Source: Janthinobacterium tructae (GTDB lineage: Bacteria > Pseudomonadota > Gammaproteobacteria > Burkholderiales > Burkholderiaceae_D). From it: DNA of 64,000 bases. The position numbers and the translations under genes are program-made. The stretch is taken from positions 3,596,001 through 3,660,000 of the forward strand of contig NZ_CP041185.1 in NCBI RefSeq assembly GCF_006517255.1, read 5' to 3'. Every line of letters begins with the position of its first letter. Position 1 is the first letter of the stretch. The notes under the pieces were generated by a model. That model made no database searches. It was not told the origin of the DNA and saw only the letters and a list, made by a program, of their open reading frames with translations. Positions 1 through 64,000 of this stretch are shown one piece after another.

Positions 1-1640
1 ACACGATTCCCGACTTCCTCGCCGCCCGCTACGGCAGCGGCACCGACAAACGCGGCGCCAGCGTGCGCGTGGTGGCCGTGGCCGCCACCATCATCGTCTC
101 GTTTACGTATGTGGTGGCGCAGATCTACGCCGTCGGCCTGATCGCCTCGCGCTTCACGGGCGTGGATTTTTCCGTCGGTATCTTCCTGGGCCTGGCCAGC
201 ATCCTCGTTTGCTCCTTTCTGGGCGGCATGCGCGCCATCACCTGGACGCAGGTAGCGCAGTACATCATCATCCTGGTCGCCTTTCTGATTCCCGCCATGT
301 GGCTGTCGGTCAAGCATGCGGACAATCCCGTGCCGCAGATCGCCTACGGCAAGGTGCTGCCGCAACTGAGCGCGCGCGAACACGTGCTGGAAACGGACCC
401 GAAGGAAAACGAAGTGCGGGCCATCTTCCGCCAGCGCGCGCAAAGCTACCAGGCGCGCATCGCCGGCTTGCCCGGTTCCTGGGAGCAAGGCCGGCTGGCG
501 GCCCAGCGCCAGCTCGATCATTTACGCCAGCGCAATACCTCGCTGTTCGATATCCGCAACGCGGAGCGCTACCTGATCGCCTATCCGAAAAGCCCGGACG
601 AGGCACGCGTGCTGTGGCAGGCGGCGCAGGCGCAAAACCAGAAACGCGCCGAACCCATCATTCCGCACGCGCAGCCGTTTCCCGCCGCCGATCGCGAGCA
701 ATCCGACATCAAGCGCAACAATTTCCTGGCCCTCGTGTTTTGCATGATGCTGGGCACGGCCGCCCTGCCGCATATCCTGATGCGATCCTACACCACGCCC
801 TCCGTGCACGAAACGCGCGTCTCCGTCTTCTGGGCCCTGTTTTTCATCCTGTTGATCTATCTCACGATTCCTGCGCTGGCCGTGCTGGTCAAGTACGATA
901 TTTACTCGGCACTGGTCGGCACGCAATACACGAACCTGCCCACCTGGGTGTCGTACTGGGCCAATGTGGACAAGCTCAGTCCCCTGATCAGCATCGTCGA
1001 CGTCAACCGCGACGGCATCGTGCAACTGGCGGAAATTTCCATCGATGCCGACGTGCTGGTGCTGGCCACGCCCGAGATCGCCGGCCTGCCCTACGTGATT
1101 TCCGGCCTGGTGGCGGCAGGCGGCCTGGCCGCCGCCCTGTCGACGGCCGACGGCCTGCTGCTGGCCATTTCAAATGCCCTGTCACACGATATCTATTACA
1201 AGGTGGTCGATCCCAGCGCCTCGACGCAAAAGCGCGTGACGATTTCCAAATTGCTGCTGCTGGCCGTGGCTTTCATCGCCGCCTATGCGGCTTCGCAAAA
1301 GCCGGCGGACATTTTGTCGCTGGTGGGCGTGGCGTTTTCCCTGGCCGCCTCGACCCTGTTCCCGCCGCTGGTGCTGGGCGTCTTCTGGCAGCGCGCCAAT
1401 TACCAGGGGGCGCTGGCCGGCATGCTGGCCGGCTTTGGCGTGTGCCTGTATTACATGCTGCACACCAGCACCATGCTCGGCGGCACCCCGGACGGCCAAT
1501 GGCTGCATATCGCGCCCATCTCGGCCGGCATCTTCGGCGTGCCCGCCGGCCTGGCCGCCGCCGTGCTGGTCAGCTGGCTGACACCGGCGCCGGGGCGCCG
1601 CAGCACGGGGCTGGTGGAACATATCCGGGCGCCGGAATGA
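1..1640 (+). CDS. Sodium:solute symporter family protein (5' end outside window)
   Basis: C-terminal part of a sodium/solute symporter (SSS family); the frame is open from base 3, so the N-terminus lies upstream of the window. The inner-membrane protein would couple Na+ to uptake of an organic acid or similar solute. Visible are many hydrophobic helices, a conserved Ala/Gly/Ser-rich segment ending STADGLLLAISNALSHDIYY, and a long hydrophilic insertion encoded at about 320-720, which resembles the VC_2705 subfamily more than short ActP-type carriers. An EF-hand-like loop DVNRDGIVQLAE is encoded at 999-1034. The substrate cannot be told. The next gene starts about 95 bp downstream behind its own promoter. 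Confidence 0.85.
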   Translation, partial: TIPDFLAARYGSGTDKRGASVRVVAVAATIIVSFTYVVAQIYAVGLIASRFTGVDFSVGIFLGLASILVCSFLGGMRAITWTQVAQYIIILVAFLIPAMWLSVKHADNPVPQIAYGKVLPQLSAREHVLETDPKENEVRAIFRQRAQSYQARIAGLPGSWEQGRLAAQRQLDHLRQRNTSLFDIRNAERYLIAYPKSPDEARVLWQAAQAQNQKRAEPIIPHAQPFPAADREQSDIKRNNFLALVFCMMLGTAALPHILMRSYTTPSVHETRVSVFWALFFILLIYLTIPALAVLVKYDIYSALVGTQYTNLPTWVSYWANVDKLSPLISIVDVNRDGIVQLAEISIDADVLVLATPEIAGLPYVISGLVAAGGLAAALSTADGLLLAISNALSHDIYYKVVDPSASTQKRVTISKLLLLAVAFIAAYAASQKPADILSLVGVAFSLAASTLFPPLVLGVFWQRANYQGALAGMLAGFGVCLYYMLHTSTMLGGTPDGQWLHIAPISAGIFGVPAGLAAAVLVSWLTPAPGRRSTGLVEHIRAPE

Positions 1641-1676
1641 CGGCACCATGCAGCGCACGCGTCACAACAATGCTCG

Positions 1677-1704
1677 TTGACTCATATTAATTTAATGATA
1701 ATAT
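1677..1704 (+). promoter_or_regulatory. Sigma-70-like promoter of the S9 peptidase pair
   Basis: TTGACT at 1677-1682 and TAATAT at 1699-1704 with a 16-bp spacer, in an AT-rich island inside GC-rich sequence, 31 bp before the start codon of the first S9 peptidase. The match to -35/-10 consensus is good; no start site has been measured. Confidence 0.55.
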
Positions 1705-1735
1705 GTTGCCTTAAGATAATTCTCAAAAGGGAAAC

Positions 1736-3760
1736 ATGTTTACCAGGTATTTTTATGTGGTGCTATGCATTTCCTTGAACGCGCTGCTCACTGCGCCATC
1801 CGCCTCGGCGTTCGATGCGGCGCCCGCGCCAGCTGCGATGCAGACGGCAGCGAGCGCATTGATTCCCATTGAGAATTTTTTTGAAAGCAGCGCCTTCAGC
1901 GGTGCCATCATCTCGCCCGACGGCCACCGCCTGGCCGTGCGCGTTGCCCTCCCCGGGCAGCGCGTGCGCCTGGCCGTGCTGGAACTGGCAAGCATGCAAG
2001 TGAAGGTGGTGGCCTTTTTCAGTGATGCCGACGTGAATACGTTTCGTTGGGTGAATGATCAACGCCTCGTCTTCGACCTGGCGGACCGGCAACTGGCGCA
2101 GGGCGCGCTGCGTTACGGTCCCGGCCTGTACGCCGTCAACGCCGATGGCAGCAACTACCGGCAACTGGTCACGCGCACCGACTCCCGGCAAAACAAGCGC
2201 GCCATATTGATGCTTCCCTGGAATACATTCCTGGTTGAAAGTATCGGCGACCAGCAATCGGACGACGTGTTTGTCTCACAACGCGAATTTACGCGCCCAG
2301 GCGACATCAATGACTTGGCGTTGCTGCGCCTCAATACCAGAACTGGCATCGCCACAACCATCGCGCAGCCGCCCGGCACGCGCAACTGGCTGTTCGACAA
2401 GCAAGGCCAGCTGCGCATCGCACAGGTGCGCAATGGCGCGCAGGAAGAGATCCATTATCGCGACGGCAACGATGCGCCATGGCGTACGCTGACCCGCTTC
2501 GATGCCTATGGTGAAAGCAGGGACGCCTTCATACCCGCCTTCTTCGCCCCGGATGGCACCTTGTACGTGCATGCCCGGCAAGGCCGCGACAAGCTGGCCT
2601 TGTACCGCTACGACCTGGACCAGAACCGCATCGACGACGCGCCCCTGGCCGCATCGCCCGACTTCGACGTGCAGGCCGAAATGCTGGGTGGCACTGGCCG
2701 CCTGCTAGGCCTGCGCTATGAAACCGATGCGCAAACCACGCTTTGGTTCGACGAGAAAATGCAAGCCATGCAAAAGCAGGTGAATGCCCTGCTGCCCATG
2801 AGCATCAACAGCCTGTCCACCGGCTGGCGTTCAGCCACGCCTTACATCCTCGTGCGCAGCGTTTCCGACACCATGCCGATCCAGTATCACCTGTTCAATA
2901 GCGAGACGGGCAGCTTGAGCGTGCTGGGCAGCGCCCGTCCCGCCATCGTGCCGTCACAGATGGCCAACAAGGAATTGCGCCACTACAAGGCCCGCGATGG
3001 TCTCGACATTCCCGCCTGGCTGACCCTTCCCAGGGGCGCAGCAAAAATGCGCCCCATGGTGGTGCTCGTGCATGGCGGCCCGTGGGTGCGCGGCAGCTGG
3101 AACTGGACTGCCGAGAGCCAGTTCCTGGCCTCGCGCGGCTATGTGGTGCTGGAACCCGAGTACCGGGGCAGCATGGGCTATGGCCAGCATCACTTCAAGG
3201 CCGGCTGGAAACAATGGGGCTTGAAAATGCAGGACGATATCGCCGATGGCGCGCGCTGGGCGATTGCCGAAGGCATCGCCGACCCGCGCCGCATCTGCAT
3301 CGCTGGCGCCAGCTATGGCGGCTATGCCACCCTGATGGGCCTGGTCAACGATCCGGAGCTGTACCGCTGCGGCATCGACTGGCTCGGCGTCACCGATATC
3401 GAACTGCTGCAAAACGGCAGCTGGGGCGGCCATTCGGACGTCTCCGAGCACTACCGCCAGTACGGCATGCCCGTGCTGATCGGCGACGCCGTCAAGGATG
3501 CCGCCCAGTTCATGGCCACCTCCCCTCTGCAGCAAGCGGCGCGCATCACCCAGCCGCTGCTGCTGGCCTATGGCAGCGCCGACCAGCGCGTGCCGCTGCC
3601 CCACGGGCGCAAGTTCTACGATGCCGTGCGCAAGAGCAATGCGCAGGTGGAATGGGTGGAATACGCCACGGAAGGCCACGGCTGGGCCTTGCCGGCCACC
3701 CGCTACGACTTCTGGAGCCGGGTAGAGAAGTTTTTACTCAAGCATATCGCCCCCCCCTGA
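1736..3760 (+). CDS. Secreted S9 family (prolyl oligopeptidase-like) peptidase, copy 1
   Basis: A 674-residue serine peptidase of the S9 (prolyl oligopeptidase / acylaminoacyl peptidase) family, probably periplasmic, cleaving short peptides. An N-terminal signal peptide (about residues 1-26, ending APSASA) precedes a seven-bladed propeller-like region with poor sequence conservation, then an alpha/beta-hydrolase domain. The catalytic triad is visible: Ser526 in GASYGG, Asp616 in GSADQRVP and His648 in EGHGW. The start is supported by AAAAGGGA just upstream of the ATG. Only 15 bp separate it from a second, clearly homologous gene, so the two are co-transcribed paralogs. The exact substrate is unknown. 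Confidence 0.93.
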   Translation: MFTRYFYVVLCISLNALLTAPSASAFDAAPAPAAMQTAASALIPIENFFESSAFSGAIISPDGHRLAVRVALPGQRVRLAVLELASMQVKVVAFFSDADVNTFRWVNDQRLVFDLADRQLAQGALRYGPGLYAVNADGSNYRQLVTRTDSRQNKRAILMLPWNTFLVESIGDQQSDDVFVSQREFTRPGDINDLALLRLNTRTGIATTIAQPPGTRNWLFDKQGQLRIAQVRNGAQEEIHYRDGNDAPWRTLTRFDAYGESRDAFIPAFFAPDGTLYVHARQGRDKLALYRYDLDQNRIDDAPLAASPDFDVQAEMLGGTGRLLGLRYETDAQTTLWFDEKMQAMQKQVNALLPMSINSLSTGWRSATPYILVRSVSDTMPIQYHLFNSETGSLSVLGSARPAIVPSQMANKELRHYKARDGLDIPAWLTLPRGAAKMRPMVVLVHGGPWVRGSWNWTAESQFLASRGYVVLEPEYRGSMGYGQHHFKAGWKQWGLKMQDDIADGARWAIAEGIADPRRICIAGASYGGYATLMGLVNDPELYRCGIDWLGVTDIELLQNGSWGGHSDVSEHYRQYGMPVLIGDAVKDAAQFMATSPLQQAARITQPLLLAYGSADQRVPLPHGRKFYDAVRKSNAQVEWVEYATEGHGWALPATRYDFWSRVEKFLLKHIAPP

Positions 3761-3775
3761 TCCCCAACTTCCCAG

Positions 3776-5785
3776 ATGACCTGCACACAATTCCTGCGCG
3801 CCGCCCTCGCGGCCATCCTCCTCGTCGCCATGAACGCGGGCGCGCAAACCGCGCCCCCGCCGCTGGCCGCCTTCTTTGCCAACCCCGAATTCAGCGGCGC
3901 CATACTCTCGCCCGAGGCACGCTACCTGGCCGTGACAGTCAATGGCGCCAACCAGCGCGACCGCCTGGCCATCATCAACCTGCTCGATAACAGCATCAAG
4001 GTCGTGGCGCAGTTCAGCGACGTCGACGTGGGCGACGTCGAATGGGTCAACGAAGAGCGCTTGATACTCAATACGCGCGACCGCCAGACGGCGCCCGGCG
4101 AGCAGCGTTTCGGGCCGGGCCTGTTTGCCGTCAACCGGGACGGCAGCAACTTTCGCCAGCTGGCCGCCCGCAGCGCCATGCCCGATGCCTCCACCTCGAC
4201 CTATAAACTGTTGCCCTGGCATACCTACCTGACGGGGCAGCGCGGTGCGCAGGATTCCCAGGCCGTGTATGTGCGCAGCACCGTGTACGCCTCGACGGGC
4301 GAAGTCGACTATGAAGGCTTGCGGCAACTCGATACGCTCACGGGCCGCAGCACGAGCGTCAGGCCGCCGGGCAAGGTGCACCGCTGGCTGCTCGACCAGC
4401 ATGGCGAACCACGCCTGGCCGTGACGCGGGAGCGCAATATTGAAAGCGTCATGTACCGGGAACCGGACGGCGGCGCCTGGCGCACGCTGGCGCAGTTCGA
4501 CGCCTACCTCAGCGGCCCCGATGCCTTCACCCCGCTCGCCTTCGGCCCGGACGGCGCCCTGTACGTGAGCGCCCGCAGGGGTAGCGATACGCTATCCGTG
4601 CATGCCTACGACCTGGCCAGCAGCCGCATCACACCCACGCCCATCATCTCGCTCGACGGCTATGACTTCAGCGGCGATCTGATCGTCCGGCAAGGCAAGT
4701 TGCTGGGCGTGCGCCACCTGAGCGATGCGCGCGCCACGCGCTGGTTCGACCCGGCCATGGCAGCGACCCAGGCGCGCATCGACGCCCTGCTGCCAGCGAC
4801 CATCAACCTGGTCTCGCTGGCGGCCCGCCCCGCCACGCCCTTCATGCTGGTGACCTCGTATTCCGACCGGCAGCCGGGCAAATTCTCGGTGTTCAATAGC
4901 GACACTGGCACGCTGAGCATCATCGGCGAGACGCAGCCGCTCATTCAGCCGGTGCAGATGAGCGAGCAGCAACTGGTACGCTACAAGGCGCGCGATGGCC
5001 TGTCCATTCCAGCCTGGCTCACCGTGCCCGCCACGACTTCCGGCAAGCAGCTGCCGCTGGTCGTGCTCGTGCATGGCGGCCCGTATATCCGCGGCAGCTC
5101 CTGGCAATGGAATGCCGAAGTGCAATTTCTTGCCTCGCGTGGCTATGCCGTGCTGCAACCGGAATTTCGCGGCAGCACAGGCTTTGGCGCCAAGCATTTT
5201 CGGGCCGGCTGGAAACAATGGGGCTTGAAGATGCAGGACGATCTTGCCGATGGCGCGCGCTGGGCCATCGCCGAAGGGATCGCCGATCCGCGCCGCATCT
5301 GCATCGCCGGCGCCAGCTATGGCGGCTATGCTGCTTTGATGGGCCTGGTCAACGATCCCGACCTGTTCCGCTGTGCCGTCGACTGGGTGGGCGTGACCGA
5401 CATTAACCTGCTGTATAGCGGCCACTGGAGCTTCAAGTCCGACCTCGGCGATGACTGGAAACAGTACGGCATGCCCGAGCTGATTGGCGACCGGACGGCC
5501 AACGCGGCCCAGTTCCTGGCCACCTCGCCCATCGCCCAGGCGGCGCGCATCACCCAGCCCCTGCTGCTGGCATACGGCACCGCCGACCGGCGGGTGCCGC
5601 TGTACCACGGCAAGCAATTTTATGCGGCCGTCAAACAGCACAACCGCGATGTCGAATGGGTGGTCTACGACGAGGAAGGCCATGGCTGGACGCTGCCGCA
5701 GAACCGCATCGACTTCTGGGGCCGGGTGGAACAATTCCTCGACAGAACTATCGGAAAAGACAGCGCCCCGGCAAAAAAGGAGTAG
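3776..5785 (+). CDS. Secreted S9 family peptidase, copy 2
   Basis: A 669-residue tandem paralog of the preceding gene with the same plan: signal peptide (about residues 1-24, ending NAGAQ), propeller-like N-terminal domain and C-terminal alpha/beta hydrolase. The triad is Ser514 (GASYGG), Asp604 (GTADRRVP) and His636 (EGHGW). The block around the nucleophile is nearly identical between copies at protein and DNA level, while the propellers have diverged, suggesting different peptide selectivity around a conserved catalytic core. The start ATG follows the upstream stop closely and lacks a strong Shine-Dalgarno, consistent with translational coupling. Confidence 0.92.
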   Translation: MTCTQFLRAALAAILLVAMNAGAQTAPPPLAAFFANPEFSGAILSPEARYLAVTVNGANQRDRLAIINLLDNSIKVVAQFSDVDVGDVEWVNEERLILNTRDRQTAPGEQRFGPGLFAVNRDGSNFRQLAARSAMPDASTSTYKLLPWHTYLTGQRGAQDSQAVYVRSTVYASTGEVDYEGLRQLDTLTGRSTSVRPPGKVHRWLLDQHGEPRLAVTRERNIESVMYREPDGGAWRTLAQFDAYLSGPDAFTPLAFGPDGALYVSARRGSDTLSVHAYDLASSRITPTPIISLDGYDFSGDLIVRQGKLLGVRHLSDARATRWFDPAMAATQARIDALLPATINLVSLAARPATPFMLVTSYSDRQPGKFSVFNSDTGTLSIIGETQPLIQPVQMSEQQLVRYKARDGLSIPAWLTVPATTSGKQLPLVVLVHGGPYIRGSSWQWNAEVQFLASRGYAVLQPEFRGSTGFGAKHFRAGWKQWGLKMQDDLADGARWAIAEGIADPRRICIAGASYGGYAALMGLVNDPDLFRCAVDWVGVTDINLLYSGHWSFKSDLGDDWKQYGMPELIGDRTANAAQFLATSPIAQAARITQPLLLAYGTADRRVPLYHGKQFYAAVKQHNRDVEWVVYDEEGHGWTLPQNRIDFWGRVEQFLDRTIGKDSAPAKKE

Positions 5786-5818
5786 GCTGGAGGGCCGCGC
5801 CATTTACGAGGAAATCCC

Positions 5819-7045
5819 ATGCCGTCTGGAAAAATTCTTGTTGCCCAGGGAGGCGGCCCCACCGCCGTCATCAACCAGTCGCTGGTGGGCGTGGTGCTCG
5901 AATCGCGGCGCTTTCAACATGTCACGCGCGTGTATGGCGCGCTGCACGGCGTGCGCGGCATCATCAATGAAGACTTCGTCGATCTGACGCAGGAAACCAG
6001 CCACAACCTGGAACTGGTGGCCGCCACGCCGTCTTCTGCCCTCGGCTCCACGCGCGACAAGCCCGATATTGCCTACTGCCAGCAAATCTTCGAAGTGCTG
6101 CGCGCGCACGAAATCGAACATTTCTTTTACATCGGCGGCAACGACTCGTCCGACACCGTACGCATCGTCAGCGAGGAAGCGCACAAGGCCGGCTATCCGC
6201 TGCGCTGCATCCACATCCCGAAAACCATCGACAACGACCTGGTCGGCAGCGACCACACGCCCGGCTTTCCCTCGGCCGCGCGCTTCGTCGCGCAGGCGTT
6301 CGCTGGCGCCAACCTCGATAACGCCGCCTTGCCCGGCGTCTACGTGGGCGTGGTGATGGGCCGCCACGCGGGCTTTTTGACGGCCGCCTCGGCGCTGGGC
6401 AAGAAGTTCCCCGACGATGGCCCGCACCTGATCTATCTGCCGGAAAGAGTCTTCGTGCTGGAGAATTTTCTTGCCGACGTGAAAGCCACGTATGAAAAAT
6501 ACGGCCGCTGCGTGATCGCCGTCTCGGAAGGCATCCACGATGCCGCGGGCGAACCGATCGCCAGCCTGCTGGCGCAACAGGTGGGCAATGAAGTGGAACG
6601 CGATGCGCATGGCAATGTGCAATTGTCGGGCACGGGCGCGCTGGCCGACCTGCTGTGCGACGAAATCAAGGCCAAACTGGGCATCAAGCGCGTGCGCGGC
6701 GATACCTTCGGCTATCTGCAACGCTCCTTCATCGGCTGCGTCTCCGACATCGATCAACGCGAAGCGCGCGAAGTGGGAGAAAAGGCGGTGCAGTTCGCCA
6801 TGTGGGGCGACCGTGACGGTTCCGTCGCCATCAAGCGCACGGGCTTTTATTCCGTCGACTACGAGCTGCTGCCACTGACCGAGGTGGCAGGCAAGACGCG
6901 CACCATGGAAGACGAATTCATCAGCGCCAGCGGCACCGACGTGACCGATGCTTTCCGGCTGTATCTGCGCCCGCTGCTGGGTTCAAGCATGCCCGATGCG
7001 TTCCGCCTGCGCGCGGCGAAAGTAGCGAAGGTGCTGAAACCCTAG
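5819..7045 (+). CDS. Diphosphate-dependent 6-phosphofructokinase
   Basis: A 408-residue phosphofructokinase-A family enzyme that phosphorylates fructose 6-phosphate in glycolysis. The phosphoryl-donor signature is the PPi type: GGNDS at residues 106-110 rather than the GGDGS of ATP enzymes, and PKTIDND at 134-140 with Lys135, where ATP-dependent enzymes carry Gly. The reaction is therefore expected to be reversible and to use pyrophosphate. Start chosen at MPSGKILVAQ, behind an AGGA-like site. The stop codon overlaps that of the convergent iclR gene: the four bases CTAG serve both. Confidence 0.9.
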   Translation: MPSGKILVAQGGGPTAVINQSLVGVVLESRRFQHVTRVYGALHGVRGIINEDFVDLTQETSHNLELVAATPSSALGSTRDKPDIAYCQQIFEVLRAHEIEHFFYIGGNDSSDTVRIVSEEAHKAGYPLRCIHIPKTIDNDLVGSDHTPGFPSAARFVAQAFAGANLDNAALPGVYVGVVMGRHAGFLTAASALGKKFPDDGPHLIYLPERVFVLENFLADVKATYEKYGRCVIAVSEGIHDAAGEPIASLLAQQVGNEVERDAHGNVQLSGTGALADLLCDEIKAKLGIKRVRGDTFGYLQRSFIGCVSDIDQREAREVGEKAVQFAMWGDRDGSVAIKRTGFYSVDYELLPLTEVAGKTRTMEDEFISASGTDVTDAFRLYLRPLLGSSMPDAFRLRAAKVAKVLKP

Positions 7046-7890
7046 CTGGACTCGGCCAGCAGCAGCGGCCGCAGTTTCACGGCCGCTTCCTTGAGCTGTG
7101 GCACGTGCTGCAGCAGTTGCTCCACGGATTTGCGCGCCACGGGCGCGTGGCAGGCGACGGCCGCCACGATGCGCCCGTCGGCGGCGCAGATGGGCACGGC
7201 CACGGCCACCATGCCGTGCACGAATTCCTCGTCGTCGATACCGATGCCCAGGCGGGCGATGCGCACGATCTCGCGTTCCAGCAGCGCGGGGTCGGTGATG
7301 CTTTTCGGCGTGCGCGCCTGCAAGGTCAGCATGGCCAGCAGCTCGCGCCGCTCCAGCAAGGTCATGTGCGCCAGGAATAATTTTCCACTCGCCGTGCAAT
7401 GCATGGGCGCGCGCGTGCCCAGCACCAGGTGCAGGCGCAGCGGCTCCTGCGTTTCCACCCGGTCCACATACACGATCGCGTTGCCCTCGGGAATGGCCAG
7501 GTTGCAGGTCTCGCCCGTGGCCGCCACCAGGCTGCCCAGGATGCTGCGGCTCACGCGGATCAGGGCATTGTTGCGCAAGGTCGCCAGCGCCAGGTTGGTG
7601 GACGCCGCACCGGGTACATAGCCGCGTCCCACGGGCGTGCGCAACACATAGCCGTGCTGTTCCAGCGTATCGAGCAGGCGCATCATGCTGGCTTTCGGCA
7701 CCTGCATGCGCGCCGCCAGCTGCGACAGGGTCAATGGCTGGCTGGCGCTGGCCAGGTGCTCGATCAGGCGCAGCACGCGCAGGCCGCGCGCCTCGTCGCC
7801 ATGGCTGGCCGCCGCGCTCGCAGCCACCACGCCGCCCGCCGAACTGTCTTCTTCGGCCTCGGCTGGCCGTTTTTGAAACGCATCCTGCAT
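7042..7890 (-). CDS. IclR family transcriptional regulator
   Basis: A 282-residue DNA-binding regulator with an N-terminal winged helix (about residues 33-95: LRVLRLIEHLASAS through GYVLRTPVGRGYVPG) and a C-terminal IclR effector domain. The open frame extends further upstream, but the ATG at 7890 is preceded at good spacing by GAGAGGTG, so the shorter start is taken. It is divergent from the GMC oxidoreductase gene, and the gap between them holds a perfect palindrome of IclR-box type. The likely role is effector-dependent control of the oxidoreductase (and perhaps the transporter beyond) and of itself. Confidence 0.9.
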   Translation of the reverse strand: MQDAFQKRPAEAEEDSSAGGVVAASAAASHGDEARGLRVLRLIEHLASASQPLTLSQLAARMQVPKASMMRLLDTLEQHGYVLRTPVGRGYVPGAASTNLALATLRNNALIRVSRSILGSLVAATGETCNLAIPEGNAIVYVDRVETQEPLRLHLVLGTRAPMHCTASGKLFLAHMTLLERRELLAMLTLQARTPKSITDPALLEREIVRIARLGIGIDDEEFVHGMVAVAVPICAADGRIVAAVACHAPVARKSVEQLLQHVPQLKEAAVKLRPLLLAESS

Positions 7891-7956
7891 GTTCTGTTTC
7901 ACCTCTCGCGTATGCGGTGGTTTCCGCTTGTCCCGGCGCTGCTCGTCTTTTATAAA

Positions 7957-7973
7957 TGGAACCAGATGTTCCA
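7957..7973. promoter_or_regulatory. Candidate IclR-type operator
   Basis: Perfect inverted repeat TGGAAC-CAGAT-GTTCCA, directly behind a TATAAA stretch in the iclR / GMC oxidoreductase divergent gap. Size and the TGGAA...TTCCA half-sites match known IclR-family boxes. Binding by the neighbouring regulator is inferred. Confidence 0.6.
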
Positions 7974-8053
7974 AAACATCAAATAAAAGACCAGTGTATC
8001 GCAAAAATCGTCCGCAAAGGCAAGCGATACCGCAAACGCAGGAGACCAGGGCA

Positions 8054-9670
8054 ATGTCACAAACACACTACGATTACATCGTCGTCGGCGCCGGTTCGGC
8101 CGGCTGCGTGCTGGCCAACCGCCTGTCGCACGACAACAACAACCAGGTATTGCTGCTGGAAGCGGGCGGCAAGGACAACAATCCCTGGATACACGTGCCG
8201 GTCGGCTATTTCAAGACCATGCACGACCCCAAGCTGGACTGGTGCTACCGCACGGAAGCGGACGCCGGCATCGCCGGGCGCCAGCTGCAATGGCCGCGCG
8301 GCAAGGTGCTGGGCGGCTCCAGCTCGCTCAACGGTTTGCTGTATGTGCGCGGCCAGAAAGAAGATTACGACCGTTGGGCCGAACTGGGCAATGCAGGCTG
8401 GAGCTACGCCGAGGTGCTGCCCTACTTTAAAAAATCGGAAGACCAGGAACGCGGTGCCAGCGACTACCACGGCGTGGGCGGTCCATTAAAGGTGTCGGAC
8501 CTGCGCCTGCGCCGCCCCATCGCCGAACATTTTATTGCCGGCGCCACGGAAAGCGGCATCCCCTTCAATGCCGATTACAACGGCGCCACACAGGAGGGCG
8601 TGGGCTACTTCCAGCAGACGGCCAGCAAGGGCTTGCGCTGGAGCACGGCGAAAGCCTTTTTGCGCCCGGCCCGCAAGCGCAGCAACCTGCGCGTGGAAGT
8701 GCGCGCGCAGATCACGCGCGTACTGTTCGAGGGCAAGCGCGCCGTCGGCATCGAGTACCGGCAAGATGGCCAGCTGCGCCAGGCGCGCGCCAGCGGCGAA
8801 GTGATTCTCTGCGCGGGTGCCATCGGCTCGCCGCACATCCTGCAATGCTCGGGCGTGGGGCCGCGTGCCCTGTTGGAAGAGGTGGGCGTGCCTCTCGTGC
8901 ACGACTTGCCCGGCGTGGGGCAGAACCTGCAAGACCATTTGCAAATCCGCCTGGTCTTCAAGACACGGCTGAAAACCCTGAACGATGAAGTCAACAGCCT
9001 GTGGGGCAAGCTGTGGGTGGGCATGCAATATGTGTTTTCCCGCTCCGGACCGTTGACCTTGGCGGCCAGCCAGGTGACGGTGTTTACCAAATCCTCGCCC
9101 GAGGTGGAGCGGCCCGACATCCAGTTCCACATGCAGCCGCTGAGCGCCGACAAGCCGGGCGAAGGCGCGCATCCGTTTTCCGCGTTTACCTCGTCCGTGT
9201 GCCAGCTGCGTCCGCACAGCCGTGGCCACGTCTCGATCAAGTCCGCCGATCCCCTCGCCTACCCGGGCATTTATCCGAATTACCTGTCCGACCCGCGCGA
9301 CCAGCAGACGGCGATTGCCGCCCTGCGCGTGGCCCGAAAAATCGCCGCCGCCCCGTCGCTGGCGCCGCACATCATTTCCGAGTTCGTGCCCGGCCCGCAA
9401 TTCGAGACGGACGCGCAGCTGCTGGACGCGGCGCGCCGTTTCAGCCAGTCGATCTACCACCCCAGTGGTACCTGCAAGATGGGCCACGACGCCATGGCCG
9501 TCGTCGATGAGCGCCTGCGCGTGCACGGCATGCAGAACCTGCGCGTGGTCGACGCGTCGATCATGCCGGAAATCGTCTCGGGCAACACGAATGCGCCCAC
9601 CATCATGATCGCCGAAAAAGCCGCCGACATGATCCTGGCGGATGCCGTGCGCCTGCCCAAGGCCGCGTAG
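8054..9670 (+). CDS. GMC family FAD-dependent oxidoreductase (choline dehydrogenase-like)
   Basis: A 538-residue glucose-methanol-choline oxidoreductase that oxidises an alcohol to an aldehyde or acid using FAD. The Rossmann motif GAGSAG is at residues 12-17, GMC signature 1 ([14 protein letters not shown]) and signature 2 ([16 protein letters not shown]) are present, and the catalytic pair is His469 ([10 protein letters not shown]) and the NTNAPT segment near residue 511. The start at MSQTHYDY is chosen because the FAD motif should lie near the N-terminus; the frame is open further upstream. With the flanking IclR regulator and MHS transporter it probably forms a small alcohol-catabolism unit whose substrate cannot be read from sequence. 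Confidence 0.92.
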
Positions 9671-9772
9671 CCAGCGCCCCGTCCACTTCCACCGACAAGG
9701 AGGATGCCAGCGGCGGGCAGACGGCCCCGCCCCCAATGACTCGGCAAGCAGCCTAGCATCAAAAAAATACAT

Positions 9773-9786
9773 AATCGATATCGATT
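9773..9786. promoter_or_regulatory. 14-bp perfect palindrome upstream of MHS transporter
   Basis: AATCGATATCGATT is a perfect 14-bp palindrome ending 14 bp before the transporter ATG, in a locally AT-rich stretch and touching the likely ribosome-binding GGAG. It could be an operator, but its base composition also allows chance. Confidence 0.35.
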
Positions 9787-9800
9787 GGAGACTAGATATT

Positions 9801-11132
9801 ATGGATAACAATCCGAACCATCCGAAAAAGGCCAAAGAGCTACGGAAAGTCGTGATGGCCAGCGTGATCGGCGCCACCATCGAGTGGTACGACTTCTTTT
9901 TATACGGCGTCGTCGCCGGCATCGTGTTCAGCAAGCTGTATTTCCCGGGCGGCGATCCGCTCGTCTCGACCATGCTGGCCTACGGCACCTTCGCCGTGGG
10001 CTTCTTGTCGCGCCCCATCGGCGGCGTGATCTTCGGCCATTTCGGCGACAAGATCGGCCGCAAGAGCATGCTGGTGATGACCCTGATGATCATGGGTGTC
10101 TCCACCTTCCTGATCGGCGTGCTGCCGACCTACGACCACATCGGCTACTGGGCGCCCGGCCTGCTGCTGTTCCTGCGCGTGCTGCAGGGCATCGGCCTCG
10201 GTGGCGAATGGGGCGGCGCCGTGCTGATGGCGTATGAATATGCGCCGCCGAAAGAGCGCGGCTTCTATGCCAGCCTGCCGCAGATCGGCCTGGCCATCGG
10301 CCTGTGCCTCGCTTCCGGCGTGGTGGCGATCCTGTCGTACAGCCTGACGGACGCGCAATTCTTGTCGTGGGGCTGGCGCGTTGCCTTCATTTTATCTGCG
10401 GCCCTGGTCTTCATCGGCATGTGGATACGCCTGAACGTGATGGAAACGCCGGAATTTCAGGCGGTGAAAGAGAAGAACGCGGAGACGCAGATTCCGTTTT
10501 TCGACCTGCTGAAGCGCTATCCGGGCAATGTATTGAAAGGCATGGGCGCGCGCTATATCGACGGTGTGTTCTTCAATATCTTCGGCGTGTTTTCCATCAC
10601 CTATCTGACCAACACCATCAAGATCGCCCGCACGGAAGCGCTGATGGGCGTGATGGCGTCGGCCGTCGTGATGTGCTTCTGCATCCCCTTCTTCGGCCGC
10701 CTGTCGGACCGCATCGGCCGCAGCAAGGTGTTCTTCTGGGGTTCGCTGATCACGGGCGTGTCGTCGATTCCCGCCTTCTGGATCATGCTGCGTCACGCCG
10801 ACAATCCGCTGCTGCTGTGGTGTTCCGTGATCATCCCGCTGGGCGTGCTGTATTCGGCCGTGTACGGCCCGGAAGCGGCCCTGTTCTGCGACCTGTTCGA
10901 CGCCAAGGTGCGCTACACGGGCATCTCCTTCGTGTACCAGTTCTCCGGCATCTTCGCCAGCGGCCTGACTCCCATCATCGCCACCTACCTGCTGAAAACG
11001 GGCAATGGCGAGCCGTGGCACATCGTCGGCTACATCCTGTTCGCCTCCCTCGTCTCGGCCGTCAGCGTGGCCATGATCGGCAAGGGCGGCTCGCAGCCCG
11101 ATGGCCGCATGAAGACGGCGCACGCAAGGTAA
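9801..11132 (+). CDS. MFS transporter, metabolite:H+ symporter (MHS) family
   Basis: A 443-residue, 12-helix inner-membrane carrier of the MHS branch of the major facilitator superfamily (relatives of ShiA, ProP and KgtP). It shows the family opening (KVVMASVIGATIEWYDFFLYG), the loop 2-3 motif GHFGDKIGRK and the matching loop 8-9 motif GRLSDRIGRS. It would import a small organic acid or betaine with protons. The start at MDNNPNHP is preferred over in-frame starts upstream because it puts the first helix about 20 residues in and has GGAG upstream. Its position after the GMC oxidoreductase suggests shared control, though a 130-bp gap allows its own promoter. Confidence 0.9.
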   Translation: MDNNPNHPKKAKELRKVVMASVIGATIEWYDFFLYGVVAGIVFSKLYFPGGDPLVSTMLAYGTFAVGFLSRPIGGVIFGHFGDKIGRKSMLVMTLMIMGVSTFLIGVLPTYDHIGYWAPGLLLFLRVLQGIGLGGEWGGAVLMAYEYAPPKERGFYASLPQIGLAIGLCLASGVVAILSYSLTDAQFLSWGWRVAFILSAALVFIGMWIRLNVMETPEFQAVKEKNAETQIPFFDLLKRYPGNVLKGMGARYIDGVFFNIFGVFSITYLTNTIKIARTEALMGVMASAVVMCFCIPFFGRLSDRIGRSKVFFWGSLITGVSSIPAFWIMLRHADNPLLLWCSVIIPLGVLYSAVYGPEAALFCDLFDAKVRYTGISFVYQFSGIFASGLTPIIATYLLKTGNGEPWHIVGYILFASLVSAVSVAMIGKGGSQPDGRMKTAHAR

Positions 11133-11150
11133 GACATCGCGGCGTAAAAA

Positions 11151-11179
11151 AAGGCAGGCCTCTTGCGAGCGCCTGCCTT
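11151..11179 (-). terminator. Rho-independent terminator of purM (works both ways)
   Basis: Stem AAGGCAGGC / GCCTGCCTT with a loop of 11 bases. On the minus strand the stem is followed by a run of seven T, making a strong purM terminator; on the plus strand GTTTGTT follows, so it may also stop transcription from the MHS transporter gene. Confidence 0.85.
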
Positions 11180-11197
11180 GTTTGTTCAAGCTAAAGC

Positions 11198-12241
11198 TTA
11201 GATGACAATGGTCTGGTGCTCATCACCCACGCGCGCGCGGATGGTGCCGATGCGCGAGACGGTTTCGCCGGCCGCTTGCAATTGCGCGATGGCGGCGTCC
11301 GCGTTTTCCTGCGAAACGATGACGGTCATGCCGATGCCGCAGTTGAAGACGCGGTGCATTTCAGCGTCAGCCACGCCGCCATGCTGTTGCAGCCACGTGA
11401 ACAGCGGCGGCATGGTCCATGCCTTCGAGTCCAGTTCAGCCACCAGGCCAGGCTGCAGCACGCGCGGGATGTTTTCCACCAGGCCGCCACCGGTGATGTG
11501 CACCATGCCTTTGACTTCCATGGCGTCCATCAGTGCCAGCAGCGGCTTGACGTAGATGCGCGTCGGCTGCATCAGCACGTCGGCGAGTTTACGGCCGTGG
11601 AAGTCGCCTTCCAGGTCCGGTTTTGCCACTTCGATGATCTTGCGCACCAGCGAGTAACCGTTCGAGTGCACGCCCGACGAGGCCAGGCCCAGCACCACGT
11701 CGCCCGGGGCGATCTTGGTGCCGTCGATGATTTTCGATTTTTCCACGGCGCCGACGGCAAAACCTGCCAGGTCGTATTCGCCGGCCGGGTACATGCTCGG
11801 CATTTCCGCCGTTTCGCCGCCGATCAGCGCGCAACCCGCTTGTTCGCAACCCTGGGCGATGCCCTTGATGACGTCGGTGGCAATCGCCACGTCCAGCTTG
11901 CCGCAAGCGAAATAGTCGAGGAAGAACAGCGGTTCGGCGCCTTGCACCAGGATATCGTTGACGCTCATGGCGACCAGGTCGATGCCGACCGTGTCATGGC
12001 GGTTCAGTTCGAACGCCAGGCGCAATTTGGTGCCGACGCCGTCGGTGCCCGAGACCAGCACCGGTTCCTTGTACTTCTTGCTGATTTCGAACATGGCGCC
12101 AAAACCGCCCAGGCCGCCCATCACGCCTTCGCGCAGGGTGCGCTTGGCAAACGGCTTGATTGCTTCGACTAAAGCGTCGCCTGCGTCGATATCGACGCCA
12201 GCGTCACGGTAGGAAAGGGAAACATTAGAAGTCTGGTTCAT
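11198..12241 (-). CDS. purM: Phosphoribosylformylglycinamidine cyclo-ligase (AIR synthetase)
   Basis: A 347-residue cytosolic enzyme that closes the imidazole ring in de novo purine synthesis, converting FGAM to AIR with ATP. Length matches the family (E. coli 345). Conserved segments include the N-terminal [24 protein letters not shown], the [21 protein letters not shown] block and [14 protein letters not shown]. The start is taken at [15 protein letters not shown]; a few in-frame residues upstream are not typical of PurM. It is transcribed alone, divergent from the AI-2E family permease gene across 188 bp, and ends at a strong terminator. Confidence 0.97.
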
Positions 12242-12429
12242 GGTGTGGTGGCAGCGGAGGCGGTAAAATAGAAGGCGGATACCCGCCGGCACGCGCGCGC
12301 AAGCATGTTTTTCAACATCGTGCGGCAGGACGCCAGCGGGTGAATTCGGTCGATCAAGTCGCTATTTTATCAAACTGCCCCGCCATTTCGTAATTAACTG
12401 CCTTTTTTTAACGCAACAGCACAAACTAC

Positions 12430-13512
12430 ATGCCATTCGCCATCACCGCCGAGCAGAAGCAAACAGCATTTTGGATCGCGGTCTGGCTGGCATTCTTGCT
12501 GCTGCTCGTCAGCCTGGGCCCCATCCTGACGCCCTTCCTGGCCGCCGCCATCCTCGCCTACGTGCTCAATCCGGGCGTGGACCGCTTGCAACGCCTGCAT
12601 TACAAGCGCTTTTACGTGCCCCGTCCGCTGGCCGTGCTGGTCGTCGTGGTGTTGTTTTTCCTCGCCATCACGGCGCTGGTGCTGATCGTCGTGCCGGTAT
12701 TGCAAAAGGAAATTCCCCTGCTGCAAGCGCAGATCCCGCAGTTTCTCAGCAAGGCCAACGAGCTGCTGGCGCCGAAACTGCGCGACCTGGGCATCCGCGT
12801 ACGCCTCGACGGCACGGGCATCAAACGCATGCTGAGCCAGCAGATGGCCACCAGTGGCGATGAAATCTGGAGCACCGTGCTGGCCTCGGCCCGCATCGGC
12901 GGTACGGCCGTGCTGGGCTGGCTGGCCACCGTGGTGCTGATCCCGGTCGTGTTGTTCTATCTGTTGCTGGACTGGCATCCGATGCTGGCGCGCATCGCCG
13001 CTGCCGTGCCGCGCCGCTGGGTGGGCCGCACGGTGGGCATGGCGCAGGAAGTCGACACCCTGCTGGCGCAATACCTGCGCGGCCAGTTGCTCGTCATGCT
13101 GGTGCTGGCCACGTATTACTCGGCGGCGCTGGCCATCGCCGGTTTTGAAGTGGCATTGCCTGTCGGCATCATTACGGGCTTGCTGGTGTTCATCCCCTAC
13201 CTGGGCTTCGGCCTGGGGCTGATGCTGGCCCTGATCGCCGCCCTGCTGCAGTTTGCCGACTGGAGCGGCGTGATCGCCGTCGCCGTCATCTACGGCTGCG
13301 GCCAGGTCATCGAAGGCTTTTTCCTCACGCCGCGCCTGGTGGGCGAACGCATCGGTCTGAACCCGCTGGCCGTGATCTTTGCTTTATTGGCATTCGGACA
13401 ACTGTTCGGTTTCGTCGGCGTTTTGCTCGCTTTACCCGCTTCTGCCATCCTGATGGTCGCTTTTAAGCATCTAAGACGCCACTACCTGTCCAGCACCTTC
13501 TATAATGCGTGA
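12430..13512 (+). CDS. AI-2E family transporter (PerM/YdiK-like permease)
   Basis: A 360-residue polytopic membrane protein of the AI-2E / UPF0118 family with about eight hydrophobic helices and the conserved C-terminal segment QVIEGFFLTPRLVGERIGLNPLAVIFALLAFG. Members include the AI-2 exporter TqsA and Na+(K+)/H+ antiporters, so the true cargo is open. In many betaproteobacteria this gene lies between purM and hda, as here; that conserved linkage is the best evidence that it is a housekeeping gene. Start chosen at MPFAITAEQ, giving the expected length. Confidence 0.9.
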   Translation: MPFAITAEQKQTAFWIAVWLAFLLLLVSLGPILTPFLAAAILAYVLNPGVDRLQRLHYKRFYVPRPLAVLVVVVLFFLAITALVLIVVPVLQKEIPLLQAQIPQFLSKANELLAPKLRDLGIRVRLDGTGIKRMLSQQMATSGDEIWSTVLASARIGGTAVLGWLATVVLIPVVLFYLLLDWHPMLARIAAAVPRRWVGRTVGMAQEVDTLLAQYLRGQLLVMLVLATYYSAALAIAGFEVALPVGIITGLLVFIPYLGFGLGLMLALIAALLQFADWSGVIAVAVIYGCGQVIEGFFLTPRLVGERIGLNPLAVIFALLAFGQLFGFVGVLLALPASAILMVAFKHLRRHYLSSTFYNA

Positions 13513-13534
13513 CAAGGTGACTGACACAAGCTGC

Positions 13535-13630
13535 TGCGCGTCGCACTTTGCGGCCGGTGATGCTCACCGTACTACAGTACGGTTGCGCTTCTCGGCCACA
13601 AATCGCTGCCGCTCGCTACGCTTCTGTCAG
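13535..13630. repeat. Candidate palindromic intergenic element
   Basis: The 213-bp gap before hda contains a perfect hairpin CCGTAC-TACA-GTACGG at 13567-13582, extended by weaker pairing outward (GGCCG near 13551, CGGCC near 13593), with no following T-run. It looks like a REP-type intergenic element more than a terminator or gene. Copy number elsewhere cannot be seen from this window. The AT-rich stretch 13646-13680 probably holds the hda promoter. Confidence 0.4.
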
Positions 13631-13725
13631 GCACTCGATACGACTACAATGTTAAATTAATAAAAATCCAACAACAGCGACGACGACGCACAAGCAGTAA
13701 TGAAAAACAGGACAAGGCGTACGCC

Positions 13726-14394
13726 ATGAAACAACTGGTGCTCGATTTAGGCACAGACCAGGCGCACAGCCTCGATACCTTCGAGGTGGGACAGAATGCC
13801 GAAGTGGCGCAGCTGATGCGACAGTTCGCCGCGCGCACGTCGCGCGAACATTTTGCCTACCTGTGGGGCGAACTGGCCGCCGGCAAGAGCCATCTGCTCA
13901 AGGCCCTGGCCAGCACCGAGCGCGCGCGCTATATTTCGCCGTTCTCGATCGAGTCCGAATTCGTGTATTCGCCCGACGTCGACCTGTACCTGCTCGACGA
14001 CTGCGAAAAGCTCTCGCCGCTGGCGCAGATCGATGCCTTTGCCCTGTTCAATGAAATCCGCGCCAACAAGGCCTATATGGTGTGCAGTGGCGCCGTGCCG
14101 CCGGCCGTGCTGCCCGTGCGCGAAGACTTGCGCACGCGCATGGGCTGGGGCCTGATCTATCAAATCCACGGCTTGACCGACGATGAAAAAATCGCCGCCC
14201 TGACCCAGGCGGCCACCACCCGCGGCTTGACCTTGTCGCCGGGCGTGTTACCCTATCTGCTGTCCCATTTCCGGCGCGACATGCGTTCGCTGTCGACGAT
14301 GCTGGACTCTCTCGACCTCTACTCCCTTGAAACCCAACGCCCGATCACCTTGCCATTGTTGCGCGAGTTGCTGCAGGCGGAAGCGAAAGAATGA
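13726..14394 (+). CDS. hda: DnaA regulatory inactivator Hda
   Basis: A 222-residue DnaA-like AAA+ protein lacking the DnaA DNA-binding domain. With the DNA-loaded beta clamp it stimulates DnaA-ATP hydrolysis and prevents re-initiation of replication. The N-terminus MKQLVLDLG contains the expected clamp-binding motif (QLVLDL at residues 3-8). A Walker A-like GELAAGKSHLL and a Walker B-like LYLLDDCEKL follow, and the C-terminal lid reads LSHFRRDMRSL. It overlaps the next gene by 4 nt (ATGA), implying translational coupling. Hda between the AI-2E permease and a HAD phosphatase is a common Burkholderiales order. Confidence 0.93.
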   Translation: MKQLVLDLGTDQAHSLDTFEVGQNAEVAQLMRQFAARTSREHFAYLWGELAAGKSHLLKALASTERARYISPFSIESEFVYSPDVDLYLLDDCEKLSPLAQIDAFALFNEIRANKAYMVCSGAVPPAVLPVREDLRTRMGWGLIYQIHGLTDDEKIAALTQAATTRGLTLSPGVLPYLLSHFRRDMRSLSTMLDSLDLYSLETQRPITLPLLRELLQAEAKE

Positions 14395-15065
14395 TGAATC
14401 TGGCCCTGTTTGACCTCGACCACACCCTGCTGCCCATCGACTCGGATCACGAGTGGGGCGAATTCCTGGTACGCATCGGTGCCGTGGACGCCGCCGAATT
14501 CACCCGTCGCAACGACGAATTTTTCGCGCAGTACCAGGCCGGCACCCTGGACCCGGTGGAATACCTGGAATTCTCGCTCGGCACGCTGGCGCAGTTTCCG
14601 CGCGAACGCCTGGAAGCGCTGCACCGGCAATTCATGGCCGAAGTGGTCTTGCCGTCGATCCGCCCCGAAGTCGTGGCCCTGCTCAAGCAGCACCAGGACG
14701 CGGGCGATTTGCTGGCCATCGTCACGGCCACCAACCATTTCATCACCAAGCCCATCGCCGATGCGCTGGGCGTCGAGCATCTGCTGGCCGCCATGCCCGA
14801 ATATGACGCGCAAGGCAACGTCACGGGCAAGCTGCTGGGCACGCCGACCCTGGGCGCGGGCAAGCTGACCCACACCCACGCCTGGCTGGAAAAGATGGGC
14901 AAGGAACTGGGGCAGTTCGAGCGCAGCTATTTTTACAGCGATTCACACAACGACATTCCCTTGCTGTCGGTCGTGACCCACCCTGTCGCGACCAATCCCA
15001 ACACCGCTTTGAGCGCACACGCATCCCTCCACGGCTGGCCATCACTCCACTTATTCAATGATTAA
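14391..15065 (+). CDS. HAD-IB family phosphatase (SerB-like)
   Basis: A 224-residue haloacid-dehalogenase hydrolase, subfamily IB, the group that includes phosphoserine phosphatases. Motif I is FDLDHTLLPIDSDHEW (nucleophile Asp in DLD), motif II is near IVTATNHFITKPIA, and motif III/IV is SDSHNDIPLL. It would hydrolyse a small phosphomonoester; the substrate is not defined. Two ATGs 3 nt apart both fit the start. It overlaps hda by 4 nt and pcnB by 8 nt, so hda, this gene, pcnB and folK form one coupled operon. Confidence 0.9.
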   Translation: MMNLALFDLDHTLLPIDSDHEWGEFLVRIGAVDAAEFTRRNDEFFAQYQAGTLDPVEYLEFSLGTLAQFPRERLEALHRQFMAEVVLPSIRPEVVALLKQHQDAGDLLAIVTATNHFITKPIADALGVEHLLAAMPEYDAQGNVTGKLLGTPTLGAGKLTHTHAWLEKMGKELGQFERSYFYSDSHNDIPLLSVVTHPVATNPNTALSAHASLHGWPSLHLFND

Positions 15066-16431
15066 AAAATTCATCCGCAAGATCCTCGGCGTTAAAAAAG
15101 AGGCAGCGCGCGACACCACGGCACCCATCGTGCTCGGTCCCGCGCAACACGGAATCGACCCGAAACTGGTGTCGTCGAATGCCATCCGCGTCACCAGCAG
15201 CCTGCAGGAAGCCGGTTTTGAGGCCTTTGTCGTCGGCGGCGCCGTGCGCGACCTGCTGCTGGGCGTCAAACCCAAAGACTTCGACATCGCCACCAACGCC
15301 ACGCCGGAACAGGTCAAGCGATTGTTCCGCCGCGCCTTCATCATCGGCAAGCGCTTCCAGATCGTGCACGTGATGTTCGGCCAGGATTTGCTGGAAGTGA
15401 CGACCTTCCGCGGCGCCGGCGCCGACTCCGCACCGAAGGATGAACATGGCCGCGTCCTGCGCGACAATACCTTCGGCTTGCAGCACGAAGATGCGCTGCG
15501 CCGCGACTTCACCATCAACGCCATGTACTACAACCCGGCCACGCAGGAAGTACTCGATTACCACGGCGGCGTGGAAGATATCCGCGCCAAGACCCTGCGC
15601 ATGATCGGCAAGCCCGAAGAGCGCTACCGCGAAGATCCCGTGCGCATGCTGCGCGTGGTGCGCTTTGCCGCCAAGCTGAAATTCACCATCGAGCCGCATA
15701 CGGCCGCGCCGATTCCCATCATGGCGCCGCTGATCAACAATGTGCCGGCGCCGCGCGTGTTCGACGAGATGCTGAAACTGCTGATGAGCGGCCACGCACT
15801 GGCCTGCCTGCAGCAGTTGCGCAAGGAAGGCTTGCATCATGGCTTGCTGCCGCTGCTCGACGTGGTGCTGGAGCAGCCGCTGGGCGCGAAATTCGTCACC
15901 CTGGCGCTGGACGCCACGGATCAACGCATCGCCGCCGGCAAGACCGTCTCGCCAGGCTTCCTGTTTGCCTCGCTGCTGTGGCACCAGGTGCTGGAAAAAT
16001 GGACGGCCTACCGCGCCGCCGGCGAGTCAACCATCCCCGCGCTGCACCTGGCAGCCGACGACGTGCTCGACTCGCAAACGGAAAAACTGGCCCTGCAGCG
16101 CAAGATCGGTTCGGACATGCGCGACATCTGGTCGATGCAGCCGCGCTTCGAGCGCCGCGTCGGCAAGGCGCCGCATAAACTGCTGGAACACCTGCGCTTC
16201 CGCGCCGGCTACGACTTCCTGCTGCTGCGCTGCGCCTCGGGCGAGATCGACATGGAGATCGGCGAGTGGTGGACAGCCTTTTATGAGGGTGACGAGGAAA
16301 CGCGCGAAGCGCTGCTCGTCAGCGCGAATGCCGCGCCGGGCGCCGTCAAGAAGAAGCGCCCGCCACGCCGCAGCACGCGCAGCAAGACGAGTACAGGCGG
16401 CTCGACCACCGGCGGCAGCAGCGACGAATAA
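15058..16431 (+). CDS. pcnB: Poly(A) polymerase I
   Basis: A 457-residue nucleotidyltransferase of the tRNA-nucleotidyltransferase/poly(A) polymerase superfamily that adds 3' poly(A) tails and promotes RNA decay. The N-terminal catalytic head has GGAVRDLLLG at residues 60-69 and the metal-binding pair in KPKDFDIATN (about 72-80), followed by the RNA-binding neck typical of PcnB. The C-terminus is very basic (KKKRPPRRSTRSKTS) then Gly/Ser-rich, as in other poly(A) polymerases. CCA-adding activity is less likely given length and tail. It overlaps its upstream neighbour by 8 nt and folK by one base (TAATG). Confidence 0.93.
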   Translation: MIKKFIRKILGVKKEAARDTTAPIVLGPAQHGIDPKLVSSNAIRVTSSLQEAGFEAFVVGGAVRDLLLGVKPKDFDIATNATPEQVKRLFRRAFIIGKRFQIVHVMFGQDLLEVTTFRGAGADSAPKDEHGRVLRDNTFGLQHEDALRRDFTINAMYYNPATQEVLDYHGGVEDIRAKTLRMIGKPEERYREDPVRMLRVVRFAAKLKFTIEPHTAAPIPIMAPLINNVPAPRVFDEMLKLLMSGHALACLQQLRKEGLHHGLLPLLDVVLEQPLGAKFVTLALDATDQRIAAGKTVSPGFLFASLLWHQVLEKWTAYRAAGESTIPALHLAADDVLDSQTEKLALQRKIGSDMRDIWSMQPRFERRVGKAPHKLLEHLRFRAGYDFLLLRCASGEIDMEIGEWWTAFYEGDEETREALLVSANAAPGAVKKKRPPRRSTRSKTSTGGSTTGGSSDE

Positions 16432-16907
16432 TGGTCGTCACTGCTTACATCGGCATCGGTGCCAACCTGGGCGACGCGCGCGCGAACGTACAGGATGCGA
16501 TTGCGCGCCTGGCGCGCCTGCCCGGCGCATCCCTCGTGGACGCCTCGTCCAGCTACCGCACGGCGCCCATAGCTTCCAGCGGTGACGACTACATCAACGC
16601 CGTGGCGCGCATCACGACCACCCTGCCGGCCGAAGAGCTGCTGCTGGCGCTGCACGCCATCGAGGCGGCGCACGGGCGCGAGCGGCCCTACCGCAACGCC
16701 CCGCGCACCCTGGACCTGGATTTGCTGCTGTACGGCGATGAACGCATCGCCAGCGCCAGCCTGACGGTGCCGCATCCACGCATCACCGAGCGCGCCTTCG
16801 TGCTGGTGCCGCTGCTCGAACTGGCTCCCGCCGTCGTCGTGCCCGGCCTCGGGCTGGCGCAGGACTACCTGGCAAGCGTCGCTGACCAGGCCATCAGCCA
16901 ACTCTGA
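16431..16907 (+). CDS. folK: 2-amino-4-hydroxy-6-hydroxymethyldihydropteridine diphosphokinase
   Basis: A 158-residue HPPK enzyme that transfers pyrophosphate from ATP to 6-hydroxymethyl-7,8-dihydropterin in folate synthesis. The family opening AYIGIGANLGDARANV and the signature RPYRNAPRTLDLDLLLYGDE (with the DLD metal ligands) are intact, and length matches E. coli FolK (159). It shares one base with pcnB; pcnB-folK coupling is common in proteobacteria. A GC-rich hairpin (16915-16937) lies just after the stop, before panB. Confidence 0.95.
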   Translation: MVVTAYIGIGANLGDARANVQDAIARLARLPGASLVDASSSYRTAPIASSGDDYINAVARITTTLPAEELLLALHAIEAAHGRERPYRNAPRTLDLDLLLYGDERIASASLTVPHPRITERAFVLVPLLELAPAVVVPGLGLAQDYLASVADQAISQL

Positions 16908-16914
16908 GCGCCAC

Positions 16915-16937
16915 GCGGCATTGCTCTACAATGCCGC
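16915..16937. other. Hairpin between folK and panB
   Basis: Perfect stem GCGGCATTG / CAATGCCGC with loop CTCTA, 8 bp after the folK stop. It lacks a T-run, so it is not a classic terminator; it may stabilise the folK mRNA end or overlap the panB promoter. Confidence 0.4.
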
Positions 16938-17015
16938 CCCTGCACGCCGCCATATAAAGTACTACACTAACGGCGTCGCAATAGCATCACCCCCCTTTCA
17001 CTCTAGAGAATACCT

Positions 17016-17891
17016 ATGTCCGCTTATTTGCAAGGAACAGATCTGGCCGCAAAAGACAAGGCCGCCACACCGGCGCCGGCGCCATCCAAGCCTGTCGCCA
17101 ACAAGGCCGTGACCATCCACACCCTGGCCACGCTGCGCGCCGCCCGCGAAAAGATCACCATGCTGACCTGCTATGACGCCAGCTTCGCGTCGCTGATGGA
17201 CCGCTGCGGCGTGGAGATCCTGCTGATCGGCGATTCGCTCGGCATGGTCTGCAACGGCCACAACTCCACCCTGCCCGTCACCGTGGCCGAACTGGCTTAC
17301 CACACGGCTTCCGTGGCGCGCGGCGCCAGGTCGGCCATGATCATGTCCGACCTGCCGTTCGGCGCGTATGGCACGCCCGAAACAGCGTATGCCAACGCCG
17401 TCATCCTGATGCAGGCAGGCGCGCACATGATCAAGATCGAAGGCGGCGCCTGGCTGGCCGAGACCGTCCGTTTCCTCACGCAGCGCGGCATCCCCATCTG
17501 CGCCCACATCGGCCTGACGCCGCAATCGGTGCATCAGCTGGGCGGCTACAAGGTGCAGGGCAAGAGCACGGAAAGCGCCACTGAGCTGAAGAACGACGCG
17601 CTGGCGCTGCAAAACGCGGGCGCCGCCATCGTGCTGATGGAAGCCATGCCGTCGCAGCTGGGCAAGGAAGTGACCGACATGCTGACCATCCCCACCATCG
17701 GCATCGGCGCCGGTCCCGACTGCTCGGGCCAGGTGCTCGTCATGCACGACATGCTGGGCGTGTTCCCAGGCCGCAAGGCGCGCTTCGTGCGCAACTTCAT
17801 GGAAGGCGCGGCCAGCATCGACGACGCCGTCACCGGCTATGTCAAGGCCGTCAAGGATGGCAGCTTCCCGGCGCTGGAACACTGCTTCTGA
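17016..17891 (+). CDS. panB: 3-methyl-2-oxobutanoate hydroxymethyltransferase
   Basis: A 291-residue TIM-barrel enzyme that transfers a hydroxymethyl group from methylene-tetrahydrofolate to alpha-ketoisovalerate, giving ketopantoate for pantothenate and CoA synthesis. Mg2+-binding Asp73 lies in IGDSLGMV, and [22 protein letters not shown] and the C-terminal [16 protein letters not shown] are characteristic. It is about 27 residues longer than E. coli PanB (264) because of an Ala/Pro/Lys-rich N-terminal lead; no better-placed ribosome site for a shorter start is visible. panC is not adjacent. A strong terminator follows. Confidence 0.95.
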
Positions 17892-17905
17892 TCTTCTGAT
17901 CTAAC

Positions 17906-18238
17906 CTATTCAGGCGATATCGCCCCGGCACTCGCCGGGGCGATTTTTTTTTCGCGCAGCGTTTCTGTGCGTACAAACGCCACCTCCAGTCCAAAGAACT
18001 GCCCGATACGGTTCAGCGTCTGAATGGTCGGATTGCCTTTGCCGCTCTCGATCTCCTTGATGGTTTTCAGGCTGACCCCTCGGTGTTCCGCAAATTGGGC
18101 CTGCGTCAGGCGCGAGATGGCGCGCATTTCCTTGACGGCGTGCTGCAGCGTGACGGCGCCTGCTTCAATGGCTGCGTAAAGCACTACCCTGCGCTGCCGC
18201 AACTCTTCCTTGTCAACGGTCTTTTTCGTACGCGCCAT
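17906..18238 (-). CDS. HTH (XRE/HipB-like) regulator, putative antitoxin
   Basis: A 110-residue protein with one helix-turn-helix domain at about residues 36-88 (MRAISRLTQAQFAEHRGVSL through RIGQFFGLEVAF), the fold of HipB antitoxins. It starts one base after the stop of the HipA-like gene (TGACATG), so both are on one mRNA with the toxin-like gene first. The C-terminal tail (REKKIAPASAGAISPE) is encoded across the panB terminator hairpin and its poly-T run, so it is probably not conserved. It likely binds the pair's promoter and the HipA partner; that role is inferred from pairing. Confidence 0.82.
   Translation of the reverse strand: MARTKKTVDKEELRQRRVVLYAAIEAGAVTLQHAVKEMRAISRLTQAQFAEHRGVSLKTIKEIESGKGNPTIQTLNRIGQFFGLEVAFVRTETLREKKIAPASAGAISPE
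17919..17952 (+). terminator. Rho-independent terminator of panB
   Basis: Perfect 11-bp stem ATCGCCCCGGC / GCCGGGGCGAT with tetraloop ACTC followed by nine T. The same bases, read on the minus strand, encode the last residues of the convergent HTH gene. Confidence 0.92.
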
Positions 18239-18239
18239 G

Positions 18240-19532
18240 TCAGTGCTCTCCCAATGCCTTGAGCTGTTCGATCTGCCCGGCGATATGTGGCCGGAGGAAA
18301 GCAATGATGTCATCATCCACGCCGGCCTCCTGCATATGCTGTTCCAGCGCAACCAGGTGCCGGGAAAATCCGTATAGCGCGAGGCGGATCTGCTGGCGCT
18401 CCACGTCCTGCATGCCGATCGTGGCCAGTATCGTCGTCCAGTCATGCAGCTCGTTTTTGGTATCCGGGTGATACCAGCGCGCCGCGCGTGGTATGCCATC
18501 CGGGTCCAGGTACATCGGCGCAAAATCGAACAGCGGAGTGAGGCGCACCTCGGCACCAATTTGCTGCACCGCCGTATTGCGTGCGTGATTGTCGGTATTG
18601 CGCATGGCCAGGTTCAAGATATCGCGTTTGAGAAATTCGATGGTTTCCGCAGTCTTGTCGCTGACGACGGCGCGCAGCGCCTGCAATAGGTCGAACTGGC
18701 TGGGCGTGGCTTCAAAGCCAACAATACCTGCCAGCGAAGCGGCGCTTTCCTGATGCAGCCGCAGCACTTTTCCATCCCGGATGCGGCGGTCAAAACGGGG
18801 AATGAACAAGGTATCGTCCTGGTAGCGCAGCCGGCCTTCGGTGCGCAAGCCCACCGCGCGTGCCACAGTCATGTATGCGGCTTCATTTCTCAATACCTTG
18901 GCGTCGCTGGCGGTCTTTCCGCGCGGACGCTTGACGATGAAATGGGCAGCCGCGTCCTGGTCCGCCAGGGCGCCATCGGCATGCCAGAGACCGGCATGGT
19001 CCGTGGTCAGCAGATATTTCGGCGCCGCTCCTTGCACCCCCAGACTGCCGGCGGCCAGCATGCCATGCATCAGCATGCGCTCATTGAAGGCATCGCCGCG
19101 GCCTATGATCTCGTCCAGTGAAAAGCCGGTCAGCGGCTTGCCCTTGTCATGGCGATGCATATGTTGTGCGTAGTACTGCACGGCCTCGGCGATGCGCACG
19201 CGCCCGACGGGATTGAATGCGCCAGCACACGCCAGCGGAAAATCGGCAGCAGGACCATCGGCCAGTTGCAGCTGCCCAAGCAGATATTGCCGTCCGCTTC
19301 CCTGGGGAATCAGGTCAAAGAGAAAGGCTGGCCATTGCGCCAGCTTCTGCATCTCTGCCGTGACGGGAAAACGCAGCGAGACAGGTCCGCTCTCAAGCTT
19401 GAAGAAGGCATAATCGAGGTCATACTCGAACAGGGCAGCGGTGCGCGGATTGCCGCCTGCAGGCTCAAGCAAAGTCAGCGATGCGCAATCGTGCCACGCA
19501 TCATCATGAAAAATTTGAAAATGGCATTGCAT
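18240..19532 (-). CDS. HipA family Ser/Thr kinase, putative toxin
   Basis: A 430-residue HipA-type kinase. HipA phosphorylates glutamyl-tRNA synthetase and induces dormancy in E. coli; related kinases hit other targets. Visible are the N-terminal HipA domain (about 1-150), a Gly-rich loop GSLGVQGAAPK at 162-172, the ATP-binding lysine in FIVKRPR (Lys201), catalytic loop NTDNHARN at 312-319 (Asp314, Asn319) and the metal-binding Asp336 in PLFDFAP. All kinase residues appear intact. It precedes its HTH partner, the reverse of E. coli hipBA, and has an AT-rich upstream region with inverted repeats. The target is unknown. Confidence 0.88.
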   Translation of the reverse strand: MQCHFQIFHDDAWHDCASLTLLEPAGGNPRTAALFEYDLDYAFFKLESGPVSLRFPVTAEMQKLAQWPAFLFDLIPQGSGRQYLLGQLQLADGPAADFPLACAGAFNPVGRVRIAEAVQYYAQHMHRHDKGKPLTGFSLDEIIGRGDAFNERMLMHGMLAAGSLGVQGAAPKYLLTTDHAGLWHADGALADQDAAAHFIVKRPRGKTASDAKVLRNEAAYMTVARAVGLRTEGRLRYQDDTLFIPRFDRRIRDGKVLRLHQESAASLAGIVGFEATPSQFDLLQALRAVVSDKTAETIEFLKRDILNLAMRNTDNHARNTAVQQIGAEVRLTPLFDFAPMYLDPDGIPRAARWYHPDTKNELHDWTTILATIGMQDVERQQIRLALYGFSRHLVALEQHMQEAGVDDDIIAFLRPHIAGQIEQLKALGEH

Positions 19533-19706
19533 GGCGGCTCCACTGGATCTTATAGTAGCTAATTGTGTTTAGTTTATCCCTAAATTAGCACTTATACGAT
19601 CCAAATTTTAACAAGTGTAGCGCCATGAAAAATTTAATGGCACCTAAAAGAACTATTTCAAGCTATCAACACCCTTAATTAGCCCTTTTAAGTACCCTTA
19701 TAGAAA
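19533..19706 (-). promoter_or_regulatory. AT-rich promoter/operator region of the hipA-HTH pair
   Basis: No gene seen. The stretch is markedly AT-rich compared with its surroundings. It holds inverted repeats GCTAATT (19558-19564) / AATTAGC (19583-19589) and GCCAT (19622-19626) / ATGGC (19637-19641), candidate sites for the HTH regulator upstream of hipA, and also the 3' side of the aldehyde dehydrogenase gene. Confidence 0.45.
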
Positions 19707-21197
19707 TTACCCCACCTGTATCCACGTCGTCTTCAGCTCCGTGTACTTGTCCAGCGCGTGCAATGACTTGTCGCGCCCGTTGCCCGACTGCTTGTAGCCG
19801 CCGAACGGCACGGTAATGTCGTCGCCGTCGTACTGGTTGACGTGCACGGTGCCCGCGCGCAGGGCGCGCGCCGTCTGGATGGCCTTGGTGATGTCGGAGG
19901 TCCACACGGCAGCCTGCAAGCCGTACGGCGTGGCGTTGGCCTGTTGGATGGCGTCGGCGATATCCGTAAAGCCCAGCACGGACAGCACGGGGCCGAAGAT
20001 CTCTTCGCGCGCGATCGTCATGCCGGCCTCCACGCCGCCAAACACGGTCGGCTGCACGTAATAGCCACCCGTATCAAGACGCACGGCCTCGCCGCCACCG
20101 AGCAGCTGCGCGCCTTCGTTCTTGCCCGCCGCGATATAGCCCATGACCGTATTCATCTGCGTGGCGTCGACAATCGCCCCCATGACGGTGGCGTCGTCGA
20201 GCGGATCGCCAGGCTGGAAGCGGGGCAGCATGGCCAGCGCCTTGGCCAGGAATTCTTCCTTGATCGATTCTTCCACGAACAGGCGCGATGGCGCGTTGCA
20301 GCTTTCGCCCTGGTTGAAGAAGATGGAACCGACGGCCGCCGCCACGGCCTTGTCGAGGTCCGGGCAATCGGCGCAGACGATGTTGGCGGACTTGCCGCCC
20401 AGTTCCGTCCACGCCCGCTTCAGGTTCGACTGGCCCGCCATCTGCACGATCAATTTCCCTGTGCGCGTGGAGCCCGTAAAGCCGATGCAATCGACATCCA
20501 TGTGCAGCGCCAGCGCGGCGCCGGCCTCATGGCCGTAGCCTGGCAGCACGTTGAAGACGCCCGCCGGCACGCCCGCCTCCACCGCGATGTCGGCCAGGCG
20601 CAGCGCCGTCAGCGGCGATTTTTCCGACGGTTTCAATATCACGCTGTTGCCGGCCGCGAGGGCCGGCGCGATCTTCCAGGCGGCCATGATCATCGGGTAA
20701 TTCCACGGCACGATGGCGGCGACGACGCCGACCGGTTCGCGCGTGATCAGGGCCAGGCTGTTGGCAGGGGTCGGGGCGATTTCATCGTAGACCTTGTCGA
20801 TCGCCTCGCCATACCAGCGCAGGCAATTGGCCGTGGCGCCCACGTCCACGCTCTGGCTGTACTTGATCGGTTTGCCCATGTCCAGCGTTTCCAGCAGGGC
20901 CAGCTCGGGACCGTATTGCTGCACCAGGTCGGCGAACTTGATCAATATCCGCTTGCGCTGCGCGGGCGACTTGCCTGCCCAGCGGCGATCCTCGAAGGCG
21001 GCGCGCGCGGCCAGCACGGCCGCGTCCACGTCGCCGCCATCGCAGCGGGCCACCTGCCCCAGCAGGCGCCCGTCGATGGGCGACAGATTGTCGAAAGTCT
21101 GGCCTGACCTCGCTCCGACCCGCTCGCCGTTGAGGAAGGCGCGTCCATCGATCGCGAGCGCTGCGGCCCGTGCATGCCAGCTGGTGTTTCCCGTCAT
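19707..21197 (-). CDS. Aldehyde dehydrogenase (PuuC-like) of the polyamine operon
   Basis: A 496-residue NAD(P)+-dependent aldehyde dehydrogenase. Catalytic residues are in place: Asn166 in PWNYP, Glu265 in TELGGKS and Cys300 in FFNQGESC, with the coenzyme loop GFTGSTRTGK. As the last gene of a polyamine uptake/catabolism operon it most likely oxidises gamma-glutamyl-gamma-aminobutyraldehyde or 4-aminobutyraldehyde (PuuC/KauB role). Two ATGs lie 6 nt apart; the second is chosen because AGGAG sits 6 nt before it and abuts the first. It follows potI by about 30 nt. Confidence 0.9.
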   Translation of the reverse strand: MTGNTSWHARAAALAIDGRAFLNGERVGARSGQTFDNLSPIDGRLLGQVARCDGGDVDAAVLAARAAFEDRRWAGKSPAQRKRILIKFADLVQQYGPELALLETLDMGKPIKYSQSVDVGATANCLRWYGEAIDKVYDEIAPTPANSLALITREPVGVVAAIVPWNYPMIMAAWKIAPALAAGNSVILKPSEKSPLTALRLADIAVEAGVPAGVFNVLPGYGHEAGAALALHMDVDCIGFTGSTRTGKLIVQMAGQSNLKRAWTELGGKSANIVCADCPDLDKAVAAAVGSIFFNQGESCNAPSRLFVEESIKEEFLAKALAMLPRFQPGDPLDDATVMGAIVDATQMNTVMGYIAAGKNEGAQLLGGGEAVRLDTGGYYVQPTVFGGVEAGMTIAREEIFGPVLSVLGFTDIADAIQQANATPYGLQAAVWTSDITKAIQTARALRAGTVHVNQYDGDDITVPFGGYKQSGNGRDKSLHALDKYTELKTTWIQVG

Positions 21198-21227
21198 GGT
21201 CATCTCCTGTGTCAGTGTAAGAGCAGC

Positions 21228-22079
21228 TTACTCCTGGTCTGCCAGATAGGCCGCAGACAGTTGCTTGCGGCGCTGCCGGTCGGCGCGCGCCAGCAGCACG
21301 GCATACACGATCACGGCGAGCGTCACCACCAGAATCGTCAGCGCGGCGATGGCATTCACACGCGGATCGAGCCCCAGGCGCGCGCGCGAGAAGATCACCA
21401 GCGGCATGGTCGTCGAACCGGGGCCGGACAAAAAGGCCGACAGCACCACATCGTCGAGCGACAGGGTAAACGTCAGCAGCCAGGCTGAGGCCAGCGCCTG
21501 CGTGATGTTCGGCAGGGTCACGAGGAAGAATACCTGGTGCGCGCGGCAGCCCAGGTCCATCGCCGCTTCGGACAGCGATTTACTCATCTCCTGCAGGCGC
21601 GACTGCACCACCACGGCCGCATACGCCATGCCCAGCAGGGTGTGACCGAACCACATCGTCAGCACGCCCCGCTCGGGAAAGCCAAAGACCTTTTGCATGG
21701 ACACCAGCATCAGCAGCAAGGAGAGGCCGATGATCACTTCCGGCATCACCAAGGGCGCGCTGACCATGGACGAGAACAAGGTGCGGCCGCGGAAGCGCTG
21801 GTAATTGGTCAGCGCAAAGGCGGCGAAGGTGCCGAGAATGACGGAAGACGTGGCCGACATGAAGGCGATCTTCAGCGACAGACCGAAACCCGAGATGATC
21901 TGCGTATCGCTCATCAACTCGCTGTACCAGCGCAGCGAAAAGCCGCTCCACACCATGTCCTGGCGCGAGCTGTTGAACGAAAAGACAATCAGCACGATGA
22001 TGGGCAGGTAGAGGAACAGATAGCCGAGCGAAAGCCAGCCGCGCCCGAACCAGCGCTGCAGGAAATTACGTCCGTTCAT
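21228..22079 (-). CDS. potI: Polyamine ABC transporter permease PotI/SpuH
   Basis: A 283-residue inner-membrane permease of the spermidine/putrescine ABC importer, with about six helices and the EAA loop (SLSEAAMDLGCRAHQVFFLVTLPNI) that docks on the ATPase. Closest to PotI/PotC-type second permeases (SLRWYSELM near the N-terminus, SGPGSTTMPLVIFSRARLGLDPRVNA near the C-terminus). It overlaps potH by 4 nt (ATGA), so translation is coupled. It works with PotH and the ATPase encoded just upstream; the usual substrate-binding protein gene is absent from the cluster. Confidence 0.93.
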   Translation of the reverse strand: MNGRNFLQRWFGRGWLSLGYLFLYLPIIVLIVFSFNSSRQDMVWSGFSLRWYSELMSDTQIISGFGLSLKIAFMSATSSVILGTFAAFALTNYQRFRGRTLFSSMVSAPLVMPEVIIGLSLLLMLVSMQKVFGFPERGVLTMWFGHTLLGMAYAAVVVQSRLQEMSKSLSEAAMDLGCRAHQVFFLVTLPNITQALASAWLLTFTLSLDDVVLSAFLSGPGSTTMPLVIFSRARLGLDPRVNAIAALTILVVTLAVIVYAVLLARADRQRRKQLSAAYLADQE

Positions 22080-23005
22080 GTGCGCTCCTCCGCGTCCTGG
22101 TCCGTCTTGTATTTGTTAAAAATAGCCATCGGCACGAGGATCAGCAAGACCACCAGCACCGTCACCGAAGACGCCATGGCCCAGTCGTTATTCGTGAAAT
22201 ACTCATCCCACAGCACGCGGCCGATCATCAGCGTTTCCGGGCCACCCAGCAGTTCGGGAATCACGTATTCACCCACGGACGGGATGAACACCAGCATGGC
22301 GCCGGCGATGATGCCCGATTTCGACAGCGGCACGGTGATGCGCCAGAACGCCTGCAAAGGCGTGGCGCCCAGGTCGGCCGCCGCTTCCAGGTAGCGCACG
22401 TCCATTTTCACCAGATTCGCATACAGGGGCAAAATCATGAACGGCAGGTAGGCGTACACCATGCCGACCACCAGCGAGAATGAGGTATTCATCATGTGCA
22501 GCGGTTCCTGCACGATGCCCAGGGCGATCAGCAGGTCGTTGAGCAAGCCATGGTTGGCCAGAATGCCCTTCCACGCATACACGCGCAGCAGGAAGGAGGT
22601 CCAGAACGGCAGCATCACCAGCAGCATCAGCACGGGCCGGATCGACGGTCTGGCGCGCGCCATGAAGTAGGCGAACGGGTAGCCGACGAACAGACAGATG
22701 GCCGTGGTAATCGCCGCGTACTTGATGGAACTGAGGTAGGTGAGCAGGTACAGTTCATCGGCGGCGATAAACAGGTAATTGGCGATTTTCACCTTCAGCA
22801 CGACGATGCCATCGACGTACGACAGCAAGCCGCCGAACGGGCTGCCCGCCGTGTCCATGTCGGACAGGCTGATGCGCAGCACGATCAGAAAGGGCACCAG
22901 AAAGGCGGCAGCGAGGAACAGCGACGGCACGGCGATGACGGCGTTGCGCCCGGTGACCCAACGCAGGGTAACCAGGCTGCGCAGCGATTGCAGGAGGGAA
23001 GTCAT
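22076..23005 (-). CDS. potH: Polyamine ABC transporter permease PotH/SpuG
   Basis: A 309-residue permease, partner of PotI in the polyamine importer. It has six predicted helices, a large periplasmic segment after the first helix typical of PotB/PotH, and the EAA loop LEAAADLGATPLQAFWRITVPLS. The start at MTSLLQSLRSL is taken because GGAGG lies immediately upstream; the longer frame would run into the ATPase gene. It starts 8 nt after the ATPase stop and overlaps potI by 4 nt. Confidence 0.93.
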   Translation of the reverse strand: MTSLLQSLRSLVTLRWVTGRNAVIAVPSLFLAAAFLVPFLIVLRISLSDMDTAGSPFGGLLSYVDGIVVLKVKIANYLFIAADELYLLTYLSSIKYAAITTAICLFVGYPFAYFMARARPSIRPVLMLLVMLPFWTSFLLRVYAWKGILANHGLLNDLLIALGIVQEPLHMMNTSFSLVVGMVYAYLPFMILPLYANLVKMDVRYLEAAADLGATPLQAFWRITVPLSKSGIIAGAMLVFIPSVGEYVIPELLGGPETLMIGRVLWDEYFTNNDWAMASSVTVLVVLLILVPMAIFNKYKTDQDAEERT

Positions 23006-23013
23006 CACGGGCC

Positions 23014-24162
23014 TCAGCTGGTCAACACGACGATGTCGGCGCCATCCCACCACACCCACACGCGCTGTTCGCGCTCCAGGCGCGCGGCGTCGTGGCGGGC
23101 CGCGTTGGTGCGCGAGACTTTCACCACCGTGCCGCTGTCGAGGCGCACGTGGTAGCTGGTTTCATTGCCAAAATACGCCATGGCGACGATCACGCCCTGC
23201 GCGCAGTTATAACCGTGTTCGGCCGGCGACGCCCGTTCTTCCAAAGCGGGCGGCGCGATCTGGATGCCGATTTTTTCGGGGCGTACGGCCACCGAGACAT
23301 CCATGCCCAGGTTACCCGTGATGCCATGCGAAACATAGTGCTCGCCATCGGGCGTGGCGATCACCACGTGATCGGGCTCGTCTTGCGTGATGCGCCCGTC
23401 GAACAGATTGACGCTGCCGATGAAATCGGCGACGAAGCGGCAGTTCGGCGTTTCATAGATTTCGCCCGGTGCGCCCACCTGCAGGATGCGCCCTTCGCTC
23501 ATGACGGCGATGCGCGTGGCCATGCTCATGGCCTCGTCCTGGTCGTGCGTGACCATCACGCAGGTGACGCCCACCTGCTCGATGATGTTGACCAGTTCCA
23601 TCTGCGTGCGTTCGCGCAGTTTTTTATCCAGCGCGCCCAGCGGCTCGTCGAGCAGCAGCAACTGCGGCCGCTTGGCCAGGCTGCGCGCCAGCGCCACGCG
23701 CTGCTGCTGCCCACCCGACAGCTGGTGCGGCTTGCGCTTCGCGTATTGGCCCAGCTGCACCAGCGCCAGCATCTGTTCGACCCGCGCCGCCACTTCCACT
23801 TTCGGCAAGCCGTCGCGGCGCAGGCCGAAGGCGATGTTGTCCCACACGGACAGGTGCGGGAACAGCGCATACGACTGGAACATCATGTTGATGGGACGCT
23901 GGTGCGGTGGCACATCGATGATGCTGTTGCCCGCCAGCGCGATGCGGCCCGAGGTCGGCGTCTCGAAGCCAGCCAGCATGCGCAGCAGGGTCGACTTGCC
24001 GCAACCTGAACTACCGAGCAGGGCGAAGATCTCGCCCTGGTTGATCGTCACGGAAATATCATTGACGGCGCGCACGCCATCGAATTCCTTGACCAGCTGA
24101 TCAATCAGTAAGAAAGGCGCTGGGGCGTCGCTGGCCGACGCGGCAGGTGTTGCTATCGTCAT
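23014..24162 (-). CDS. potA: Polyamine ABC transporter ATP-binding protein PotA/PotG/SpuF
   Basis: A 382-residue importer ATPase. Walker A GSSGCGKST at residues 50-58, Q-loop in MMFQSYALFPH, ABC signature LSGGQQQR at 148-155, Walker B LLLLDEP at 168-174, then a C-terminal TOBE/MOP-like regulatory domain (about 290-380). It energises polyamine uptake through PotH and PotI. In Pseudomonas-type spuABCDEFGH operons the solute-binding genes sit directly before this gene; here the 213 bp upstream hold only a stop codon, a hairpin and a palindromic element. Confidence 0.94.
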   Translation of the reverse strand: MTIATPAASASDAPAPFLLIDQLVKEFDGVRAVNDISVTINQGEIFALLGSSGCGKSTLLRMLAGFETPTSGRIALAGNSIIDVPPHQRPINMMFQSYALFPHLSVWDNIAFGLRRDGLPKVEVAARVEQMLALVQLGQYAKRKPHQLSGGQQQRVALARSLAKRPQLLLLDEPLGALDKKLRERTQMELVNIIEQVGVTCVMVTHDQDEAMSMATRIAVMSEGRILQVGAPGEIYETPNCRFVADFIGSVNLFDGRITQDEPDHVVIATPDGEHYVSHGITGNLGMDVSVAVRPEKIGIQIAPPALEERASPAEHGYNCAQGVIVAMAYFGNETSYHVRLDSGTVVKVSRTNAARHDAARLEREQRVWVWWDGADIVVLTS

Positions 24163-24194
24163 GTGGGTGCTTTGGGTAAGAGGGTGTCAAAAGG

Positions 24195-24221
24195 AAAAAC
24201 TGGCCGCTACAGGAGCGGCCA
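24195..24221 (-). terminator. Hairpin with T-run just upstream of potA
   Basis: Stem TGGCCGCT / AGCGGCCA around a 5-base loop, followed on the minus strand by G and five T. It lies only 33 bp before the potA start, inside the operon. It could be a leftover intergenic terminator/attenuator from a lost gene, or could reduce potAHI expression relative to the catabolic genes. Confidence 0.6.
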
Positions 24222-24302
24222 AGATGGAAGTTTAGCGGAACTGCCGCGATTCTGGTCCAAAAAAACTTGAGTTAGCGTCTATTTGGGTGAAAAACTGACA
24301 CC

Positions 24303-24365
24303 AACCCAAGAGCAAACCCCGGGGTCGTACCCTGAGGGTACGCCCCCGGCCCTTGCGTTTGGGTT
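24303..24365. repeat. Long imperfect palindrome downstream of spuC
   Basis: A 63-bp, nearly symmetric element centred on TGA at 24333-24335. Inner stem CCGGGG-T-CGTACCC (24319-24332) pairs with GGGTACG-C-CCCCGG (24336-24349) with one mismatch; outer arms AACCCAAGAGCAA (24303-24315) and TTGCGTTTGGGTT (24353-24365) pair at 11 of 13 positions. It starts 10 bp past the spuC stop. Likely a REP/MITE-like intergenic element. On the minus strand GTTTTTC occurs a little beyond it, so it might also act as a spuC terminator. Confidence 0.6.
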
Positions 24366-24375
24366 CAGCCAGAAC

Positions 24376-25836
24376 CTACACCCAGCCCTTCGCTTTCACA
24401 TCCGCATACGTCTTGTCCAGGCACACGCGTATCAACGCCACCATTTCATCGATCTGCGCGCGCATCATGACCAGGGGTGGGGCGACGATCATGCGCTCGC
24501 CCACGGCGCGCATGATAACGCCGTTGTCGAACATGTGGCCGCGGCAAATCATGCCCACGCCCTGGTCCTCGTCGAACAGCTCGTTCTCGTGCACGGTGGC
24601 GCCCTTCTTGCGCACCAGGTTCAGGCCCGCGACCAGGCCGCAGCTGTCCGCGTAGCCCACCAGCGGATGCTCGCCCAGGCTGGCGAAGCACTGCTGCAGG
24701 TACGGTCCCGTATCCTCGGCCACCTTCGCTACCAGCTGCTCGTCCTCGATGATGCGGATATTTTCCAGTGCGGCCGCGCAGGCCACGGGGTGTCCGGAAT
24801 ACGTGAAACCATGCGTGAATTCGCCGCCCTGCTCGATCAGCACCTTGGCCACCCGATCCCCCACCAGCACGCCGCCCAGCGGCACATAGCCCGAGGTGAC
24901 GCCCTTGGCAAACGTGATCAGGTCGGGCTTGATGCCGAACAGTTCGGAGCCGAACCAGCGCCCCAGGCGGCCGAAGCCGCAGATGACTTCATCGGCGATC
25001 AGCAAAATGCCGTACTTGTCGCAGATGCGCTGAATCTCGGGCCAGTAGGTACTTGGAGGGATGATGACGCCGCCCGCGCCCTGCACCGGCTCGCCGATGA
25101 AGGCGGCCACCTTGTCGGCGCCGATCTCGAGGATTTTGTCTTCCAGCCAGCCCGCCGCCTTCAAACCGAAGGCTTCCGGTGTCAAGCCATGCCCCGCTTC
25201 CAGGTAATTGGGCTGGCCGATATGCGCGATGCCGGGAATGGGCAAGCCGCCCTGCGCATGCATGCCGTCCATTCCGCCCAGCGACGCTCCCGCCACCGTG
25301 CTGCCGTGATACGCGTTGTGGCGGCTGATGACGGTATGGCGTTCCTGGTAGCCGAGGATATCCCAGTAGCGGCGCACCATGCGCAGGTTCGTGTCGTTAC
25401 CCTCGGAGCCGGAGCTGGTGAAAAACACGTGCTGGAACTGCGGCGGCGATATTTGCGCCAGCTTGGCCGCCAGCTGCGCGGCCGGCACATTGGTCGTGCC
25501 AAAGAAGCTGTTATAGAACGGCAGCGTTTCCATCTGCCGGTAGACGGCTTGCGAGATCGAGGTGCGGCCATAGCCCACATTGACGCACCACAGGCCCGAC
25601 ATGCCGTCGACGATTTTCTTGCCCTGGCTATCCCACAGGTAGACGCCATCGCCGCGCACGATCACCCTGGCGCCCTTGCTTGCCAGGTCCTGGAAATCGG
25701 TGAATGGATGCAGGTAATGGGCCGTATCCATTTTCTGGATGGCGGCCGTGTCGTAGACCTGCGGCGCCGCATTCCTTTGCGCCACGGAGGAGACAAAAGC
25801 GGCGCTCGGCGCCAGCGGATTGTTTGTTGTACTCAT
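24376..25836 (-). CDS. spuC: Putrescine-pyruvate aminotransferase (SpuC-like)
   Basis: A 486-residue class-III PLP-dependent aminotransferase. Lys311 in FAKGVTSGY is the Schiff-base residue; PLP-site motifs SSGSEGNDTN (141-150), AYHGST and ADEVICGFGR are intact. In pseudomonads SpuC transfers the amino group of putrescine to pyruvate, giving 4-aminobutyraldehyde, which the operon's aldehyde dehydrogenase can oxidise. The adjacent gamma-glutamylputrescine synthetase-like gene supports polyamine catabolism. It starts 12 bp after the spuB-like gene, behind AAGGAT. Confidence 0.92.
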   Translation of the reverse strand: MSTTNNPLAPSAAFVSSVAQRNAAPQVYDTAAIQKMDTAHYLHPFTDFQDLASKGARVIVRGDGVYLWDSQGKKIVDGMSGLWCVNVGYGRTSISQAVYRQMETLPFYNSFFGTTNVPAAQLAAKLAQISPPQFQHVFFTSSGSEGNDTNLRMVRRYWDILGYQERHTVISRHNAYHGSTVAGASLGGMDGMHAQGGLPIPGIAHIGQPNYLEAGHGLTPEAFGLKAAGWLEDKILEIGADKVAAFIGEPVQGAGGVIIPPSTYWPEIQRICDKYGILLIADEVICGFGRLGRWFGSELFGIKPDLITFAKGVTSGYVPLGGVLVGDRVAKVLIEQGGEFTHGFTYSGHPVACAAALENIRIIEDEQLVAKVAEDTGPYLQQCFASLGEHPLVGYADSCGLVAGLNLVRKKGATVHENELFDEDQGVGMICRGHMFDNGVIMRAVGERMIVAPPLVMMRAQIDEMVALIRVCLDKTYADVKAKGWV

Positions 25837-25848
25837 TGCGATCCTTTC

Positions 25849-27219
25849 TTAAACGTGGAGCAGAAGATGTTCGCGCTCCCACGGGCTGATGACGGTCATG
25901 AATTCCTGGTGCTCCAGGTCCTTGATGGCCGCATACACGTCGATGAAGCGCTCGCCCAGCACCGTGCGCAGCTTGTCTTCCGCGCGCAGCAGTTGCAGGG
26001 CTTCGGGCAAGCCTTGCGGCAGCTCGAACTTCATGTCGTAGGCGCTGCCCACCATCATCGGCGTCGCTTCCAGCTGCTCCGTCATGCCGAGGTAGCCGCA
26101 GGCCAGTGTGACGGCCAGCGCCAGATAGGGATTCGCATCGGCGCCGATGATGCGGTTTTCCACGCGGCGGTCCTGCACGCCCGATTCGGGCACGCGGAAA
26201 CCCACGGTGCGGTTGTCCAGTCCCCACTGGATGTTGATGGGCGCGGCCGTATGGCGCACGATGCGGCGGTAGGAATTCACGTAGGGCGCGACGATGGCCA
26301 TGGCCGATGGCATGTAGCGCTGCAGCCCCGCGATGTAATGCTTGAAGATGGGCGCGGCCGAACCATCGTCGTTGCTGAAGATATTCAAGCCCGTCTTCGC
26401 GTCGACGACGCTCTGGTGCACATGCATGGCGGACCCCGGCTCGCCGGCCATGGGCTTGGCCATGAAGGTCGCGTACATATCGTGCTTCAAGGCCGCTTCG
26501 CGCAGCGTGCGCTTGAAGAAGAAGACCTTGTCGGCCAGGCCCAGCGGGTCGCCGTGCAGGAAGTTGATTTCCATCTGCCCGGCGCCGATTTCGTGGATCA
26601 GGGTGTCGACGTCCAGGTTCATCAGTTCGCAGTAATCGTAGATATCCTCGAACAGCGGGTCGAATTCATTGACGGCGTCGATGCTGTACACCTGGCGGCT
26701 GGTCTCGGCCCGGCCGCTGCGGCCGATGGGCGGCTTCAGCGGCAAGTCGGGGTCCGTGTTTTTCGCCGTCAGGTAGAACTCCAGCTCCGGCGCCACCACG
26801 GGCTTCCAGCCCTTGTCCGCATACAGTTTCAGCACGCGCCGCAGCACAGATCTGGGAGCAAAATCGACCAGCGCGCCATCGGAAAAATAGCAGTCGTGGA
26901 TGACTTGCGCGGTGGGATCTGTAGCCCATGGCACCATGGTGATGGTGGTGGGATCGGCTTTCAAGATCATGTCGCGGTCGGTGCTGGAAATGGCGCGGTC
27001 ATAGCCGCCATCGTCGACCGGGTAATTGCCCGTCACGGTCATGCCCAGCACCGCCTCCGGGATGCGCATGCCGCGCTCCTGGGTGAATTTCCCGCGCGGC
27101 AGGATCTTCCCGCGCGCCACACCCGTCAAGTCGGGGACCAGGCATTCGATTTCCGTGACGCGCTTTTCATTGAGCCACAAATCCATATCCGTATAGGTGA
27201 AATTTTCGCGTATTGCCAT
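25849..27219 (-). CDS. puuA: Glutamine synthetase family protein (gamma-glutamylpolyamine synthetase, PuuA/SpuB-like)
   Basis: A 456-residue member of the glutamine synthetase superfamily. Active-site segments include VVAPELEFYL, HEIGAGQMEINF, GSAMHVHQSV and NRTVGFRVPESG, with the ATP-grasp-like core intact, but the short N-terminus and overall resemblance fit PuuA/SpuB enzymes that ligate glutamate to putrescine or other polyamines rather than ammonia-using GlnA. It sits between the gamma-glutamyl hydrolase (PuuD-like) and spuC, which strongly supports that role. The start is preceded by GAGAGGGA. Confidence 0.9.
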   Translation of the reverse strand: MAIRENFTYTDMDLWLNEKRVTEIECLVPDLTGVARGKILPRGKFTQERGMRIPEAVLGMTVTGNYPVDDGGYDRAISSTDRDMILKADPTTITMVPWATDPTAQVIHDCYFSDGALVDFAPRSVLRRVLKLYADKGWKPVVAPELEFYLTAKNTDPDLPLKPPIGRSGRAETSRQVYSIDAVNEFDPLFEDIYDYCELMNLDVDTLIHEIGAGQMEINFLHGDPLGLADKVFFFKRTLREAALKHDMYATFMAKPMAGEPGSAMHVHQSVVDAKTGLNIFSNDDGSAAPIFKHYIAGLQRYMPSAMAIVAPYVNSYRRIVRHTAAPINIQWGLDNRTVGFRVPESGVQDRRVENRIIGADANPYLALAVTLACGYLGMTEQLEATPMMVGSAYDMKFELPQGLPEALQLLRAEDKLRTVLGERFIDVYAAIKDLEHQEFMTVISPWEREHLLLHV

Positions 27220-27286
27220 GTTTCCCTCTCGCTGGTATTGCGCTTTTCCTGATCAAGCGCCGCATGGTGGTGCTGCGGCGCACCTG

Positions 27287-28054
27287 TCATCCTGCCTTTC
27301 TGTGCTGCTGTTCCTGGTAATCGCGACAAGCCTGGCCAAAGGCGCCGAACAGGCGCATCGACTGCGGATTGTCTTCCACCTGCCATTCCGGGTGCCATTG
27401 CACGGCCAGCGTAAAACCGGCGGCGCTGGCCACCGTATAGGCTTCCACCAGGCCGTCGTCGGCCAGGGCTTCCACCAGCAAGCCATCGGCCAGCCGGGCG
27501 ATGCCCTGGCCATGCAGGGAATTGACCATCATTTCGCTCTCGCCGCCCAGCAGCCGTGACAGCAGGCCGTCCGGCATCAACTTGATGCGGTGCGCGGGCG
27601 CGTACTGGCGCGCCAGGGGATCGAGCACATTCTCCCGATGCTCCATCATGCCCGGCACCGCATGCACGGCCTGGTGCAGGCCGCCGCCCAGGGCCACATT
27701 GACTTCCTGGAAGCCGCGGCAGATGGCGAGCAAGGGCAGCTGGCGCGCCAGCGCGGCGCGGATCAGGGGCAAGGTGGTGGCGTCGCGCGCAGGGTCTTGC
27801 GGCAGGTCGGGGTGGAGGATGTCTTCGCCATACAGGCGAGCGTCGACGTTCGAGGCGGAACCGGTCAGCATGACGCCATCGGCAATCTGCAGCGCCGCGT
27901 CCAGGTCGGCATCCAGGCCCAAGGCGGGCAACAGCAGCGGCATGCAACCGGCGCCGCGCAGCACGGCGTGCAGGTATTTGTCCTGCGCCATGTGCCAGGC
28001 GTGGCTGCCGAGCTGGCGCTGGCAGGCGGGGACGAGAACGATGGGACGGCGCAT
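27287..28054 (-). CDS. puuD: Gamma-glutamyl-gamma-aminobutyrate hydrolase family protein (PuuD/SpuA-like)
   Basis: A 255-residue class-I glutamine amidotransferase-like hydrolase. The triad is visible: nucleophile Cys112 in LLAICRGFQEVN, His221 and Glu223 in VQWHPEWQ. PuuD releases GABA from gamma-glutamyl-GABA in the Puu putrescine pathway. It is the first gene of the minus-strand polyamine operon, separated by about 67 bp from the next gene. The 285-bp divergent gap to the MFS gene (28055-28339) contains no further gene and presumably the operon promoter; no clear operator was recognised. Confidence 0.9.
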   Translation of the reverse strand: MRRPIVLVPACQRQLGSHAWHMAQDKYLHAVLRGAGCMPLLLPALGLDADLDAALQIADGVMLTGSASNVDARLYGEDILHPDLPQDPARDATTLPLIRAALARQLPLLAICRGFQEVNVALGGGLHQAVHAVPGMMEHRENVLDPLARQYAPAHRIKLMPDGLLSRLLGGESEMMVNSLHGQGIARLADGLLVEALADDGLVEAYTVASAAGFTLAVQWHPEWQVEDNPQSMRLFGAFGQACRDYQEQQHRKAG

Positions 28055-28339
28055 AGAGTGCTACCTCGCTGGCGTGACGATCCAATGACAGCGCCATGAC
28101 AGCGCTGCCGCTCGCTACACTGTACAGCAGAGCCGGTGGAGGCGACCACACTGATGGGCGTGGCCAGCGGCGGCACACATCGCCTACACTACGGCTTTGC
28201 AGTATTGCCTTTACTAAAATCATCATATGCCCGTCCGGCGCCAAACACCAGCGCCACCGGCAAAGTCCCCTTACTTTCCCATGCACCCATACCGCTTTCC
28301 AGCCTGCCGAAACTCCTTTTCCACCCTGCGGGGGCAATC

Positions 28340-29485
28340 ATGAAGCACATGCCATGGCGTGACTTCTTTGCCCTCGTGGTCAGCATCGGCGTGGTCGGCC
28401 TGGGCCTGGGCGCGACCATGCCGCTCACCGCCTTGACCCTGCACCAGCGCGGCGTGGGCACGGACATCATCGGCATGATCACGGCCGTCAGCGCGCTCGG
28501 CATCCTGGCCGCCTCGCCATTCGTCTCGCGCTGGGTGGGACGCTTCGGCGCGCGCGCCACCATGCTGGGCGCCGTGTGGGTGGCGTCGCTGGCGACGATC
28601 GCCATGCAGTTCACCGACCACCTGCTGGCGTGGAGCGTGCTGCGTTTCCTGTTCGGCGGCGCCATGGGCGTGCTGTTTACCATCGGCGAGGCGTGGGTCA
28701 ACCGCCTGGCGCCCGACAATTCGCGCGGACGCGTGGTGGCCATGTACACCACCAGTTTTACCTTCTTCCAGCTGATCGGCCCAGCCCTCGTGGCGCTGTT
28801 CAACGACAAGATCAGCTGGAGCTTCGCCGCCTGCGGCCTGCTGTTTTTACTGGCCGTGCCGGGCCTGATGCTGATCTCGAACAGCGGCCCGGAACGCAAA
28901 CCGGAAGAACACGGCGTGAAGTGGACCTTGATCCTGCCGCGCATGCCGATGATCGTGCTGGGCGCCGCCTTCTTTGCCCTGTTCGACACGCTGGCATTGA
29001 GCCTGTTGCCGCTGTATGCGATGGAGCACGGCATCGGCACGGACCTGGCCCTGCTGTCGGCCACCGTGGTGCTGGTGGGCGACACGGGCCTGCAATTCGC
29101 GCTGGGATGGATGGCTGACCGCTTCGGCCGCGCCAAAGTCCACGCGGCCTGCGGCGTGGCCGTGTGCCTGCTGCTGCCGCTGCTGCCGTTCGCCGTCGGC
29201 ACGCCGTGGCTGTGGTGGACCTTGCTGCTGTTGCTGGGCGCGGCGGCGGGCGGCATCTACATGCTGGCGCTGGTGGCCTGCGGCGAGCGCTTTACGGGAC
29301 TGTCGCTGACCAGCGCCAGCGCCATCGTCAACGCTACCTGGGGCGTGACCAGCGGCGGCGGCCCCCTGCTGACGGGCGTGCTGATGCAATCGGTCGGCGT
29401 GAACGCCCTGCCGGCCGTGATGTGGGTGTGCTGCGCCATTTTCGTCGGCAGCGCAGCGTGGGAACGCAGGAAGGGGATCGTGTAA
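28340..29485 (+). CDS. MFS transporter
   Basis: A 381-residue major facilitator superfamily carrier with 12 predicted helices and the loop motif WMADRFGRAKV. The start at MKHMPWRDFFALVV is chosen because hydrophobic helix 1 begins there; the frame remains open upstream but that stretch does not look like protein. It resembles YcaD/DHA1-type exporters of unknown substrate. It is divergent from the polyamine operon but nothing in sequence links it to polyamines. It is convergent with the anti-sigma-like gene, with a 4-bp gap and no clear terminator. Confidence 0.85.
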   Translation: MKHMPWRDFFALVVSIGVVGLGLGATMPLTALTLHQRGVGTDIIGMITAVSALGILAASPFVSRWVGRFGARATMLGAVWVASLATIAMQFTDHLLAWSVLRFLFGGAMGVLFTIGEAWVNRLAPDNSRGRVVAMYTTSFTFFQLIGPALVALFNDKISWSFAACGLLFLLAVPGLMLISNSGPERKPEEHGVKWTLILPRMPMIVLGAAFFALFDTLALSLLPLYAMEHGIGTDLALLSATVVLVGDTGLQFALGWMADRFGRAKVHAACGVAVCLLLPLLPFAVGTPWLWWTLLLLLGAAAGGIYMLALVACGERFTGLSLTSASAIVNATWGVTSGGGPLLTGVLMQSVGVNALPAVMWVCCAIFVGSAAWERRKGIV

Positions 29486-29489
29486 CGCG

Positions 29490-30290
29490 CTACTTTTTTT
29501 CCAGCCGCTGTCGCAGCTCCTCGGCCACCGGATAGTCGGGATACGCCTGCCGGAACGCGGCCCACTCCTCCTGCGCCAGCGCCGTTTCGCCCGCTTTTAA
29601 CAAGGCGTCGATCTTCACCAGCCACACGGAAGCGTCAAGCTTTGCCGGCGGTGGCAGCGGCGCCGACTTTACCGCGACGGGAGCGGGCATGGCCAGCGCG
29701 CGCTGCACCGGTGCCTGGCGCTGCAGGCTAAATTCGGCCTGCATGGCGGCTTGCCGCTCCATCGCCTCCCGCATTGCCGGGGGAGGTGGCGGGGCCGGTG
29801 GCGCAGGCGCGGGTACGGATGATGGCGCCGGCTCGGCTTGCGCCGGCGGCCTCGGTGCCGCCCTGGCCATGGCGCGCGGTGCTGGCGGTAGTGGCGCAAA
29901 CTCAGTCGCAGGTGCAGTCGCCGGTGCAATGACCGGTGCGGCTGCCTGCATCACCTCCTGCGTGACCGGTTCCCCGACTACGGGAAATTGCGCCGGCTTC
30001 GAGCCGAACCAGTCGACGCCGATCAGGTTGACCGTCAGCAGCACGGCCGCCGCCAGTCCCAGCGGAATACGCCAGCGCTGCAGGTAGTCGGGCGCCTTCT
30101 TGACGGGCAAGGTACGCAGCACGCCATCGGCGCTGTCGTTCGCCGCTGCCGGCTGGTGCAAGGCTTTTTCCGCGTCGGCCAGAATGGCCGCATCAAGCGC
30201 GCTGGAAGGCGCGGGCTGCGGCAGGCTGGCCAGCAGCGCCTTCAATTCCTCGTCATTCGGTTCGTCGTGATCTTGATCGTGCGTATTCAT
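29490..30290 (-). CDS. Putative transmembrane anti-sigma factor
   Basis: A 266-residue single-pass membrane protein overlapping the ECF sigma gene by 4 nt, the standard place for its anti-sigma factor. The cytoplasmic N-terminus (1-72) is acidic and helical, a transmembrane helix spans about 75-92 (IPLGLAAAVLLTVNLIGV), and the periplasmic part is a long Pro/Ala-rich tether (about 100-210) ending in a small helical domain (WLVKIDALLKAGETALAQEEW). It contains no cysteine, so it is not a zinc-binding (ZAS) anti-sigma. Function is inferred from position and topology only. Confidence 0.75.
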   Translation of the reverse strand: MNTHDQDHDEPNDEELKALLASLPQPAPSSALDAAILADAEKALHQPAAANDSADGVLRTLPVKKAPDYLQRWRIPLGLAAAVLLTVNLIGVDWFGSKPAQFPVVGEPVTQEVMQAAAPVIAPATAPATEFAPLPPAPRAMARAAPRPPAQAEPAPSSVPAPAPPAPPPPPAMREAMERQAAMQAEFSLQRQAPVQRALAMPAPVAVKSAPLPPPAKLDASVWLVKIDALLKAGETALAQEEWAAFRQAYPDYPVAEELRQRLEKK

Positions 30291-30844
30291 GCCTGTCCTC
30301 CCCCGCTGTCCAAGCCCGCGCGCAACTTCTGCATGGCGTAGCGCAGCCGGCTCTTGACGGTTTCCGCTTCCGCCCCCGTCACCACGGCGATATCCTGGAT
30401 GCTCATGCTGCTGAACTGCTGCAGCACCAGCGCTTCCTTTTGTTCCACCGGCAGCGCCGCGATGGCCGCATGCAGCAGCGCATGCTGCTGTTTCTGCTCC
30501 AGCGATTGCGGCGGCGATACACCCTCGTCGGCCGGCTCGCCTGCTTCCCCTTGTTCCTGCCCTTCCCGCTGGCGCAGGAGGTCGATCAGGCGGTTGCGCG
30601 CGATCTGGTACAGATAGGTGCGGAAAGCCGCCTGCGGCTGGTAGCCCGTGCGCGCCGCATGCAGGCTGGCCCACGCATCCTGCACGATCTCGTCGACCCA
30701 CGCGCGGCGCGGCGCGCGCCATGCCACGAAGCGGTACAGACCCTGGCTATGGCGCCGGTACAATTCGCGAAACGACGGCAGGTCGCCGGCGCTGTAGCGC
30801 AGCATCAGTTCTTCATCCGTGGCAGTGAGTAATGTATCGGGCAT
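30287..30844 (-). CDS. ECF-type RNA polymerase sigma factor
   Basis: A 185-residue extracytoplasmic-function sigma factor with region 2 (about residues 10-90: DLPSFRELYRRHSQGLYRF to FRTYLYQIARNRLIDLLRQ) and region 4 (about 125-180: ALPVEQKEALVLQQFSSMSIQDIAVV to VKSRLRYAMQKLR). The linker is acidic and Glu/Gln-rich. The start is at MPDTLLTATDEELMLRY, which fits family length; the upstream open frame is not protein-like. It lies 49 bp downstream of the beta-propeller gene and overlaps the anti-sigma-like gene, so all three are probably one operon. Confidence 0.92.
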   Translation of the reverse strand: MPDTLLTATDEELMLRYSAGDLPSFRELYRRHSQGLYRFVAWRAPRRAWVDEIVQDAWASLHAARTGYQPQAAFRTYLYQIARNRLIDLLRQREGQEQGEAGEPADEGVSPPQSLEQKQQHALLHAAIAALPVEQKEALVLQQFSSMSIQDIAVVTGAEAETVKSRLRYAMQKLRAGLDSGGGQA

Positions 30845-30893
30845 GCGAAGCAGTGTAGCCGAACTGCGCGGCAGCGACAATTTCCCTACGCCT

Positions 30894-32798
30894 TCAGCGT
30901 ACAGTGGACGCAATGGGCGCATAGCTGATGCGGCGTACTTCACGGATCTGTCCATCCCTGAGCGCCCCTTCCACCACTTCATAGCCGAGCAGGGCGAAGA
31001 CCCGTCCCTGCAGGAACAGCGGGCGCGCATTGCCATACCAGTCCACGCAGGACGCGCGGCAGCCATCGTCCGGTGCTGGACCGGGACGCGCGGCCAGCGC
31101 ACCGAGTTCCGTCAATGTCAAACCACTGTTGCGCAGGTACAGGACGGAGGCGGCCGGCCGGCTCGATCCTGGCCGCTCGTCCGCGCCCAGGATGGGCAGG
31201 CCGATCACGCCCTCGCTGGCCGTGTGCGGCTTGTAGAAAAAGCCGTGGCTGCGCGACTCGCCCTGCGCCGCATCGGCGCGGATGTAGCGCGTGGCAATCG
31301 CCGCCTGCGCCCCCAGGCGGATGCTGCTGAAGTGCAGATCCTTGCCCTGCGCACCGATCACCACGGCATCATTACCCAGCGCTTCGATGCGCTCCACGCC
31401 GTGCGGCAGGGACAAGGCTTGCACGCTGGCCGCATCGGCCCAGCGCACGGCATACAGGGGCTGGCGCGGCCAGGCCTGATCCGCCTTGCGGCGTCCGGGA
31501 TTGCCCGGATTGCCGTACAACAGATACGGCCCTACATAGCGGTTCTGCAGAGCGTAGCCGCCGCCACCGGGCAGCGGCTGGTAGCTGCTGGCGGGCGCGC
31601 TGTCGCGGCCATCGGAAAACGACGTCAATGGCACGCGCAGCAGGGCCATGTCGCCGCGCCCGCGCGCGCCATCCCACATCGCGTCGCCCTGGCCTTCGGC
31701 GCGCAGCAGCACGTTCAGGTGGCCGTCATCGCTTTCCAGGAACGAGAACTGGTCGACGGGCGCGCCCGCCACCTTCAATGCGCTGGGCGCCGTGCCATCG
31801 AGGGGAATGCGGAACACGCCCGAGTCGCTGCCGCGCCGTGTGGTCCACACGAAAACGGATTCGCCCGACACATAAAACACGCGGCCCTGCGGCCCCATCA
31901 CGGCGGTCGCTTCGCAGCGCATGTCGCGCTGCGCCAGGTCGCACACGGTGACCGTGTGCAGGGTCAGACCAAAACCCGGTTCGGGCTCTTCATCGGTGCG
32001 GTAAATGCGCGTGGCCGGCGCGATGCGCTTGAAATCGGACGGCACGGCGTCGGGGCGCCAGCGGCGCAGCGCGGGAAAGCCGCCAAACGGATCGCCGCGG
32101 CGCAAGTTCAGCGACAAGGGCGAATAGAACACCAGTTTGCTGCCGATCAGGCGGCTGGCGTAATTGCGCGAGGAGTAATAATCGTTGGAGCGCAAATGAT
32201 ACGTGGCGCGGTAGGCCAGCTTGCCGTTCGCATCGATGTCGAACAGGCCGATTTCCGTGCCACCACGGCTGTAACTGTAGCCGATCACCACCAGCGTATC
32301 GCCGTCGAGCAGCATCTCGTCATACCAGCTGCCCGATGGGTCGCTGCCCGGCGCGTACGCATCGAGCGAGGACACCGGCTGCAAGGCATTGCCCCCCACC
32401 TGCACGGTGAACAGCTTGCCGCGCCGCAGCATCACCAGGTGCTTGCCATGCACTTTGACGATGCCGCCTTCGTCCACGCCCGCCGTCTGCACATTGGTGA
32501 CCGATTCCGCAGCTTCTGCTGATGGTGCGGGGGCAGCCTTGGCCACCATCGGCGCGGGAGGGGCCGGCGCCGCCGCCACGTACTGCGCTGAATATGCATA
32601 CTGCGCCGTGGCGCGCTGCAGTTTCTGCTGCTCCTTCTGCAGTGCCGCCTGGCGCGCCTGCAACTGCTTCAGGTAGCTGCTCAAGGCTTGCTCGCTGGCG
32701 AACGGGGCCAGGGTTTTCCTTGGGGCCGTGTCGGCGGCATGGCTGCCTGCCGACAGCAACAGGGACAGTATCAATGTGATCTTGAGGGCGCTGGACAT
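30894..32798 (-). CDS. Secreted beta-propeller domain protein
   Basis: A 634-residue exported protein resembling the COG4880 group (secreted proteins with C-terminal beta-propeller). Signal peptide about residues 1-21 (SLLLSAGSHAA); then a Gln/Lys-rich helical, probably coiled-coil segment (35-65); an Ala/Pro tether; then a propeller starting at TNVQTAGVDEGGIVKVHGKHLVML, the family's typical entry. Four cysteines are visible: an early pair (VCDLAQRDMRC) and a late pair (CRASC) that could form disulfides. The start at MSSALKITLIL is backed by GGAGAAG. It is first in an apparent operon with an ECF sigma and anti-sigma-like gene. Biochemical role unknown. Confidence 0.85.
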   Translation of the reverse strand: MSSALKITLILSLLLSAGSHAADTAPRKTLAPFASEQALSSYLKQLQARQAALQKEQQKLQRATAQYAYSAQYVAAAPAPPAPMVAKAAPAPSAEAAESVTNVQTAGVDEGGIVKVHGKHLVMLRRGKLFTVQVGGNALQPVSSLDAYAPGSDPSGSWYDEMLLDGDTLVVIGYSYSRGGTEIGLFDIDANGKLAYRATYHLRSNDYYSSRNYASRLIGSKLVFYSPLSLNLRRGDPFGGFPALRRWRPDAVPSDFKRIAPATRIYRTDEEPEPGFGLTLHTVTVCDLAQRDMRCEATAVMGPQGRVFYVSGESVFVWTTRRGSDSGVFRIPLDGTAPSALKVAGAPVDQFSFLESDDGHLNVLLRAEGQGDAMWDGARGRGDMALLRVPLTSFSDGRDSAPASSYQPLPGGGGYALQNRYVGPYLLYGNPGNPGRRKADQAWPRQPLYAVRWADAASVQALSLPHGVERIEALGNDAVVIGAQGKDLHFSSIRLGAQAAIATRYIRADAAQGESRSHGFFYKPHTASEGVIGLPILGADERPGSSRPAASVLYLRNSGLTLTELGALAARPGPAPDDGCRASCVDWYGNARPLFLQGRVFALLGYEVVEGALRDGQIREVRRISYAPIASTVR

Positions 32799-32894
32799 CG
32801 CTTCTTCTCCGGTTGGCTGGGGTGTCAAGCATGAAACGCAGCGGCAGGGAAAAAGGGGTTAAATACGCGTGAAAATAATGACGACGTTGCTGCC

Positions 32895-33518
32895 CTATTC
32901 AAAACCGCGTATGCGGTCGCCGTTGAAATTCGGCAGGCGCCACTCGAAATGCAGGGCCAGGAAGCGGAACAGGAAACCGGCGCCGATGGATGCCAGCTGC
33001 GCCACCGCGCTGTCGACCTTGAAGTGCAGCAGGCCGACATACAGGGCGCCCGTGAAAAGGGCCACGGTGGCATACACTTCGCGCTGCAGCACCAGCGGAA
33101 TCTGGTTGCACAGGATATCGCGCAGCAGACCGCCGAAGACGCCCGTGATCATCCCCGCCAGCACCACGATGGCCGGATGCATCTTGGCCGACATGGCGAT
33201 GTCGCAGCCGATCACGCAAAACGCCACCAGGCCCAGTCCGTCGACCAGCAGGAAAATGGCGCGCAGATGGTGCAGGTAGCGCGCGACAAAGGCCGTGACC
33301 ACAGCCGCGCCGATGGTAAACAGCAGGTATTCAGGATGCGCGATCCAGCCCAGCGGATAGTGCCCCAGCAGTACGTCGCGCACGGTGCCGCCACCGAGCG
33401 CCGTGACGGTGCCGATCATGCAGATGCCGAACAAATCCATGCCGCGCCGCATGCCCATGATGGCGCCGGACATCGCTTCGGCGACAATCGCCACCAGGTA
33501 AATCGTATATAACAGCAT
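32895..33518 (-). CDS. Trimeric intracellular cation (TRIC) channel family protein
   Basis: A 207-residue membrane protein of the UPF0126/TRIC family, with about seven helices built from two repeated three-helix units, each carrying a GGG/GG-RD signature: TALGGGTVRDVLLG and GVFGGLLRDILCNQIP. Prokaryotic TRIC proteins form homotrimeric K+ or monovalent cation channels. Start at MLLYTIYLVAIVAEAMSG. It ends close to the beta-propeller gene's upstream region and begins 4 bp from the PBP1A stop, so it may be read through from that gene. Confidence 0.9.
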   Translation of the reverse strand: MLLYTIYLVAIVAEAMSGAIMGMRRGMDLFGICMIGTVTALGGGTVRDVLLGHYPLGWIAHPEYLLFTIGAAVVTAFVARYLHHLRAIFLLVDGLGLVAFCVIGCDIAMSAKMHPAIVVLAGMITGVFGGLLRDILCNQIPLVLQREVYATVALFTGALYVGLLHFKVDSAVAQLASIGAGFLFRFLALHFEWRLPNFNGDRIRGFE

Positions 33519-33522
33519 GCTC

Positions 33523-35958
33523 TTACTCTTCCGAAAATGATTTGAGAATTTGTTCGCGTTCGCGCGCTTCGCTCAGGGCGCGCGCTTCATTCGTACCCGT
33601 GCTGGAGCCGCCATTGCCAGCGCCAGCGTCACCGTGCGCCATGCGCGTGTCCGCACCACCGCTGCCGCAGCCGACACTGCTGTGGATAAAGGCAAAGTTA
33701 TCCTTCAGGCAGTCGCCGGCCAGGTATTCGGCATACACGTAATCGCCATCGAGCAGGGCCAGGCCTGGCGGCTCGGCCAGCACCTGTTCGCGCCGGCCTT
33801 GTACGGCCACCTGCATGTAGTCGCGCCAGACGGGCAGCGCCAACGTCCCCCCTGTGGCATTGCCCAGGCTTTTCGGCTGGTCGTAGCCGAGCCAGACGAC
33901 GGACACCAGGCCCGAGGAGTAGCCGGCGAACCAGGCGTCATAGGCATTATTCGACGTGCCCGTCTTGCCGGCCGCGTCGCCGCGCCCCAGCGCCAGCGCG
34001 CCGCGTCCCGTGCCGCTCTTGACGACGTCGCGCAGCATGCTGTCCATGACGTAGGCATTGCGCGTGGAGATGACTTGCGTACCGGCTGCAGGCGCGCCCT
34101 TGGCGCGTGGCGCCGCATCGCTGAACAGCACTTCGCCGCTGCGGCTGCGCACTTCCTTGATCAGTTTCGGCGGCATCTGCATGCCGCCGTTGGCGAACAC
34201 CGCATACGATTGCGCCAGCTGCAGCGGCGTGACGGCGCCCGCGCCCAGCGCCAGCGGCAGCGAGACGGGATTGCGCGCGCCCTCGAAGCCGAAGCGCGTG
34301 GCGTAGTGCTGCACGTAGCCGGGACCGGCCGCCTGCATCAGGCTCACGGCCACCAGGTTTTTCGAGCGCACGAGGCCGCGCCGCACGCTGATGAAACCTT
34401 CATAGTTGTTGCCGTAATTGCGCGGACGCCACTGCCGCGCGCCCGTTTCCTGCGGCAGCAGCAAACGCTGCGTATCGTCCACGGCCGTACCGGGAAAATA
34501 TCCCTTTTCCAGCGCCGCCGAATATACGAAGGGCTTGAAGCTGGAGCCGGGCTGGCGGTAGGCCTGCATGGCGTGGTTGTAGTGATTGCGGTAAAAATCA
34601 AAGCCGCCCGCCATGGCGACGATTTCGCCGCTGTGCGCCTCGACGGAAATGAGCGCGCCTTCCATCTCGGGCAGCTGGCTCACCAGCCAGCGTTTTTTCG
34701 CCGCGTCGTGCACCACGCGGATCACGCTGCCCGCGACGATGGCGCGCTTGCCATCCCACTGCAGCTTGCCACCCAGGCGCGCATCCGAGGCGGTGAGCAC
34801 GATCTCGTCGCCATTGCGCAGCTGCGCCGTCAACTGGCGCTTGCCGGCAGTATCTACCTTGCGCACCAGCGCGGCGCGCAATTCTCCGCTATCCGGATAG
34901 GCGGCCAGCTGGCGCGCCACGCTGTCTGCGGAAGGGGCCAGGCGCGCTTCCGGGCCACGGTAGCCGCGCCGCGCCTGCGCGTTTAACAGCCCATCGCGCA
35001 GCGACTTGTCGGCTGCGATTTGCGGCGCCATGCGGATGGTGGTCGTCACGTCCAGGCCCATGCTGTAGGCGCCTTCGGGATAGCTTTGCAAGATCAATTG
35101 ACGCGCTTCCTCGACCGCATACGCGGCCGCGTGCACGGAGCTGTTGCGGTCCTTGTTCAGGGCCAGTTTTTCCGCTACGGCGGTGTCATATTCGGCTGGC
35201 GTGATGTAGCCGAGTTCGCGCATGCGCTGCAGGATGTAGTGCTGGCGCACGGTGGCGCGCTGCGGATTGGCGACGGGGTTATAGGCCGACGGCGCTTTCG
35301 GCAAGCCGGCCAGCATGGCCGCTTCGGCGATGCTCACTTGCGCCAGCGGCTTGTCGAAATAGATGTTCGAGGCGGCGGAAAAGCCGTAGGAGCGCTCGCC
35401 CAGGTAAATCTGGTTCATGTACAGCTCCAGCAGCTTGTCCTTGCCGTAGTGCTGTTCCAGCTTGTAGGCGAGCAGCATCTCCGTCAGCTTGCGCTGTATG
35501 GTCTTGTCGCGCGACAGGAAAAAGTCGCGCGCCACCTGCATGGTGATGGTGCTGGCGCCCTGTACGTGGTGGCCGGTGACGATGTTGGCCAGGGTGGCGC
35601 GCGTCAAGCCATAAAAGTCGACGGCGCCGTGTTCATAAAAGCGCGCATCCTCGATGGCCAGCAAGGCCTGGCGCATGCGCAGCGGGATCTCCTTCAGCGG
35701 CAGGAATTCGCGGCGCTCTTCGCCGTATTCGGCCAGCAGCTCGCCTTCGCTGGAGAAAATGCGCAGCGGCAGCGCGGGCTTGTACTGGGCCAGGTGCTCG
35801 ACGGCCGGCAAGTCCTGCCATGCCTGGCGCAGCCACCAGCCGCCCGCCAGCGCGGCGGCCATGCCCAGGCCCAGGGTCAGTCCCAGGCCGAATTTCAGAT
35901 TGCGCGCCAGCTTCGACTGGGGCTTGCGGGTGCTGCTGCCGTTCGCTTGTGCTTCCAT
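33523..35958 (-). CDS. Class A penicillin-binding protein 1A
   Basis: An 811-residue bifunctional peptidoglycan synthase. Cytoplasmic tail and one transmembrane helix (about 22-44), then a GT51 glycosyltransferase domain with catalytic Glu103 in EDARFYEHG, QGASTITMQ (133-141) and the RKLTEMLLAYKLE motif; then a transpeptidase domain with S472-SFK, an SKN triad (VRSKNLVAV) and KTG at 665-667. The C-terminal tail is Gly/Ser/Asn-rich. It polymerises and cross-links glycan strands in the periplasm. The start at MEAQANGSS is supported by AAGGGA; upstream in-frame residues lack it. It is divergent from argP. Confidence 0.94.
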   Translation of the reverse strand: MEAQANGSSTRKPQSKLARNLKFGLGLTLGLGMAAALAGGWWLRQAWQDLPAVEHLAQYKPALPLRIFSSEGELLAEYGEERREFLPLKEIPLRMRQALLAIEDARFYEHGAVDFYGLTRATLANIVTGHHVQGASTITMQVARDFFLSRDKTIQRKLTEMLLAYKLEQHYGKDKLLELYMNQIYLGERSYGFSAASNIYFDKPLAQVSIAEAAMLAGLPKAPSAYNPVANPQRATVRQHYILQRMRELGYITPAEYDTAVAEKLALNKDRNSSVHAAAYAVEEARQLILQSYPEGAYSMGLDVTTTIRMAPQIAADKSLRDGLLNAQARRGYRGPEARLAPSADSVARQLAAYPDSGELRAALVRKVDTAGKRQLTAQLRNGDEIVLTASDARLGGKLQWDGKRAIVAGSVIRVVHDAAKKRWLVSQLPEMEGALISVEAHSGEIVAMAGGFDFYRNHYNHAMQAYRQPGSSFKPFVYSAALEKGYFPGTAVDDTQRLLLPQETGARQWRPRNYGNNYEGFISVRRGLVRSKNLVAVSLMQAAGPGYVQHYATRFGFEGARNPVSLPLALGAGAVTPLQLAQSYAVFANGGMQMPPKLIKEVRSRSGEVLFSDAAPRAKGAPAAGTQVISTRNAYVMDSMLRDVVKSGTGRGALALGRGDAAGKTGTSNNAYDAWFAGYSSGLVSVVWLGYDQPKSLGNATGGTLALPVWRDYMQVAVQGRREQVLAEPPGLALLDGDYVYAEYLAGDCLKDNFAFIHSSVGCGSGGADTRMAHGDAGAGNGGSSTGTNEARALSEAREREQILKSFSEE

Positions 35959-36107
35959 GGTGGTATTCCCTTGCTGCCAGGAGGCCGCGCTGCATACGCG
36001 TACGCGGCACTCCATCAAAGACGCATTGTGCACTGCAACACACCTATCCTTATCAAAAGTAAGTATTATTTAGTATTGATAAATTTTTCTTATGTTAGGC
36101 GCGCACC

Positions 36108-36995
36108 ATGGATCTGAATCCCAAGCACACGGAAGCGTTCCGCGCCGTCGTCGAAACGGGCAGCTTCGAGCAGGCGGCGCTGCGGCTGCACCTGACGTCG
36201 CCGGCCATTTCGCAGCGCGTGCGGGCGCTGGAAAGCCAGCTGGGCAATGCCTTGATCGTGCGCAGCCGTCCCGCGCGCGCCACGCGCATGGGCCAGCGCC
36301 TGATGCAGTACCTGAAGCGCGCCAAGCTGCTGGAAGCGGACTTGCAGGCGGAAATGGCGGTGCAGCAGGACGCCCCGCTGACCCTGGTGCTGGCGCTGAA
36401 CGCCGATTCGATGGGTACCTGGTTCTTCCCGGCCCTGTCGGAAGTGCTGATACGCGAGCGCGTGCTGCTGGACCTGACCGTGGAAGACCAGGACCATACC
36501 TACACCTTGCTGGAAACGGGCATGGCCATCGGCTGCATCAGCACGGAAGCCAAGCCCATGCGCGGCTGCACGGCCGAGCCGCTGGGCGTGATGCGCTACT
36601 GGCTGGTGGCCACGCCCGCGTTCCGCCAGCAGTGGTTTGCGCACGGCCTGACGCGCAAGGCGGCGCGCACGGCGCCCGTGGTCGCCTACACGCGCAAGGA
36701 CACCTTGCAATCGTCGTTCCTGCAAGAGGCGCTGGGCCTGCCCGAGGGCGCTTACCCCTGCCATTACGTACCGGGCGCCACCTCGCACTTCAACGCCATC
36801 CGCTACGGCCTCGGCTACGGCATGGTGCCGGAGTTGCTGCTCAAGGCGAACACGGATGGCGAGCTGGTGGAAATGCTCACGCCCAAGACCCCGGCCGACG
36901 TGGCCCTGTACTGGCACACGTGGAAGGTGCAGTCGCCGCGCATGGAGCAGCTGTCGCGGCAAATCATCGCGGCGGCGCGCAGCATGCTGAAATGA
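36108..36995 (+). CDS. argP: LysR family transcriptional regulator ArgP
   Basis: A 295-residue LysR-type activator with an N-terminal winged HTH (FRAVVETGSFEQAALRLHLTSPAISQRVRALE, about 11-42) and a substrate-binding-like effector domain. The sequence follows ArgP/IciA, which controls the lysine/arginine exporter gene (argO/lysE) and lysine-responsive genes. The exporter that usually lies divergent to argP is missing; PBP1A is there instead, across a 149-bp AT-rich gap. Whether ArgP also controls PBP1A cannot be judged from sequence. Confidence 0.9.
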   Translation: MDLNPKHTEAFRAVVETGSFEQAALRLHLTSPAISQRVRALESQLGNALIVRSRPARATRMGQRLMQYLKRAKLLEADLQAEMAVQQDAPLTLVLALNADSMGTWFFPALSEVLIRERVLLDLTVEDQDHTYTLLETGMAIGCISTEAKPMRGCTAEPLGVMRYWLVATPAFRQQWFAHGLTRKAARTAPVVAYTRKDTLQSSFLQEALGLPEGAYPCHYVPGATSHFNAIRYGLGYGMVPELLLKANTDGELVEMLTPKTPADVALYWHTWKVQSPRMEQLSRQIIAAARSMLK

Positions 36996-37009
36996 TTATT
37001 GTGAGATAA

Positions 37010-37882
37010 CTACCGCTGCATGCCCCAGCGCTTCAAGGTGACGCGTTCCAGGCTGCGAAAGCCAAGGTTTTCCACGCTTAAACCGATGACGATGACGGCC
37101 GCCAGGCCGGCGAACACCTTGTCCGTGTACAGCTCATTGCGGTTTTGGAAAATGTACCAGCCCAGGCCGCCCTGTCCCGAGGTGGTGCCGAATACCAGCT
37201 CGGCGGCGATCAGGGTACGCCAGGCAAACGCCCAGCCGATTTTCAAGCCCGAGACGATGGAGGGCAAGGCGCCCGGCACGAGGATGTGCAGCACCAGGCG
37301 CAAGCCGTTCAGCCCGTAATTGCGGCCCGCCATGCGCAGGGTTTCCGGCACGCCCTGGAAGCCCGCATAGGTGTTCAGGGCCAGCGGCCACATCACGGAA
37401 TGGACGATGACAAAGATCAAACTGGCGCGGCCCAGGCCGAACCACAGCAGGGCCAGCGGCAGCAGGGCAATCGCCGGCAAGGGATTCAACATGGCCGTCA
37501 GGGTTTCCAGCAGGTCGCGTCCGAGGCGGCTGGACACGGCCAGCAGGGTCAGCACGAAGGCGGCCAGCACGCCCACCGCATAGCCTTGCAGCAAGACGAC
37601 CAGGGAGGCGGCCGTGCGCGTCAGCAATTCACCACTGGCGATGCCGCCGATAAACGCCTGCGCCGTCTGCAGAAAACTGGGCAACAATAAATCGTTCTGC
37701 GTCCAGCGCGCCGCGCCCTCCCACAGCAGGGCCAGGCTGAGCAAAATCAAGGCCTTGCGCCACAACGCGTGCTGGCTCCAGCGCTGCCAGCGCGACAGTG
37801 GCTGCTCGACGGTGACGCCGGCCGGCGGCGGTGCCGCATACACGACTTCCTGGCGGATGGGCGGCTCCAGCAACACGTTCAT
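37010..37882 (-). CDS. Sulfonate-type ABC transporter permease (SsuC/TauC-like)
   Basis: A 290-residue permease with about six helices and the EAA loop GVPETLRMAGRNYGLNGLRLVLHILVPGALP, belonging to the nitrate/sulfonate/taurine importer group. Last of a four-gene minus-strand unit: dioxygenase, binding protein, ATPase, permease. It overlaps the ATPase gene by 4 nt. Role: uptake of taurine or an alkanesulfonate as sulfur source. The convergent argP gene ends 14 bp away with no obvious terminator between. Confidence 0.9.
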   Translation of the reverse strand: MNVLLEPPIRQEVVYAAPPPAGVTVEQPLSRWQRWSQHALWRKALILLSLALLWEGAARWTQNDLLLPSFLQTAQAFIGGIASGELLTRTAASLVVLLQGYAVGVLAAFVLTLLAVSSRLGRDLLETLTAMLNPLPAIALLPLALLWFGLGRASLIFVIVHSVMWPLALNTYAGFQGVPETLRMAGRNYGLNGLRLVLHILVPGALPSIVSGLKIGWAFAWRTLIAAELVFGTTSGQGGLGWYIFQNRNELYTDKVFAGLAAVIVIGLSVENLGFRSLERVTLKRWGMQR

Positions 37883-38724
37883 ACGGCCTCCCGCTGCGTG
37901 CTCGCTGCCTGCGGGGCAGCAGTCGTTTCTTCATCGAACAGCAAGCCGTGGATGCGGCTGCTGGCAGCCTGGAATTCCGCGCTGCCCGCGCTGTGCAAGC
38001 CAAATTGATGGCTATTGAGTTCGGCGCGCACGCGGCCCGGATGGGGCGACAGCAGCAGGATGCGGTTGCCCACGACCAAGGCTTCCTCGATCGAATGCGT
38101 GACGAAGACGAGGGTAAAACGCAACTCTTCCCACAAACGGCTCAGCTCTTCCTGCATCTTGCGCCGTGTCAAGGCATCGAGCGCGGCAAACGGCTCGTCC
38201 ATCAGCAGCACTTCCGGCTGCATGGCCAGCGCGCGCGCGATAGCCACGCGCTGCTTCATGCCGCCCGACAAGGTATGCGGATGGGCATCTTCAAAGCCGG
38301 CCAGGCCCACCTTGGCGATCCAGTGATGGGCGCGCTCGCGCGCCGCCTGCTTGTCGAGACGCTTGCTGGCCAGCAAGGGGAACATGACGTTTTCCAGCAC
38401 CGTCTTCCACGGTGGCAACTGGTCGAATTCCTGGAACACGACCACCCGGTCCGGTCCCGGTTGATGAATCGGCTGGCCATGCATGGCGATGCTGCCCGCG
38501 CGCGGCGCAATGAAGCCGGCCACGGCTTTCAGCAATGACGACTTGCCGCAGCCGGACGGTCCCAGCAGCACGAAACGGTCGCCGCGGAACACGTCGAAAC
38601 TGACATCATGCGTGGCGCGTACGGTGCGCTGCTCCGTGCGGTATTCCAGGCTGACATGTTTGACGCTGAGCAATGGCGCCACTGTGACCGCAGGACGTAC
38701 CAGGTGAAAAGCGGGTGCGTTCAT
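37879..38724 (-). CDS. Sulfonate-type ABC transporter ATP-binding protein (SsuB/TauB-like)
   Basis: A 281-residue importer ATPase with Walker A GPSGCGKSS at residues 55-63, ABC signature LSGGMKQRVAIARAL, Walker B VLLMDEPFAALDA and the switch His in FVTHSIEEAL. The start at MNAPAFHLVRP is marked by a strong GGAGG 5 nt upstream. It begins one base after the binding-protein stop (TGAGATG) and overlaps the permease by 4 nt, so the three transport genes are tightly coupled. Confidence 0.92.
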   Translation of the reverse strand: MNAPAFHLVRPAVTVAPLLSVKHVSLEYRTEQRTVRATHDVSFDVFRGDRFVLLGPSGCGKSSLLKAVAGFIAPRAGSIAMHGQPIHQPGPDRVVVFQEFDQLPPWKTVLENVMFPLLASKRLDKQAARERAHHWIAKVGLAGFEDAHPHTLSGGMKQRVAIARALAMQPEVLLMDEPFAALDALTRRKMQEELSRLWEELRFTLVFVTHSIEEALVVGNRILLLSPHPGRVRAELNSHQFGLHSAGSAEFQAASSRIHGLLFDEETTAAPQAASTQREAV

Positions 38725-38725
38725 C

Positions 38726-39748
38726 TCAGCCTCCTTGCGTGATGGCCGGGTCGTCAAAGAAATAATCGCGCCAGCTGTCGGGCAGGTTGCGGATGGCATT
38801 CACGCGGTGCAGGAATTGCGCCAGGCCATAGGTGTTTTGCGGCGCGATCTTGAATTGCACTTGCGGATTGGCAAAGATTTTCAAGAGCAGATTGCGGTCC
38901 ACCTTGCTTTTGTTCACCTTGATATAGATGTCGGCCGCGCCTTGCGGGTTGCTGCTCGCATACTGCGCCGCTTCCGCCAGGGCGGCGATGAAGGCGCGGT
39001 ACGTCTTGGGATTGTCCTTGCGGTATTTTTCTGTTGCATACAGCAGGGTCGACGAGCTGGGCCCGCCTTGCACATCGTAGGAATTGAGGAGGATGTGGGC
39101 GTTCGGGTTTTGCGCCAGTTCCTGCTCCTGGAACGGTGAATTGCCGAAGTGACCAGTCAACTCCGTGCCGCCGGCGATGATGGCCGCGGCCGCATCCGGG
39201 TGCGGCAGGGTTTGCGTGATTTTATCGAGTCGGGCAAATTCCTTGTCGCCCCACTGTTTTGCCACGGCCATCTGCAAGATGCGCGCCTGCACCGAGACGG
39301 ACACGGCAGGCAAGGCGATGCGGTCCTTGTCCGTCAAGTCCGCCAGGGTTTTCACCTTCGGATTATTGCTGATCAAATAGTAGGGGAAATTGCCGAGCGA
39401 AGCCACGCCGCGCACATTCTGCCTTCCCCTGGTGCGGTCCCAGATGGTCAGCAGCGGCCCCAGGCCGGCCCCCGCGATATCGATATTGCCCGACAACAAG
39501 GCGTCGTTGATGGCGGGGCCGCCAGACAGGGTGATCCACTCGACCTTCACGTCGACGCCCTGCTGCTTGGCATGCTTTTCGATCAGCTTTTGTTCCTGCG
39601 CAATATTGAGCAGCAAGAAGGTAATGCCATGCTGGCCCGCGATGCGGATCTGGCCTTCGGCCCGGGCCATGGGCATGGCCATGCCTGTCAAACACAGCAT
39701 GGCGATGGTGGCGAGCAGGCGGCGGGAAAAGGTGAAGATCGGCAACAT
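38726..39748 (-). CDS. Sulfonate-type ABC transporter substrate-binding protein (SsuA/TauA-like)
   Basis: A 340-residue periplasmic binding protein of the NMT1/SsuA group. Signal peptide about 1-30 (cut after MPMARA), then the two-lobed binding fold (IRIAGQHGITFLLLNIAQEQ, GGPAINDALLSGNIDIAGAGLGPLL). The start ATG at 39748 is preferred over a GTG two codons upstream because AAGGAG lies 5 nt before it. It delivers the ligand to the permease/ATPase encoded downstream. Ligand identity (taurine versus other sulfonate or related acid) is not decidable from sequence. Confidence 0.9.
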   Translation of the reverse strand: MLPIFTFSRRLLATIAMLCLTGMAMPMARAEGQIRIAGQHGITFLLLNIAQEQKLIEKHAKQQGVDVKVEWITLSGGPAINDALLSGNIDIAGAGLGPLLTIWDRTRGRQNVRGVASLGNFPYYLISNNPKVKTLADLTDKDRIALPAVSVSVQARILQMAVAKQWGDKEFARLDKITQTLPHPDAAAAIIAGGTELTGHFGNSPFQEQELAQNPNAHILLNSYDVQGGPSSSTLLYATEKYRKDNPKTYRAFIAALAEAAQYASSNPQGAADIYIKVNKSKVDRNLLLKIFANPQVQFKIAPQNTYGLAQFLHRVNAIRNLPDSWRDYFFDDPAITQGG

Positions 39749-39781
39749 GGACACTCCTTGGGTCAGGCTTACAGGAAAAAA

Positions 39782-40666
39782 TCAGTACGGCGCATCGCCT
39801 TCGATGGTGGTTCGGTAGAGTTTGCGGCGCTGCTCGGGCGGACACCCCGTCGCCAGGTGCATCAGGGAGCGGTTGTCCCAGAACACCAGGTCGTACGGCT
39901 GCCAGCGGTGCACATACAGATGCTCGGGGCGCACGCTATGGGCAAACAGTTCATCGAGCAGGGCGCGGCTTTCATCCTCGGGCAGGCCGATGATGCGCGT
40001 GGTGAAGTGTTCGCTGACAAACAGGGCGCGGCGCCCCGTTTCCGGATGCACGCGCACTACGGGGTGGGTCACGGGTGTGACTTCATCGATCTGCGCCTGC
40101 GTCAGTGCGGGACGCCAGGGATTGCGGCGGCGCAATTCCTCATACTGGCTCAGGTAACTGTGTTCGGCACGGGCGCCGCGCACGGCGTGGCGCAGCGCGG
40201 CCGGCAAGCTTTCCCAGGCCAGGTGCATGTTGGCAAACACGGTATCGCCGCCCTCGTCCGGCAACTCTTGCGCGTGCAGCATGGAGCCGAGGCTGGGTAC
40301 TTCCATGTACGACAAATCGGAATGCCAGAAATGGCCCGCGTCGCCCAGGCCGATGGGCTGGCCATCCTCGACGATGTTCGAGATGATCAGCACTTCCGGC
40401 TGCGTGGGCAGCTGGAACTGGCGCAGCACGTGAATTTGCAACGGGCCGAAGCGGCGGCTGAAATCGACCTGCTGCTGCGGCGTGATGTGCTGCTCGCGGA
40501 ACACCAGCACGTGATGGTCGAGATGGGCGTGGTGCAGGCGCTGGAAGTCGCCCAGCGACAACGGCTGCGCCAGGTCCAGTCCCAGCACTTGCGCGCCGAG
40601 CGGCGCATCGAACGTTTCGATACGGAAATGACTAGCGGAATGCGCGGGTTTCAGGACGGCCGACAT
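39782..40666 (-). CDS. TauD/TfdA family Fe(II)/2-oxoglutarate dioxygenase
   Basis: A 294-residue non-haem iron dioxygenase. The facial triad is visible as His115-x-Asp117 in HFWHSDLSY and distal His270 in SLMHLATG, with the 2-oxoglutarate-binding arginines in RRKLYRTTIEG (around 281-285). TauD hydroxylates taurine to release sulfite; here the enzyme is first in an operon with a sulfonate-type importer, so oxidative desulfonation is the likely job. The start at MSAVLKPAHS is a choice: the frame is open 17 codons further upstream and neither start has a strong ribosome site. Confidence 0.88.
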   Translation of the reverse strand: MSAVLKPAHSASHFRIETFDAPLGAQVLGLDLAQPLSLGDFQRLHHAHLDHHVLVFREQHITPQQQVDFSRRFGPLQIHVLRQFQLPTQPEVLIISNIVEDGQPIGLGDAGHFWHSDLSYMEVPSLGSMLHAQELPDEGGDTVFANMHLAWESLPAALRHAVRGARAEHSYLSQYEELRRRNPWRPALTQAQIDEVTPVTHPVVRVHPETGRRALFVSEHFTTRIIGLPEDESRALLDELFAHSVRPEHLYVHRWQPYDLVFWDNRSLMHLATGCPPEQRRKLYRTTIEGDAPY

Positions 40667-40878
40667 GATGGCTTCATCAGTGAACAAGGGAAGTCCACTG
40701 TATGCCTGCTCGTCCATCCTGCAAACGAAGCATTTCTGCTATGGATATGCGCGGCGCGTTGCGCCAGGCTGCAACAGTGGCTGTCACGCAATGGCACAGC
40801 AGTATCGGCCGTGCCCGGGAGGGGTGCTAGCACGCAATTTGCTTGACTACCAATTTTCAACGCCTACACAGGAACGCC

Positions 40879-41364
40879 ATGCCCATTCTCGCCCTCTTGT
40901 TCGCCTTGCTGTTCCCCATTCCCACCCATGCGCAGGATAGCCAGGGTGAAAGTGATCTCAGCTACAAAGCCTATGTGCACAGCGACAAGCGCATCAAGTG
41001 CTTGTACGGCTATGCGGCCGACAAGACGGGCGACCATGCGGCCGCCGTCGCCATCTTTGAAGATTGCATCCGGCGCTGGAACGATGTGTATTCGATGATT
41101 TGGCTGGCCCAGCTGTATGAAACGGGCATCGGCGTGACCAAGGACCTGGAGCAGGCGACGGCGCTGATGCGGCGTGGTGCCCATACGAACGATGACGCCG
41201 CCTATGCGCGGCTGGCGCGCTATCACTATGGCGTGGCACTGGCCGAAGGCCGGGGTACGCCGCAGGATATTGCCCAGGCCAAGACCTGGCTGCGCCGGGC
41301 GGCGCAAGAAGGCGTGCCGGAGGCGGCCGATTATCTGGGCCGCCTGGAGGGCGCGGCACCTTAG
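40879..41364 (+). CDS. Exported Sel1-like (TPR) repeat protein
   Basis: A 161-residue protein with a signal peptide (about residues 1-18, MPILALLFALLFPIPTHA) and helical Sel1-type repeats at about 85-155 (LAQLYETGIGVTKDLEQATALM; YGVALAEGRGTPQDIAQAKTWL). Such repeats make protein-protein scaffolds; no enzyme motif is visible. The ATG behind ACAGGA is chosen over a TTG 12 codons upstream. It is divergent from the dioxygenase operon; the 212-bp gap holds no recognised gene. Confidence 0.82.
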   Translation: MPILALLFALLFPIPTHAQDSQGESDLSYKAYVHSDKRIKCLYGYAADKTGDHAAAVAIFEDCIRRWNDVYSMIWLAQLYETGIGVTKDLEQATALMRRGAHTNDDAAYARLARYHYGVALAEGRGTPQDIAQAKTWLRRAAQEGVPEAADYLGRLEGAAP

Positions 41365-41385
41365 CGCCGCGCCAGCATTGCTTGC

Positions 41386-42057
41386 TTACGCCGTTGCTTC
41401 GTAGCGGGCCAGGCGGGTCGCCATGCGCGGCGCCAGCTCGTGGCCGGCCGTCACCGTCACTTCCAGATCGTTCAGCAAGCCATCCTTCAAGCCATAGACC
41501 CAGCCATGGACGCTGAGTTCCTGGCCCCGTTCCCACGCATCTTGCACGATGGTGGTCTGGCATACATTCAAAACCTGCTCCACCACGTTCAGTTCGCACA
41601 GGCGATCGCCGCGCTGGCGGCTCGTCAGCACGTCGCCCAGATAGCGTTCGTGCTTCTGGCCCACGTCCTGCACGTGACGCAACCAGTTGTCGACCAGGCC
41701 GATGCGCGTGCCCGTCATGGCCGCATGCACACCCTTGCAGCCGTAATGGCCGACGATGATGACATGTTTGACTTTCAGCACGTCCACGGCAAATTGCAGG
41801 ACGGACAGGCAGTTCAGGTCGGAATGCACGACCACGTTGGCAATGTTTCGGTGCACAAACACGTCGCCAGGCGCCATGCCCAGCAGTTCGTTGGCGGGCA
41901 CGCGGCTGTCGGAGCAGCCGATCCACAGGTATTCGGGCGACGTTTGCGCTTCCAGGTTCTTGAAGAAGTTCGGGTCGTTCGCCACCATCGAGTCGGCCCA
42001 GCGGCGGTTACGCTGCAGCAGTTCCGCCAGGGCCATGCCATTTTTCGGTTCGGTCAT
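41386..42057 (-). CDS. can: Beta-class carbonic anhydrase
   Basis: A 223-residue zinc enzyme interconverting CO2 and bicarbonate, supplying bicarbonate to carboxylases. Zinc ligands and the active-site dyad are in place: Cys48, Asp50 and Arg52 in IGCSDSRVPA, His104 and Cys107 in GHYGCKG. Length matches E. coli Can (220). The start at MTEPKNGM has GGGAG upstream. It is a single-gene unit. Confidence 0.94.
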   Translation of the reverse strand: MTEPKNGMALAELLQRNRRWADSMVANDPNFFKNLEAQTSPEYLWIGCSDSRVPANELLGMAPGDVFVHRNIANVVVHSDLNCLSVLQFAVDVLKVKHVIIVGHYGCKGVHAAMTGTRIGLVDNWLRHVQDVGQKHERYLGDVLTSRQRGDRLCELNVVEQVLNVCQTTIVQDAWERGQELSVHGWVYGLKDGLLNDLEVTVTAGHELAPRMATRLARYEATA

Positions 42058-42141
42058 ATCGCTCCCATTGTGTAAGTACGACTGAAGGCTGCAGATCGCG
42101 CCCATAGGCCGGCGATGTGCGCACATTGCTCAGTCGTAGTG

Positions 42142-42174
42142 AAAAAAACGCCGGGATGTGTGAGCATCCCGGCG
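42142..42174 (-). terminator. Rho-independent terminator of dnaJ
   Basis: Perfect 10-bp stem CGCCGGGATG / CATCCCGGCG with a six-base loop, followed on the minus strand by seven T. It starts 18 bp past the dnaJ stop and closes the grpE-dnaK-dnaJ region. Confidence 0.9.
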
Positions 42175-42191
42175 CATGGTATTACGTGTGC

Positions 42192-43325
42192 TTACTCAAA
42201 GAAGTCCTTGACCTTGTCTTTCCAGGTCTTGCTTTGCGGACTGTGCTTGGCACCGCCCTCGGTGGTCGACTTTTCAAAGTCGCGCAGCAGGTCTTTCTGT
42301 TTTTCCGTCAGTTTCACCGGTGTTTCGATGGCCACGTGGCAGAACAGGTCGCCCGCGTAACCGGAGCGCACGCCCTTGATGCCCTTGCCTTTCAGGCGGA
42401 AGGTCTTGCCCGACTGGGTGCCCTCAGGAATCGTGAACGACACTTTACCGTTCAGGGTAGGCACTTCGATTTCGCCGCCCAGGGCCGCCTTGGTGAACGA
42501 GATCGGCATTTCGCAATGCAGGTCGTCGCCTTCGCGCTGGAACACGGCGTGCGGCTTGATGTGGATTTCCACATACAGGTCGCCCGACGGACCGCCATTC
42601 GTGCCCGGTTCGCCGTTGCCGGACGAACGGATACGCATGCCGTTGTCGATACCGACTGGAATTTTGACTTCCAGGGTCTTGTTGCGCTTGATGCGACCGG
42701 CGCCGCCGCATGGCGTGCAGGGGTCGGTGATGACCTTGCCGCTGCCATGGCATTTCGGGCAGGTTTGCTGGATGCTGAAGAAACCTTGCTGCATGCGCAC
42801 CTGGCCGTGGCCACCGCAAGTACCGCAGGTGGTTGGCGACGTGCCCGGCTTGGCGCCGCTGCCGTGGCAGGTGTCGCACTTGTCCCAGCTCGGCACGCGG
42901 ATGGTCGTGTCGAAGCCGTGCGCAGCTTGCTCCAGTGTAATTTCCAGGTTGTAGCGCAAGTCGGCGCCACGGTACACCTGTGGACCGGCATTGCGGCTGC
43001 GTCCACCGCCACCGCCAAAGATGTCGCCGAAGATATCGCCGAAGCTGTCGGCAAAGCCGCCAGCACCGCCACCGAAGCCGCCACCGCCGCCCATGTTCGG
43101 GTCCACGCCGGCGTGACCATAACGGTCATACGCTTCGCGCTTTTCCGGATTGGTCAGCATTTCGTAGGCTTCTTTGACTTCCTTAAACTTTTCTTCCGAT
43201 TCCTTGCTATCCGGATTGCGGTCCGGATGGTATTTCATCGCCAGTTTACGGTAAGACTTTTTGATCTCTTCTTCCGAAGCATTTTTTGCGACACCGAGTG
43301 TCTCGTAAAAATCACGCTTTGCCAT
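42192..43325 (-). CDS. dnaJ: Chaperone protein DnaJ
   Basis: A 377-residue Hsp40 co-chaperone that delivers clients to DnaK and stimulates its ATPase. J domain at 1-70 with HPD in KYHPDRNPD, a Gly/Phe-rich linker (about 77-110), four CxxCxGxG zinc-finger repeats ([32 protein letters not shown]) and the C-terminal substrate-binding domains. The start at [11 protein letters not shown] is the family norm. It lies 160 bp after dnaK with a terminator-like hairpin between, so dnaJ may be expressed at a lower level by read-through. Confidence 0.97.
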
Positions 43326-43370
43326 GTTGTCGGCACCTTGCAGTCTATCTACTGATGTAAAAATTACACG

Positions 43371-43410
43371 AAAAAGCCGAGTCGAGTGCTGCACTGGGCA
43401 ACGACTCGGC
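43371..43410 (-). terminator. Terminator-like hairpin between dnaK and dnaJ
   Basis: Stem GCCGAGTCG / CGACTCGGC (43376-43384 / 43402-43410) followed on the minus strand by five T. Placed between dnaK and dnaJ it probably acts as a partial terminator, giving more DnaK than DnaJ. Confidence 0.75.
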
Positions 43411-43485
43411 TCGGCCGGTCTTCGCGGCTAATCCCGCGATGTAGCGTTCAGCCCGGCTGCCCCCAGTGCATGGGAGCGCAAGACA

Positions 43486-45429
43486 TTACTTGCTGTCTTT
43501 GACTTCTTTGAAGTCAGCGTCAACAACGTCGTCTTGCTTGGCGCCTGCGTCCGATGCGCCAGCAGCTTGCTGTGCACCTTCCGCGCCGCCGGCAGCTTGC
43601 TGCGCTTGCATGTCGGCATACATTTTTTCGCCCAGTTTCTGCGATGCGCTCGACAGTGCAGCCACCTTGGCGTCGATCTCAGCCTTGTCACCCGCCTTGA
43701 TGCTTGCTTCCAGGTCGGTGATCGCCGCTTCGATCTTCTCTTTCTCGCCCGCATCGAGCTTGTCGCCGTATTCGGTCAAGGATTTCCGGGTCGAGTGTAC
43801 CAGAGCATCGGCCTGGTTGCGCGACTCGGCCAATTCTTTGACCTTCTTGTCTTCTTCAGCGTTCAACTCGGCGTCTTTCACCATCTTCTGGATTTCAGCC
43901 TCGGTCAAGCCGGAATTGGCCTTGATCGTGATCTTGTTTTCCTTGCCGGTGGCCTTGTCTTTCGCGCCGACATGCAAGATGCCGTTGGCGTCGATGTCGA
44001 AGGTCACTTCGATCTGCGGCGTACCGCGCGCCGATGGTGGAATGCCTTCCAGATTGAATTCACCCAGGCCTTTGTTGCCGGCGGCGATTTCGCGCTCACC
44101 CTGGAAGACCTTGATGGTCACCGCAGGCTGATTGTCGTCGGCCGTCGAGAATACCTGGCTGAACTTGGTCGGAATCGTCGTGTTTTTGTGGATCATCTTC
44201 GTCATCACGCCGCCCAGGGTTTCGATACCCAGGGACAGAGGGGTGACGTCCAGCAACAGCAAATCTTTGCGTTCGCCCGACAGGACCGAACCTTGAATCG
44301 CTGCGCCCACGGCCACGGCTTCGTCCGGATTCACGTCTTTGCGTGGATCTTTGCCGAAGAATTCCTTCACTTTTTCCTGTACCTTCGGCATACGCGTCAT
44401 GCCGCCGACCAGGATGATGTCATCGATGTCCGACACTTTCACGCCAGCATCTTTGATAGCGATGCGGCATGGTTCCATCGTCGCGATGATCAGTTCTTCC
44501 ACCAGCGACTCCAGCTTGGCGCGGGTCATCTTCAGGTTCAGGTGGACCGGCGCGCCATTGGCCATGGCGATGTACGGCTCGTTGATCTCGGTTTGCTGCG
44601 ACGACGACAATTCGATCTTCGCGCGCTCGGCCGAAGCCTTGATGCGCTGCAGAGCGATCGGATCTTTTTTCAGATCGATGCCGTTGATCTTCTTGAACTC
44701 ATCGATGATGTAATCGATGATGCGCTGGTCGAAGTCTTCGCCGCCCAGGAAGGTGTCGCCGTTGGTCGACAGCACTTCAAATTGTTTCTCGCCATCAACA
44801 TCTGCGATTTCGATGATGGACACGTCGAACGTGCCGCCACCCAAGTCATACACTGCGATTTTACGGTCGCCTTTTTCGGTCTTGTCCAGGCCGAACGCCA
44901 GCGCTGCCGCGGTTGGCTCGTTGATGATGCGCTTGACGTCCAGACCAGCGATACGGCCGGCATCCTTGGTGGCTTGACGCTGCGAGTCGTTGAAGTACGC
45001 AGGTACGGTGATGACCGCTTCGGTGACTTCTTCACCGAGGTAGTCTTCTGCCGTTTTCTTCATCTTGCGCAGCACTTCAGCGGAAATTTGTGGCGGCGCC
45101 AGTTTTTTGTCGCGTACGCCGATCCATGCATCGCCGTTGTCGGCTTTCATGATTTGGTACGGCATCAGCGCGATGTCTTTTTGCACTTCTTTTTCGTCGA
45201 ACTTGCGACCGATCAGACGCTTGACTGCGTACAGCGTGTTTTTCGGATTGGTCACGGCCTGGCGTTTCGCCGGCGCGCCGACGAGAATTTCGCCATCTTC
45301 TTGATAAGCAATAATCGACGGCGTCGTGCGTGCGCCTTCAGCGTTTTCGATTACCTTTGGTTGACCGTTTTCCATGATGGAAACGCAGGAATTCGTGGTT
45401 CCCAGATCGATACCGATAATTCTACCCAT
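43486..45429 (-). CDS. dnaK: Chaperone protein DnaK (Hsp70)
   Basis: A 647-residue Hsp70 with the N-terminal ATPase domain ([13 protein letters not shown] at 4-16, [24 protein letters not shown]), the linker and beta-sandwich substrate domain ([14 protein letters not shown]), a helical lid and an Ala/Gly/Gln-rich tail ending [14 protein letters not shown]. It folds nascent and heat-damaged proteins with DnaJ and GrpE. It has its own sigma-32-like promoter in the grpE-dnaK gap. No CIRCE element was found. Confidence 0.98.
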
Positions 45430-45469
45430 GATTTTTTTCCTTTTATTTGCTAGATTTCAGATGGTTCTT

Positions 45470-45497
45470 ATATGTGGCAAAGCGGCATGGTTTCAAG
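45470..45497 (-). promoter_or_regulatory. Sigma-32-type promoter of dnaK
   Basis: On the minus strand CTTGAAA (45497-45491), a 13-bp spacer, then CCACATAT (45477-45470), close to the heat-shock consensus CTTGAAA-N13/14-CCCCATNT. The predicted start would leave a leader of roughly 35 nt before dnaK. The -35 lies in the loop of a GCGGCAT / ATGCCGC hairpin (45482-45513). Confidence 0.7.
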
Positions 45498-45520
45498 GCT
45501 TGCTTGATGCCGCCCTCTGA

Positions 45521-46042
45521 TTATTTTGCTTGCGCGGTCGTTACAATGGCTGGACGCAGCAGGCGGTCCGCAATCATATAGCCCTTTTGCAGGACGGATA
45601 CGATGGTATTGGCTTCCTGCTCCGCTGGCACCACGGCAACAGCCTGGTGTTTCATCGGATCGAGCTTTTCACCCTGCACCGGCAACACTTCCACCAGGCG
45701 GTTGCGCTCGAACGCGGCGTTCAGTTGCTTCAGGGTCATCTCGACGCCTTCTTTCAGCGATTCGATGGTCGGTGCTTCCACCGTCAGCGCCGTTTCCAGG
45801 CTGTCTTTCACCGGCACCATGGCTTCGGCAAAGCTTTCCACTGCGAATTTATGCGCTTTAGCAACATCTTCCTGCGCACGGCGGCGAATATTTTCGCCAT
45901 CGGCCTTGGCGCGCATGAAGGCATCATGCATCTCTGCAAGACGCGCTTCGGTACTCGCCAACTGTTCTTCCAAAGTAGGCTCTGCGGGAGCCGCGGCGTC
46001 CGCTTGCGGATTAGGTACAGCTTGGTTTTCCTGATCTTGCAT
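45521..46042 (-). CDS. grpE: Nucleotide exchange factor GrpE
   Basis: A 173-residue co-chaperone that releases ADP from DnaK. It has an acidic/Ala-Pro-rich N-terminus, a long coiled-coil helix ([36 protein letters not shown] region, about 25-75) and the C-terminal beta domain with the family motif [19 protein letters not shown] ... [16 protein letters not shown]. It is first of the grpE-dnaK-dnaJ cluster and lies under a near-perfect sigma-32 promoter. Confidence 0.96.
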
Positions 46043-46108
46043 CTAGAAAGCTCCTACAATCAATGACTTAAATGAGTTAGTCTAACTATCTTTACAACAC
46101 TAACGGGC

Positions 46109-46136
46109 AGATGGGGCTATATCCTATTGTTTCAAG
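46109..46136 (-). promoter_or_regulatory. Sigma-32 heat-shock promoter of grpE
   Basis: On the minus strand CTTGAAA (46136-46130), 13-bp spacer, CCCCATCT (46116-46109): an exact match to the sigma-32 consensus CTTGAAA-N13-CCCCATNT. The expected leader before grpE is about 60 nt and contains the small palindrome GTTAG-T-CTAAC (46076-46086). Confidence 0.88.
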
Positions 46137-46387
46137 GGGTATGCATGGCAAAACCAGATTTACATCGATCCATGTTACAGCTATTTACAAAACGCTACCC
46201 ATTTCGGCCAGCGATCCGTGCGCGCCCCCTTGATTTTCCAGGCTTCCCACGGTAAAGCGGGCATTCTACCAGCCGCGCCGCCGCCGTCGCCACTGGCGAC
46301 GTTACTATCTGGATGGTACTTTTGTCGCGCCAGACATGACAAAGCCGCGCAAGCGCGGCCCCTGATTGTCACAAAAATTAATATTCC
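46137..46387. other. Non-coding stretch between grpE promoter and hemH
   Basis: Part of a 345-bp gap without a recognisable gene. It holds two hairpins, CGTCGCC-ACT-GGCGACG (46285-46301) and GCCGCGC-AA-GCGCGGC (46344-46359); the second lies 28 bp past the hemH stop and may end hemH transcription, though the following T-run is poor. A short open frame on the minus strand (46372-46181) has no homology signal that I recognise and is not called as a gene. Confidence 0.5.
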
Positions 46388-47497
46388 TTAATTCGCCGCG
46401 CCCAGCGCCAGCGCCGCCTCGCGCGCCTGCTCGCCCGCTTTCCTGTCCACCTCGCGCTGCGGCGCCGTCTTCATCGTCGGCCAGCCGATCATGTGTTGTT
46501 CGGCAATTTCCGCCATGCCCGCGATCCAGGCTGGTGTTTCGTTCAAGCAAGCAATGTAATGAAACTGCTGACCGCCGGCCGTTTCAAAATCATGTTTGGC
46601 TTCCATGGCAATCTCTTCCAGCGTTTCCAGGCAATCGCTGGTAAAGCCCGGACACAGCAGGTCGATACGCTTGACGCCCTGTTGCGCCAGCGCCACCAGG
46701 GTAGGGGCCGTGTACGGCTGCAGCCATTCGGCCTTGCCGAAGCGCGACTGGAAAGTCACCACGTATTGCTCTTTACTTAACTTTAACTTTTCCGCCAGCA
46801 AGCGCGCCGTTTTCAGGCATTGGCAGTGGTAGGGGTCGCCCAGCAGCAAGGTGCGCTTGGGCACACCATGAAAACTCATCACCAGTTTTTCCGGACGGCC
46901 ATGCGCTTCCCAGTGGTTCAGTACGGAATCGCGCAGGGCGTCGATATACGTGTCGTGCTCGTGATATTGCTTGATAAAACGCAACTCCGGCACATTGCGC
47001 ACCGTGGCGTAATGGGCAAACACGGCGTCGTAGATGGAACCTGTCGTCGTGCCCGAGTATTGCGGATAGGCTGGCAAGATGGCGATGCGCTCGCAGCCTT
47101 CGCTTTTCAGCCTGGCCAGTACTTCGGGCAGGGAAGGCGAGCCGTAACGCATGGCCATGGCCACCGTCACGCCGTCATGCCCCCGCTCGGCCAGCGCGCC
47201 GGCCAGCAATTTCGCCTGCTTTTGCGTATGCACTTTCAGGGGCGAACCCTCGCGCGTCCAGATCGATGCATATTTCTTGGCCGACTGGCCAGAGCGGAAT
47301 GGCAAGATGATCAGGTTCAAAATGAACCACCAGACCAGGCGGGGAATCTCCACCACGCGCGGGTCAGACAAAAATTGCTTCAGGTAGCGCCGCACGGCCG
47401 ACGAGGTCGGCGCATCGGGCGTGCCCAGGTTGACCAGCACCACGGCGCTGCGGTCGATGCTGCCATGCGTGTACGACGGTTCTGTTTGAAATGACAT
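46388..47497 (-). CDS. hemH: Ferrochelatase
   Basis: A 369-residue enzyme that inserts Fe2+ into protoporphyrin IX, the last step of haem synthesis. The N-terminal AVVLVNLGTPDAPT, central ILPAYPQYSGTTTGS, active-site His in LVMSFHGVPKRTL, and C-terminal LCPGFTSDCLETLEEI are family hallmarks. It is membrane-associated or soluble. Transcribed on its own; the 190-bp gap to recN contains a nested inverted repeat. Confidence 0.96.
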   Translation of the reverse strand: MSFQTEPSYTHGSIDRSAVVLVNLGTPDAPTSSAVRRYLKQFLSDPRVVEIPRLVWWFILNLIILPFRSGQSAKKYASIWTREGSPLKVHTQKQAKLLAGALAERGHDGVTVAMAMRYGSPSLPEVLARLKSEGCERIAILPAYPQYSGTTTGSIYDAVFAHYATVRNVPELRFIKQYHEHDTYIDALRDSVLNHWEAHGRPEKLVMSFHGVPKRTLLLGDPYHCQCLKTARLLAEKLKLSKEQYVVTFQSRFGKAEWLQPYTAPTLVALAQQGVKRIDLLCPGFTSDCLETLEEIAMEAKHDFETAGGQQFHYIACLNETPAWIAGMAEIAEQHMIGWPTMKTAPQREVDRKAGEQAREAALALGAAN

Positions 47498-47601
47498 GAA
47501 AGCTCTTCGAAGACGTTGGATGGATTAGCCGACCATTATAGTTACATTGCATCAACATCGGGAAAGATGGATGTTGATGCAATTCACCCATAGCAAAGGC
47601 T

Positions 47602-47667
47602 GGGGTCAGTCACTGCGTGATCGCAATGCGCTCCACTGGAACGCATTGCCCCGGCGGGTCTGACCCC
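47602..47667. repeat. Nested inverted repeat between recN and hemH
   Basis: Outer arms GGGGTCAG (47602-47609) / CTGACCCC (47660-47667) enclose inner arms GCAATGCG (47623-47630) / CGCATTGC (47642-47649). No T-run follows directly. It lies 21 bp from the recN stop. It could act as a terminator-like fold for recN, but the symmetrical GGGGTCAG ends look like a dispersed palindromic element; copies elsewhere cannot be checked here. Confidence 0.55.
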
Positions 47668-47687
47668 GGTCTGCCCCAAGCCATGAA

Positions 47688-49355
47688 TCAAATCGCCAGC
47701 AACTCGCGCGCATGCTTGCGCGTGGTGGCCGTGATTTCCAGGCCGCCCAGCATGCGCGCCACTTCTTCCACGCGGGCCTTGGCATCGAGCATGTCGATGC
47801 GCGACGCCGTCTTGCCATTGTCCAGGGTGCTTTTTGCCACCTGAAAATGCTGGTTCGCCTGGCTGGCCACTTGCGGCAAATGGGTCACGCACAGTACCTG
47901 GCGTCCCTGCCCCAGGCGTTTCAGCAGCCGCCCCACGACTTCGGCGACGGCGCCGCCGATGCCGCTGTCGACTTCGTCAAAGATCAGGGTCGGCGTGGTG
48001 GTGGCGTGCGAGGTGATGACGGAAATGGCCAGCGCAATGCGCGCCAGTTCGCCGCCGGACGCCACCTTGGCCAGCGAACGGGGCGCCGTGCCCGCATGGC
48101 CGGCGACGAGGAATTCCACTTGCTCGAGCCCGTGGGCAGCCGGTGCGCACGGATGCAGTGCGATCTCGAAGCTGCCGCCCGTCATGCTCAGTTCCTGCAT
48201 GGCACGCGTGACGGCGTGCCCCAGCTCCAGGGCGGCGGCGCGGCGCGTGTTTGATAAGCGCTCGGCCACGCTGCGGTACTCGGCCTCGATCTTCGCTTCC
48301 TGGCGCAGCAAGCCTTCGATATCGGAAGCGTCGGCCAGGTGCTGCAGCTTTTCCGACAGCTTGGCGTGTTCCTCGGGTAGCTCTTCGGGTGTGACGCGGA
48401 ATTTGCGGGCCGTGCTATGCATGGCTTCCATGCGCGCGTCGAGCTGGTGCAGGCGTTCCGGGTCCAGTTCCACGCGGTCCAGGTAGTTGTTCAGCGCGTA
48501 CACGGATTCCTGCAGCTGGATGCGCGACGATTCAATCAGGTCGACGATCGGCTGCAATTCCGCATCGACGGACACCAGCTTGCCCAGCTTCTGGTTCAGG
48601 GCCGACAGTTGCGACACGATCGGGTGGTCTTCCGACTCGGAAATGAGGGACAGGGCTTCCTGCGCCCCTTCCAGCAGGCTGGCCGCGTGCGACAGGCGGC
48701 TGTGCTCGTTCGTGATGTCCGTCCACTCGCCGGGCTTGGCGGCCAGTTTTTCCAGTTCGCCCACTTGCCATTCCAGGCGTTCGCGCTCGTACAGCACGTT
48801 GGCGGCGTTGGTTTCGAATTCTTCGCGCTGGCGCACGAGGGCGCGCCAGCGCTTGTGCAGCGCCGCCACCTGCCGCGCATCCTGCTCCACGCCCGCTTCG
48901 CGCGCCGTCGCCTGGCCGTCGAGCAGGGCGCGCTGCGCCTCGCTTTTCAGCAAGGACTGGTGCGCGTGCTGGCCGTGGATATCGACCAGCATGTCGCCCA
49001 GTTCGCGCAACTGCGCGGCCGTGGCGGGGATGCCGTTGATGTACGCCTTCGAGCGGCCCGCATTGTCGATCACGCGGCGCAGCAGGGCGCCGCCATCGTC
49101 ATTGGAAAATTCGTTGGCGACCAGCCAGGCCTGCGCCACCTCGCTGACGGAAAAATCGGCCGTGATGTCTGCCTTGGCCGCGCCTTCGCGCACCACGCTG
49201 GCGTCGCCACGCCCGCCCAGGGCCAGGGTCAGCGCATCGATGAGGATGGACTTGCCTGCGCCCGTCTCACCCGTCAGCACGCTGAAGCCGGCGGAAAATT
49301 CCAGTTCAATGGTATCGACAATGACAAAATCGCGAATGGACAGGGTATGGAGCAT
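47688..49355 (-). CDS. recN: DNA repair protein RecN
   Basis: A 555-residue SMC-like ATPase acting in recombinational repair of double-strand breaks. Walker A GETGAGKS at residues 29-36, long coiled-coil arms through the middle (about 150-370) and a C-terminal signature/Walker B region (VASGGELARIALAISVI, LIFDEVDSGIGG, VLCVTHLPQVA). The start at MLHTLSIRDFVIVD matches the family. It lies 47 bp downstream of nadK on the same strand; the nearest LexA box is upstream of nadK, so SOS induction would reach recN through a nadK-recN transcript. Confidence 0.96.
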   Translation of the reverse strand: MLHTLSIRDFVIVDTIELEFSAGFSVLTGETGAGKSILIDALTLALGGRGDASVVREGAAKADITADFSVSEVAQAWLVANEFSNDDGGALLRRVIDNAGRSKAYINGIPATAAQLRELGDMLVDIHGQHAHQSLLKSEAQRALLDGQATAREAGVEQDARQVAALHKRWRALVRQREEFETNAANVLYERERLEWQVGELEKLAAKPGEWTDITNEHSRLSHAASLLEGAQEALSLISESEDHPIVSQLSALNQKLGKLVSVDAELQPIVDLIESSRIQLQESVYALNNYLDRVELDPERLHQLDARMEAMHSTARKFRVTPEELPEEHAKLSEKLQHLADASDIEGLLRQEAKIEAEYRSVAERLSNTRRAAALELGHAVTRAMQELSMTGGSFEIALHPCAPAAHGLEQVEFLVAGHAGTAPRSLAKVASGGELARIALAISVITSHATTTPTLIFDEVDSGIGGAVAEVVGRLLKRLGQGRQVLCVTHLPQVASQANQHFQVAKSTLDNGKTASRIDMLDAKARVEEVARMLGGLEITATTRKHARELLAI

Positions 49356-49402
49356 GGCTTCTGTGGTTAGGCGGCGCACCGCGGGTTAGCGTGGAGAAAA
49401 TG

Positions 49403-50362
49403 TTAGCTGAGCTTGCCCTCGCCCGACGGGTACTCATTCCAGTGCAGTTTTTCACGCAGGGTGTTGTAGTAACTCCACCCTTCCGGATGCAGGAAGGTAA
49501 TCGTGTGCGGCGAACGGCGGATGAGGATGCGGTCTTGCTGCACCAGGCTGGCAAAGGTCTGCATGTCGAAATTGACGCTGATATCGCGCCCGCGCACGAT
49601 TTCCACCACGATCTGGCTGGAATCGGGCAGGACGATGGGCCGGTTCGACAGCGCATGCGGGGCAATCGGCACGAGCACGATGCCGCCCAGGGTCGGATGC
49701 AGCAAGGGGCCGCCGGCCGACAGCGAGTACGCGGTCGAGCCCGTGGGCGTGGAAATGATCAAGCCGTCCGAACGCTGGTTGTACATGAAGTGGCCGTCGA
49801 CTTCGACGCGCAATTCGGCCATGCCGGCACCGCCGCCGCGCGAGACGACGACATCGTTGACGGCCATGCCCACGTGAATCGACTCGCCATCGCGCAGCAC
49901 GCTGCCTTCGAGCAAGGTGCGGCGTTCGGCCTTGAAGCGGCCGCCGAGAATTTGCGCCAGTACGGGCAGCATGCGCTCGAGCGGGATATCGGTCATGAAG
50001 CCCAGGCGTCCCTGATTGATACCGATCAAGGGAACATCGAATGGCGCCAGCTGGCGCGCAATGCCCAGCATGGTGCCGTCGCCGCCCATGACGATGGCGC
50101 AATCGGCGGCGGCGCCGATCTCGGCCGGCGACATGGCGCGCACGCCGGGAAACGCCAGGTTCAGATGCACGGCCGTCTCCGCCTCGAAGACCACCGTGTG
50201 GCCCAGCACTTGCAGGAAATCGACGATGCTTTTGACGGGCTCGGCAATGCCATCCGTATTCTGGCGCACGACCAGGGCGATGGTCTTGGCGCCCAGGTTG
50301 AAGCGCTCGCCCGGGGCTGGCAAGGTCGCGGCTGGCTGTTCGGCGTGTGTATCGACGGGCAT
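49403..50362 (-). CDS. nadK: NAD kinase
   Basis: A 319-residue enzyme phosphorylating NAD+ to NADP+. Signature motifs: [11 protein letters not shown] (catalytic Asp in GGDGT), [13 protein letters not shown], and [21 protein letters not shown] 24-residue N-terminal lead ([20 protein letters not shown]) precedes the conserved fold. The start is chosen at MPVDTHAEQ because the frame upstream runs through non-coding DNA including a LexA box. Upstream of nadK, where many relatives carry hrcA, there is instead a divergently transcribed small gene. Confidence 0.94.
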
Positions 50363-50431
50363 AAGAATCTCGGTAGTGAATTCGGTGGCAAACCGCCCCA
50401 GGCTGTCGCGTCGCACGCCGTCATTGCATGA

Positions 50432-50451
50432 TACTGTATATATGCACAGTA
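50432..50451 (-). promoter_or_regulatory. LexA (SOS) box upstream of nadK-recN
   Basis: TACTGTATATATGCACAGTA contains an exact CTGT-N8-ACAG core with extended symmetry (TACTG...CAGTA), differing from the E. coli consensus at two spacer bases. It lies about 70-90 bp before the nadK start. It could also act on the plus-strand small gene starting at 50619. Confidence 0.85.
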
Positions 50452-50618
50452 TAGTGCGCCTGTCGTGTGCCTGCAAGGGGCGTTCTTGGTGTTGCACGCA
50501 GTGTAGCGCAGAAAAAGAATCGCCCATACGTGCGCCAGCGCTCCCAGCACGGACAAATCCGCTTGCAGGCGGCCTGGCGCGGCAGGACACTGGTAGCACT
50601 TTACTGTCAGGAGGCCAT

Positions 50619-50885
50619 ATGGTTAGCCAGCATAGCGAACGCAAGATCAATACCGATGAAAAGGTCCAGAATGACGGCGTCGACCGCCTGCCGCACGAGC
50701 GCGACGAATCGCCCGATGCGCAAGACGTGCGCCCGCGCAAAATCATGCAACAGGCGGCCAGCGACCTGGAACGCGGGCTGGTCGACACGGACCGCCACGC
50801 CCAGCCCGGCGTGGAAAAGGTCAAGCCGGCCGCGCCGCAGCAAGCCCGCCCCGATGCGCAACTGGAACCAAAGAAGGCGCGCTGA
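50619..50885 (+). CDS. Small hydrophilic protein of unknown function
   Basis: An 88-residue highly charged protein with no signal peptide, membrane segment or cysteine; it is rich in Asp, Glu, Arg, Lys, Gln and Pro and likely partly disordered (central [25 protein letters not shown] may be helical). I do not recognise a family. It is called because of a strong CAGGAGG 5 nt before the ATG and because it fills the gap sensibly before the next gene 39 bp on. It begins about 170 bp from the LexA box. Confidence 0.7.
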
Positions 50886-50924
50886 ATCGCATCCTCACGC
50901 AATGCTATTGTTCCGGAGTACGCC

Positions 50925-52235
50925 ATGCACCGCTACGTCTGTTCATTCCTGCTGGTCGCCGCCTGCAGCACTACCCTCGCCCACGCCCAGGCACCCGCCA
51001 TGCCCGTGGGCTTTGGCCCGCAACCTGCCCTGCCCGCGCCAGACAAGCAATTCATCCCCACCGTCAACGTGGCGCCCGTGCAGCGCTGGACGGCCGCGCA
51101 GCGCCCCGTGGTCGCGCCCGGCCTGGCCATCCAGGCGTATGCGCGCGACCTCGACCATCCGCGCTGGTTGTACGTGCTGCCGAATGGCGACGTGCTGGTG
51201 GCGGAAACGAATGCCCCGTCCAAGCCCGATGACAGCAAGGGCATCAAGGGTGCCATCATGCAGATGCAAATGAAAAAGGCGGGTGCCGCCACGCCCAGCG
51301 CCAACCGCATCACCCTGCTGCGCGGCCTTGACGCGAATGGCGTGGCGCAATCGCGCAGCGTGTTCCTGCAAGGACTGAACTCGCCATTCGGCATGGCCCT
51401 GGTGGGCAAGGAGCTGTACATCGCCAACTCGGACGCGCTGCTGCGCTTTCCCTACAAGGAAGGCCAGACGGCCATCACGGCGCCGGGCGTGAAGGTGATG
51501 GATTTGCCGGGCGGCTCCATCAATCACCACTGGACCAAGAACGTCGTCGCCAGCGCCGACGGCAAGTTTTTATATGTTTCCGTCGGCTCGAACAGCAATG
51601 TGGGCGAGAACGGCATGGCGGCCGAAGATGGCCGTGCCGCCATCTGGCAATTCACGCGCACCACGGGCAAGGCACGCGTGTATGCCACCGGCTTGCGCAA
51701 TCCGAATGGCATGGCCTGGCAACCCAAAACGGGCGCCCTGTGGACAGCCGTCAATGAACGCGACGAGCTGGGCAACGACCTGGTGCCGGACTACATGACC
51801 TCGGTCAAGGAAGGTGCCTTCTATGGCTGGCCCTACAGTTATTTCGGCCAGCACGTCGATGCGCGGGTCAAGCCGCCGCGCCCCGAACTGGTGGCCACCG
51901 CCATCGTACCCGACTATGCGCTGGGCGCGCACACGGCCTCGCTGGGACTGGCATTCTATGACGGCACCTTGCTACCCGAACGCTACCGGGGCGGCGCCTT
52001 CATCGGCCAGCACGGCTCATGGAACCGCAAGCCCTTCAGCGGCTACAAAGTCATCCATGTGCCCTTCGCCAACGGCGTGCCCAGCGGCCCGCCACAGGAT
52101 GTCGTCAGCGGCTTCCTGGACGAGAACGGCAAGGCGCAGGGACGCCCCGTCGGCGTGGCCGTCGACAAGGCGGGCGCGCTGCTGGTGGCGGACGACGTGG
52201 GCAATGTCATCTGGCGCGTGACGCCGGCCCGTTGA
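50925..52235 (+). CDS. PQQ-dependent sugar dehydrogenase family protein (sorbosone dehydrogenase-like)
   Basis: A 436-residue exported protein with a signal peptide (about 1-22, ending TLAHAQ) and a six-bladed propeller of the soluble glucose/L-sorbosone dehydrogenase type. Characteristic segments are [54 protein letters not shown], and [21 protein letters not shown]. It would oxidise a sugar or aldose in the periplasm with PQQ; cofactor use is inferred from the family. It follows the small unknown gene by 39 bp. Confidence 0.88.
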
Positions 52236-52324
52236 ACCTCCATCTGCCACAGTGTGACGCAACGAACGGAAGCGCAAAGGCAGGGCGCGCATGATGGACG
52301 TTCGAACCACGCAAGGAGTACATC

Positions 52325-52747
52325 ATGAAAAAAACAGGATCAGCCGTCTGGAGTGGCGGCCTTAAAGATGGCAAAGGGTTTATTTCCACCGAAAGCGGCG
52401 CGCTCGACAATGTGGCATACGGCTTCAACACGCGCTTCGAAGACGGTCCCGGCAGCAATCCGGAAGAACTGATCGGCGCCGCCCATGCCGCCTGCTTCAC
52501 CATGGCCCTGTCCGGCCAGCTGGGCGAGGCGGGCTTGCGCGCCACGGCCCTGAAAACCACGGCCGATGTCAGCCTGGAAAAAATCGATGGCAGCTATGCC
52601 ATCACGGCCGTGCATCTGACCCTGGTGGCGACCATTCCCGGCGCCACCGACACAGCGTTCCAGGATGCGGCGCTGCGCGCCAAGCTCGGCTGCCCCGTGT
52701 CCAAATTGCTGGCCACGGAAATCACCCTGGACGCCCGTCTGGAGTAA
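52325..52747 (+). CDS. OsmC family peroxiredoxin
   Basis: A 140-residue OsmC-type thiol peroxidase that reduces organic hydroperoxides. The two catalytic cysteines are Cys57 ([11 protein letters not shown]) and Cys123 (LGCPVSKLL); Arg37 and Glu48, which polarise the peroxidatic cysteine in this family, are also present. It resembles OsmC more than Ohr. The gene has a good AAGGAG before the ATG and stands alone. Stress-dependent expression is typical but no operator is recognised. Confidence 0.92.
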
Positions 52748-52871
52748 ATCCACAGGCACCAAGGTCACCGTCCGCGGCTGTCCTGCACCAGGGCGGCCGG
52801 GGCGGTCTCGGCAAGAAAGCCATAAACCGCATAAAATCCTGCCACTCCCCTATCACCCTCAAGGATTTACG

Positions 52872-53279
52872 ATGCGTATTTTGCACACCATGTTACGGGT
52901 CGGCGACCTGCAGCGCTCCATCGATTTTTACACCAAGGTCCTGGGCATGAAGTTGCTGCGCACCAGCGACAATCCCGAATACCAGTACACGCTGGCCTTC
53001 GTCGGCTATGGCTCGAACCCCGACCACGCGGAACTGGAGCTGACGTATAACTATGGCACCACCAGCTACGAGCTGGGCACGGCGTATGGCCACATCGCCA
53101 TCTCGGCCGACGACATCGTCGCCGCCTGCGATGCGGCACGCGCGAATGGCGGCAACGTCACGCGCGAACCGGGCCCCGTCAAGGGCGGCAACACGGTCAT
53201 CGCCTTCATCACCGACCCGGACGGCTACAAGATCGAATTGATCGAGCGCAAGTTCGACGGCCAGGGCGGCGGCCTGTAA
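52872..53279 (+). CDS. gloA: Lactoylglutathione lyase (glyoxalase I)
   Basis: A 135-residue VOC-fold metalloenzyme converting the methylglyoxal-glutathione hemithioacetal to S-lactoylglutathione. The four metal ligands fall at the same positions as in the E. coli enzyme: His5, Glu56, His74 and Glu122. Family size and start agree ([20 protein letters not shown]). It is convergent with the LysR gene, whose stop lies 4 bp away. Confidence 0.96.
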
Positions 53280-53283
53280 TTGC

Positions 53284-54198
53284 TCAGCCTGGCCCGGCGG
53301 CCGTTGCAACGGCCGCGCGCAGCCAGGCGATGCCCGCATCACCGTCCGTGCGGCGGTGCCGTATCGCTTCAAACGCAAACGGCGCGATGGCAAACGGCGC
53401 AGAATGCTGCGCCAGCCCTTGCGCCGCGCTGCCGCGCAAGGCGCGCTGCGCCACCGTCAAAATCATGTCCGTCCCCATCACAACATCCGGTGCAACCGTC
53501 CAGTACGGCACGCGCACGGCGATGCGGCGCGCCTGGCCCAGCTGGGCCAGCGATGCGTCCACTTCGGCCGCCATGCCGCCCTCGCCGGATGCCACCAGCA
53601 CGTGCGGGCGCGCCAGATAGGTGTCCAGGCTCAAGGTTTCGCCCGGCGCCAGGCTGGCCGGGTCCAGCGCGCACACGAACGTTTCCTCGAAGAGGGTTTC
53701 TCTATGTAACTGCTCGGGCAGTTGCGGGAACACGCCCAGCGCCAGGTCGATCTCGCCATCCAGCACGCCAGCGATCACGGCAGGACGGCTGGCGTAGCTG
53801 ACGGCCAGGTCGATGCCGGGCGCTTCCACGCGCAAGTGGCGCAACAAACGCGGCAAGAGCAACGCCGCGCCGTAATCCGACATGGCCAGACGAAACACGC
53901 GCTGCGCCGTGGCCGCCTCGAAAACGGCGCCGCCCAGCACGGAGCGTACGCTTTGCAGGGCCTCGGCCAGCGGCCGCGCCAATGCCAGTGCGCGCGCCGT
54001 CGGCTGGAAGCCGCCCTTGCCGCGCAGCAGCAGCGGATCGTCGAGCAGATGGCGCAGGCGCGCCAGCGCATGGCTGACGGCAGGCTGGCTCATGTGCAAG
54101 CGTTCGGCCGCGCGCGACAGGTGGCGCTCGCTGAGCAGCGCTTCCAGGATCACCAGCAAATTCAAGTCGACGGACCGCAGATTATTCATTTGATGCAT
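53284..54198 (-). CDS. LysR family transcriptional regulator
   Basis: A 304-residue LysR-type regulator with an N-terminal winged HTH (VILEALLSERHLSRAAERLHMSQPAVSHALARLRHLL) and a periplasmic-binding-like effector domain, of the NodD/LinR-like branch beginning DLNLLVILEALL. Two starts (first ATG and one three codons later) are equally possible. It is divergent from the DMT-type permease gene across about 80 bp of AT-rich DNA, so that gene is its probable target. Confidence 0.9.
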   Translation of the reverse strand: MHQMNNLRSVDLNLLVILEALLSERHLSRAAERLHMSQPAVSHALARLRHLLDDPLLLRGKGGFQPTARALALARPLAEALQSVRSVLGGAVFEAATAQRVFRLAMSDYGAALLLPRLLRHLRVEAPGIDLAVSYASRPAVIAGVLDGEIDLALGVFPQLPEQLHRETLFEETFVCALDPASLAPGETLSLDTYLARPHVLVASGEGGMAAEVDASLAQLGQARRIAVRVPYWTVAPDVVMGTDMILTVAQRALRGSAAQGLAQHSAPFAIAPFAFEAIRHRRTDGDAGIAWLRAAVATAAGPG

Positions 54199-54280
54199 AG
54201 TTGAATGGCAAATTACGAATTGGATTTAATCATCACAGCATAATACGATGACGCCATCAACTCAACTGTGGGAGTCACCG

Positions 54281-54748
54281 ATGCATGGATGGATTACCGT
54301 ATTTGCCCCGCTGGCCATGCTGGCCGGCGCCGTCGTCCCCTTCCAGGCGGGCGCGAATGCCGCGCTGGGCCGCAACCTGGGCCACCCGTTGTGGGCCACG
54401 CTCGCCTCGCTGGCCGTCAGCGCCGTACTCGCCTCGCTGGTGATGCTGCTCTGGCGCGTGCCGGCACCCGATCTCCAGCTCGCCGTGCGCGGGCCAGGCT
54501 GGTCCTGGCTGGGCGGCGCGGCCGGCGTGTTTTATATTACGGCCGCGCTGATGCTGGCGCCGCGCATGGGGTCCGGCCCCTTCATGGCTGCCGTCATCGG
54601 CGGACAAATGCTGGCCGCGCTGGCCATCGACCGCTACGGCTTGCTGGGCTTTGCCGTCAAACATATTTCTCCGCTGCACTGGGCCGGCGCGGGCCTGGTG
54701 GTGGCCGGGGTCGTGCTCACGCAAATAGCCAACAGCCGCGCCATGTGA
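54281..54748 (+). CDS. DMT-superfamily permease, YdcZ (DUF606) family
   Basis: A 155-residue membrane protein with five predicted helices, of the DUF606/YdcZ group (half-size drug/metabolite transporters). Characteristic are AGAVVPFQAGANAALGRNLGHPLWATL and FMAAVIGGQMLAALAIDRYGLLG. The ATG at 54281 is chosen since GGGAG lies 6 nt before it. It probably works as a dimer; cargo unknown. It is divergent from a LysR regulator. Confidence 0.88.
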   Translation: MHGWITVFAPLAMLAGAVVPFQAGANAALGRNLGHPLWATLASLAVSAVLASLVMLLWRVPAPDLQLAVRGPGWSWLGGAAGVFYITAALMLAPRMGSGPFMAAVIGGQMLAALAIDRYGLLGFAVKHISPLHWAGAGLVVAGVVLTQIANSRAM

Positions 54749-54763
54749 CAACACCTCAAGACG

Positions 54764-54797
54764 AAAAAAAACCAGCGCCGTTGCCGGTGCTGGTTTT
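54764..54797 (-). terminator. Terminator between tolC and the YdcZ gene (bidirectional)
   Basis: 12-bp stem AAACCAGCGCCG / CGGTGCTGGTTT (one G-T pair) with loop TTGC. On the minus strand (tolC side) it runs into seven T; on the plus strand it is followed by TTC, so it can serve both convergent genes. Confidence 0.88.
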
Positions 54798-54817
54798 CAT
54801 TCAGAGCAAAATCCCGC

Positions 54818-56158
54818 TTACTTGTCGAGCAAGGCGTTGACGGGCATCAAATCCGTTTCCTTCAGGGTGCCGGCCGCGGCTTTCAGGCGCAAGCCGTTCA
54901 TGATGGTGTCGTAGCGCGCCTTCGACAGGTCTTTTTGCGTCGAGAACAATTGTTTCTGTGCATTCAACACGTCGATATTGATGCGCACGCCCACCTGGTA
55001 ACCGAGCTGGTTCGACTCCAGCGCCGATTTGCTCGACACTTCCGCCGCTTCCAGCGCCTTGACTTGCGCCAGGCCGCTGTTGACGCCCAGGAAAGCCTGG
55101 CGCGCACCCTGCGATGCCGTGCGGCGTGCCGTTTCCAGGTCGTTGCGGGCCTTGTTTTCCAGCGCGATCGATTCGCGCACCTTGCTGGTGACGGCAAAAC
55201 CGCTGAAGATCGGGATGCTCCACTGCACGCCGATGGCGTTATTGTTGTTGCCGTTGCCATTGCCGCCACCGGATGTGTAGCTATGGCCAGCGTTGGCGAT
55301 CAGGTCCAGGGTCGGGTAGTGGCCGGCGCGGTTGCGGCCAATGTCGCGCTTGGCCGATTCCACATTGAACTGCGCCGTGACGACGCCGTAGTTCTGCTCT
55401 TCGGCGGACGCCACCCACGGCTCGACGGCAGCCGGTTCGGGCGCGCTGATGACCACGCCCGTGCGCATCGGCGCCAGCGACGTTGGCGCTTCGCCGATGA
55501 TGGTTTGCAAGGCGCTGCGCTTGTTGGCCAGGTCATTGATGGCGGCAAATTCCTGCGCCACCACCAGGTCGTAGGCCGCTTGCGCTTCGTGCGTGTCGGT
55601 GATCGTTTGCGTGCCGACTTCGAAGTTGCGCTTGGCCGATGCCAGCTGCTCCGTCGTGGCCACTTTTTGCGCCTGCGTGGCGCCCAGGTTGTCTTGCGCG
55701 CTGAGCACGTCGAAATACGCCTGCGCCACGCGCGTGATCAGGTCTTGCTGGACTTGCGCAAATTGCGCTTCAGCAATCGCTTGCGCCAGCTTGCTTTGCT
55801 GGTAGGTTTCCCAACGGTCCCAGCGGAACAGCGGTTGCGCCAGGGTCAGGTTGTAGCTGTTTGTGCGCACGTTGACGGACGGCGAGGTGATCTTGTTGCC
55901 GCCATTGTTCTGGACGATTTGCTCCTGATTGCCGCGCGTATTGCTGCCCGACGCGGAGATTTGCGGCAGCAAGCCAGCCATCCCCTGCGGAACCCGCTCC
56001 ATCCCGGCCGACAGCGCCGCGCGCGCACTGGCGTACTGCGCGTCATTGGCCAGCGCCTGCTGGTACACCTGGATGAGATCGGCCGCCTGCGCTTGCAGCG
56101 TGCATGTCATCGAGACAAAGGCGCTGGTCATCAGCACGGCGATAAGGGGTTTCCGCAT
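54818..56158 (-). CDS. tolC: TolC family outer-membrane efflux channel
   Basis: A 446-residue outer-membrane protein with a signal peptide (about 1-25, ending LQAQA) and the two OEP repeats of TolC-type trimeric channels: DLIQVYQQALANDAQYASARA at the start of the first and NYGVVTAQFNVESAKRDIGRNRAGHYPTLDL in the second. A Gly/Asn-rich loop (SYTSGGGNGNGNNNN) lies at an extracellular turn. It forms the exit duct for tripartite pumps and type I secretion. It follows the PIMT-like and rhodanese genes, a conserved betaproteobacterial neighbourhood. Confidence 0.92.
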   Translation of the reverse strand: MRKPLIAVLMTSAFVSMTCTLQAQAADLIQVYQQALANDAQYASARAALSAGMERVPQGMAGLLPQISASGSNTRGNQEQIVQNNGGNKITSPSVNVRTNSYNLTLAQPLFRWDRWETYQQSKLAQAIAEAQFAQVQQDLITRVAQAYFDVLSAQDNLGATQAQKVATTEQLASAKRNFEVGTQTITDTHEAQAAYDLVVAQEFAAINDLANKRSALQTIIGEAPTSLAPMRTGVVISAPEPAAVEPWVASAEEQNYGVVTAQFNVESAKRDIGRNRAGHYPTLDLIANAGHSYTSGGGNGNGNNNNAIGVQWSIPIFSGFAVTSKVRESIALENKARNDLETARRTASQGARQAFLGVNSGLAQVKALEAAEVSSKSALESNQLGYQVGVRINIDVLNAQKQLFSTQKDLSKARYDTIMNGLRLKAAAGTLKETDLMPVNALLDK

Positions 56159-56299
56159 TGCATTTCTCCGTTGGAGTCGTCAAAAGTTGATGGAATCAAA
56201 AATCTGCTACCGCTTGCCTTGCGCCCGCCGGATGAGCGGGGTACAGGCCTCCGCAGGCATGCAGGAAAACATGCCTGGGTGCATCTACTGCAAAATAAC

Positions 56300-56623
56300 T
56301 TAGTATGTAGGCATTGCGCTGTCGACTTGCAGCGCCCAGGCATGCACGCCGCCCGTCAAATTACTGATCTTGCCAAAACCATTGCGCTCCAGGAAGGCCG
56401 CCACCTGCATGCTGCGCATGCCGTGATGGCAGATGCAGACGATCTCGGCGTCTTCATCGAGGTCATCGATGCGCGCAGGAATCGAGTTCATCTGCATCAG
56501 GGTGGCACCGTCGAGGTGGCACAGGTCGAACTCCCACTGTTCCCGCACGTCCAGCAACAACGGGCGCGGACGGGAAGGGTCAGCCAGCCAGGCGGCCAGC
56601 TGCGGTGCACTCAAATGCTCCAT
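56300..56623 (-). CDS. Rhodanese-like domain protein
   Basis: A 107-residue single rhodanese domain, cytosolic, like GlpE. Active-site Cys65 sits in the loop CHHGMRS (65-71), with DVREQWEFDLCHLDGA (25-40) as the CH2A-like motif; such loops accept sulfur or act as phosphatase-like sulfurtransferases. The start at MEHLSAPQLA matches the domain edge. It begins 13 bp after the PIMT-like stop and lies 141 bp upstream of tolC. Confidence 0.9.
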   Translation of the reverse strand: MEHLSAPQLAAWLADPSRPRPLLLDVREQWEFDLCHLDGATLMQMNSIPARIDDLDEDAEIVCICHHGMRSMQVAAFLERNGFGKISNLTGGVHAWALQVDSAMPTY

Positions 56624-56636
56624 CGAATCGGTCGCC

Positions 56637-57287
56637 TCAGAACTGGAAATGCGACGGTGCCACCGCTTGCAGCGGCGTGACATTGGTTTCAAACAGCTTG
56701 CGCGTGTCGTAAGCCTTGTCCGAGCTGCGCGTGATCAGGTGCGCCGACATGATCGGCGCTTCGCCGATGATAGCCAGGATGCGGCCGCCGACTTTCACTT
56801 GTTGCAACAGTGCTTCCGGCAACACGGCCAGGGAGCCGGACACGACGATCACGTCGTACGGTGCGCCCTTGCTCCAGCCCTGAGCGCCGTCGCCCAGTTC
56901 CACGGTGACGTTCGTCACGCCGTTGGCGGCCAGGTTCTGCTCGGCCAGGGTTTTCAATTGGGGAACGATTTCCACGCTCGTCACATGACGCGCCTTGTGC
57001 GCCAGCAAAGCGGCCATATAGCCGCTACCGGTGCCGATCTCCAGCACATTTTCATGCTTCTTGACGGCTACGTCTTGCAAAATGCGCGCTTCCAGCTTCG
57101 GCGTCAACATGCATTCGCCGCCGCCCAGTGGAATTTCCGTATCGACGAAGGCCAGGTTTTTATAGGCGGCCGGCACGAAATCTTCACGCTTGACCACGTT
57201 CAACAGCTCCAGCACGTCGATATCCAATACATCCCATGGACGGATCTGCTGTTCGATCATATTGAAGCGGGCTTGTTCGATATTCAT
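56637..57287 (-). CDS. Protein-L-isoaspartate O-methyltransferase family protein
   Basis: A 216-residue Rossmann-fold methyltransferase of the PIMT family, with SAM-binding motif I VLEIGTGSGYMAALLA (81-96) and VTSVEIVP as the acidic loop. In true repair enzymes the substrate loop reads GxGQTIS; here the corresponding segment is GGGECMLTP (55-63), so the catalytic Thr/Ser signature is missing. It may be a paralog with a different substrate. It is the first gene of the PIMT-like / rhodanese / tolC row. Confidence 0.87.
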   Translation of the reverse strand: MNIEQARFNMIEQQIRPWDVLDIDVLELLNVVKREDFVPAAYKNLAFVDTEIPLGGGECMLTPKLEARILQDVAVKKHENVLEIGTGSGYMAALLAHKARHVTSVEIVPQLKTLAEQNLAANGVTNVTVELGDGAQGWSKGAPYDVIVVSGSLAVLPEALLQQVKVGGRILAIIGEAPIMSAHLITRSSDKAYDTRKLFETNVTPLQAVAPSHFQF

Positions 57288-57456
57288 CTTTGGACTCGGT
57301 AAGTGAAGTAATAATCCGCCATTTTATCGTTGAACTGGCTGAAAGCACATGTTAACCATAAAGGCGGGGAATGGAGGAAATTTGCGACGATCTGCAGATT
57401 TGGGGGGGCGAACCTTGGATAGGGGCAACTGAACGGTTGTAGCCAGGCCCGGAGGA

Positions 57457-58107
57457 TCAGCTTTTTCCGGGCCCCTCCACCTGCAGGCTGCGCACGCTCA
57501 TGTCGATGAACGCATCCATGTAGGCGAGCGGATCGATATTCTTGACCTCGCACGGCAGGTAGGAGTGCGTCCACATCATCAGCATGGTGACGGGCGCGCT
57601 GAGGATGGTGCTGACCAGCACGGCATCGACCTGGCGAAATTCGCCCCGCTGCATGCCCCGTTCCAGCAGGCTGACGATCAGCGCATTGCCGCGCGTGACG
57701 ACTTCTTCGTTGTAAAACTGCGCCAGTTCCGGGAAATTGTTCGCTTCGGCCAGCATCAGCTTGGTCAAGCCGGCCAGTTTGGTGGCGCCGAATTCTTCCC
57801 ACCACTGCATCATCACCTTGCGCAACAACTCGGCGCTGCTACTGTCCGAAGCGGCCATGCTGTCTTCCGCCTCGCCGATCGACTGCACGATATTGTCGCG
57901 CACCACGGCCTTGAACAGCTCTTGCTTGTTCTCAAAGTACAGGTACAGGGTGCCTTTCGACACGCCGGCCCGTTTGGCCACATCCTCCAGGCGCGTCGAT
58001 GCGAAGCCCCGTTCGACAAACAGGTCGAGGGCGGCGGCGAGCAATTCCTGCGGGCGGGCATCCTTGCGCCGCTCCCAGCGGGGCTTGGTATCAATCGGGG
58101 CTTGCAT
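57457..58107 (-). CDS. TetR/AcrR family transcriptional regulator
   Basis: A 216-residue repressor with an N-terminal HTH (about 18-65: PQELLAAALDLFVERGFASTRLEDVAKRAGVSKGTLYLYFENKQELF) and an all-helical ligand-binding domain. The start at MQAPIDTKPRW is the family-typical position; the frame runs on upstream into non-coding DNA. A 14-bp palindrome 38 bp upstream is a candidate autoregulatory operator. Its target genes are not evident; the tolC cluster downstream is on the same strand after a 169-bp gap (57288-57456). Confidence 0.92.
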   Translation of the reverse strand: MQAPIDTKPRWERRKDARPQELLAAALDLFVERGFASTRLEDVAKRAGVSKGTLYLYFENKQELFKAVVRDNIVQSIGEAEDSMAASDSSSAELLRKVMMQWWEEFGATKLAGLTKLMLAEANNFPELAQFYNEEVVTRGNALIVSLLERGMQRGEFRQVDAVLVSTILSAPVTMLMMWTHSYLPCEVKNIDPLAYMDAFIDMSVRSLQVEGPGKS

Positions 58108-58144
58108 GTATCTTTCCAAGTAACTTACTTTTGAGTCATTAATA

Positions 58145-58158
58145 GTAGACCTGTCTAC
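58145..58158. promoter_or_regulatory. Candidate TetR operator
   Basis: GTAGAC-CT-GTCTAC, a 6-2-6 inverted repeat directly upstream of the TetR gene in an AT-rich promoter-like stretch. Size fits TetR-family half-sites; binding is inferred. Confidence 0.45.
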
Positions 58159-58355
58159 CGCCAAGGTCAAGCGCAGGCCGCCAGGCCCATCCTGCTGCCA
58201 GACGAGGAGCGCAGAAGTACACTCACACGTATACATATAAGTATCCGCACCTCGCCTGCTGGCTGACTTGCACGCTCGCCATTGTAACGCGTCGCTGTTG
58301 CAAGGCGTCCATCGGCCGGGAGTGTCCGACGCTGATGCCATGCCGCCAGCCCGTC

Positions 58356-60746
58356 TCAATCGCGCAAGGCTTGCGCCGGCGCCATGCGCATGGCCAACCA
58401 GGTGTGCCGCACGGTGGCCAGTAGCGCCACCAGCATGGCCAGCAGCAATGCCACCGCCAGCGGCCAGGCGCCCACCGGCGCGCGTTCGACAAAGCCGGCC
58501 AGGTAGCGCGCGATGCCCAGGGCCGCCAGCGGCAGGCCCAATACGGCACCGGCGGCCAGCAGCAGCATGAACTCGCGCCCCACCAGGCGGGCGATGGCGG
58601 CGCGGCCAGCGCCATGCAACTTGCGCAGCACAATTTCACGGCTGCGGCGCTGCACGCTGTAGGCCGACAGCACGTAAATGCCGAAGGCGGCGAGCAGCAT
58701 GGCGATCAGGCTGGCCAGGCCGAGCATGCGCGCCAGGCGCAGATCCTCGGCATACATCTGTGCCAACAGGCTTTGCGCCGTGCGCAGTTCCAGCATCCGC
58801 TGCGGAAAATAGCGCCGCCACAGCGGCTCGATACGCGCATGCGCCGCTGCCACATCATCATTGCTGCGCAAGGACAGTGCGCCGCCGTGGCGCAAATCGA
58901 ACAGCATCGGCTGGGCCGCCTGGCGCATGTCCTGGAAACGGATCGGCGGCGCGATGCCGATAATCACCTGCCCGTCCGGCATCGCCTGCCCCACAGCAGC
59001 CTGCGGCGTGGGATAACCCAGCGCCAGCGCCGCCGCCGCATTGAGCACCACCACCTGGCTGCCGATCCGGTCCTGCGCCACATCGAACAATCGCCCGTGC
59101 AAGGGCACGATGCGGTGCAGCGCAAACCAGCCCGGCGTCATGGGTTTGTATTCGAGGCGCACGTCGCGCCCATCGCGCGTCCTGACGCTGCCGACGACCT
59201 TACTGCCATCGCGCCCGACCGCTTCCGCGATGCCCGCCACGCCGGCGATGCCGGGCAGGCGCGCCAGCGCCTCTTCGAAGGCGCGCGCCTGCGGGCTGTC
59301 TTCGCTCCCGGGCGGCAAATCCAGCACCAGCAAGCCATCCGGCGTGAAGCCGGGCGAGGCGTGGCTGCCATACCAGGATTGCCAGCCGACCGCCAGGGTC
59401 GCGGCGCACAGCGCCATGGCGGCGCCGAACTGCAATACCGTCAGCACGCGGCGCAGCCACAGGCCAGTCGCTGTTTCGCTGTTGCCGCGGCCCGCCAGCG
59501 CGGGACCGGGCCGCACGTGCAGCGCACACCAGGCGGGATAGGCGCCCGCACACAAGCCCGTGAGCACGCCAAACAGCAAGGCGCCGGCGCAGCGCCAGGC
59601 GGTGAACATATCGTCCAGCGGCCGCTGTACCAGCTCGGCGAAGAGCGGCAGCGCCAGCCAGGCCAGCAGCAAGCCCGCGGCGGCGGCCAGCAGCGCCGTC
59701 AGCACCGACTCGGCCAGGAACTGCTGCACCAGGCGCGCCGCACCGGCGCCGAGCAGCTTGCGCACGCCGATCTCGCGCTGGCGGCGCAAGGTGCGCACCG
59801 TGGACAGATTCACGTAATTGATGACGGCCAGGGCAAGTATCAGCAGCGCCAGCACGGCCAGTCCCACCACGCTGGCGCGCTGCCCGTGACGCGCCGCCGC
59901 GCGGCTGTGGTACAGGTCCGCATCGAAGTAAGCCTGCGCCAGCGGCAGCAGCGCGATGTCGGTGACGTTGCGCCCCGCGAGCGCGCGGCCCATGGATGCG
60001 CCGCGCACCTGCCGGTCTTGCGGCGAGTCGTTGACGGCCTGCTGCAGCAGCGCCGCAAGCGCGCCGGGGTCTGCGCCGGGGCGCAGCTGCAGGTAGATGG
60101 CGCCGCGCCCCGTGCCGGAAAAAGCGACCTCGCGCTGCGCTGCCGGCCAGGCACTGCTGAGCGTGCCCACCAGTACTTCATACGGCACGCTGGTGTTGCG
60201 CTGATGGTCAGGCAGGATGGCGCGCACCTTCAGCGTGACGCCGCCGATCTGCAGCAGCTGGCCCAGCGCGGATGCGTCGGCAAACAGCTTGCGCGCCGCC
60301 GTCTGCGTCAGCGCCACGGCATCGGGCTGCGCCAGCGCCGAACGCAGATCGCCCTGCAGCGCCGTGATGCCGAACAGGCTGGCGAAATCCGCATCGACTG
60401 CTTGCACGTTCAGCGCATACGGGCGCTCGCCGCGCTGCACGGTTAAATCAAGTTCCTTGACGATGCTCGCCATGCCGACCGCGCCGCTGCGCTGCGCCAC
60501 GTCGCGCAGCGACAGATAGGCAAAGTTCTGCCACTCGGGGCGGATGAACAGATTGATGCGCTGCTTGACCAGCAGCACGCGCTCACGCTGCGGCACCTGG
60601 CTATCGTAGCCCAGGCTGTAGCCGACAAAGCCCAGCAGCAGGAAGCAGGCGGCGAAACCCACCGCCAGGCCCAGGATGACGGCCGCCGAGGCGCCCCGCT
60701 GCTGCGCCAGCAGGCGCCAGCCGATGCGGAAATCGGCCGCCTTCAT
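58356..60746 (-). CDS. ABC transporter permease, MacB/FtsX-type, two-module
   Basis: A 796-residue membrane protein with two MacB_PCD + FtsX units in tandem: transmembrane helix 1 (about 20-45), a periplasmic domain (45-275), three helices (about 285-400), a fifth helix near 430, a second periplasmic domain (450-660) and a last three helices (about 670-795). NYVNLSTVRTLRRQREIGVRKLLGAGAARLVQQFLAES and VQRRSREIVLRKLHGAGRAAIARLVGREF are the paired FtsX coupling motifs. It overlaps its ATPase gene by 4 nt. Likely exports or mechanically pulls a periplasmic substrate such as a peptide or lipid; cargo unknown. Confidence 0.88.
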   Translation of the reverse strand: MKAADFRIGWRLLAQQRGASAAVILGLAVGFAACFLLLGFVGYSLGYDSQVPQRERVLLVKQRINLFIRPEWQNFAYLSLRDVAQRSGAVGMASIVKELDLTVQRGERPYALNVQAVDADFASLFGITALQGDLRSALAQPDAVALTQTAARKLFADASALGQLLQIGGVTLKVRAILPDHQRNTSVPYEVLVGTLSSAWPAAQREVAFSGTGRGAIYLQLRPGADPGALAALLQQAVNDSPQDRQVRGASMGRALAGRNVTDIALLPLAQAYFDADLYHSRAAARHGQRASVVGLAVLALLILALAVINYVNLSTVRTLRRQREIGVRKLLGAGAARLVQQFLAESVLTALLAAAAGLLLAWLALPLFAELVQRPLDDMFTAWRCAGALLFGVLTGLCAGAYPAWCALHVRPGPALAGRGNSETATGLWLRRVLTVLQFGAAMALCAATLAVGWQSWYGSHASPGFTPDGLLVLDLPPGSEDSPQARAFEEALARLPGIAGVAGIAEAVGRDGSKVVGSVRTRDGRDVRLEYKPMTPGWFALHRIVPLHGRLFDVAQDRIGSQVVVLNAAAALALGYPTPQAAVGQAMPDGQVIIGIAPPIRFQDMRQAAQPMLFDLRHGGALSLRSNDDVAAAHARIEPLWRRYFPQRMLELRTAQSLLAQMYAEDLRLARMLGLASLIAMLLAAFGIYVLSAYSVQRRSREIVLRKLHGAGRAAIARLVGREFMLLLAAGAVLGLPLAALGIARYLAGFVERAPVGAWPLAVALLLAMLVALLATVRHTWLAMRMAPAQALRD

Positions 60747-61423
60747 GCGGCTTGCAAGGCGTCGACCATGACGCGACCATCCAGCAAGTGCAGGGTACGT
60801 GACGCCTGCGCCGCATGGTCGGGCGAGTGCGTCACCATCACCACCGTCGTGCCCTCCGCATTGATGCTGCGCAGCAGGCGCATGACTTCATTGCCGTGCG
60901 CCGTATCGAGGTTGCCCGTCGGCTCATCGGCCAGCAAGACGGCCGGCCCGGCCACCAGCGCGCGCGCGATCGCCACGCGCTGCTGCTGGCCGCCCGACAG
61001 CTGCGACGGCCGGTGTCCGGCGCGGTGCGCCACACCCAGCTTGTCGAGCATGGCGGCCACGCGCTGGCGCCGTTCGCGCGCCGGCGTGCCGTTGTACTCG
61101 AGCGCCAGCTCCACGTTCTCGAATACGCTCAGTTCCTCGATCAGGTTGAAGCTCTGGAAGATGAAGCCGATGCGCCCGCGGCGCAGCGCATTGAGCTTTG
61201 CCTCGCTCCATCCTGCCACATTCTGGCCCTCGAACCAGTATTCGCCATGGCTGGGAATATCGAGCAATCCCAGCAGACCCAGCAGGGTAGATTTACCGCA
61301 GCCCGAGGGGCCAGTGATGGCCACATATTCGCCCGCCTCGATCTCGAGGTCGATGCGATCCAGGGCCTTGGTCTGGATATCGCCTGACTGATGCATCTTG
61401 CTGACGCCGACTAGTTTGAGCAT
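60743..61423 (-). CDS. ABC transporter ATP-binding protein, MacB/LolD-type
   Basis: A 226-residue ATPase with Walker A GPSGCGKS at residues 38-45, signature LSGGQQQRVAIARAL, Walker B VLLADEPTGNLD and the switch His in VMVTHSPDHAAQA. The DEPTGNLD motif places it in the LolD/MacB/FtsE group, matching the FtsX-type permease it overlaps. It lies 31 bp downstream of the adaptor gene, with which it forms one operon. Confidence 0.92.
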   Translation of the reverse strand: MLKLVGVSKMHQSGDIQTKALDRIDLEIEAGEYVAITGPSGCGKSTLLGLLGLLDIPSHGEYWFEGQNVAGWSEAKLNALRRGRIGFIFQSFNLIEELSVFENVELALEYNGTPARERRQRVAAMLDKLGVAHRAGHRPSQLSGGQQQRVAIARALVAGPAVLLADEPTGNLDTAHGNEVMRLLRSINAEGTTVVMVTHSPDHAAQASRTLHLLDGRVMVDALQAA

Positions 61424-61454
61424 GGGTGCTACCTTTATGGAGGATGAGGGGAAT

Positions 61455-62750
61455 TTACCGGCTTATGTGCAATCTGGGGGAATTTCCATAGGCAGCGTAG
61501 GCCGACAGGATCACGCGCTCGCCTGCCTGCAGCCCTTGCAGCACTTCGAGCTGGCTGTTGTTGCGCCGGCCGATACGCACTGCGCGCCGCTGCGCCTGGC
61601 CGCCGGACGCATCGAGCACGTAGACCCAGGCGCCGCCGCTGTCGTTGATGAAGGCGCCGTTCGGCAGCAGCAGCGCGGCAGCCGGCTCGCCCAGAGTGAT
61701 CTGCGCATCGAGGCTTTGCCCGGGATTGAGCACGGGCGGCTGGCCGTGCGTGAACACCAGTTCCACAGTGAAGCGGCCCTCCTTGATCTGCGGATAAATC
61801 GTCTGCACGCTCAATGCGTAATTTTGCCCAGCCTGGACGATGCTGGCCTGCCGTCCCGCCGCCATGCGGTTCAGGTAAAACTCGTCCACCCTGGCCGACA
61901 GCTTATAGCGCACAGGGTCGTCGATGCGGCCCACATTCTTGCCCGTCGCGATAGACTCGCCCACCTGCAGCCGGAAGTCCGTCAGCCGGCCGGCGGACGG
62001 CGCGCGCACGGCCAGGGCGTCGACCGTGGCACCGACCAGCAGCAAGCCCGAACTGAGGCCGGCGATGGACGCGCCAAGCTGGCTGGCCGCATCGCGGCGC
62101 ACCAGCGACTCCGCCTGCGCCGCCTGCTGTTCCTGCGCCAGCGCGCGCTGCTGCTGCAGCAGCGTGTCGGCCGATTCCTCCAGCGCCACGCTGGAAATGA
62201 AGCCCTGCGCCGCCAGCCTGACATTGCGCGCATGCTGCTTGCCACCCTGCTGCAGCGCGAACGCCAGATCATCCAGGCGGCGTTGATGCTCGCTGGTGCT
62301 GGCCTGCTGCGCCACGCGCAAATTGGACAAGTTGAAAATCTGCTGCGCATGTTCAGCCTTGCGGGCCAGCAGTTCCAGGTTGCGCTGCGGATTGGAGATA
62401 CGGAACAGCAGCTGGCCCTTGCTCACCAGTGCGCCATCACTGGCAAGCACCTCTTCGATGCGGCCCGACTCGACCGAATCGAGGAGCACGGAATGCAGCG
62501 GTTCGGCGCTGGCGCGCACCACCACTTCATCGAGAAAAATACCGCGCGCCACGGCGCCGATGCGCAATTCGGCGACAGGCACCTGCAAGCCGCGTGGCAT
62601 GGCCCACCAGCCCGCCGCGGCAAGCGCGGCCAGCAACAGCATGCCCGCCAGGCTGGCAACGACAAGTTTGCGCCGGCTGCGCGGCACGCGCGTATCCATG
62701 GCGGCGCCGCTGGACGGCAAATGGGGCATGGCAGATTGAGGAGCATGCAT
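61455..62750 (-). CDS. HlyD/MacA-type periplasmic adaptor protein
   Basis: About 431 residues: a short cytoplasmic lead, a transmembrane anchor (about 28-48 in KLVVASLAGMLLLAALAAAGWW), then the membrane-fusion-protein fold with lipoyl-like halves (VESGRIEEVLASDGALVSKGQLLFRISNP; LAVRAPSAGRLTDFRLQVGESI) around a helical hairpin, and a beta-barrel domain. It links the ABC permease to an outer-membrane duct, plausibly a TolC-type protein. Start is uncertain: ATG at 62750 is used; a GTG at 62762 and an ATG at 62699 are alternatives. A consensus sigma-54 promoter lies upstream. Confidence 0.85.
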   Translation of the reverse strand: MHAPQSAMPHLPSSGAAMDTRVPRSRRKLVVASLAGMLLLAALAAAGWWAMPRGLQVPVAELRIGAVARGIFLDEVVVRASAEPLHSVLLDSVESGRIEEVLASDGALVSKGQLLFRISNPQRNLELLARKAEHAQQIFNLSNLRVAQQASTSEHQRRLDDLAFALQQGGKQHARNVRLAAQGFISSVALEESADTLLQQQRALAQEQQAAQAESLVRRDAASQLGASIAGLSSGLLLVGATVDALAVRAPSAGRLTDFRLQVGESIATGKNVGRIDDPVRYKLSARVDEFYLNRMAAGRQASIVQAGQNYALSVQTIYPQIKEGRFTVELVFTHGQPPVLNPGQSLDAQITLGEPAAALLLPNGAFINDSGGAWVYVLDASGGQAQRRAVRIGRRNNSQLEVLQGLQAGERVILSAYAAYGNSPRLHISR

Positions 62751-62791
62751 ATTTATTTTCACGTCTTTCGAACAAAGTTTCTTCGCATATC

Positions 62792-62807
62792 AGCAAGCAG
62801 CGTGCCA
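62792..62807 (-). promoter_or_regulatory. Sigma-54 promoter of the adaptor-ABC exporter operon
   Basis: On the minus strand TGGCACG (62807-62801), four bases, TTGCT (62796-62792): an exact match to the -24/-12 consensus TGGCACG-N4-TTGCW. Transcription would begin near 62781, about 30 nt before the adaptor ATG. The divergent gene encodes a sigma-54 activator. Confidence 0.88.
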
Positions 62808-62870
62808 GCAACGGGCGCCACGCGGACATGCGCCCCGCAGCCGTTCGCCAAGCATGCTGGCGCGACGCGG

Positions 62871-62896
62871 TGTCCCGCAGTGTCCATTTCCGGACA
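62871..62896. promoter_or_regulatory. Candidate upstream activating site for the sigma-54 regulator
   Basis: TGTCC at 62871-62875 and 62881-62885 as a 10-bp-phased direct repeat, with GGACA at 62892-62896 forming the inverted repeat TGTCC-N6-GGACA. It lies about 90 bp upstream of the -12 element, the usual range for enhancer sites of sigma-54 activators. Confidence 0.5.
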
Positions 62897-62998
62897 GCGG
62901 CTGTTCGCAAGCGCACAGCGCCGGCAAACAGGCATGCCCACAGCGGCCGCCACGACGCCAGCACGGCTGCTAGAATGCGCCACCGACCGACGCTCACT

Positions 62999-64000
62999 AT
63001 GCTCTCCATGGCCAACACCGCAGCCCACGTCCTGATCCTCGACGACGATATCGATGTCGCCTGCGCCGCACAGCTGCTGCTGCGGCGGCGCTATCGCGAC
63101 GGCAAAGTCGATACGCTGTGCGACCCTGCAGGACTGCCCGCGCTGCTGGCCCGGGCGGTGCCGGACGTGGTGCTGCTCGACCTCAATTTCCAGCCCGGCC
63201 AGACCGATGGCGCACAAGGCTTGGCCTTGCTCGACCTGCTGCGCGCGCTGCCACGGCCGCCTTGCGTGATCGCCATGACGGCCTATGCCGATGTGCCGCT
63301 GGCGGTGGCGGCGCTGCAGCGCGGCGCCAGCGACTTCATCACCAAGCCCTGGGACAACGCGCGCCTGGCCGCCGCCGTCGAACATGCGCTGGCGCGCCGC
63401 GCCGACACGGCCGCCACAGCCACTGCCGCGCCGGACCTGATGGGCAACTCTCCGGCCATGCGCGAGCTGCGCGCGATGGTCGCCAGCGTCGGCCCCACGG
63501 AGGCGAATGTGATGGTGCTCGGTGAAAACGGCGTCGGCAAGGAACTCGTGGCGCGCGCCCTGCACAAGGCCTCGCGCCGCGCCGCCGGTCCCATGCTGGC
63601 GGTGGACATGGGCGCCGTGCCGGAGGCAACCTTTGAAAGCGAATTGTTCGGCCACCGCAAAGGCGCATTCACCGATGCCAAACATGAACGCGCGGGGCGC
63701 TTCCAGACGGCGCGCGGCGGCTCGCTCTTTCTCGATGAAATCGGCAACCTGCCGCTGGCGGCGCAAGCCAAGCTGTTGACGGCGCTGGAACGGCGCGAAG
63801 TGACGCCGCTGGGCGCGGACCGTCCGGAAGCGATCGACGTGCGCATCCTCAGCGCCACCAATATCGATGAAGCGCGGCTGTTCGATCCGGCCGTGTTCCG
63901 GCCCGACCTGCTGTTCCGCCTGAATACCATCGTGCTGCGCGTGCCGCCGCTGCGCGCGCGCCGCGACGATATCGCCATGCTGTTGCGGCACTACCTGGCG
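62999..64000 (+). CDS. Sigma-54-dependent response regulator (3' end outside window)
   Basis: The first 334 residues of an NtrC-type regulator. Receiver domain: acidic pocket in LILDDDID, phospho-acceptor Asp61 (LLDLNF), Thr94 (MTAY) and Lys116 (TKPW). AAA+ domain: Walker A GENGVGKE from residue 175, sigma-54 contact loop GAFTDA at 222-227 (usual form GAFTGA), Walker B SLFLDEIGNL, and the arginine-finger region FRPDLLFRLN. The C-terminal HTH lies beyond the window. Two starts (62999, 63008) are possible. It is divergent from the sigma-54-promoted exporter operon, which it most likely activates; a cognate sensor kinase is not in the window. Confidence 0.92.
   Translation, partial: MLSMANTAAHVLILDDDIDVACAAQLLLRRRYRDGKVDTLCDPAGLPALLARAVPDVVLLDLNFQPGQTDGAQGLALLDLLRALPRPPCVIAMTAYADVPLAVAALQRGASDFITKPWDNARLAAAVEHALARRADTAATATAAPDLMGNSPAMRELRAMVASVGPTEANVMVLGENGVGKELVARALHKASRRAAGPMLAVDMGAVPEATFESELFGHRKGAFTDAKHERAGRFQTARGGSLFLDEIGNLPLAAQAKLLTALERREVTPLGADRPEAIDVRILSATNIDEARLFDPAVFRPDLLFRLNTIVLRVPPLRARRDDIAMLLRHYLA

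Follow-up and report, generated by a model that had tools for sequence, protein, structure and literature searches.

Promoters of sigma-54 RNA polymerase share the consensus TGGCAYR-N4-TTGCW, with its conserved GG and GC, and the transcript usually starts at a distance of 12 bp. Among the NtrC-type two-component regulators is GlrR/QseF of the Enterobacteriaceae. MacB has four membrane helices per chain, and R-x3-L-x6-S is the hairpin-tip motif of TolC-dependent tripartite pumps. Bce modules are systems of the Firmicutes that are not known to involve an adaptor or sigma-54. They (BceRS-BceAB) are described as pairing a kinase devoid of a sensing domain with the ABC transporter that it regulates, a transporter said to lack membrane transport capability (PMC10314905). 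The binding site of QseF/GlrR is given as TGTCN10GACA (PMC8745638). Sigma-54 sites at COG0577 permeases and COG1136 ATPases are described in a motif-based survey, which presents them as the first evidence linking sigma-54 to FtsX-like/antimicrobial-peptide ABC transporters (PMC12316311).

The locus considered here lies in the window, the whole 64,000-nucleotide stretch of Janthinobacterium tructae DNA that was analysed. Direct reading places a divergent gap (62751-62998) between the ATG of an adaptor gene at 62750 on the minus strand and that of a response regulator gene at 62999 on the plus strand (Table 1). Comparison with related loci makes it very probable that a split exporter, MacB-like and probably dependent on TolC, is driven from this gap by a two-component system of NtrC type, via a sigma-54 promoter and a tandem enhancer. 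On the exporter strand (62807-62792) the gap contains TGGCACG-CTGC-TTGCT, which agrees with the sigma-54 consensus at 12 of 12 positions, as an earlier sequence-only reading of this DNA had claimed, and is the sole zero-mismatch box within the 64 kb. Simulation of 300 sequences keeping the window's base-pair steps (first-order) gave a chance expectation for such an exact box of 0.077 per 64 kb, or about 0.0003 per 248-bp gap, and yielded no tandem palindrome pairs. Boxes with at most one mismatch show no excess over chance in the window (4 observed, 3.9 expected); the match in one genome, taken alone, is therefore suggestive, and the argument leans on conservation. With the usual 12-bp distance, the exporter transcript is predicted to start at about 62781.

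The sequence-only reading had further noted TGTCC/GGACA repeats about 90 bp upstream of the promoter. All are present (TGTCC at 62871-62875 and 62881-62885, GGACA at 62892-62896), and the distance from palindrome to -24 box measures 89 bp. Its placing of the enhancer at 62871-62896 needs correction: the conserved unit consists of two tandem palindromes, 62881-62917, each of 16 bp and of the form TGTNC-N6-GNACA. The TGTCC direct repeat was discarded as the enhancer unit because it is not conserved, the half-site at 62871 occurring, among 11 loci of the genus, only in the window genome and its closest relative (L011). The tandem palindrome pair occurs once in the whole 6.31-Mb genome, and the palindrome-plus-promoter pattern once at a gap of 58-88 bp and nowhere at a gap of 28-58 bp.

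Table 1. Features of the exporter locus and its regulatory region, in window coordinates unless a contig is named.
Feature	Position	Strand	Remarks
TolC-type outer-membrane channel	54818..56158	-	plausible exit duct, outside the regulated unit
ABC permease	58356..60746	-	796 aa; two MacB_PCD and two FtsX stretches; 8 long helices in model
ABC ATPase, DarD/MacB/LolD-like	60743..61423	-	226 aa
Periplasmic adaptor, HlyD/RND_mfp type (HlyD_3)	61455..62750	-	431 aa from ATG; alternative GTG at 62762
Sigma-54 -24/-12 promoter, TGGCACGCTGCTTGCT	62792..62807	-	12/12 match; predicted, serves exporter operon
Extra TGTCC half-site	62871..62875	+	repeat of the earlier reading
Enhancer palindrome 1, TGTCC-N6-GGACA	62881..62896		conserved in relatives; predicted enhancer
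Enhancer palindrome 2, weaker copy, TGTTCGCAAGCGCACA on + strand	62902..62917		starts 21 bp after copy 1
NtrC-type response regulator (receiver, AAA+ with GAFTDA, Fis-type HTH)	62999..64000	+	453 aa; continues to C1:3660360
Histidine kinase	C1:3660350-3661597 (= 64350-65597)	+	415 aa; overlaps regulator end, outside window

Conservation was assessed through an adaptor alignment scan of named genomes, of which the best 80 of 96 loci were kept. These are spread over Janthinobacterium, Duganella, Rugamonas, Pseudoduganella, Massilia, Undibacterium and MAGs, and among these best 80, regulator, kinase, ATPase and at least one permease occur at 65 loci, with at least two permeases at 26. Six of the 11 genus loci were added, five being omitted as duplicates of named ones, to give 86 loci, 85 of them distinct with L015 and L106 taken as one genome. 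A box of at least 10/12 is found at 83 of the 86 adaptor loci (at least 11/12 at 79) and box plus tandem palindromes, 21-24 bp apart and each scoring at least 7/10, at 81, counts that overstate independence because related species share ancestry; L067 and L094 have the box and no palindrome pair. Under the same rule, box plus pair was found in none of 1998 random 440-bp windows from the 80 named loci, the box itself reaching at least 10/12 in 78 and at least 11/12 in 1. Across 83 relatives the box positions, partly fixed by the 10/12 selection, are kept while the spacer varies. At the loci that lack a box (L101, L110, L020) the regulator is also absent nearby, and at L101, L110 and in genome G013 the exporter exists without the switch of box and palindromes.

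The distance of the proximal palindrome from the -24 box falls into classes of 45-46, 55-57, 65-69 and 77 bp, with single values of 80, 89, 99, 103 and 113 bp. Rayleigh values on the raw spacings are not the main argument, because they reflect mainly one dominant class. Each of the 81 loci was paired with its nearest relative by adaptor identity, L042, with equal-scoring pairs at 46/67 and 67/91, having been set by hand to 67 beforehand. Spacing differs in 29 distinct nearest-relative pairs: by 1 bp in 12, by 9-13 bp in 15, and by 22 and 32 bp in the remaining two, with differences of 2-8 or 14-21 bp in 0 of the 29. Among the 17 pairs whose difference exceeds 1 bp, phase is concentrated at 10.5 bp (R=0.84, nominal p ~7e-6, nearest-neighbour pairs sharing members and so not being fully independent). 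The window genome and the 97%-identical G019 have spacings of 89 vs 99 bp, exactly 10 bp apart. These spacings support a constraint of the enhancer-promoter distance in helical register. Regulon targets elsewhere in the genomes have their proximal palindrome at 35-36, 45-47, 54-57 or 67 bp, and L148 and L158 have one palindrome only, at 59 and 68 bp.

The exporter had been read as MacB-like, a likeness that holds with the correction that it is split, having a separate ATPase and a permease resembling two fused MacB halves. The permease carries the MacB periplasmic core (PF12704) and the C-terminal FtsX fold (PF02687), two stretches of each, and its model has MacB chains among the top PDB matches, BceB also appearing among the structural matches. 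It departs from MacB in that ATPase and permease are separate open reading frames (60743-61423 and 58356-60746) rather than one polypeptide, and in having eight long helices, counted by eye from the predicted structure, in two repeats; as modelled, it is shaped like two fused MacB halves. The best NCBIfam matches of adaptor and ATPase are DarC (167 of 450 bits) and DarD (254.8 of 375 bits, MacB being next), both short of the cutoff, and the permease scores 278.8 of 622.3 bits against the ADOP duplicated permease TIGR03434, below the curated cutoff. Residues R175, L179 and S186 of the adaptor, which form the hairpin-tip motif of TolC-dependent pumps, are invariant in 11/11 sequences, and a stricter regex for this motif matches 64 of 81. 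The exporter probably uses TolC. A TolC gene adjoins the exporter in the same-genus stretches L021 and L022 and was not detected beside it in the other eight fetched. The local TolC gene was therefore rejected as a member of the regulated unit, being exporter-adjacent in only 2 of 10 other same-genus stretches.

On the other side of the gap, the sigma-54 response regulator named by the sequence-only reading is indeed NtrC-type, with receiver, sigma-54 AAA+ and Fis-type HTH domains (PF00072, PF00158, PF02954), the domain set of the NtrC family. Its GAFTDA loop is a tolerated variant of GAFTGA, and the form G[AS]FTDA is found in the aligned stretches of 68 of 70 related regulators, the pattern being unmatched in two. 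GAFTDA and GSFTGA stand among the loop variants said to keep activity, in a list from which GSFTDA is absent (PMC4641369). The strict phosphorylation-site pattern VVLLD[LM]NF is matched by 49 of the 70. NCBIfam GlrR gives 238 of 763 bits for the part of the regulator that lies in the window, 334 of 453 residues. Inspection of the genes past 64000, where that reading would have a sensor kinase sought, revealed the histidine kinase gene overlapping the regulator end. In the window genome the kinase gene is followed by a gene for a DUF2807 (head GIN) protein (L009:11773-12636), a relative of which lies near in L021 and L022.

Hydropathy reveals two hydrophobic core segments in the window's own kinase, and among 69 kinases there are, at the threshold applied, two such segments at most 12 residues apart in 50, one in 15 and none in 4. 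The model of the L031 ortholog contains a hairpin, in which a short turn connects helices 2-30 and 34-58, and also a PAS-like domain. The kinase appears to have two membrane helices without a periplasmic domain, the topology of Bce-type kinases, which lack an extracytoplasmic domain. Sensing in or at the membrane is therefore indicated, possibly through the transporter, by analogy with what is proposed for Bce modules. A refinement of the two-component reading would make the exporter itself the sensor, the kinase, without sensing of its own, reporting transporter cycling in a Bce-like manner. This may be entertained tentatively: the kinase begins with a membrane hairpin, the permease belongs to the MacB/FtsX superfamily with BceB among its matches, and Bce modules join a kinase of this kind to such a transporter (PMC10314905), but the PAS-like domain could sense in the cytoplasm, the genus genomes have one to three permeases each against one regulator match, and the Bce transporter's stated want of transport capability (PMC10314905) is unlike the proposed exporter.

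The link from regulator to exporter, drawn in the sequence-only reading, is well supported by comparison, as regulator, enhancer and exporter co-occur and the enhancer is retained on split operons. Of 40 Janthinobacterium genomes, 11 possess the adaptor and the same 11 the permease. A box of at least 11/12 precedes 10 of the 11 adaptors (8 exact; none at L020/G013), and the regulator (E<=1e-110) is found in 10 of the 40 genomes, exactly those with a switch-bearing adaptor; in G013, the eleventh, there is neither switch nor regulator, the latter being absent genome-wide. In 267 genomes of the family outside the genus, with the five best regulator candidates scored per genome, the pattern (28-58 bp gap) is present in 42, the regulator in 46 and both in 34, an association with a Fisher p of 2.5e-25, uncorrected for ancestry. 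Eight of the 42 pattern-positive genomes have no regulator at the threshold used, and 12 of the 46 regulator-positive ones no pattern in the searched spacing range. A backwards-read control pattern gave 0 matches in 294 genomes at the 28-58 bp gap and 0 at 58-88 bp, and a backwards-read tandem-palindrome control matched in one genome (G022). Pattern matches alone are no proof of membership, because exporter-unrelated sites also match within the genus. At the 28-58 bp gap such genes are matched in 8 of 27 genomes (G004, G005, G006, G013, G014, G026, G036, G037; regulator present in G014 and G037). At 58-88 bp, 16 of 40 genomes match, in 10 of them at the exporter or its dispersed parts, and seven matches lie elsewhere (G004, G005, G010, G012, G015, G031, G036).

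This co-inheritance bears on the alternative that box and palindromes are real, with another NtrC-family regulator binding the enhancer and the adjacent one controlling something else. The window genome does hold further stretches similar to the regulator gene, and a similar palindrome-plus-box arrangement exists in G104 and G271, both without this regulator. The alternative is nonetheless highly improbable, as the profiles of regulator and switch are the same in the genus and correlated in the family, the relocated regulator in the split systems of G003 and G019 sits divergent from another switch copy, and the palindrome pairs of G104 and G271, 20 bp apart and at 70 and 60 bp respectively, do not resemble the main spacing classes. 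The latter sites (L162, L166) were rejected as regulon members, the regulator not being found and the palindromes being 20 bp apart; they possibly belong to a sister regulator with another spacing rule. One of the two precedes an M28 peptidase. Palindrome-plus-sigma-54-like sites were also seen at L123, L125 and L172 (TGTACG..CGTACA; TGTTCGTTAACGCACA; TGTTCG..CTCGAACA), of a type that recurs in same-genus genomes, mostly without this regulator.

Beyond the family, 300 genomes sampled across the order yielded the adaptor (E<=1e-60) in six, two of them of the own family. Three belong to another family, f21 (L221-L223); in these the divergent arrangement of the genes is unchanged, palindromes are present and the box reaches 11/12. 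In the distant G428 gene order is again the same, with adaptor and regulator 35% and 47% identical; its gap has no box of 11/12, TGTTCGATTTCGGACA and TGGTATGGTTGCTGCA being present by eye.

The sequence-only reading had also proposed a self-contained circuit. Regulator, enhancer and exporter are indeed linked, but some relatives have the regulated genes at other places in the genome. In G003 the exporter is broken up into a lone adaptor, a lone ATPase and two lone permeases. A third permease shares an operon with a SIMPL-domain (DUF541) protein, and the regulator-kinase pair is divergent from this operon; a palindrome pair and a sigma-54 box precede every one of the exporter pieces. The SIMPL-domain gene (L168:7264-7977) is the first behind the switch beside the regulator, before the permease. 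In G032 adaptor and permease each stand alone, both with box and palindromes; the regulator is found on a third contig. Two genomes with a dispersed exporter also have, close to the orphan adaptor and in opposite orientation to it, a gene for a DegP/HtrA-like protease (L023:8737-10191, domains checked; L024:10837-12306). At the G019 locus equivalent to the one in the window, adaptor and permease remain, most of the ATPase is lost and the regulator-kinase pair is gone; the ATPase has shrunk to a 115-aa ORF (L021:7624-7971). That efflux is constitutive, the gap elements being inherited yet unused in the window genome, is scarcely credible: G019 proves that decay occurs, but its second locus (C1:673k) keeps regulator, ATPase, permease and switch, each of the five genes in the window genome is an open reading frame, its box there is perfect, and a scan of 62700-63050, weak in that only 0.1 is expected by chance, found no sigma-70-like promoter.

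The switch also precedes other genes. Twenty target regions were fetched, of which six are the exporter operon itself (L150, L156, L163, L164, L165, L167) and L162 and L166 were dropped. In Duganella-like genomes it stands before lone permeases (L149, L151, L158, L161), in a single case (L154) before a beta-lactamase-family serine hydrolase, and at seven loci (L148, L152, L153, L155, L157, L159, L160) before a 342-351-aa HAF-repeat protein, identified from two of the seven loci scanned against NCBIfam. In seven Duganella-like genomes this protein is a candidate cargo or partner of the exporter. The protein (TIGR02913/DUF3466; L148:4473-5510 and the six other loci) has no evident signal peptide, and by eye it shows a C-terminal hydrophobic stretch and a basic tail. 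A DUF3466 protein is mentioned among GlyGly-CTERM proteins (PMC3237569).

With regard to cargo, the switchless exporter relative of G013, its adaptor 52% identical, is situated inside a nonribosomal peptide cluster (L030:1188-17956) with genes for a nonribosomal peptide synthetase, penicillin amidase, CmlA-like hydroxylase, thioesterase and phosphopantetheinyl transferase. This cluster and the DarC/DarD resemblance suggest a peptide-like cargo, most likely natural products of that kind or antimicrobials; the basis is a single gene cluster together with family scores that stay below their cutoffs.

Taken together, the preferred reading would run as follows. An envelope or membrane signal would activate the NtrC-family system of membrane-hairpin kinase and G[AS]FTDA regulator, and the phosphorylated regulator would assemble on the two 16-bp palindromes. 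DNA looping that keeps a fixed helical register would then connect it with the sigma-54 RNA polymerase at 62792-62807. Transcription of the divergent adaptor-ATPase-permease operon would follow, the operon products forming a TolC-dependent, MacB-like exporter of peptide-like natural products or antimicrobials. Promoter, enhancer, co-inheritance, register constraint and kinase topology are supported by the sequence comparisons; phosphorylation, direct binding, looping, TolC use, cargo class and the nature of the signal are what we infer. A bolder and rather unlikely proposal is a Gram-negative, sigma-54 counterpart of Bce, in which a kinase devoid of a periplasmic sensing domain would read the working state of a tripartite peptide exporter, and its NtrC-type regulator would coordinate one adaptor, one ATPase and dispersed, interchangeable permeases through phased enhancers. 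If true, the permease would be an exchangeable specificity part, and a near-identical, helically phased enhancer would replace the operon.

The two-component reading proposes a regulator-operator pair for an exporter of Oxalobacteraceae genera and of sampled relatives elsewhere in the order. The locus offers a natural experiment in which enhancer-promoter spacing drifts across many species in steps of about one helical turn and the gene set fragments while its pieces keep the enhancer. In other genomes the operator can serve to locate pump components that are missing, as well as candidates for co-acting proteins, and this makes the hunt for inducer and cargo directly testable.

The components are of known types, while the specific regulator, operator, register constraint and dispersed regulon are absent from the literature searched. 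By title and abstract start, that literature contained no study of this system in these genera, the motif-based survey being nearest. The survey has in common with the window exporter the proposed sigma-54 control of FtsX-like ABC systems; the taxa named there are gamma-Proteobacteria, Opitutia and Bacteroidia, neither HlyD nor Oxalobacter nor Burkholderiales turned up when its main text was searched by word, and the portions drawn on here hold no description of the enhancer, regulator, register constraint or dispersal of the window system (PMC12316311). MacAB-TolC resembles the exporter in adaptor, MacB-type periplasmic domain, FtsX core and probable TolC exit, but in the solved chains MacB is one chain including the ATPase, whereas the window exporter has a separate ATPase and, as modelled, a permease of two repeats and 8 helices. 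The darobactin exporter likewise combines an adaptor and a separate ATPase, and DarC and DarD are the best NCBIfam matches, although the window scores fall far under the cutoffs. Bce modules share the kinase without a sensing domain, paired with an ABC transporter that it regulates (PMC10314905), but these modules belong to the Firmicutes and are not known to involve an adaptor or sigma-54, and for the window system sensing through the transporter is a tentative proposal. Finally, a TGTC...GACA palindrome is common to GlrR/QseF (PMC8745638) and the window system; the latter differs in the form TGTC-N8-GACA, in the tandem arrangement at 21-24 bp and in having an exporter as predicted target.
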